IMG/VR virus record: IMGVR_UViG_3300020213_000253
Span: 1 to 21,085 of that record
Source of the DNA: a virus
DNA: 21,085 nt
Strand: one strand, 5' to 3'
Both the position numbers and the translations under genes were made by a program. Below the pieces are notes generated by a model that was not told where the DNA came from, ran no database searches, and worked only from the letters and a program-made list of their open reading frames with translations. Shown here piece by piece: positions 1 to 21,085 of this stretch. Every line of letters begins with the position of its first letter. The first letter of the stretch is position 1.

Positions 1-8
1 CGAACGCA

Positions 9-49
9 AGCGCCCCGCGACTCGGAGTACAGCCGAGAGGCGGGGCGCT
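9..49 (-). terminator. Large hairpin closing the left operon (possible terminator)
   Basis: A perfect 10-bp stem (9-18 with 40-49, AGCGCCCCGC against GCGGGGCGCT) is followed by a 2x2 internal loop and a second 5-bp stem (21-25 with 33-37) closed by a 7-base loop. It begins about 75 bases after the last stop codon of the minus-strand operon. The minus-strand sequence after it (TTGCGTTCG) has only scattered Ts, so it is a weak intrinsic terminator at best; it could instead act as an RNA 3'-end stabiliser. The 11-mer CGCCCCGCCTC is shared, on the opposite strand, with the clear terminator at 7638-7670. Bases 50-124 hold nothing else that I can support. Confidence 0.45.
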
Positions 50-124
50 GTGCAGTATGCGCGATGTGGACGCCGTACTCGTCGCGTCCATTATCGCACG
101 TCGCGCGGGCGCGCGCGAGGGTCA

Positions 125-322
125 TCACGCCGCCACCGTCGCGACGTTCGGGCATCGGTGTAGCGCGCCGTCCTCTTCACGCCAGGCGACCCGGACTACT
201 GGGTTGCCGAGATGCCGGGTGTTGCGCTTGGCCCACCACAACGGCTCACCGCAGCCCTGACAGCGGCAGGGGCCGAGCATCGGGCGGTAGCCGTGGCGTC
301 CCTCGGGCGGCCGGTACGTCAT
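125..322 (-). CDS. Small zinc-ribbon protein, last gene of the left operon
   Basis: This 65-residue protein has Cys19, Cys21 and Cys24 in its N-terminal third, then His55 and Cys57 near the C-terminus, with a basic, aromatic middle (LWWAKRN). The pattern CxxC, roughly 30 residues, then HxC is that of small phage zinc ribbons, which are presumed nucleic-acid- or protein-binding adaptors. The ATG at 322 overlaps the stop of the upstream gene by 4 bases (ATGA), which fixes the start and implies translational coupling. It has no signal peptide or membrane segment. The specific role is unknown; zinc binding is an inference from Cys/His spacing. Confidence 0.75.
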   Translation of the reverse strand: MTYRPPEGRHGYRPMLGPCRCQGCGEPLWWAKRNTRHLGNPVVRVAWREEDGALHRCPNVATVAA

Positions 323-732
323 GCCGCCGCGCCCTTGTCGGCCCAGTAGAGCGCGCGCTTGCGCTCAAGCAGGCGATCCCGGTTCCGGTAGTAGCGGGCT
401 CGGGCAGCCGCGCGATATCGCTCGGGGTCGGCCCAATACGCGGCTTGGTTCTTGACCCGCCGAACACCCGTGGTCTCGGCGCGGTACTGGCGCTGGTAGT
501 CGAGGTTGGCGAGCCGCGCGATCTCGTTCTCGCGGAGATGGCGGGCGTTGGCCGCGTTCTTGATCTTCGCGTAGCAGGCGCGGCACTTGACGAACGACGA
601 CCGGAACGACCAGAAGTCCTCGGTGAGCGGCCACCAGCACATGCCCTTGGGGCAAGAGTCGCAGCGCTTCTCGATGCCCACGTCCTCGCGCCAGCGAAGG
701 CCAGAGGTGGCGTGGCCGGGGTGGTAGCTCAT
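319..732 (-). CDS. Zinc-finger protein with Arg/Tyr-rich tail (endonuclease VII-like N-terminus without HNH)
   Basis: This is a 137-residue basic protein. An N-terminal module carries Cys24, Cys27, Cys32, Cys50 and Cys53, with the aromatic spacer WWPLTEDFW between the pairs. It is followed by a long, probably helical region rich in Arg, Tyr and Ala (residues 75-132), with recurrent units such as YWADPERYRAAARARYY. This layout resembles the segment found ahead of the nuclease domain in phage endonuclease VII-type proteins, including the plus-strand one in this window, but no HNH residues follow. It may be a DNA- or RNA-binding protein. The ATG at 732 overlaps the upstream stop (ATGA), and the stop overlaps the next start. 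The function is not established. Confidence 0.75.
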   Translation of the reverse strand: MSYHPGHATSGLRWREDVGIEKRCDSCPKGMCWWPLTEDFWSFRSSFVKCRACYAKIKNAANARHLRENEIARLANLDYQRQYRAETTGVRRVKNQAAYWADPERYRAAARARYYRNRDRLLERKRALYWADKGAAA

Positions 733-1025
733 GCCGTCCGCCGTCCCATCGCTTGCCCCTGCATCCAAGTCGCGGTCCGGCAGGCGTCCTTGTGCTCGGG
801 CATCCGGGCGCACCGGGCTTGGGTGTTGCGCATCAGGAGGCCGCACGTTGCCTTGGCGCGCTCATGGACGGGACGGGCGGCAGGTGGCACCGCCCGGCGA
901 CGCACGGGCGCGGCAGCCGTGACCATGCTCCCGCCGATGTAGCGGCGACCCACCGGTCGGACGCCTTCGTCGATGACCACGAGGCGGGTGGCTTGGCCGG
1001 GCTGGCTGAGACGTAGGGCCGACAT
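729..1025 (-). CDS. Hypothetical small basic protein with possible zinc site
   Basis: This 98-residue protein lies directly behind the helicase-methyltransferase gene. The junction is TGATG (stop and start share one base), and its own stop overlaps the next start by 4 bases, so the reading frame is supported by coupling on both sides. Residues 1-35 look like a compact beta-rich segment (TRLVVIDEGVRPVGRRYIGG). Residues 40-55 are Pro/Ala/Arg-rich. The C-terminal part has Cys61, Cys72, His78 and Cys82, which could bind a metal. I do not recognise the family. It is very basic, which would suit nucleic-acid binding. Confidence 0.65.
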   Translation of the reverse strand: MSALRLSQPGQATRLVVIDEGVRPVGRRYIGGSMVTAAAPVRRRAVPPAARPVHERAKATCGLLMRNTQARCARMPEHKDACRTATWMQGQAMGRRTA

Positions 1026-3220
1026 CAGGCGACCGACTCATCCCAGAGTCCCATCACGCCGGAAGCGCGTTCGATGTTCCGGCAGGCCGACTCGTAGTAC
1101 GAACGCTTCAGCTCGCACCCGACGAAGCGGCGATTATTCTGGACCGCTACGTACCCGGTCGTGCCGATGCCCGCAAACGGGTCCAGAACGAGCTCGCCCG
1201 GCTGACTCCACAACTTGATGCAGCGGCGGACCGTCTCCAGTTGGAGCGCGGCGATGTGCCGTTCGTCTCGTTGCTCCCGAGCCTCGGCCGCGTTGAGCGT
1301 CGCGGACTCCCGGATGCCGTACCAGATTGGTCGCGCCCACTCGATCCATTCGTTGTTCGTCACGTCGTCGTTCGTGATGGCGACGGCGTTCTCGCCCGGC
1401 TTGCGAAAGACGAGGATGTAATCGGCGAACGCCGGACGGAGCCACGAGCGGTCCCGCGCCTTCTGGACGAACAGGAGACCCTTGGCCTTCGTGCGGATGG
1501 CCTGTGCCTGGGGGTCCTTGTCGATCGTCACCTCGCCGTGGAACACCCACCCGTGCGCGATGAACGCTCGGATGGTGTCGCCCCGGAAGTCCTTTAGCCC
1601 GGTCACGCCGTCGTGCGTCACGGTGGTCGGCACTTGCTGGACATGGACGGCGCAGTTGCGACCGGGCTTCGTGACCCGGAGGATGCCGTCGATCAGGTAG
1701 CCGAAGTGCTGCCAAAACTCCGGATCGTTGCGGGCGTTCCCGACGTCCCGCTCAGATGGGGAGTAGGTGAACAGGCTCAGGAACGGTGGCGAGAAGACGG
1801 ACAGGTCGATCGACGCCGCTTCGATCTCCGAGATGCGCTCGGTCGAGTCGCCCAGCATCATCTTCCACGACTCACGCTCGACTTCGGTCGTCTCATAGAC
1901 AAAGTTCGTCGGCAGGCCCGCAATCTCATCACGCTCGAAAGCGGCGACGTGCTCGATGAGCCGGTCCTGCATCCGCAGCGCCTCGCGCTCCTTGGCCATC
2001 ACGTTCTCGTAGATGGCCGCCTCGGCATCGGACAGGACGATCGCCACTTCCACTTCCTCCGTCTGGCCGAACCGCCAGCATCGCCGGATGCACTGGTAAT
2101 AGGCCTCCCATGAGTCGGACAGCCCGACGAACGCCATCCGGTGCGCGTTCTGGAAGTTCATGCCGAAGCCCGCGATCCGCGGCTTCGTGATGAGCACGCG
2201 GTACTTGCCGTCCTGAAATGCCTCCAGCGCGGCGGCCTTCTCTTCTGGCGACTGCGATCCTTCGACTAGGACGGCTCCGGGGATGGCTCGCAACAGTGCG
2301 TCGCCCTCGGTGTTCAGGCCGTGCCACACGATCCACTGGTCCGTGGATGCGTTCACGAGGGACGCGGCCCGGGCGCATCGGTCCGCGGCCGTGGCCTTGC
2401 GGACGTTGCTCCGGTCGGTGATGCCCTTCAGCCCGGCAAAGAACAGTTGGCCTTCAGGGACGTAGTCGGACTCCACCCACTCCGGTCGGATGGTCAGCGC
2501 CGATAGCGCGTATCCATCGTCTGAGTAGCCGAGGTCGGACGGCTTGCGAATCGCCATCGACCACGACGCCAGCCAGCGATAGAACGCATCTTCGGCGTGG
2601 CCCTTCAGTCGCCAGCCGTCTTTCTGCCCCTCGCCCATCGAGCCGTGAACGAAGAACGCCGACAGCATCTCGTGGTGCGCCATGACTCCGAGAAACTCGG
2701 CGTGGTTGCCGATCTCGGAGATGTCATTCGGGGCCGGTGTGGCGGTGCAGCACAGTCGGTAGGTTGTGCTCGCGAACATCTCCGTGAGCCGCTGGCGAGT
2801 CTTGCCGTCGAGTGCCTTCAGGATGCTCGACTCATCCAGGACCACGGCATCGAAGTCAGCCGGGTCGAAGTGCTCCAGCATCTCGTAGTTGGTGATCGTG
2901 AAACGTCCAGCCGGCCCGGAGCGTGAGTACGTCACGTCAAGCCCGAGCTTCGCAGCCTCACGCACGGTCTGCCGGGCGACCGACAGGGGCGCGACGAACA
3001 GCACGGGGCCCTCCGTCACGAGACGCGCCCATTCCAGCTGCATGAACGTCTTACCCATGCCCGTATCGGCGAACAGCGCAGCGCGCCCCTTTCGCACCGC
3101 CCATCTCACGAGGTCGGATTGGAACGGGAACAGCATCTCGTGGACGGCCGCCACGTCGGTCGGTCCCACCGCATGGACGATCGGCCGTTTCGTCTCCAGA
3201 AACGCGGCGTAGTCGCTCAC
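1025..3220 (-). CDS. SNF2-type helicase fused to a DNA methyltransferase
   Basis: This 731-residue protein has two enzymatic halves. Residues ~28-430 form a superfamily 2 ATPase of the SNF2 type: Walker A TGMGKT (53-58), DESS Walker B (129-132), motif III TATP (159-162) and the SNF2-like motif VI QCIRRCWRFGQ (376-386). Residues ~455-731 form an amino-methyltransferase: motif IV SPPF (477-480) comes before the SAM-binding motif DPFAGIGTT (680-688) and GCELKRSY (701-708), the order seen in beta-class enzymes. SPPF favours N4-cytosine but does not prove it. The GTG start at 3220 overlaps the upstream stop (GTGA). No restriction nuclease gene is nearby, so a self-protection or DNA-marking role is more likely than restriction. 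An ATP-driven motor could supply translocation or access to DNA. Confidence 0.9.
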   Translation of the reverse strand: MSDYAAFLETKRPIVHAVGPTDVAAVHEMLFPFQSDLVRWAVRKGRAALFADTGMGKTFMQLEWARLVTEGPVLFVAPLSVARQTVREAAKLGLDVTYSRSGPAGRFTITNYEMLEHFDPADFDAVVLDESSILKALDGKTRQRLTEMFASTTYRLCCTATPAPNDISEIGNHAEFLGVMAHHEMLSAFFVHGSMGEGQKDGWRLKGHAEDAFYRWLASWSMAIRKPSDLGYSDDGYALSALTIRPEWVESDYVPEGQLFFAGLKGITDRSNVRKATAADRCARAASLVNASTDQWIVWHGLNTEGDALLRAIPGAVLVEGSQSPEEKAAALEAFQDGKYRVLITKPRIAGFGMNFQNAHRMAFVGLSDSWEAYYQCIRRCWRFGQTEEVEVAIVLSDAEAAIYENVMAKEREALRMQDRLIEHVAAFERDEIAGLPTNFVYETTEVERESWKMMLGDSTERISEIEAASIDLSVFSPPFLSLFTYSPSERDVGNARNDPEFWQHFGYLIDGILRVTKPGRNCAVHVQQVPTTVTHDGVTGLKDFRGDTIRAFIAHGWVFHGEVTIDKDPQAQAIRTKAKGLLFVQKARDRSWLRPAFADYILVFRKPGENAVAITNDDVTNNEWIEWARPIWYGIRESATLNAAEAREQRDERHIAALQLETVRRCIKLWSQPGELVLDPFAGIGTTGYVAVQNNRRFVGCELKRSYYESACRNIERASGVMGLWDESVA

Positions 3221-3462
3221 AGGCCCATCTCCACGGCCACGCCTGTCGTGACCCGGTGAGGTTCGCGGACCACGACAAAGCCCATCTTGCCGTCCGCCCG
3301 ACGCTCGGGTTGGATGACGTAGCCCGCGGCCCGGAGATCCGAGATGCGCGCGCGCGGGTTGCTCACCCATGGATGGACACCCATGCCGATCTCCATGGCC
3401 GTGGCTCGTGGATGGGCGCGGAGGTAGACGAGGACACGTTGGGATTGCGTCATGGCCGTCAT
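3217..3462 (-). CDS. Winged-helix DNA-binding protein
   Basis: This 81-residue protein begins with a helical segment (QSQRVLVYLRAHPRATAMEIG). It continues with a recognition-helix-like stretch (NPRARISDLRAAGYVI) and ends with a beta-hairpin wing (VIQPERRADGKMGFVVV), the outline of a small winged-helix domain of the kind common in phage regulators. The ATG at 3462 overlaps the upstream stop (ATGA); a second ATG three codons later is an alternative. It lies immediately upstream of the helicase-methyltransferase gene and is coupled to it. It may be a regulator or an accessory DNA-binding subunit; this is inference from fold and position. Confidence 0.75.
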   Translation of the reverse strand: MTAMTQSQRVLVYLRAHPRATAMEIGMGVHPWVSNPRARISDLRAAGYVIQPERRADGKMGFVVVREPHRVTTGVAVEMGL

Positions 3463-3749
3463 GGCTTAGGCTCGATCGGCGAGGGCTCGACGTATCGCAC
3501 TTCCTCAGCCCCAAAGCCCAGCATGCAACCGCCCTGACAATCCGGGCAGTAGCCATCCAAGAGGCGGTGTTCGCCGGTCGGCATCAGCGCGGACTCGGCT
3601 GCCTTTGTCAGCAGTTCGTAGGCGTCGCGGTCGGTGATGAGGTAGCCCTGTTCTTCTAGCGACGCGAGCACCGCCGCGTGGTAGGCGGCGAAGTTGGCCG
3701 GGGGTGGGAGGCGAATAAGCGCCACCCGCAGCGCGTCGGAGCCGCTCAT
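3459..3749 (-). CDS. Hypothetical protein with C-terminal Cys cluster
   Basis: This is a 96-residue protein. Residues 1-60 look alpha-helical (AAYHAAVLASLEEQGYLI, then AYELLTKAAESAL). The C-terminus carries CPDCQGGC (Cys68, Cys71, Cys75), a likely metal site lacking an obvious fourth ligand unless His61 contributes. The start overlaps the upstream stop by ATGA and the stop overlaps the next start by ATGA, so it is part of the coupled chain. I do not recognise a family. Confidence 0.7.
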   Translation of the reverse strand: MSGSDALRVALIRLPPPANFAAYHAAVLASLEEQGYLITDRDAYELLTKAAESALMPTGEHRLLDGYCPDCQGGCMLGFGAEEVRYVEPSPIEPKP

Positions 3750-4216
3750 TCCTCTACCTCCGGGATGCCGTGACGTTCGGCGAAGTCGCTCAGACGAAAC
3801 ACGATCAGTCGCTCGCCGCCGCGTCCCGGCTCGACCCAGATAAATCCGGGCATTTCTGCGCCCGACCCGATGCGGGCCAGCTCGGCGGCGACGAAGCGCA
3901 GGGACGGCGCGGTCGCCAGCTTCTTTACCTGGAGTCGGGCGTAGCCGGGCATCTCGACATCCCACGGCAGCCCGAGCGGCCCCATCTTCTTTCCGCCAAG
4001 GTGGCGGGCGACCACAAGCTCGGCAGCCTTCCCGCGCGCTAGGTTGTTCTTGCCTAGCCGGGCGGCGGCCTCGTCGCGCACCTTGCCGCAGCGGAGGCAC
4101 TCGGTGTATGTGTCGTCGCCAATCCGGAGGGTCGCCCATTGGTGGCGGAGGCAGACCCTCCGCGGTGCCGCTCCGAGGTTGGGCTCCGACGGGTAGTCGA
4201 ACGGCAGGTCGCTCAT
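3746..4216 (-). CDS. Predicted PD-(D/E)XK nuclease with N-terminal zinc ribbon (resolvase-like)
   Basis: This is a 156-residue protein. The N-terminal part has Cys22, His25, Cys40 and Cys43, a plausible zinc ribbon. From residue 61 the sequence follows a small PD-(D/E)XK nuclease: RGKAAELVVARHL with Glu66, then Asp86 in LPWDVEM, then QVKK (Gln96-Lys98), then a hydrophobic strand GFIWVEP and a final helix. Spacing fits Holliday-junction-resolvase/VRR-like folds. It would cut branched or damaged DNA, probably with the annealing protein and exonuclease encoded two and three genes upstream. The start is fixed by an ATGA overlap. The fold call rests on motif spacing only. Confidence 0.6.
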   Translation of the reverse strand: MSDLPFDYPSEPNLGAAPRRVCLRHQWATLRIGDDTYTECLRCGKVRDEAAARLGKNNLARGKAAELVVARHLGGKKMGPLGLPWDVEMPGYARLQVKKLATAPSLRFVAAELARIGSGAEMPGFIWVEPGRGGERLIVFRLSDFAERHGIPEVEE

Positions 4217-4461
4217 GCCGCACCCAACCCTTCGAGAAGGGCGACAAACGCCTCGCGCATGTCTGCCGGTTCGCTGTAGAGCGGGATGTCGTTGACCTTG
4301 GCGATGACCTCATCGAGGTCGATGACCACGCGGTACTGCTTATCGAAGGTCTCCTCGTCAACCTTGGCCGCGAGGATCGAACCGCAGTAGCCGCAGTCCT
4401 GCGTACCGCATTCGCACCACAGACCGGGACCGCCGTACCAGCCGCCGATGTGACAGCTCAT
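4213..4461 (-). CDS. Small Cys-rich protein next to the annealing-protein gene
   Basis: This 82-residue protein has five cysteines in the first 26 residues (Cys3, Cys16, Cys18, Cys23, Cys26; core CECGTQDCGYCG), followed by an acidic segment that looks like alternating strand and helix (FDKQYRVVIDLDEVIAKVND) and a C-terminal helix. The Cys pattern suggests a zinc ribbon. The start at 4461 overlaps the stop of the annealing-protein gene (ATGA). It may be a recombination or replication accessory protein by position, but no family is recognised. Confidence 0.7.
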   Translation of the reverse strand: MSCHIGGWYGGPGLWCECGTQDCGYCGSILAAKVDEETFDKQYRVVIDLDEVIAKVNDIPLYSEPADMREAFVALLEGLGAA

Positions 4462-5144
4462 CCCTCTTGCCTCGCCTGCCACGCCTTCGTCGGCTTGGCT
4501 TTACAGAACTCGTCATTCGTGCGGCCGTCGCACTTCCAAAAGGCGTCGTATGCCTTGCCCGCCTTGCTGGTCCCGGCTGGCTTCAGGGTCCAGAGCAGTC
4601 CATGCTCAGGGCAGGCGTAGCCTTCATCGACGGCGCTCGTCTGGCCGACGACGAGTCGGGCGGGAGCCGGGTAGCCGGGTGTCTCCCAGTCGTTCGGGAG
4701 ATCCGCATACGGGTCATTCACCGTCTGGACGGGCTGCGTGCGTTGTGGGGCAGCCTGCGGGCGCGTGGGCGATGCTGGCGCGTGCTTGCGGTACAGGTAG
4801 CGGGCCACACCGACGTACCGGCCAAGACGGCGGATGGCATCGCTCACCGCTTCCTTCAGCGGCTCCGCGGAGTCGGGTCGGGTGGCGTAGCCGAAGTCCT
4901 GGTAATGGGATCGCTCGCCGTTGGGCCACGTCACGATCAACGTTCCCTTGACGCACTGGTTGCCGACCGGTTCGAACTCGAACGACGACGTACCGATGCC
5001 CAGCACTTCGTCCAGCCGGTCCATGACCGTCTCGTCTTCGATGTAGTCGAAGGTCTTCCCGCCGCGGCCTTGGAACTGGAGGACCTCGCCGTTGTCGAAC
5101 TCGGCGCGCAGCAGCTCGGCTGCGACGTTCATCTGGTCAGTCAT
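4458..5144 (-). CDS. Rad52/Rad22-like single-strand annealing protein with zinc-ribbon tail
   Basis: This is a 228-residue protein. Residues ~30-120 match the Rad52-like phage annealing core: FDYIEDETVMDRLDEVLG, a strand VKGTLIVTWPNGER, then KEAVSDAIRRLGRYVGVARYLY, the helix-turn segment that typically ends the core. Residues 121-170 are a Pro/Gln-rich linker. Residues 175-216 contain Cys178, His181, Cys205 and Cys214, a zinc-ribbon-like tail that could contact DNA or partners. Such proteins anneal complementary strands during phage recombination and repair. The gene directly follows and overlaps (ATGA) the RecB/Cas4-like exonuclease gene, the usual partnership of annealase plus resecting nuclease. 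Confidence 0.75.
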   Translation of the reverse strand: MTDQMNVAAELLRAEFDNGEVLQFQGRGGKTFDYIEDETVMDRLDEVLGIGTSSFEFEPVGNQCVKGTLIVTWPNGERSHYQDFGYATRPDSAEPLKEAVSDAIRRLGRYVGVARYLYRKHAPASPTRPQAAPQRTQPVQTVNDPYADLPNDWETPGYPAPARLVVGQTSAVDEGYACPEHGLLWTLKPAGTSKAGKAYDAFWKCDGRTNDEFCKAKPTKAWQARQEG

Positions 5145-6028
5145 GCTGGCATCCGTCGCCCGACGGAGCAGCCGTCAAAGCCGATGTCAGGGATGGGCTG
5201 GGCGTAGGGGCAATCCCCGCAGAACATGGTGTTGGGCGCGGCCTTGATGGGGTCATCGAAGGCGACGACTTCGCGCCAGTGATCGGCGGTATCGCTCCCG
5301 ATGGCGACGAGGTCGCCAGTGCCTTCCGTCTCGATCCACATCCAGTACGGCTGCGCCACCCGGACGTAGACCTGATAGATCAGCTTGGGCGGCAGCGCAC
5401 CCTCGGCCAGCGCCGTGGCGAGCAGGGCGTAGATGCCCATCTCGGGTGACTTCCAGAACTTGTCTTCGCTGTACTTCCGGCTGGCGGTCTTGACGTCCAG
5501 GACCGACCCATCGGGGAGCAGGTAGTCGGGCGTCCCGATGATGTCGCCGGAGCGCAGCGTCTCGCCATCGTTGCCCTGGATGCGGATGCCGGGGATGAAT
5601 GGGCGCAGTCGATCCAGCCCGTCCGGCTGTTCCATGAACTTCCGCATCGCGGTGTGGACTTGGGCGACGAACGTCTCGATGTCCGTGATCTCGGCCCACG
5701 ATGCCGCGTCCTGTCGCGCTTCCTTGACGCCATCCGCCACCGCCTCGCCGATGGTCCACGGCAGGCCGTTTCGCTCGTGCCACACGATGTAGCCGTGGGC
5801 CACGTCAACGGCCTTGCCGAAGGTCACGCGCTCGGGCATCGGGAAGCGAAGGCGGCGACCGTCGTTATCCCGGACGTGCTGGCTGAACCAGCCGCGCCGT
5901 TCGCAGGGCGAGGACATCAGGGACTTGGACAGGCCGATGCGCTCAGGGTCGATGGCCTTAGTCGGGGGCATCGCTATCGGCGAGACGCCAGTCTTGTGGG
6001 GCACCGTCACGTCGTACTCGGTCGTCAT
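5141..6028 (-). CDS. RecB/Cas4-like PD-(D/E)XK exonuclease with predicted Fe-S cluster
   Basis: This is a 295-residue protein. The nuclease core shows GTPD (165-168), the DxK motif LDVK (177-180) and a Tyr-bearing helix PEMGIYALL (Tyr200) like the QxxxY motif. His78 may be the motif I histidine. Cys42 near the N-terminus plus Cys270, Cys273 and Cys287 at the C-terminus match the four-Cys iron-sulphur arrangement of Cas4/AddB-type nucleases. No cas1, cas2 or CRISPR repeat is present, so a role in phage recombination is favoured over CRISPR adaptation. It would resect DNA ends for the annealing protein encoded next (4-base overlap). The start is fixed by the ATGA overlap at 6025-6028. Confidence 0.8.
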   Translation of the reverse strand: MTTEYDVTVPHKTGVSPIAMPPTKAIDPERIGLSKSLMSSPCERRGWFSQHVRDNDGRRLRFPMPERVTFGKAVDVAHGYIVWHERNGLPWTIGEAVADGVKEARQDAASWAEITDIETFVAQVHTAMRKFMEQPDGLDRLRPFIPGIRIQGNDGETLRSGDIIGTPDYLLPDGSVLDVKTASRKYSEDKFWKSPEMGIYALLATALAEGALPPKLIYQVYVRVAQPYWMWIETEGTGDLVAIGSDTADHWREVVAFDDPIKAAPNTMFCGDCPYAQPIPDIGFDGCSVGRRMPA

Positions 6029-6225
6029 CGGTCGGCCTCCGGCGTCTTGGGCACGACCTTGTATCCGAGTTGGTCAAGGTGATAGGCGAGCCCGGTACCA
6101 GCGAGCAGCGGACTGGTACGCCACCACGAATGCGAATGCGGGGCCTCAGCGTCTTTGACAAGCCGCGCGAAAGCCTCGGCCAGGATGCCGGTCGGCGTGA
6201 TGACCACTTCGTCGCCAGCCATCAT
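6025..6225 (-). CDS. Hypothetical small protein upstream of the exonuclease
   Basis: This 66-residue protein starts at ATGATG (6225 or 6222), overlapping the upstream stop; either ATG is possible. The sequence looks like a small alpha/beta protein: a strand (DEVVITP), a helix (LAEAFARLVKDA), a Trp-containing turn (HSHSWWRTSP) and a helix ending in LGYKVVPK. There are no cysteines, membrane segment or signal peptide. It is coupled to the nuclease gene by a 4-base overlap. No family is recognised. Confidence 0.65.
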   Translation of the reverse strand: MMAGDEVVITPTGILAEAFARLVKDAEAPHSHSWWRTSPLLAGTGLAYHLDQLGYKVVPKTPEADR

Positions 6226-6461
6226 CGGTCGCCGTGGGAGGCACGCATCTCGGCCTCCGTCTCGTACATGGCCCAGTAGTCTTCGTCGCGGTCCTGGAGC
6301 GCATCGAAGTCGGCTTTGGCCTCTTCCCAGCGGACGTCGGCCTCGCGGTTCAGGTATTCGTCTGCCAGGACCGGGTCCCACTTCCCGGTCCGCTCGTGGG
6401 TCACGAGAGCCGCGTGGAACGCTTCCTGCGCCCGTTCGTTGAGTCGGGTGGTCGTCGTCAT
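6222..6461 (-). CDS. Hypothetical acidic helical protein
   Basis: This is a 79-residue, strongly acidic protein with long stretches predicted helical by composition (LNERAQEAFHAALVTHERTG; VRWEEAKADFDALQDRDEDY). It is the first gene after an 83-base gap, and a GAGG ribosome-binding site lies 8 bases before the ATG. Three copies of an 8-mer repeat lie just upstream (6462-6494). It could be a DNA mimic or protein-interaction factor, but nothing in the sequence decides this. Confidence 0.65.
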   Translation of the reverse strand: MTTTTRLNERAQEAFHAALVTHERTGKWDPVLADEYLNREADVRWEEAKADFDALQDRDEDYWAMYETEAEMRASHGDR

Positions 6462-6494
6462 TGCCTAGTCCTCATCTGTTGCCTAGTGCCTAGT
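6462..6494. repeat. Three copies of TGCCTAGT upstream of the 79-residue protein gene
   Basis: TGCCTAGT occurs at 6462-6469, 6480-6487 and 6487-6494 (ACTAGGCA on the coding strand), with the last two copies abutting and sharing one base. The first copy touches the start codon region of the downstream gene and the repeats flank its ribosome-binding site (GAGG). Position suggests an operator or RNA-binding site that controls this internal restart of the operon. No function is proven. Confidence 0.6.
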
Positions 6495-6498
6495 TGCT

Positions 6499-6531
6499 GG
6501 ACCCCCACCGGCTAGGCTCCGGCAGGGGTCC
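6499..6531 (-). other. Symmetric hairpin in the operon's only internal gap
   Basis: GGACCCC (6499-6505) pairs with GGGGTCC (6525-6531). After a CA/CA internal loop, CCGG (6508-6511) pairs with CCGG (6519-6522) around a 7-base loop. There is no T-run after it on either strand, so it is not a standard terminator. A second small hairpin, ACCGC/GCGGT (6537-6541 with 6548-6552), overlaps the stop codon of the upstream gene. Together with the 8-mer repeats these fill the gap 6462-6544, which could be an attenuator, an RNA-processing site or a small RNA. Confidence 0.5.
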
Positions 6532-6544
6532 GCAGAACCGCCTC

Positions 6545-6757
6545 TCAGCGGTCGGAACCAGCGCGGACCACGGACCCAAGTCCGCTTCGGCCGAACGGCG
6601 CTGGCATGGGATGGGGGAGCGATGCCGCTCCGTTCAGCGCCCGATCGCTTTCGGCCCCCAAGGCACCAGGCGAGTCAGACGCTGAACGCAGGGGCACGAC
6701 CCCGTGGATGCGGGCGCAGCCCGGGGCCTTGCAGGGGACTAGCTGGTAGCGGGTCAC
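6545..6757 (-). CDS. Hypothetical small protein
   Basis: This 70-residue frame opens with GTG at 6757, overlapping the upstream stop (GTGA). The first 20 residues (RYQLVPCKAPGCARIHG) look like half of a zinc-binding site: Cys, four residues, Cys, then His. The remainder is low in order-promoting residues and rich in Ser, Gly, Ala and Pro. It ends at an 83-base gap with hairpins. It is supported by the coupled start only; the C-terminal part could be non-conserved. Confidence 0.5.
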   Translation of the reverse strand: MTRYQLVPCKAPGCARIHGVVPLRSASDSPGALGAESDRALNGAASLPHPMPAPFGRSGLGSVVRAGSDR

Positions 6758-6954
6758 GGCCGCGGCTCCGTCACGCGGAGCGCCGCCGCGAGCTGCTCGA
6801 TGAGTCGGATTGCCTGTTCACGGCTGATGGGGGCCTTCGCTATCGGTCCGCCCTTGAGGTAGGTCAAAAAGAGGGTCATCTCGATGCCCATCGGCGCGCC
6901 CCGGTCATGCACCGGGTGGACACCGTGGACGTGGACATCGCGGAGGGTGTTCAT
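6754..6954 (-). CDS. Hypothetical small His-rich protein
   Basis: This 66-residue protein starts at an ATGA overlap with the upstream stop. It has a His-rich N-terminus (HVHGVHPVH, residues 8-16), a short hydrophobic strand (MTLFLTYL) and a C-terminal helix (SREQAIRLIEQLAAALRV). The His cluster might bind a metal. Its stop overlaps the next start (GTGA). No family is recognised. Confidence 0.6.
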   Translation of the reverse strand: MNTLRDVHVHGVHPVHDRGAPMGIEMTLFLTYLKGGPIAKAPISREQAIRLIEQLAAALRVTEPRP

Positions 6955-7118
6955 CCCGCCACCGCGATCAGCAACACCAGCCCGGCCCACAGCCCGAGCA
7001 GGCAGACCGGCGCCGCCAGCAGGGTCAGGGCGAGGTCGCGGGGTGTGGCGTCCCATTCCGCGAGAGCGCGGCGGAGGCGGCTGGGTGGCGGGGTCGCCAT
7101 CAGGTAGGGGCGGGTCAT
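6951..7118 (-). CDS. Small single-pass membrane protein
   Basis: This 55-residue protein starts at an ATGA overlap. The N-terminal half is hydrophilic with basic residues (SRLRRALAEWDATPRD). The C-terminal ~25 residues are a strong membrane segment (LALTLLAAPVCLLGLWAGLV and following), probably with the N-terminus in the cytoplasm given the adjacent arginines. A holin-like or superinfection-related role is conceivable, but neither a lysin gene nor a second membrane gene is nearby, so I do not assign it. Confidence 0.65.
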   Translation of the reverse strand: MTRPYLMATPPPSRLRRALAEWDATPRDLALTLLAAPVCLLGLWAGLVLLIAVAG

Positions 7119-7207
7119 CGCCCGACCCGGTAGCGCCACATCAGGCTGCGCGTCTGGAGGGTCAGTCGGCGCAGACGCCAGTAGTTGTCCAGCTCCCAGC
7201 GCGTCAT
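7115..7207 (-). CDS. 30-residue basic microprotein
   Basis: A very short frame is held in place by ATGA overlaps at both ends (start at 7207 with the upstream stop, stop at 7115 with the next start). The product is basic and aromatic (WELDNYWRLRRLTLQTRSLM within it), probably one helix. Conserved coupling is the only evidence that it is translated. The function is unknown. Confidence 0.5.
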   Translation of the reverse strand: MTRWELDNYWRLRRLTLQTRSLMWRYRVGR

Positions 7208-7419
7208 GCGACGACACGCGCGGTCTCGTCGCGCTGGAGTGCGCGGCGCTTCCAAGCCGGGACGTAGGCGTTCACGTCGAGGGCGCGGCAGTCCTGGCCA
7301 AACTGCGAGACGAGCCAGTCGAAGTGCGTCTGGCACAACGGCCGGTCGCCCACGCGGTAGATGCGGGCGGTGACGACGGCTTCGTGATAGCAGCCACCGG
7401 CCATCTGGCAGGATTTCAC
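7204..7419 (-). CDS. Small zinc-finger-like protein
   Basis: This 71-residue protein starts at GTG 7419 overlapping the HTH gene's stop (GTGA). Cys4, Cys10, Cys29 and His32 (CQMAGGC, then PLCQTHFDWL) make a likely treble-clef or zinc-knuckle site; Cys44 is extra. The C-terminus is basic (AWKRRALQRDETARVV). It is the second gene of the left operon. It may be a nucleic-acid-binding adaptor; this is an inference. Confidence 0.65.
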   Translation of the reverse strand: MKSCQMAGGCYHEAVVTARIYRVGDRPLCQTHFDWLVSQFGQDCRALDVNAYVPAWKRRALQRDETARVVA

Positions 7420-7571
7420 GACACGATCCTCTTAATCTCGATGCCGTGCCGGGCCATCATCCGGTACAGCGTCACGCGGCTGACGCCCAGGGATGCGGCG
7501 GCGGCGGTCATGGTCGGCGCAGCCTTGATGGCGTCGCGCACCTGTCGCTCGGGGATGTCGATACGCTTCAT
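7416..7571 (-). CDS. Fis-type helix-turn-helix regulator, first gene of the left operon
   Basis: This 51-residue protein consists almost entirely of a Fis-type (HTH_8-like) DNA-binding unit: a leading helix PERQVRDAIKAA, then TMTAAAASLGVSRVTLYRMM, with AAAASLG as the first HTH helix and SRVTLYRMMARHG as the recognition helix. The ATG at 7571 is chosen because it lies exactly where the predicted transcript begins, about 8 bases after the -10 element, so the mRNA is probably leaderless. A start farther upstream would fall inside the -35 box. It may autoregulate its promoter or switch early to late expression. Confidence 0.8.
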   Translation of the reverse strand: MKRIDIPERQVRDAIKAAPTMTAAAASLGVSRVTLYRMMARHGIEIKRIVS

Positions 7572-7578
7572 GTGCGTA

Positions 7579-7607
7579 ACAGTAGTCCTACCGCTACATC
7601 GTGTCAA
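7579..7607 (-). promoter_or_regulatory. Promoter of the left operon
   Basis: A perfect -35 TTGACA (7607-7602) is followed by a 17-base spacer and a -10 TACTGT (7584-7579, which keeps the essential T, A and final T). The predicted start at about 7571-7573 coincides with the ATG of the HTH gene, implying leaderless translation. The spacer contains GTAG-N8-CTAC, a possible operator. Confidence 0.65.
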
Positions 7608-7620
7608 TGGTACTTGGGTA

Positions 7621-7639
7621 TTGGCAGAGTAAATGCCAA
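7621..7639. promoter_or_regulatory. Inverted repeat TTGGCA-N7-TGCCAA upstream of the promoter
   Basis: Perfect 6-bp arms at 7621-7626 and 7634-7639 surround a 7-base spacer. The site lies between the late terminator and the left-operon promoter, with its centre about 23 bases before the -35 box. The symmetry and position fit an activator or repressor binding site. Its right arm overlaps the T-run of the terminator. Confidence 0.5.
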
Positions 7640-7670
7640 AAACGCCCCGCCTCCACTACGGAGACGGGGC
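7638..7670 (-). terminator. Intrinsic terminator of the late genes
   Basis: On the minus strand GCCCCGTCTCC (7670-7660) pairs with GGAGGCGGGGC (7654-7644): 11 bp with one G-U pair and a 5-base loop. It is followed by G and five Ts (7642-7638). It begins 12 bases after the stop of the last late gene. There is no T-run on the plus strand, so it acts in one direction only. Confidence 0.9.
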
Positions 7671-7681
7671 TAGGTAAGGCG

Positions 7682-7885
7682 TTAGCTCGGTCGGACCCGG
7701 CACCATGAGCAGGGCCAGCACTCCGCCGGTCCGTTGGTCGCCGCTAGGTTCTGTCGCCACGAGCGGACCATCTTCGCGTGGAGGCAGGTGGTGTGCGACG
7801 TGCCGCAGCGCGACTGCCAGGGCCACACGAGGTGTTCGCATTCGAGGCAAAAGGCGGCGGCGAGGCGCAGGGCTAGGTGTCTCAT
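7682..7885 (-). CDS. Small Cys-rich protein after the fibre gene
   Basis: This 67-residue protein starts at TGATG, sharing one base with the stop of the fibre gene. Seven cysteines are arranged as CLEC (13, 16), Cys27, Cys34 and CWPCSWC (56, 59, 62), with His18, His31 and His36 between: enough ligands for two zinc sites. It is the last gene before the late terminator. An alternative frame covering 7656-7988 lacks this coupling and looks non-coding. The role is unknown; it may be a late accessory protein. Confidence 0.65.
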   Translation of the reverse strand: MRHLALRLAAAFCLECEHLVWPWQSRCGTSHTTCLHAKMVRSWRQNLAATNGPAECWPCSWCRVRPS

Positions 7886-9144
7886 CAGGCCGACACGCGG
7901 TAGAACTCAAACAGGCTGAACAGGTCGGCCGCTTGGCCTTCGGGAGCCAAGCCGATACCTGCGTTGACCACAGTGAAGCCCACCGCAACGGCCGATTGGT
8001 GCTGCGTCCATACCGTGCCGTCCGCCGAGTAGTAGGTATCCATCGTCGTGCCGCCGGACAGGACCGTGATCCGAAGCCACAGACCGAGCGGGGCCGGGAC
8101 GAGGCCAGCGCTGGACTGACTACCGAAACCCGAATAGCCCGAATACACGATGCTGCTTACGGCCCGACCGCCATCGTAGACGGCACCTAGGTACCGCGGG
8201 CTCGATGCCGTCGTTGGAGCCGTCGGCAGCAGGACGATGCCGCCGCCACGGGCATAGTTGGCGGAATGGGTCGCCGCGCGGAGCTTGACCGTGATGTCAC
8301 ACGGGAACGACGGCAAGTCTTGGTGGTAGGTCGTGAGCTGCGATCCGGTGTCATTGCGCCGAACCGCCAGGATGCCCGCATAGTCATTGTTCTCATCCAC
8401 ATCGTCCGGCGTCGTGCCGACCAGGGTCCACTTGCCGGCTGGCCCGCTTGGACCGGCAGAGAACTCATCATTCCGGGCGCTGCCCGATGACGACAGGTAG
8501 CTATCCAAGAAGCTCCCGCCGCCCGCGATGGTGATTGTCTTCGTCGCCCCGGCCCCGGACGCCGTGACACCAGAGCCGACGAAATCGAGCGACGTGGCAT
8601 CGGTGGCGAGCGGCGTCCCTTCGTCCTTGACGGTGAGCGCGGAACCTCCGCCGCCGCCCGTGCCAGCCGACAGGTTGTACGTCCCCGGCGTCGGACTGGT
8701 GATCCCGAGCGTTCCTGACGCCGTGAGGATGACCGGCCCTGAGAATGAGTTGGACGAATGAGCGAGCGAGCGGACGCCGAGATGGACGTGATCGGCCCGT
8801 GACGCCAGCGTGGACGCCCCGCCATCGTTGGCTGACGCGACCGCGTTGGAGTTGGACCCGTACGATGTCGAGCCCCCACCCGCGGCAGACGTGATGGTCA
8901 GCGTGTTCGATGACACGGAAAGCGTGATGTTCGATCCGGCCGCGAAGTTCACGGACGGCCCGAGCAGCGCGTTAGACCCGTTGGCCGTGATCTGCGAGAC
9001 GTTGCTGCCCCAGGACCACGAGTTGGAACCGCTGGCGACAGGCACCAGACCGCCGCCCACCACGGGGTCCAGCGTGCCGCCGGAGCCGCCCAGCGACGTT
9101 GCGGAGAGGAGCGGCGTAGCTTGGCCGAGACGGGTGACCTTCAC
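7885..9144 (-). CDS. Tail fibre/receptor-binding protein with C-terminal lectin-like domain
   Basis: This is a 419-residue protein. Residues ~1-210 are rich in Gly, Ser, Asn and Thr with short repeated beta-type units (NGSNALLG, SNTLTITSAAGGGS, GTLGITSPTPGTYNLSAG), as in elongated trimeric fibres. From about residue 215 a concanavalin-A-like lectin fold is suggested: NDEFSAGPSGPAGKWTLVG near its start, LWLRITVLSGG in the middle and the DTYYSADGTVW strand-turn before the final strands. This domain probably binds a sugar on the host surface. The GTG start at 9144 overlaps the stop of the hub-like gene (GTGA); upstream extensions of the frame are shadows of that gene. Confidence 0.75.
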   Translation of the reverse strand: MKVTRLGQATPLLSATSLGGSGGTLDPVVGGGLVPVASGSNSWSWGSNVSQITANGSNALLGPSVNFAAGSNITLSVSSNTLTITSAAGGGSTSYGSNSNAVASANDGGASTLASRADHVHLGVRSLAHSSNSFSGPVILTASGTLGITSPTPGTYNLSAGTGGGGGSALTVKDEGTPLATDATSLDFVGSGVTASGAGATKTITIAGGGSFLDSYLSSSGSARNDEFSAGPSGPAGKWTLVGTTPDDVDENNDYAGILAVRRNDTGSQLTTYHQDLPSFPCDITVKLRAATHSANYARGGGIVLLPTAPTTASSPRYLGAVYDGGRAVSSIVYSGYSGFGSQSSAGLVPAPLGLWLRITVLSGGTTMDTYYSADGTVWTQHQSAVAVGFTVVNAGIGLAPEGQAADLFSLFEFYRVSA

Positions 9145-10712
9145 GACGGCGTCCAGGTCGCGTCTACGAGGCCGATCTTCGAGCCGTCGATGGGCGTGGT
9201 ATCGAGGATGTCCACGTAGTGGACGCACTCGGTCCCGCCGTGACTCGACACGGCGAACGTGAAGTCGGTCCCGGACAGACCCGTCTGCGTCGAGTCCGTG
9301 GTCGGGCCGGCTTCGGGACCGTGCCTGAGCCGAAGGGTGATGGTGGATGTGCCACCGCTGGCCGCCGTGCGGATCGTCAGGGAGCCCTCCCCGACGACGA
9401 TGGCCCGCATGGAGTTGCCCCAGCCCCGGTCGAAGAAGTCTGGCGTGCCGCCCGATCCCAGCGTGTAGAAGTTGAAGCCGCCAAGGTGCCCGGGCTCGGG
9501 GACCACGGTGTAGACGACGCCTGGCTTCAGGTAGTAGAAGATCCCACCGTTGTTGGTAAGCGAGTTGTTCGGCGGGTATGTCCCGGCCGCGGTGAGCGCG
9601 TAGGTGCCGCCAGCGCAAAGGCCCGCGGTCCCAGCGATCGCCGGAGCCAGTTCCATCTTCACGTCGTAGAACTCTTCGGAGACTTGCTGCACCGAACGAT
9701 TGAGGACGCGAGCCCACACGTAGGACTCGTACCCCGGCAGATGCGCCGCTTTGAACTGGACGCGCATCCCCTGCATGATGAAGTTGACCTTGGCCGCCGG
9801 AAGCTGGACGGTCGTCGTGATGACGTCCTCTTCGGTGTTCATCTCCAGCAGGTAGCGGTTCGCTCGCGCCGTGGCCTTGGCCGTTGACTTCACGTTCTCC
9901 GAGGGCATGTTCGCGTCGCGGCGGACGAACGAGTTGGCCGTGGCGGTGTTCTGGACGTAGACCGCCCCGCCGTCGAAGGGCAGATAGGCCCCGCTGTTGA
10001 CCCGATCCGGTGAGCGCGACAGCTGGGTGTCCTCGCTGATGGCGAATGTCAGCACCGAGTCCACATCGGTCGCGACGTTGGACAGGCGCAGCGGGGAGCT
10101 GTAGCTGGTGCTGGAGGCGAAGTCGTACCAGAGCGAGAGCTTGGCGACCTCTTCGCGCCACCAGACGAAGTAGTTCTTGCCCGATGCCTGGGCGCAGTCG
10201 TCCAGCACCTGATTGAACCGCTGGCCGCGATAGTCGGCGGCATCCATCGCCACGCCGCCCGACGTGTTCAGGTACAGCGAGTCCGTGATGTGCGCGTTCT
10301 CGTTGCTCCCGTACAGCCACTGGACACGGGCCACGTCCGTCTCGGCGGGTCGGTTGGCGTCGGTCCCGGTGATGACCCGCAACGCCAGCAGGGAGTTGAT
10401 GTCCACGAGGTCGATGTCCCAGACCCGCGCCGTGCCGGTCAGTTGAGAGTCGCCACGGTGGACGCGCCGGCCAGCGACGTACCCGTCCCAGATGCGCGTG
10501 TTCGAGCTACTGGCCGTGTCGTCGCTGATGACCAGCCTGCGGGTGCCGACGATATCGAAGACGCCGGTCGGGTCGTCGGCCTGGATCGTGGACTGGTTGA
10601 CCGACCCTTCCTCGGCGTTCATCGACACATCGAGTTGGTACAGGCGGAAGTAGCTGGAGATGTCGGTGTAGATCTTTCCACCCACCTCGGCCAGCCGGTA
10701 GACGGGTGCCAT
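9141..10712 (-). CDS. Minor tail/baseplate hub-like protein
   Basis: This 523-residue protein is encoded directly after the tape measure gene (stop and start abut as TAGATG), the usual place for distal-tail and hub proteins. Residues ~1-130 resemble the beta-rich N-terminal domain of siphophage minor tail proteins (IYTDISSYFRLYQLDVSMNA; ARVWDIDLVDINSLLALRVI). The middle part (~150-365) contains further beta structure and ends in VQQVSEEFYDVKMELAP, typical of hub tail domains. The last ~150 residues are Gly/Thr/Ser-rich and may form a carbohydrate-binding jelly roll. No lytic-enzyme motif is seen. It could combine Dit and Tal functions; that is inference from position and size. Confidence 0.7.
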   Translation of the reverse strand: MAPVYRLAEVGGKIYTDISSYFRLYQLDVSMNAEEGSVNQSTIQADDPTGVFDIVGTRRLVISDDTASSSNTRIWDGYVAGRRVHRGDSQLTGTARVWDIDLVDINSLLALRVITGTDANRPAETDVARVQWLYGSNENAHITDSLYLNTSGGVAMDAADYRGQRFNQVLDDCAQASGKNYFVWWREEVAKLSLWYDFASSTSYSSPLRLSNVATDVDSVLTFAISEDTQLSRSPDRVNSGAYLPFDGGAVYVQNTATANSFVRRDANMPSENVKSTAKATARANRYLLEMNTEEDVITTTVQLPAAKVNFIMQGMRVQFKAAHLPGYESYVWARVLNRSVQQVSEEFYDVKMELAPAIAGTAGLCAGGTYALTAAGTYPPNNSLTNNGGIFYYLKPGVVYTVVPEPGHLGGFNFYTLGSGGTPDFFDRGWGNSMRAIVVGEGSLTIRTAASGGTSTITLRLRHGPEAGPTTDSTQTGLSGTDFTFAVSSHGGTECVHYVDILDTTPIDGSKIGLVDATWTPS

Positions 10713-12701
10713 CTAGCGCCCACCGGCGTTGGGGCCAACGGCGTCGCGAGTCCGCGAGCCGCCGGACGGCCCGTAGCGAGCAGCCACGGTCGCGGTCTTC
10801 GTGACGGTCGTCGCGTTGACGTTGACGTTGGTGTTGATGACCGGCCGGTTGGCATAGATGGCCGAGACGATGCGAGCCGAGCCGAACATGGTCGCCAGCG
10901 AGGTCTGGGATGCACCGAGCCGGGACGCCGACGCGGTGAGCATCGCGCCGCGGGACGTCTCGCGCTTCGTCTCGGCCGCGGCAGCCGTCAGCCGGTCCTT
11001 GGACGCGTTGACCGCTGCCTTCGCGGCTTCGACGGAGGTGATCGTCTTGTCGCCCTTGCCCTCCAGCCCCTTGCGGAGGTTGGCGATGTTGGACATGAAC
11101 TCCGTGCGAAGCTTGGCGACGGCCGGGGCGACGGGCTCGACCGGCTTGTTGCGGTCTTCCTTGACGTTGCCGCTCCCGCCCGTGGTGTTGGCGATCTGCG
11201 CCGCGAGGGAGGTCTTCATGGAACGCAGGTTGTCCAGCGCCTCGCCCTGCACCAGCGCGTACAGGGGATTGGACGACAGGTCCTTGATGCCCTGGTCCAC
11301 GCCAGCCATCGCGGTCCGCAGCTCCGGCAGCGACTTGCCCGCGATCGAGTTGTCCAGTCCGGTCTTGATGCCCGCCGAAATCTCAGTGTTCTTGCCCGAC
11401 TGATCCTGTTGGACGGCCGCGACCGCAGCGACGGCAGCGGCGGTGAGGGCCGCGCCCGCCAGGAGGGTCCCGACCCCGATGCCCGCGGCGGCACCGCCCG
11501 CCTTGCCTGCCAGCCCGCCAGCACCGCCGCCCACGACGTTGACGACGCCGCCGTTGACGTTGACGACGCCCGACACGAGTTGCTTGAGGACAGACGAGAT
11601 GAGCCCGCCTGCGAGATTGGTGACGAGGCCGCCGGTCAGCTTGTTCACGGCGAGGCCGCCGATGGCGAGCGACTGGATCTCCGGCGGCAGCGAGTTGAAC
11701 AGTTTGACGGCGGTGCCGATGACGGCCCCCGCGGCCTTGGCTGCCGCGCCGATCGCCGGTGCCGCATCCTTGGCCGCTCGCAGGAACCCGCCCAGCACGT
11801 CCGCGCCCTTGCGGATGTTCTCCTTGCTGAACAGGCCCGCGATGTCCTTGCCGAGGTCTTTGACGCCCTGAACCACGGCGGGGTCCTGGAGGAACGTTGA
11901 CATCTCGTCAGCGATGTTGCCGATGGTCGGCAGCAGAAGCTCGGCCCCCACCCGCTGCAAGTCCTCGATGCTGTCCGTGAACTTGGCGACCTTACCCGCG
12001 GTGGTCCCGCCCTTGCCGAGGAACGATCCGCCGTAGCGCTTGTCGAGAGCAGCAAGGATGACGTTCTGCGCTCCCAGCGCGTCATTGTTGTCCAGGTGCG
12101 CGTCGATCTGCTTCTGCTCGGCCTTGGTCAGGATGATGCCCTGTCGTCGCAGCCTCGCCATCGCCTTGGCGGGATCCGACAGCGCCTTGCCGACCGTCGT
12201 GATGGCCGAGTCGAGGTCGGTCCCGAGCGCCGTGGACAGGTCCAGCGCGGTCTTCAGGGTCGGCTCGAACGCCTCCTTGCCGATGGCAGTGAACGTCAGG
12301 AGCAGGTTCTGACCCGACTGGATGACCTCATCGCCGATGGTGGCGTTGAGCGCCTCGTACTTCTCCGAAAGGACCCGCACCTGTTCGGCGCTAACGCCGG
12401 CCGCGCCGCCCGTGGACTTGATGACGGCCTCGGTCTGCGCCGTGGCCTGCTCCAGCTCCACCAGCGACCGGAGGCCGAGCGCCACCTGCGAGGCCAGGAT
12501 GCCGATGCCGAGCGCGGCGATGCGCGCGCCGTTCTTGATGCCGGTCCCGATCTGTTGCCCGGCCTGATACCCGCGCGATGACGTGCGCGAGACCTTGCCG
12601 TCGAACGTGTCGAGCGACTTCCCGGCCTTGCCCAAACTGGACGCGAAGTTACCGGCCAGACTCAGGTTGACGACGAGCTTGGCGGTATCCGCGAGACCCA
12701 T
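10713..12701 (-). CDS. Tail tape measure protein
   Basis: This 662-residue protein lies directly after the chaperone pair. It starts at ATG 12701 with an AGGTGA ribosome-binding site 5 bases upstream, 12 bases after the G-T stop. Residues ~80-220 match the conserved tape-measure core (LEQATAQTEAVIKSTGG, SEKYEALNATIGDEVIQSG, LSTALGTDLDSAITTVGKAL). A long hydrophobic, Gly/Ala-rich zone (~320-430) suits the membrane-inserting part released during DNA ejection. The C-terminal part is helical and charged. At about 0.15 nm per residue, a general rule for tape measures, the tail would be near 100 nm. Confidence 0.95.
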   Translation of the reverse strand: MGLADTAKLVVNLSLAGNFASSLGKAGKSLDTFDGKVSRTSSRGYQAGQQIGTGIKNGARIAALGIGILASQVALGLRSLVELEQATAQTEAVIKSTGGAAGVSAEQVRVLSEKYEALNATIGDEVIQSGQNLLLTFTAIGKEAFEPTLKTALDLSTALGTDLDSAITTVGKALSDPAKAMARLRRQGIILTKAEQKQIDAHLDNNDALGAQNVILAALDKRYGGSFLGKGGTTAGKVAKFTDSIEDLQRVGAELLLPTIGNIADEMSTFLQDPAVVQGVKDLGKDIAGLFSKENIRKGADVLGGFLRAAKDAAPAIGAAAKAAGAVIGTAVKLFNSLPPEIQSLAIGGLAVNKLTGGLVTNLAGGLISSVLKQLVSGVVNVNGGVVNVVGGGAGGLAGKAGGAAAGIGVGTLLAGAALTAAAVAAVAAVQQDQSGKNTEISAGIKTGLDNSIAGKSLPELRTAMAGVDQGIKDLSSNPLYALVQGEALDNLRSMKTSLAAQIANTTGGSGNVKEDRNKPVEPVAPAVAKLRTEFMSNIANLRKGLEGKGDKTITSVEAAKAAVNASKDRLTAAAAETKRETSRGAMLTASASRLGASQTSLATMFGSARIVSAIYANRPVINTNVNVNATTVTKTATVAARYGPSGGSRTRDAVGPNAGGR

Positions 12702-12713
12702 CTAGGTCACCTG

Positions 12714-13321
12714 CTAACGGTTCATGCGACGGAGGGAGGCGCGGTACTGGGCGTCTTCGACGCGCTGGTTCTCACGGAGCAAGGTCCCGAAGAACTCCTC
12801 GGTGAGCAGTTGGCGGGCGGCCATCCACCCGCGGAAGCTCATGCGCTCCGAGGCTCCTGATCCGTAGTAGCGGTCGACGATGGCGACGGCCGCTTCTTGG
12901 TCGAACCCGCGGCCCGAGAGGTCGGCCGTGGGCCAGAGTCGATCGACCCAAGCTGCGAGAGACGCTTGAGTCGTGCCCGTAAAGGGGCGAGGATGTCTTC
13001 GGCGTACAGGTCGTCAGCACGCTCTGCGACCGCCATCCCTCCCTTCCCGTAGGGCAGACGGGCGGCCACGTTGGCCGTGTCCACCGGGAGCGGGTCGCCA
13101 TCGGCATCGACAAGGTTCCACCCGACGATGCCGTGACTGATCCAGATACGGGCCAGTAGCTCTTGGAGCCGGATGGCGTCACCATCGGACTCCGATATGG
13201 CCGCCTGGGCCGCCATCCCGCCCGTCATGGACAGGTGGCGGGCCAGATAGACCTCATCCCCATCGTGCGGCGTGCCGGTGCAGCCACATGGACCGATGGG
13301 GACGACGACGTGGTCGTTCAC
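12714..13321 (-). CDS. Tail assembly chaperone G-T fusion made by -1 frameshift
   Basis: Translation starts as for protein G (GTG 13321), runs 114 codons to the slippery heptamer CCCTTTA (12986-12980), slips back one base and continues in the -1 frame from 12980 to TAG at 12714-12716. The product is about 202 residues. The 88-residue extension looks like a folded T domain (LAAWVDRLWPTADLSGRGFD, then VDRYYGSGASERMSFRGW, then helices ending RASLRRMNR). It cannot be expressed alone: no start codon and a stop at 13014-13016 precede it. In lambda-type phages G-T recruits tape measure and tail tube protein during tail assembly and is absent from the virion. Confidence 0.88.
12839..13321 (-). CDS. 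Tail assembly chaperone G
   Basis: This 160-residue protein is encoded between tail tube and tape measure genes. The GTG at 13321 has GAGGG six bases upstream; the frame is open further upstream but that part reads as non-coding. Residues ~45-115 carry the conserved-looking body (RLQELLARIWISHGIVGWNL, PVDTANVAARLPYGKGG, DDLYAEDILAPLRARL). The last ~45 residues after the slip site are Ser/Pro/Thr/Arg-rich and poorly ordered, as expected for a frame that mainly overlaps the T-encoding frame. The G form should be much more abundant than G-T. Confidence 0.82.
   Translation of the reverse strand: MNDHVVVPIGPCGCTGTPHDGDEVYLARHLSMTGGMAAQAAISESDGDAIRLQELLARIWISHGIVGWNLVDADGDPLPVDTANVAARLPYGKGGMAVAERADDLYAEDILAPLRARLKRLSQLGSIDSGPRPTSRAAGSTKKRPSPSSTATTDQEPRSA
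12944..12986 (-). promoter_or_regulatory. -1 ribosomal frameshift signal
   Basis: A canonical X XXY YYZ heptamer, C CCT TTA, is in the G frame at 12986-12980. A 6-base spacer (CGGGCA) follows, then a hairpin: CGACTCAAGC (12973-12964) pairs with GCTTGGGTCG (12953-12944), 10 bp with one U-G pair, around a 10-base loop. Heptamer, spacer length and stem all fit classic -1 frameshifting. Confidence 0.9.
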
Positions 13322-13345
13322 TTGGTGCCCTCGCTTTCCGTTGTG

Positions 13346-13361
13346 TGCGGAACCGTCCGCA
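13346..13361. other. Perfect hairpin between tail tube and chaperone genes
   Basis: TGCGGA (13346-13351) and TCCGCA (13356-13361) form a perfect 6-bp stem with a 4-base loop, 24 bases before the start codon of the chaperone gene on the minus strand. There is no T-run. It lies in the 112-base gap 13322-13433, where nothing else is seen. It may modulate RNA processing or the drop in expression after the abundant tube protein. Confidence 0.4.
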
Positions 13362-13433
13362 ACTGTCGAGAATGCGCTCGCTTGGGCCAGAGTCTGCAGT
13401 TTGCGACTCGGCGACGACGCTACGGACCGAACG

Positions 13434-14444
13434 TCAAAGGCTAGCCAAAGTATTGACGACCACGGCCCGGATGGCGTAGGCCAGTGTCGAGTCGTAATGG
13501 CCGCGATAGACGAGCGTGATCGTGGAGTTGCCGCCCAGCTCGCCATCCGACCGACTGATGAGCCGTCCGGGGATGCGGATGGACTGCGAGTAGGGGATGA
13601 CGCCAGTGATGATCTCCGGGCTGGTGGTCTTGACCTCGATATACCGGTTGGGTACCGGCGTGTTCTGGAGCGTGTTCGCCTCGGCTACCGTGGCCGCGGT
13701 CTTGGCGACCACGATGGTCACTTCCACCTCGCGCGCACCGCGCCCGTAGCCCGAGAGCTGGAAACGCGTGTTGGAACCCTGGGCGAACCGCTTGCGGTCG
13801 AGGTTGTTGCCGATGCTGACCGTCACGCCGTGGATGGCGTCCACGAGCTTCGTGGTCCCGATCGACGCGGCCACGCTGTCGAGGTAGACCTCGGTATCTG
13901 CGCCGTAGACCCACTGGGGGGTGTCATCGATGGTCAGGCCGCCGGTGAACCCGGAGATGTCCGCGCGGGCGTACACCAGGTCCGCGTTGACCTCGAAGGC
14001 CGACAGGTCATCGCCGAACGACAGCTCCAGTGAGTCGATGACACCGCCGCCCGCGTTGATGACGTCGGTCGTGAAGTCGTCGCCCCACTGGTCTGTGAAG
14101 TACGCGAAGGCGTCGGCGGTCAGTGAGGCCGCCTGAAAGACCCATGACTTGGCCGTGGCCCCGGTCGGGGAGACACCGCCCGTGACGGTCCCGGCCCACA
14201 GGTACGGGGCGTCGTCGAACGCGAGGTTGCCCTCCCACGAGCCGGACACTTCGGTCGGTCCGTTGAACGGGGCGAGGATGGGGTCGAGCGAGCCGACGTC
14301 CACATCCGGGTCGGTTCGCGCCGGGTCGATGGTGATGACCCCGCGATAGGGCAGGATGCGGGTGGCCGGGGTATTCGAAGAGATCGAGAGCGAGTGTCCG
14401 ATCTGATGCTTCCGAAAACGCGTGAAACCTGAAATCGGGCTCAT
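13434..14444 (-). CDS. Major tail (tube) protein
   Basis: This is a 336-residue beta-rich protein with no signal or membrane segment. It lies between the tail terminator and the chaperone genes, the fixed place of the tube gene in siphophages. The ATG at 14444 has a strong AGGAG ribosome-binding site seven bases upstream. Segments such as SGSWEGNLAFDDAPYLWAGT (residues 67-86), the Gly-rich VINAGGGVIDSLELSFGDD and the C-terminal NSTITLVYRGHYDSTLAYAI read like tube strands. At over 300 residues it is larger than lambda gpV-like tube proteins, so it may carry an added surface domain. It would polymerise as hexameric rings around the tape measure. Confidence 0.85.
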   Translation of the reverse strand: MSPISGFTRFRKHQIGHSLSISSNTPATRILPYRGVITIDPARTDPDVDVGSLDPILAPFNGPTEVSGSWEGNLAFDDAPYLWAGTVTGGVSPTGATAKSWVFQAASLTADAFAYFTDQWGDDFTTDVINAGGGVIDSLELSFGDDLSAFEVNADLVYARADISGFTGGLTIDDTPQWVYGADTEVYLDSVAASIGTTKLVDAIHGVTVSIGNNLDRKRFAQGSNTRFQLSGYGRGAREVEVTIVVAKTAATVAEANTLQNTPVPNRYIEVKTTSPEIITGVIPYSQSIRIPGRLISRSDGELGGNSTITLVYRGHYDSTLAYAIRAVVVNTLASL

Positions 14445-14454
14445 GGCATACTCC

Positions 14455-14463
14455 TGTTATACT
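14455..14463 (+). promoter_or_regulatory. Extended -10 promoter for the HNH gene
   Basis: TGTTATACT on the plus strand is a complete extended -10 (TGn followed by TATACT, five of six consensus bases). Its predicted start at about 14470 falls at the HNH ATG (14471), so the transcript should be nearly leaderless. No good -35 is present, as is common with extended -10 promoters. Confidence 0.55.
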
Positions 14464-14465
14464 TA

Positions 14466-14481
14466 GGCTCATGCATGAGCC
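14466..14481. promoter_or_regulatory. 16-bp perfect palindrome over the HNH start codon
   Basis: GGCTCATGCATGAGCC is a perfect palindrome that includes the ATG at 14471 and begins 3 bases after the -10 element. It is placed like an operator for repression of the HNH gene, and it also sits 22 bases upstream of the tail tube gene's start on the other strand. Confidence 0.55.
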
Positions 14482-15028
14482 GACTCCTTCTGAGATAGCG
14501 CGGATGTGGCACCGGGTCCGCTATGACGCGACCGGTTGTTGGGTGTGGACAGGCGCAACGGCGAACTTTGGCTACGGATTGGTCAGCATCGGAGGACGCC
14601 AAGAACGCGCCCATCGAGTGGCGTGGGCGATGTTCAACGGTCCTATCCCTGAAGGGCTAAAGGTCATCCACACCTGCGATAACCCGCCCTGCTGTCGGCC
14701 CGACCATCTTCGTGTCGGAACGCAGTGGGAGAACATGGAAGACATGACCCGCAAGGGCCGACGACGCCACGGCACAAGCGACCAGCGAGGCTCCAGGAAC
14801 GGCTACGCCAAGCTCACTGAAGAGCAGGTCGCGCATATCAAAGGAATGGCCGCGGCGGGCCACTATCAGGACGACATCGCTGCCCGGTTCGGAGTCACCC
14901 GCGCGAACGTGAGCTACGCCACCCGCAAGACGTGGACCCACGTCGAACCGATCCCGTATCCGCCGGCTGTCCGTGATAGGCCCGTGGGACGGGGAGCCCC
15001 CGCCAAGAGAGCCGCCAGAGCGAGCTAG
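14471..15028 (+). CDS. HNH endonuclease with C-terminal HTH (free-standing homing type)
   Basis: This 185-residue protein is on the opposite strand from its neighbours. The nuclease domain has GCWVWTG (22-28), RAHRVAW with His48, then GLKVIHTCDNPPCCRPDHL (His67, Cys74, Cys75, His79) and WENMEDM with Asn88: the HNH_3-type pattern seen in phage homing enzymes. Residues ~113-155 form a helix-turn-helix (KLTEEQVAHIKGM; QDDIAARFGVTRANVSYATR) for target recognition. The gene fills the space between tail terminator and tube genes, and its stop shares the CTAG palindrome with the terminator gene's stop. It probably spreads by cutting phages that lack it. Confidence 0.88.
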   Translation: MHEPTPSEIARMWHRVRYDATGCWVWTGATANFGYGLVSIGGRQERAHRVAWAMFNGPIPEGLKVIHTCDNPPCCRPDHLRVGTQWENMEDMTRKGRRRHGTSDQRGSRNGYAKLTEEQVAHIKGMAAAGHYQDDIAARFGVTRANVSYATRKTWTHVEPIPYPPAVRDRPVGRGAPAKRAARAS

Positions 15029-15462
15029 AGCCGCCCCTCCTGTGCGATGGTCCCGCCGAACGTGAACACGGCAGCGGGGTAGAAAGTGCCCTCAGCGTCG
15101 ATCTCGGCGTCCTCGATGGAAGTCGGCACCGTCACGGTCTGATTGCTGATCGCATGAGGCCGTGCGGAGCAGTAGTCCAGGAACGCATCCACCAGCACGT
15201 CCATCGCGTCGGCCTGTTCACTGACGACCTCGGATAGACGGGCGACGAGGACGATGGTCGGAGCCATCGTTCGCTGGCGGATGGTGGTCCCGGTGTGGAC
15301 GATGGACTCGGGCATCGAGCCGACGTAGCCCGAGAGCTTGTCGGGGAACGTCGCCGGTCGCCGCGAGTAGACGTGATGCAACAGCGTCGGGTTAGCGGTC
15401 TGAAACCCGGTCAGCAGGGCGTACAGGCCGGTCCGCGTGTTGGCCCGGAAGGTGGTCACCAT
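15025..15462 (-). CDS. Tail terminator/completion protein
   Basis: This 145-residue protein is placed directly before the tube gene (apart from the inserted HNH gene), where siphophages encode the protein that caps the tail tube at the head end. It has an N-terminal helix (RTGLYALLTGFQTANP), central strands (TMAPTIVLVARLSE), a long helix (DAMDVLVDAFLDYC) and C-terminal strands ending GTFYPAAVFTFGG, the alpha/beta outline of gpU-like terminators. The start at 15462 forms TGATG with the upstream stop, indicating coupling. Assignment rests on position and secondary-structure pattern. Confidence 0.7.
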   Translation of the reverse strand: MVTTFRANTRTGLYALLTGFQTANPTLLHHVYSRRPATFPDKLSGYVGSMPESIVHTGTTIRQRTMAPTIVLVARLSEVVSEQADAMDVLVDAFLDYCSARPHAISNQTVTVPTSIEDAEIDAEGTFYPAAVFTFGGTIAQEGRL

Positions 15463-15941
15463 CAGGCGGCGTCATTCCAGGCAGCCGTGATTGCGTCGGC
15501 CACGCCCGACTTCTCGATGGCCTTCTTCGCGCCGGGGACGAGATACGGGGTCGCCTTGCGTCCGCGCACGGAACGAGCGAACCGCCACGATGCCCCAGGA
15601 CCGCGCCCAGTCAACCGAGAGCCGCCGCCCTTCCACGCCAGTAGCTTCCCGCGCTTCGGCACGATCTTGCGCTTGCGGGGGCCGTACAGGCCGGTGCCCT
15701 CTTCGACGTAGCGCGCATACCCGACGCCCGACGTGCCGCCGGCTACGATCTGCGCGGACTTCTCGGTGACGGTCCCAAGGCGGATGCTCCGCTCCAGGTT
15801 GGCCGTCTTGGTGAAGTCCTTGCGTGCGATCTTCTTGGCTTCTGAGACGCCGAGCAGCGCAACCGTGCCGAGCAGCTTCCGCGTATCGCCGATGGCCCGC
15901 AGTCGCTTGCGGAGGGCGTCGTCGCCCTTCAGCGCGGTCAT
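15462..15941 (-). CDS. HK97 gp10-like neck/tail-completion protein
   Basis: This is a 159-residue basic protein. The segment LLGVSEAKKIARKDFTKTAN followed by LERSIRLGTVTEKSAQIVAG and GYARYVEEGTG is typical of HK97 gp10-like proteins: a helix ending in K, then N-L-x-S-I, then a strand and the YAxYVExGTG loop. The C-terminus has ATPYLVPGAKKAIEKSG, also family-like. It joins the tail to the head-tail connector. The ATG at 15941 overlaps the connector gene's stop (ATGA). Confidence 0.85.
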   Translation of the reverse strand: MTALKGDDALRKRLRAIGDTRKLLGTVALLGVSEAKKIARKDFTKTANLERSIRLGTVTEKSAQIVAGGTSGVGYARYVEEGTGLYGPRKRKIVPKRGKLLAWKGGGSRLTGRGPGASWRFARSVRGRKATPYLVPGAKKAIEKSGVADAITAAWNDAA

Positions 15942-16591
15942 ATCGTCACGACGTGATCGGTGAGTCGCCACAGGTCGATGAGGTCGCGGACTTCGGGCGG
16001 GAGCTCGCCGTAGTTGAGGACGTTGCCTTCGGGCGTGATGGCGACGTTCGCCAACAGGGAGTCGGGCCGTTTGTAGTAGTAGCCCGCCAGGATCAGCGCC
16101 GTGAACTTCCACTGTGACGGGACCGTCGTCCAGCCCCACAGACCCGTGATGACGAGATCGTTGGGCAGACCGTTGCGCCGCATCGTCCAGTACGGGGAGT
16201 CGAGGTTACGGTCGAACCATTCGGGGTTGGATCGGTAGTCGTATGTCCCGAAGGCCCGAAGCTGGATGCCGGTATACATGGTCACGCCCGACTCGGGTTG
16301 CTGGCGAGACGGGAGCAGGTAGTAGGTGCTGTCCGCGGCCAGCACCGACGATTGGAGGGTCACGCCCGAGGCCGTCCGCAGGTCCGGGATGGTGATGGCG
16401 TCGCGCCCGTCAGAGCTAAACGTGCGTGCGGTGTTCGACGCGCTGGCCGTGATGATCCGCCCGGTGGCCCGCTCCAGGAAGTCGGAGGCGGCCGTCAGCA
16501 GCAGGTCCAGGTTCGTCGTGCTGGCACGCCCGGTGGTGGACGCGATGTCGAGGAAGTCACGCAACTCCTGCGCGGTGGCGAACTGGCTCAT
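15938..16591 (-). CDS. Head-tail connector (adaptor) protein
   Basis: This is a 217-residue protein. The N-terminal helices (ATAQELRDFLDI; TTNLDLLLTAASDFLERATG) are the signature of HK97 gp6/SPP1 gp15-type adaptors that bind under the portal. They are followed by a beta domain (TYYLLPSRQQPESGVTMY) and LVITGLWGWTTVPSQWKFTALILAGYYYKR, which is the usual end of this family. It is translationally coupled to the gp10-like gene. A possible AGGA ribosome-binding site lies about 10 bases before the ATG. A 143-base gap with hairpins separates it from the glycosyltransferase genes. Confidence 0.82.
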   Translation of the reverse strand: MSQFATAQELRDFLDIASTTGRASTTNLDLLLTAASDFLERATGRIITASASNTARTFSSDGRDAITIPDLRTASGVTLQSSVLAADSTYYLLPSRQQPESGVTMYTGIQLRAFGTYDYRSNPEWFDRNLDSPYWTMRRNGLPNDLVITGLWGWTTVPSQWKFTALILAGYYYKRPDSLLANVAITPEGNVLNYGELPPEVRDLIDLWRLTDHVVTI

Positions 16592-16633
16592 GGACGGTGG
16601 TATCCTCTCTGTCCGGTCCTGCGAGACGGAGAC

Positions 16634-16723
16634 GTCCGCTTTCGGACCCGGTCGGAATCAGTTGGCGGCTCGGCCGAGCAACCAGCAGACGCACGCCGGG
16701 GTAGCGCCCGCCACCAAGGGCGG
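16634..16723. other. Structured gap between glycosyltransferase and neck genes
   Basis: Three symmetric elements are packed into the 143-base gap 16592-16734: a hairpin GTCCG-CTTT-CGGAC (16634-16647), a perfect 12-bp palindrome GCTCGGCCGAGC (16668-16679) and a hairpin CCGCC-N6-GGCGG (16708-16723). None has a T-run, so none is a standard terminator. They may mark an RNA-processing or regulatory site where the glycosyltransferase block joins the structural genes. Confidence 0.4.
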
Positions 16724-16738
16724 CAGGGCCGGTTTCAC
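16658..16738 (-). CDS. Possible 26-residue microprotein
   Basis: A short frame begins with GTG at 16738, overlapping the stop of the glycosyltransferase gene by 4 bases (GTGA) as most coupled genes here do, and ends at TGA 16658-16660. The product would be hydrophobic, starting KPALPPLVAGATPACVCWLL, with a CxC pair. The coupling is suggestive but such an overlap can arise by chance, and the frame also covers the palindromes, so RNA structure is an alternative explanation of the sequence. Confidence 0.25.
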   Translation of the reverse strand: MKPALPPLVAGATPACVCWLLGRAAN

Positions 16739-18009
16739 GCGGCTACCTCGATAGATGCGGAATGCACGAGGTCGCGGAACTGCTCGGCAGCCCGGACCCA
16801 TGAGAAGTTGGCCTTGACGTGGGCAGGACCGGCAGCGCCGAGAGCGCGTCGCTTGGACGGGTGCCGGACCAGGTACTCGACCTTCTCAGCCCAGTCGACC
16901 GGATCGATGCAGGCCCACATATGATCGTATTCGTTGTCGATCAGGTGACTGACCTTGGCCGTCAGCCCAGCCGGGCCGATGACTTCGGGGACCGCGGAGT
17001 AGTCGATGCCCACCGCGGGGACGCCGCACGCGATCGCCTCGGCGACCGTCAGGCCAAAGCCCTCGGCGCTGTTCTGGATGTAGATGTCGGCGCTGTTGTA
17101 AAGCTGGTTGAGCTCTTCCCGCGATAGGCCCTGCCAAGAGTCATGGGCGAGGGTCAGCATCACCCGGCTGCGGAACTCCGGGCTGAACTTGGAGAGGGTG
17201 TCCAGCAGGAACCCGCCCTGGTCGTGTACCCGGCAATGGAGGACCACATCGACCAGCGGGTTGCGCTCCATGACCGGCACCAGCGCCCGCAGCATGAGGT
17301 TGTATTGCTTGCGCGGCATGTGTCGATCCGTCCGCAACAGGACGATCCGGTCGGGGTCCATGCCAAAACTCAGCTTGGCCGAGCGCTTCGACGTGCTGCG
17401 CGAGCCGTCATCGTTGACGTGCGCCGATGGCCGGTTGGAAGCCAGCGGATAGAACACGCTCTGGTCCACGCCGTGATAGACCATCGGCGGCTCGTATCCG
17501 ACCACCTTGGCGATCTCGCCCGCCCCGAAGTGCGTCATGGCGACCGGCTTTACGATGTCCCACAGGCCCTTCCACCCGATGGGAAGGCCGACGCCCTCGA
17601 CTGGGCAGTAGTGGAAAGATGGGACCGCGCGGAGTGCCGCCTGGATGCGGGCATCGACCACGATCCAGCGAGCGGCGAAGTAGTCGCCAAGGATGATGAT
17701 GGCCTCGGGTGCCCACTTGTCAGGCATCCCCTCGCCGGTCAGGGCGGCCATGACCATCTCGGGTCGTGCATCGTCGCGAAGGCGGTAGGTGCGACTGCCC
17801 AGCGGCTCGGGGATGACGAAGCCAGTCGCGTTCTGCGAGAGGAACCGGACATCCTCGCCGAGGTCGAGCAGCGCCCGGCCAAGGTCAGCCGTGACCGTCC
17901 CGAAGCCCGTGGCGGCGGCGTCGCCGATGAACAGGATTCTCATCGAACGCCTCGCGGTTTCTTGTGGCGAGCAGTGAACAATCACCTTGCCGCAGTCGGT
18001 GCAGATCAC
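16735..18009 (-). CDS. Glycosyltransferase, GT4-like (GT-B fold)
   Basis: This is a 424-residue protein. The N-terminal Rossmann half begins MRILFIGDAAATGFGTVTAD. The C-terminal half carries the GT4 hallmark ADIYIQNSAEGFGLTVAEAI, in which the two acidic residues of the EGFGLTVAE loop bind the donor nucleotide-sugar, then ACGVPAVGIDYSAVPEV. GTG 18009 overlaps the upstream stop and has GGGAG eight bases before it, adding a 22-residue Cys-containing N-terminus (CTDCGK, then HC); ATG 17943, with GAGG upstream, would give the standard family start and cannot be excluded. It would transfer a sugar, perhaps onto a virion protein given its place beside neck genes. Confidence 0.85.
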   Translation of the reverse strand: MICTDCGKVIVHCSPQETARRSMRILFIGDAAATGFGTVTADLGRALLDLGEDVRFLSQNATGFVIPEPLGSRTYRLRDDARPEMVMAALTGEGMPDKWAPEAIIILGDYFAARWIVVDARIQAALRAVPSFHYCPVEGVGLPIGWKGLWDIVKPVAMTHFGAGEIAKVVGYEPPMVYHGVDQSVFYPLASNRPSAHVNDDGSRSTSKRSAKLSFGMDPDRIVLLRTDRHMPRKQYNLMLRALVPVMERNPLVDVVLHCRVHDQGGFLLDTLSKFSPEFRSRVMLTLAHDSWQGLSREELNQLYNSADIYIQNSAEGFGLTVAEAIACGVPAVGIDYSAVPEVIGPAGLTAKVSHLIDNEYDHMWACIDPVDWAEKVEYLVRHPSKRRALGAAGPAHVKANFSWVRAAEQFRDLVHSASIEVAA

Positions 18010-19001
18010 GACAGGAACTCCCGGATGCGCTCGGCCTCAGCGGCGAAGTCGACGTGTTCATCGAAGACGGCGCGGATGGCCCGGCACATCGCCAGATGCT
18101 CGTCAGCCGTGATCGTTCGCAAACGCTCGGCGACTTCCGTAGTCGAATGCTTGTCGAGGTCTATGCACGTCACGCCGTCCACCCAGAACGGTTCCGCCAT
18201 GAGGTCGCGGTAGTGCGCCGCGTGCCCGATAAGGGGCCGCCCGATGGCCGCCCAGTCGTGGATGACGTGCCCGAACCCGTCGCCCTGCACCTTGTCGTGC
18301 CAGCCCCACGCGCTCTCGCGCATGAGTCGGGCGATATCGGCGACCGTCTCGACGTTCCCATCGGGGCCGTCGATGCCGTGACTGGTGAACTCCCGGTCCG
18401 GCAGCATCGCCCGTACCTCGTCAAAGACGCGTTGGCAGGGGGTGGAGCCGAAACAGTTGACGAAGGAACGGATCGGAGCGGTCGGCGCTGTCGGGTCCGT
18501 CTGACCGAAGGCCCCTTCGGCGTCGAACTCCTGGTGATAGAGGATGCCCCGTCCACGGATGGGGACCTCTGAACTGACCAGCGCCAGCGGGTCGAGGCCC
18601 CAATCGACGGCCTGATTGGTGTTGCCGACCTGAAGGGCGTACTTCGCGCCGAGGTCATTGGCGAGGCGGTGGAACCCGCGCTGGTTGTCCTGCACCGTGG
18701 CGATGACGAAGGCCCATTCGCGGGACTTGGCACCGGCCACGTCCACGCCGTAGATGGCGCGTTCGGGTCGATGCGGGTCGGAGGATAGGTAGGTGCCGTC
18801 GTCAAGGCTGGCCCAGCCCGCCCGGTTGAGGAACTGGCGAGCGAGGCGATCGTCGCCGTAGCCCTCGCCGAAGCGCCAGTAACCTTCGTCCCACCATTCG
18901 TTCCCGACCGGCGTGTAGACGCGATAGCCGAGGCGGTCCTCGAACAGGACTTGGAGGCTGTGGAACAGGTCGTGATGGTGGCGGTCTATCAGGACGTTCA
19001 C
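18006..19001 (-). CDS. Glycosyltransferase-like protein
   Basis: This is a 331-residue protein. The N-terminus (NVLIDRHHHDLFHSLQVLFE) is of a type that I associate with phage glycosyltransferase-like proteins: a His-rich loop, a helix and then YRVYTPVGNEWWDEGYW. The C-terminal half contains GDGFGHVIHDWAAIGRPLIG and a late helix AERLRTITADEHLAMCRAI, compatible with the donor-binding half of a GT-B enzyme, although the acidic pair of GT4 enzymes is not obvious. GTG at 19001 overlaps the stop of the zinc-finger gene (GTGA); the frame upstream of this is a shadow. It is encoded between two other glycan genes. The enzyme class is an inference. Confidence 0.6.
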   Translation of the reverse strand: MNVLIDRHHHDLFHSLQVLFEDRLGYRVYTPVGNEWWDEGYWRFGEGYGDDRLARQFLNRAGWASLDDGTYLSSDPHRPERAIYGVDVAGAKSREWAFVIATVQDNQRGFHRLANDLGAKYALQVGNTNQAVDWGLDPLALVSSEVPIRGRGILYHQEFDAEGAFGQTDPTAPTAPIRSFVNCFGSTPCQRVFDEVRAMLPDREFTSHGIDGPDGNVETVADIARLMRESAWGWHDKVQGDGFGHVIHDWAAIGRPLIGHAAHYRDLMAEPFWVDGVTCIDLDKHSTTEVAERLRTITADEHLAMCRAIRAVFDEHVDFAAEAERIREFLS

Positions 19002-19177
19002 GGCCAGTCCACCGCTCGGATGCTCTGGCCCATGCGCCCCTGCTCGCGGTGCAGTCGACGATGACGAGCGAGGGTGCGGACCACGAAGCGCCGGCTGGTG
19101 TACCAGGCTCCGACGTTCACGCCGCACCACTCGCAGAACGGCTGCCATTGGGGCTGTTGGCGTTCATCGACTCTCAT
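18998..19177 (-). CDS. 59-residue C2H2 zinc-finger-like protein
   Basis: This tiny protein has Cys15, Cys18, His39 and His43, a CxxC-N20-HxxxH arrangement with aromatic and basic residues between (AWYTSRRFVVRTLARH). Its ATG at 19177 overlaps the stop of the glycosyltransferase gene (ATGA) and its stop overlaps the start of the next gene (GTGA), so it is fixed in the glycan operon at both ends. The finger may bind nucleic acid or one of the neighbouring enzymes. No family is recognised. Confidence 0.65.
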   Translation of the reverse strand: MRVDERQQPQWQPFCEWCGVNVGAWYTSRRFVVRTLARHRRLHREQGRMGQSIRAVDWP

Positions 19178-20178
19178 CCGAGGAACGCCTTCCACTGCGC
19201 CCCGATGGCGTCCTTGCCGAATAGCTCGATCGCCTTGATGCGACCGAAGGCTCCGACGCTGGCGGCGAATGCCCGGTCGTCGATCAGGTCCCGCAGTAGA
19301 TCCTCGGCGATTGCCGTCGAGTCGGCGGTGAGGACCGCGAGGTCAGCGCCTTCGAACAGGTCCGGCCCGTAAGGGAAGATGCCCATCCACGACGGCCCGA
19401 TGGAGACCACGGGGATGCCGGTCATCATCGCTTCGATAAGGCCGAGGGTGTAGCTCGCCGGCTGGGTGCCGGTGTAGAGGTAGGCGCGGTGGACGCGCAG
19501 CGCCTCCTGCATCAGCTCCAAGGACATCTCGCCGGTCCCGCCGATGACTTCGGAGCCCGGCCCCATCGGGATGCGCGACAGCCCTTCCGTGGCCTGATCC
19601 CAGAAACCCCAGTTGGTGTACGGCTCGCGCTGCCGCAGGTGCTGGGTGAAGTTGATGACGGTCGGGTGCTGGCCCGTCCAGCCCTTCCACTCGTCGGGGT
19701 CTTTGTAGAACCGGATCAGAGCATCCTCGCCAGCGTAGCCGGGGATGTTCCGCTCCTTGGGCGAGTAGCGGACGATCTGCATCCCCGCCTTGTGCAGCGG
19801 AGCCATCATCCGTTCGTTGCCTTCGACCGACTGGCCGACCGTTCGCCAGATGACGCGCTTGTGCTTGATGCGGTCCCACTGGGGATAGAGCCAGGTGTGC
19901 TCCAGGTGGTGGACGATGATCGTGTCGCACCAATCGAGGATGGCGTCCGGGATGTGCAGCTTGGCCGCCGTCAGGTTGTCCGGCGTGCCCAGCGCATCCA
20001 CCACTGCGTGGAGGTCCGCGTGATACGGCACGTCCGGCAGCGCCTCGCGCTTGGGGTCGTGCGGATGGGCGGGGTCGATGTAGCCGCCGATGCTGAACAC
20101 GTCGTAGCCGAGGCCCGACAGCAGCTTGAGCTGATCGTGCTCTTCGATACTGTGGGCTAGTAGGAGTATAATATTCAT
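19174..20178 (-). CDS. Glycosyltransferase (GT-B fold, group 1-like)
   Basis: This is a 334-residue protein. It begins with a strand (NIILLLAHS) and a helix, has a middle Rossmann-like region (CDTIIVHHLEHTWLYPQWD; RVIWRTVGQSVEGNERMM), and a C-terminal donor-binding half with AYLYTGTQPASYTLGLIEAM followed by TGIPVVSIGPSWMGIFPYG. The IEAM...GIPVV pattern is that of GT4-like enzymes, but the first acidic residue of their ExxxxxxxE loop is not obvious. No ribosome-binding site is visible before ATG 20178, because the 5' end of the antisense endonuclease gene lies there. It probably acts with the FkbM methyltransferase and the two other transferases. Confidence 0.78.
   Translation of the reverse strand: MNIILLLAHSIEEHDQLKLLSGLGYDVFSIGGYIDPAHPHDPKREALPDVPYHADLHAVVDALGTPDNLTAAKLHIPDAILDWCDTIIVHHLEHTWLYPQWDRIKHKRVIWRTVGQSVEGNERMMAPLHKAGMQIVRYSPKERNIPGYAGEDALIRFYKDPDEWKGWTGQHPTVINFTQHLRQREPYTNWGFWDQATEGLSRIPMGPGSEVIGGTGEMSLELMQEALRVHRAYLYTGTQPASYTLGLIEAMMTGIPVVSIGPSWMGIFPYGPDLFEGADLAVLTADSTAIAEDLLRDLIDDRAFAASVGAFGRIKAIELFGKDAIGAQWKAFLG
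20167..20172 (+). promoter_or_regulatory. Perfect -10 box for the endonuclease VII gene
   Basis: TATAAT on the plus strand lies inside the first codons of the divergent glycosyltransferase gene. The predicted start at about 20179 immediately precedes GGAGGTGA (20180-20187), giving a very short leader. A weak -35 (TTCGAT, 20143-20148) is 18 bases upstream. Confidence 0.5.
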
Positions 20179-20192
20179 CGGAGGTGACCGAG

Positions 20193-20663
20193 TTGCGAGA
20201 GGGACGAACTGCTAAGGATGTCGGGGCGCGGCCGCCGTGCGAATGCCACGGGACACCAATGCGCTGGAACAAGCGCGCCGACTTGGTGGCAGGCGGCTAC
20301 TGGCGATGCGGAGAGTTGTACAAAGACACCCAGAAGGCGTGGGCCGATGCCCACCGCGAACAACGCGCCGCGTACATGGCTAAGTGGCGAGCGGACAACC
20401 AACGGGATCGACGCGCCTACATGCGCCGCTACCGCTACGGCATCGACGCCGAAACGTACGACGCGCTGTACGCGCGCCAGAATGGCCGCTGCGAGCTCTG
20501 CGACGTTCCAGCCGAGAACGCCCCGAAGGGCGCCCTGCATGTTGACCACGACCATGCGACTGGACGCGTTCGCGGTCTTCTCTGCGTCCAATGCAATGCC
20601 GCCTTGGAGAGACTTGAGCGGATCGGCTGGACGAACCGCGCTACGGCCTACCTCGCGGCCTAA
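20193..20663 (+). CDS. Endonuclease VII-like HNH nuclease
   Basis: This 156-residue protein starts at TTG 20193. TTG is preferred over GTG 20184 because GGAGGTGA (20180-20187) sits five bases before the TTG but overlaps the GTG. The C-terminal domain matches phage T4 endonuclease VII-type nucleases: CELC (100, 103), then LHVDHDHATG with the catalytic-type DHDH (118-121), then GLLCVQCN (Cys131, Cys134). The four cysteines would hold zinc. An N-terminal module (CECHG...GGYWRC) may be a further zinc site, followed by a basic helix. Such enzymes cut branched DNA or act as homing nucleases. The gene is antisense between two glycan genes, its stop 4 bases from the FkbM gene's stop. Confidence 0.85.
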   Translation: MREGRTAKDVGARPPCECHGTPMRWNKRADLVAGGYWRCGELYKDTQKAWADAHREQRAAYMAKWRADNQRDRRAYMRRYRYGIDAETYDALYARQNGRCELCDVPAENAPKGALHVDHDHATGRVRGLLCVQCNAALERLERIGWTNRATAYLAA

Positions 20664-20667
20664 CCAG

Positions 20668-21085
20668 TTAGCCACGGCGCACCGCCCGGAACCCGCCGGG
20701 GCCGCCTTCGGGACCGTTGAGGGTCACTTCGTGGGTGGCGTCCAACAGGGCGATCAGGTCAGCCGAGGTGTGCCCTCTGACCGGGTGCCACTCGCCCAGG
20801 AAGATGTCCACGTCCTTGACGGCTGGGGAGTCGAGGAACGCCCACTCCGCGCCTTCGGTGTCGATCTTCAGCAGGGTGATGGGGCCGTGCGCCTTGACCA
20901 GCGAGGCGAGGCTGATGGCCTTGTATGTCGAGGTCTGGTGGTCCTGTGGGGCCGAGTCATAGGCCAGCGTGGAGTTGCCGACGAAGGCGTGATGCTCCAG
21001 CGACTCGGAGCCCGTGTAGCCGTACCACACGTCCACCGTCTCGCCACCCTTGCCCGCTGCGCCGACGACCAGCGTGATGCGGTCG
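20668..21085 (-). CDS. FkbM-family methyltransferase, C-terminal part (cut by window edge)
   Basis: The frame is open from the right edge to TAA at 20668-20670, so the N-terminus lies outside the window. Visible motifs are the FkbM core LLKIDTEGAEWAFLDS (the I-D-x-E-G-x-E motif, ending the first strand-helix of the C-terminal half) and, before it, TLVVGAAGKGG and LASLVKAHGPI, typical of the family, which O-methylates sugars and small metabolites using SAM. The GTG 16 codons into the visible part is unlikely to be the true start, because the family sequence continues upstream of it. Position beside three glycosyltransferase-type genes suggests methylation of a transferred sugar. Confidence 0.8.
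   Translation of the reverse strand, partial: DRITLVVGAAGKGGETVDVWYGYTGSESLEHHAFVGNSTLAYDSAPQDHQTSTYKAISLASLVKAHGPITLLKIDTEGAEWAFLDSPAVKDVDIFLGEWHPVRGHTSADLIALLDATHEVTLNGPEGGPGGFRAVRRG

Follow-up and report, generated by a model that had tools for sequence, protein, structure and literature searches.

Predicted G/GT-type frameshifting at a conserved slippery heptamer in putative tail chaperone genes of metagenomic phages

Two overlapping reading frames lie ahead of the tape measure gene in the DNA of an uncultured phage. Are they a tail assembly chaperone gene, G, and an extension, T, that ribosomes would reach by slipping back one base, and if so, which sequence elements would make them slip? 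We asked this of a 21,085-base IMG/VR virus record, analyzed whole and called the window here; end repeats were looked for in it and are absent.

Gene order and overlapping frames in the window

On the minus strand of the window, head-tail connector genes are followed by a tail protein gene (phrog_290), the G open reading frame, the T frame and the tape measure gene. Two overlapping ORFs sit between the putative tail-tube gene and the tape measure gene, as a lambda-type G/GT pair demands. The features are as follows, each with its evidence:

13434..14444, minus strand: tail protein gene directly upstream of G (phrog_290 'minor tail protein', 1.2e-6)
12839..13321, minus strand: G gene, predicted tail assembly chaperone (ORF, 40 relatives, AlphaFold2 model, Foldseek matches to annotated chaperones)
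13014..13016, minus strand: T-frame stop upstream of the slip (rules out a start further upstream)
12980..12986, minus strand: slippery heptamer C CCT TTA (read from the sequence, kept in relatives, codon bias)
12974..12979, minus strand: spacer CGGGCA, 6 nt (read from the sequence)
12944..12973, minus strand: hairpin, 10 bp with a 10-nt loop, possible lineage-specific stimulator (arms identical in relatives L008-L010)
12714..12980, minus strand: predicted T domain, -1 frame, 88 codons plus stop (dN/dS in the T-only part, AlphaFold2 pLDDT 95.1)
10713..12701, minus strand: tape measure protein gene, next downstream of T (PF06791, 2e-8; PHROG tape measure, 3.4e-12)

Judged by gene order and its phrog_290 match, 13434..14444 probably encodes the major tail (tail-tube) protein, and the gene at 15025-15462 would by position be the tail terminator. 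Between these two, on the opposite strand, lies an HNH endonuclease (14471-15028, plus strand; PF13392, 8.8e-18). A recombination endonuclease VII domain (20184-20663, plus strand; PF02945, 1.3e-20) is also on the strand opposite to the structural genes. Beside the head-tail connector genes, 16735-21084 (minus strand) is a possible sugar-modification cassette, beginning with a glycosyltransferase (PF00534) at 16735-18009. The pair of long ORFs at 18006-20178 has no Pfam match, and the window end carries an FkbM methyltransferase domain (PF05050). At 1025-3556 (minus strand), one 843-aa ORF carries SNF2/ResIII-like helicase and N6/N4 DNA methylase domains (PF00271, PF01555).

The G frame runs from a GTG start at 13321 to a TGA at 12839, for an unshifted product of 160 aa. 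The minus strand from 12990 to 12940 reads TCGCCCCTTTACGGGCACGACTCAAGCGTCTCTCGCAGCTTGGGTCGATCG, and the G-frame codons GCC CCT TTA place C CCT TTA at 12986-12980, an XXXYYYZ heptamer in the G/T overlap that is canonical and in the correct frame. Beyond it the G tail is 46 aa. An earlier note on this DNA had pointed out this heptamer with its 6-base spacer, and after it a 10-bp hairpin at 12973-12944 with one U-G pair; both are exact to the base. Elsewhere in the G frame, XXXYYYZ heptamers occupy 3 of 2700 positions across 27 family members, and TTA accounts for none of the 3029 codons in eight other window genes.

The slip site and the T frame among relatives

Searching viral contigs (IMG/VR) by profile returned 40 related loci, with G protein identity down to about 30%; a further viral scan, wider and based on a 33-sequence alignment, found no new contig. 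At the aligned place, which directly follows the conserved A-D-D-L-Y...P stretch in G, CCCTTT[A/C/G] is present in 37 of the 40 relatives. Two others carry a different canonical heptamer, TTTTTTA in L011 and CCCAAAC in L045, for 39 of 40 in all, so that in these two the letters and amino acids are altered and slipperiness is retained. The last, L026, has no canonical heptamer: it reads C CCC TTG (then ATG) where its G frame matches EVLRPL. Perfect re-pairing is possible there only for the P-site tRNA, yet the T frame of L026 is intact. The heptamer (non-canonical in L026), the frame relation, the T domain and the gene order are all kept in the 40 relatives. In every contig that extends far enough, T is followed by the tape measure gene, whose start resembles ETAxLxVxLxL in most loci.

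As several loci are near-identical, we used 27 representatives for counts. At the slip, the Pro codon is CCT in 27/27 (versus 19/257 elsewhere) and the Leu codon is TTA or TTG in 22/22 (versus 20/516 elsewhere); the representatives were picked from loci having CCCTTT, so these counts describe rarity and are no blind hypothesis test, and Fisher values on them ignore shared ancestry and are not exact. For these GC-rich phages, the codon choice at the slip site is extreme. It is the heptamer that is conserved as the signal.

The T frame is open from the slip to a TAG at 12716-12714, the 88 residues that the earlier note had given. Its upstream stop, 13016-13014, lies 30 nt before the heptamer, and no ATG, GTG or TTG occurs in the window's T frame between that stop and residue 47, where the first one, an ATG, stands; in most relatives too the T frame has no start codon ahead of the domain. 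Across the family, T length is steady at 84-113 aa, and the G tail beyond the heptamer varies between 12 and 57 aa. In the T frame, comparison of the window with L009 over the T-only stretch gives a dN of 0.109 and a dS of 0.582; dN/dS is higher in the other two frames. Purifying selection acts on the T part. In the overlapped nucleotides alone, conservation is equal in the G and T frames (0.307 vs 0.310), and that comparison does not discriminate between them. AlphaFold2 with the family alignment folds T confidently (pLDDT 95.1). By its selection and its model, T is a real protein domain; the earlier note had called it sensible. A fold search with T gave nothing significant; the chaperone of Bacillus phage 019DV002, which is also a G match, appears at E = 4.4.

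What kind of protein would G be? Neither G nor T has a sequence relative in Pfam, PHROGs, the PDB, INPHARED or GTDB genome contigs. With the family alignment, AlphaFold2 models residues 1-114 of G at a pLDDT of 89.5, and Foldseek gives this model a match probability of 0.99-1.00 against viral proteins that carry a tail assembly chaperone annotation, the best named matches having modest TM-scores of 0.41-0.45. In this model, G resembles known tail assembly chaperones by fold only, and the chaperone function of G and T is a prediction. They appear to form a chaperone family without coverage in Pfam or PHROGs, new to the libraries searched.

Could T instead be translated independently, from its own start or by re-initiation, with no fusion made? 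T alone does fold as a compact domain in AlphaFold2, but the stretch from the stop at 13014-13016 to residue 47 offers no start codon, as the earlier note had held of this frame, the same is true ahead of the domain in most relatives, and CCCTTT conservation and codon bias would be left without explanation. We rejected an independent T start on the absence of start codons and regard this reading as highly improbable. The frame break could also be an assembly or sequencing error, or the mark of a decayed gene, and in a single metagenomic contig an indel is conceivable. However, the same frame relation in 40 separate contigs of divergent sequence refutes an indel artefact, and purifying selection on T speaks against decay, so that the chance of either is negligible. 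Because of the heptamer conservation, the codon bias, the selection on T and its fold, the order with the tape measure gene and the fold of G, we consider it very likely that the two frames are a tail assembly chaperone pair from a long-tailed dsDNA phage, with lambda-type G/GT programmed -1 frameshifting. The earlier note had read the locus in the same way, and the heptamer, frame, T domain and gene order in 40 relatives, with the G fold, support it; the case for frameshifting is an evolutionary one.

The downstream stem

The arms of the stem, 12973-12964 and 12953-12944, form 10 bp including the U-G pair and enclose a 10-nt loop (MFE -14.9 kcal/mol). A perfect stem of at least 10 bp, 5-9 nt downstream and with a loop of 3-20, is found at 0.58% of window positions, and the 40 nt starting 5 nt past the heptamer have a z of -2.9 vs dinucleotide shuffles. 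A 10-bp stem at this place is unlikely to be there by chance. Among the relatives, all ten pairs are possible only in L008-L010, the three nearest; the others form 2-7 pairs at the window's stem positions, with a background mean of 3.8. A conserved downstream stem, sought across the family, showed no enrichment, and folding was no stronger than background (28 sequences directly past the slip, mean z -0.51; control offsets -0.67 to +0.51). A search by eye for a pseudoknot between the loop and downstream sequence showed none. Individual relatives have other possible hairpins, and a different stimulator per lineage is possible.

The earlier note had called the signal complete and had proposed comparing heptamer and stem in related phages. 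In that comparison the heptamer held up, with CCCTTT in 37/40 and another canonical heptamer in two, and the stem was not conserved; 'complete' overstates the signal because the stem is confined to the window and three near relatives. We therefore rejected the stem as a family-wide element. It would be at most a lineage-specific stimulator, a local addition that may contribute to the slip.

Within this lineage, the heptamer and hairpin might nevertheless act together, with the hairpin essential and selected, a refinement that is compatible with lambda-type frameshifting. The spacing is correct, the z and the rarity of so good a stem favor it, and the 43-nt elements of the window and L009 differ only in the loop, at three points. 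Those three are adjacent to each other, however, and may be one event; the arms are invariant within the near clade and so give no covariation evidence; the remaining family members lack the stem at these positions, and folding past the slip does not rise above the control offsets across the family. We rate an essential hairpin at somewhat under an even chance. A broader proposal is that this chaperone family, known to date from metagenomic phages only, slips on CCC-TTT-[A/G/C], in most members with the very rare Leu codon TTA in the A site, without a conserved structure, the shift perhaps arising from slow rare-codon decoding rather than RNA structure; this we find tentative and rather unlikely. 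The absence of a conserved stem does raise a modest question: would a rare A-site TTA suffice?

Proposed mechanism and known systems

In the lambda-type mechanism that we favor, most ribosomes would read G through to its own stop, making the 160-aa product. A minority would slip back one base, the Pro-tRNA moving from CCT to CCC and the Leu-tRNA from TTA to TTT, and continue in the T frame to give a 202-aa GT fusion with the junction ...ILAPL|TGTTQ.... The predicted GT peptide across the Leu-Thr slip junction is EDILAPLTGTTQASL. As in lambda, G would serve to coat the tape measure protein and T to recruit the tail-tube subunit; in that case, we propose, the slip rate would set the G:GT ratio. 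The slip itself, its rate and any help from the stem are predictions.

In the lambda model, G binds the tape measure and T recruits the tube protein, at about 30:1 (PMC5009743). The -1 frameshift behind lambda gpG/gpGT (Levin 1993; Xu 2004, 2013, 2014, as reviewed in PMC5009743) shares with the window two overlapping frames, a slip near the 3' end of G, a low-abundance fusion (predicted here) and a location directly ahead of the tape measure gene. Unlike lambda's, the window pair matches no Pfam or PHROGs chaperone model; its heptamer is CCCTTTA and its G tail 46 aa.

By tape measure, the nearest named phages are Gordonia phage Malibo and Microbacterium phage SansAfet. Both have annotated joined frameshifted pairs (gp16/17 and gp13/14) directly ahead of a related tape measure gene, as here, but their slip regions, GGGAAAC (Malibo) and GGGGGAA (SansAfet), differ from the CCCTTT of the window family, and a profile comparison of Malibo G with the window family G detected no relation. 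In structure, predicted chaperones in BFVD from Bacillus phages Gemini and 019DV002 and Siphoviridae sp. ctiJm4 match the G model at a Foldseek probability of 0.99-1.00, with 16-24% identity and TM-scores of 0.41-0.45.

The -1 frameshift site of West Nile virus is CCCUUUU. It shares a CCCUUU-type slippery heptamer with the window, but the virus is a eukaryotic RNA virus, and the gene and its function are unrelated; frameshifting in West Nile virus is the subject of PMC11507841. In a limited literature search, whose silence proves little, no paper linked a phage slip site to CCCTTT or CCCUUU. For SEA-PHAGES genomes, PRFect reports 2397 joined chaperone genes; it also reports XXXYYYZ sites in which each position is seen with all nucleotides (PMC10885494). 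Given these joined genes and the lambda model, the mechanism is well known, and the present pair is a real but ordinary instance of it that leaves the understanding of the process unchanged. With it, the phages whose tail assembly is set by programmed frameshifting would gain a tail-chaperone family undetected by Pfam and PHROGs. Annotators gain a rule for the slip site: CCCTTT[A/C/G] directly behind the conserved A-D-D-L-Y...P of G locates the missing T part.
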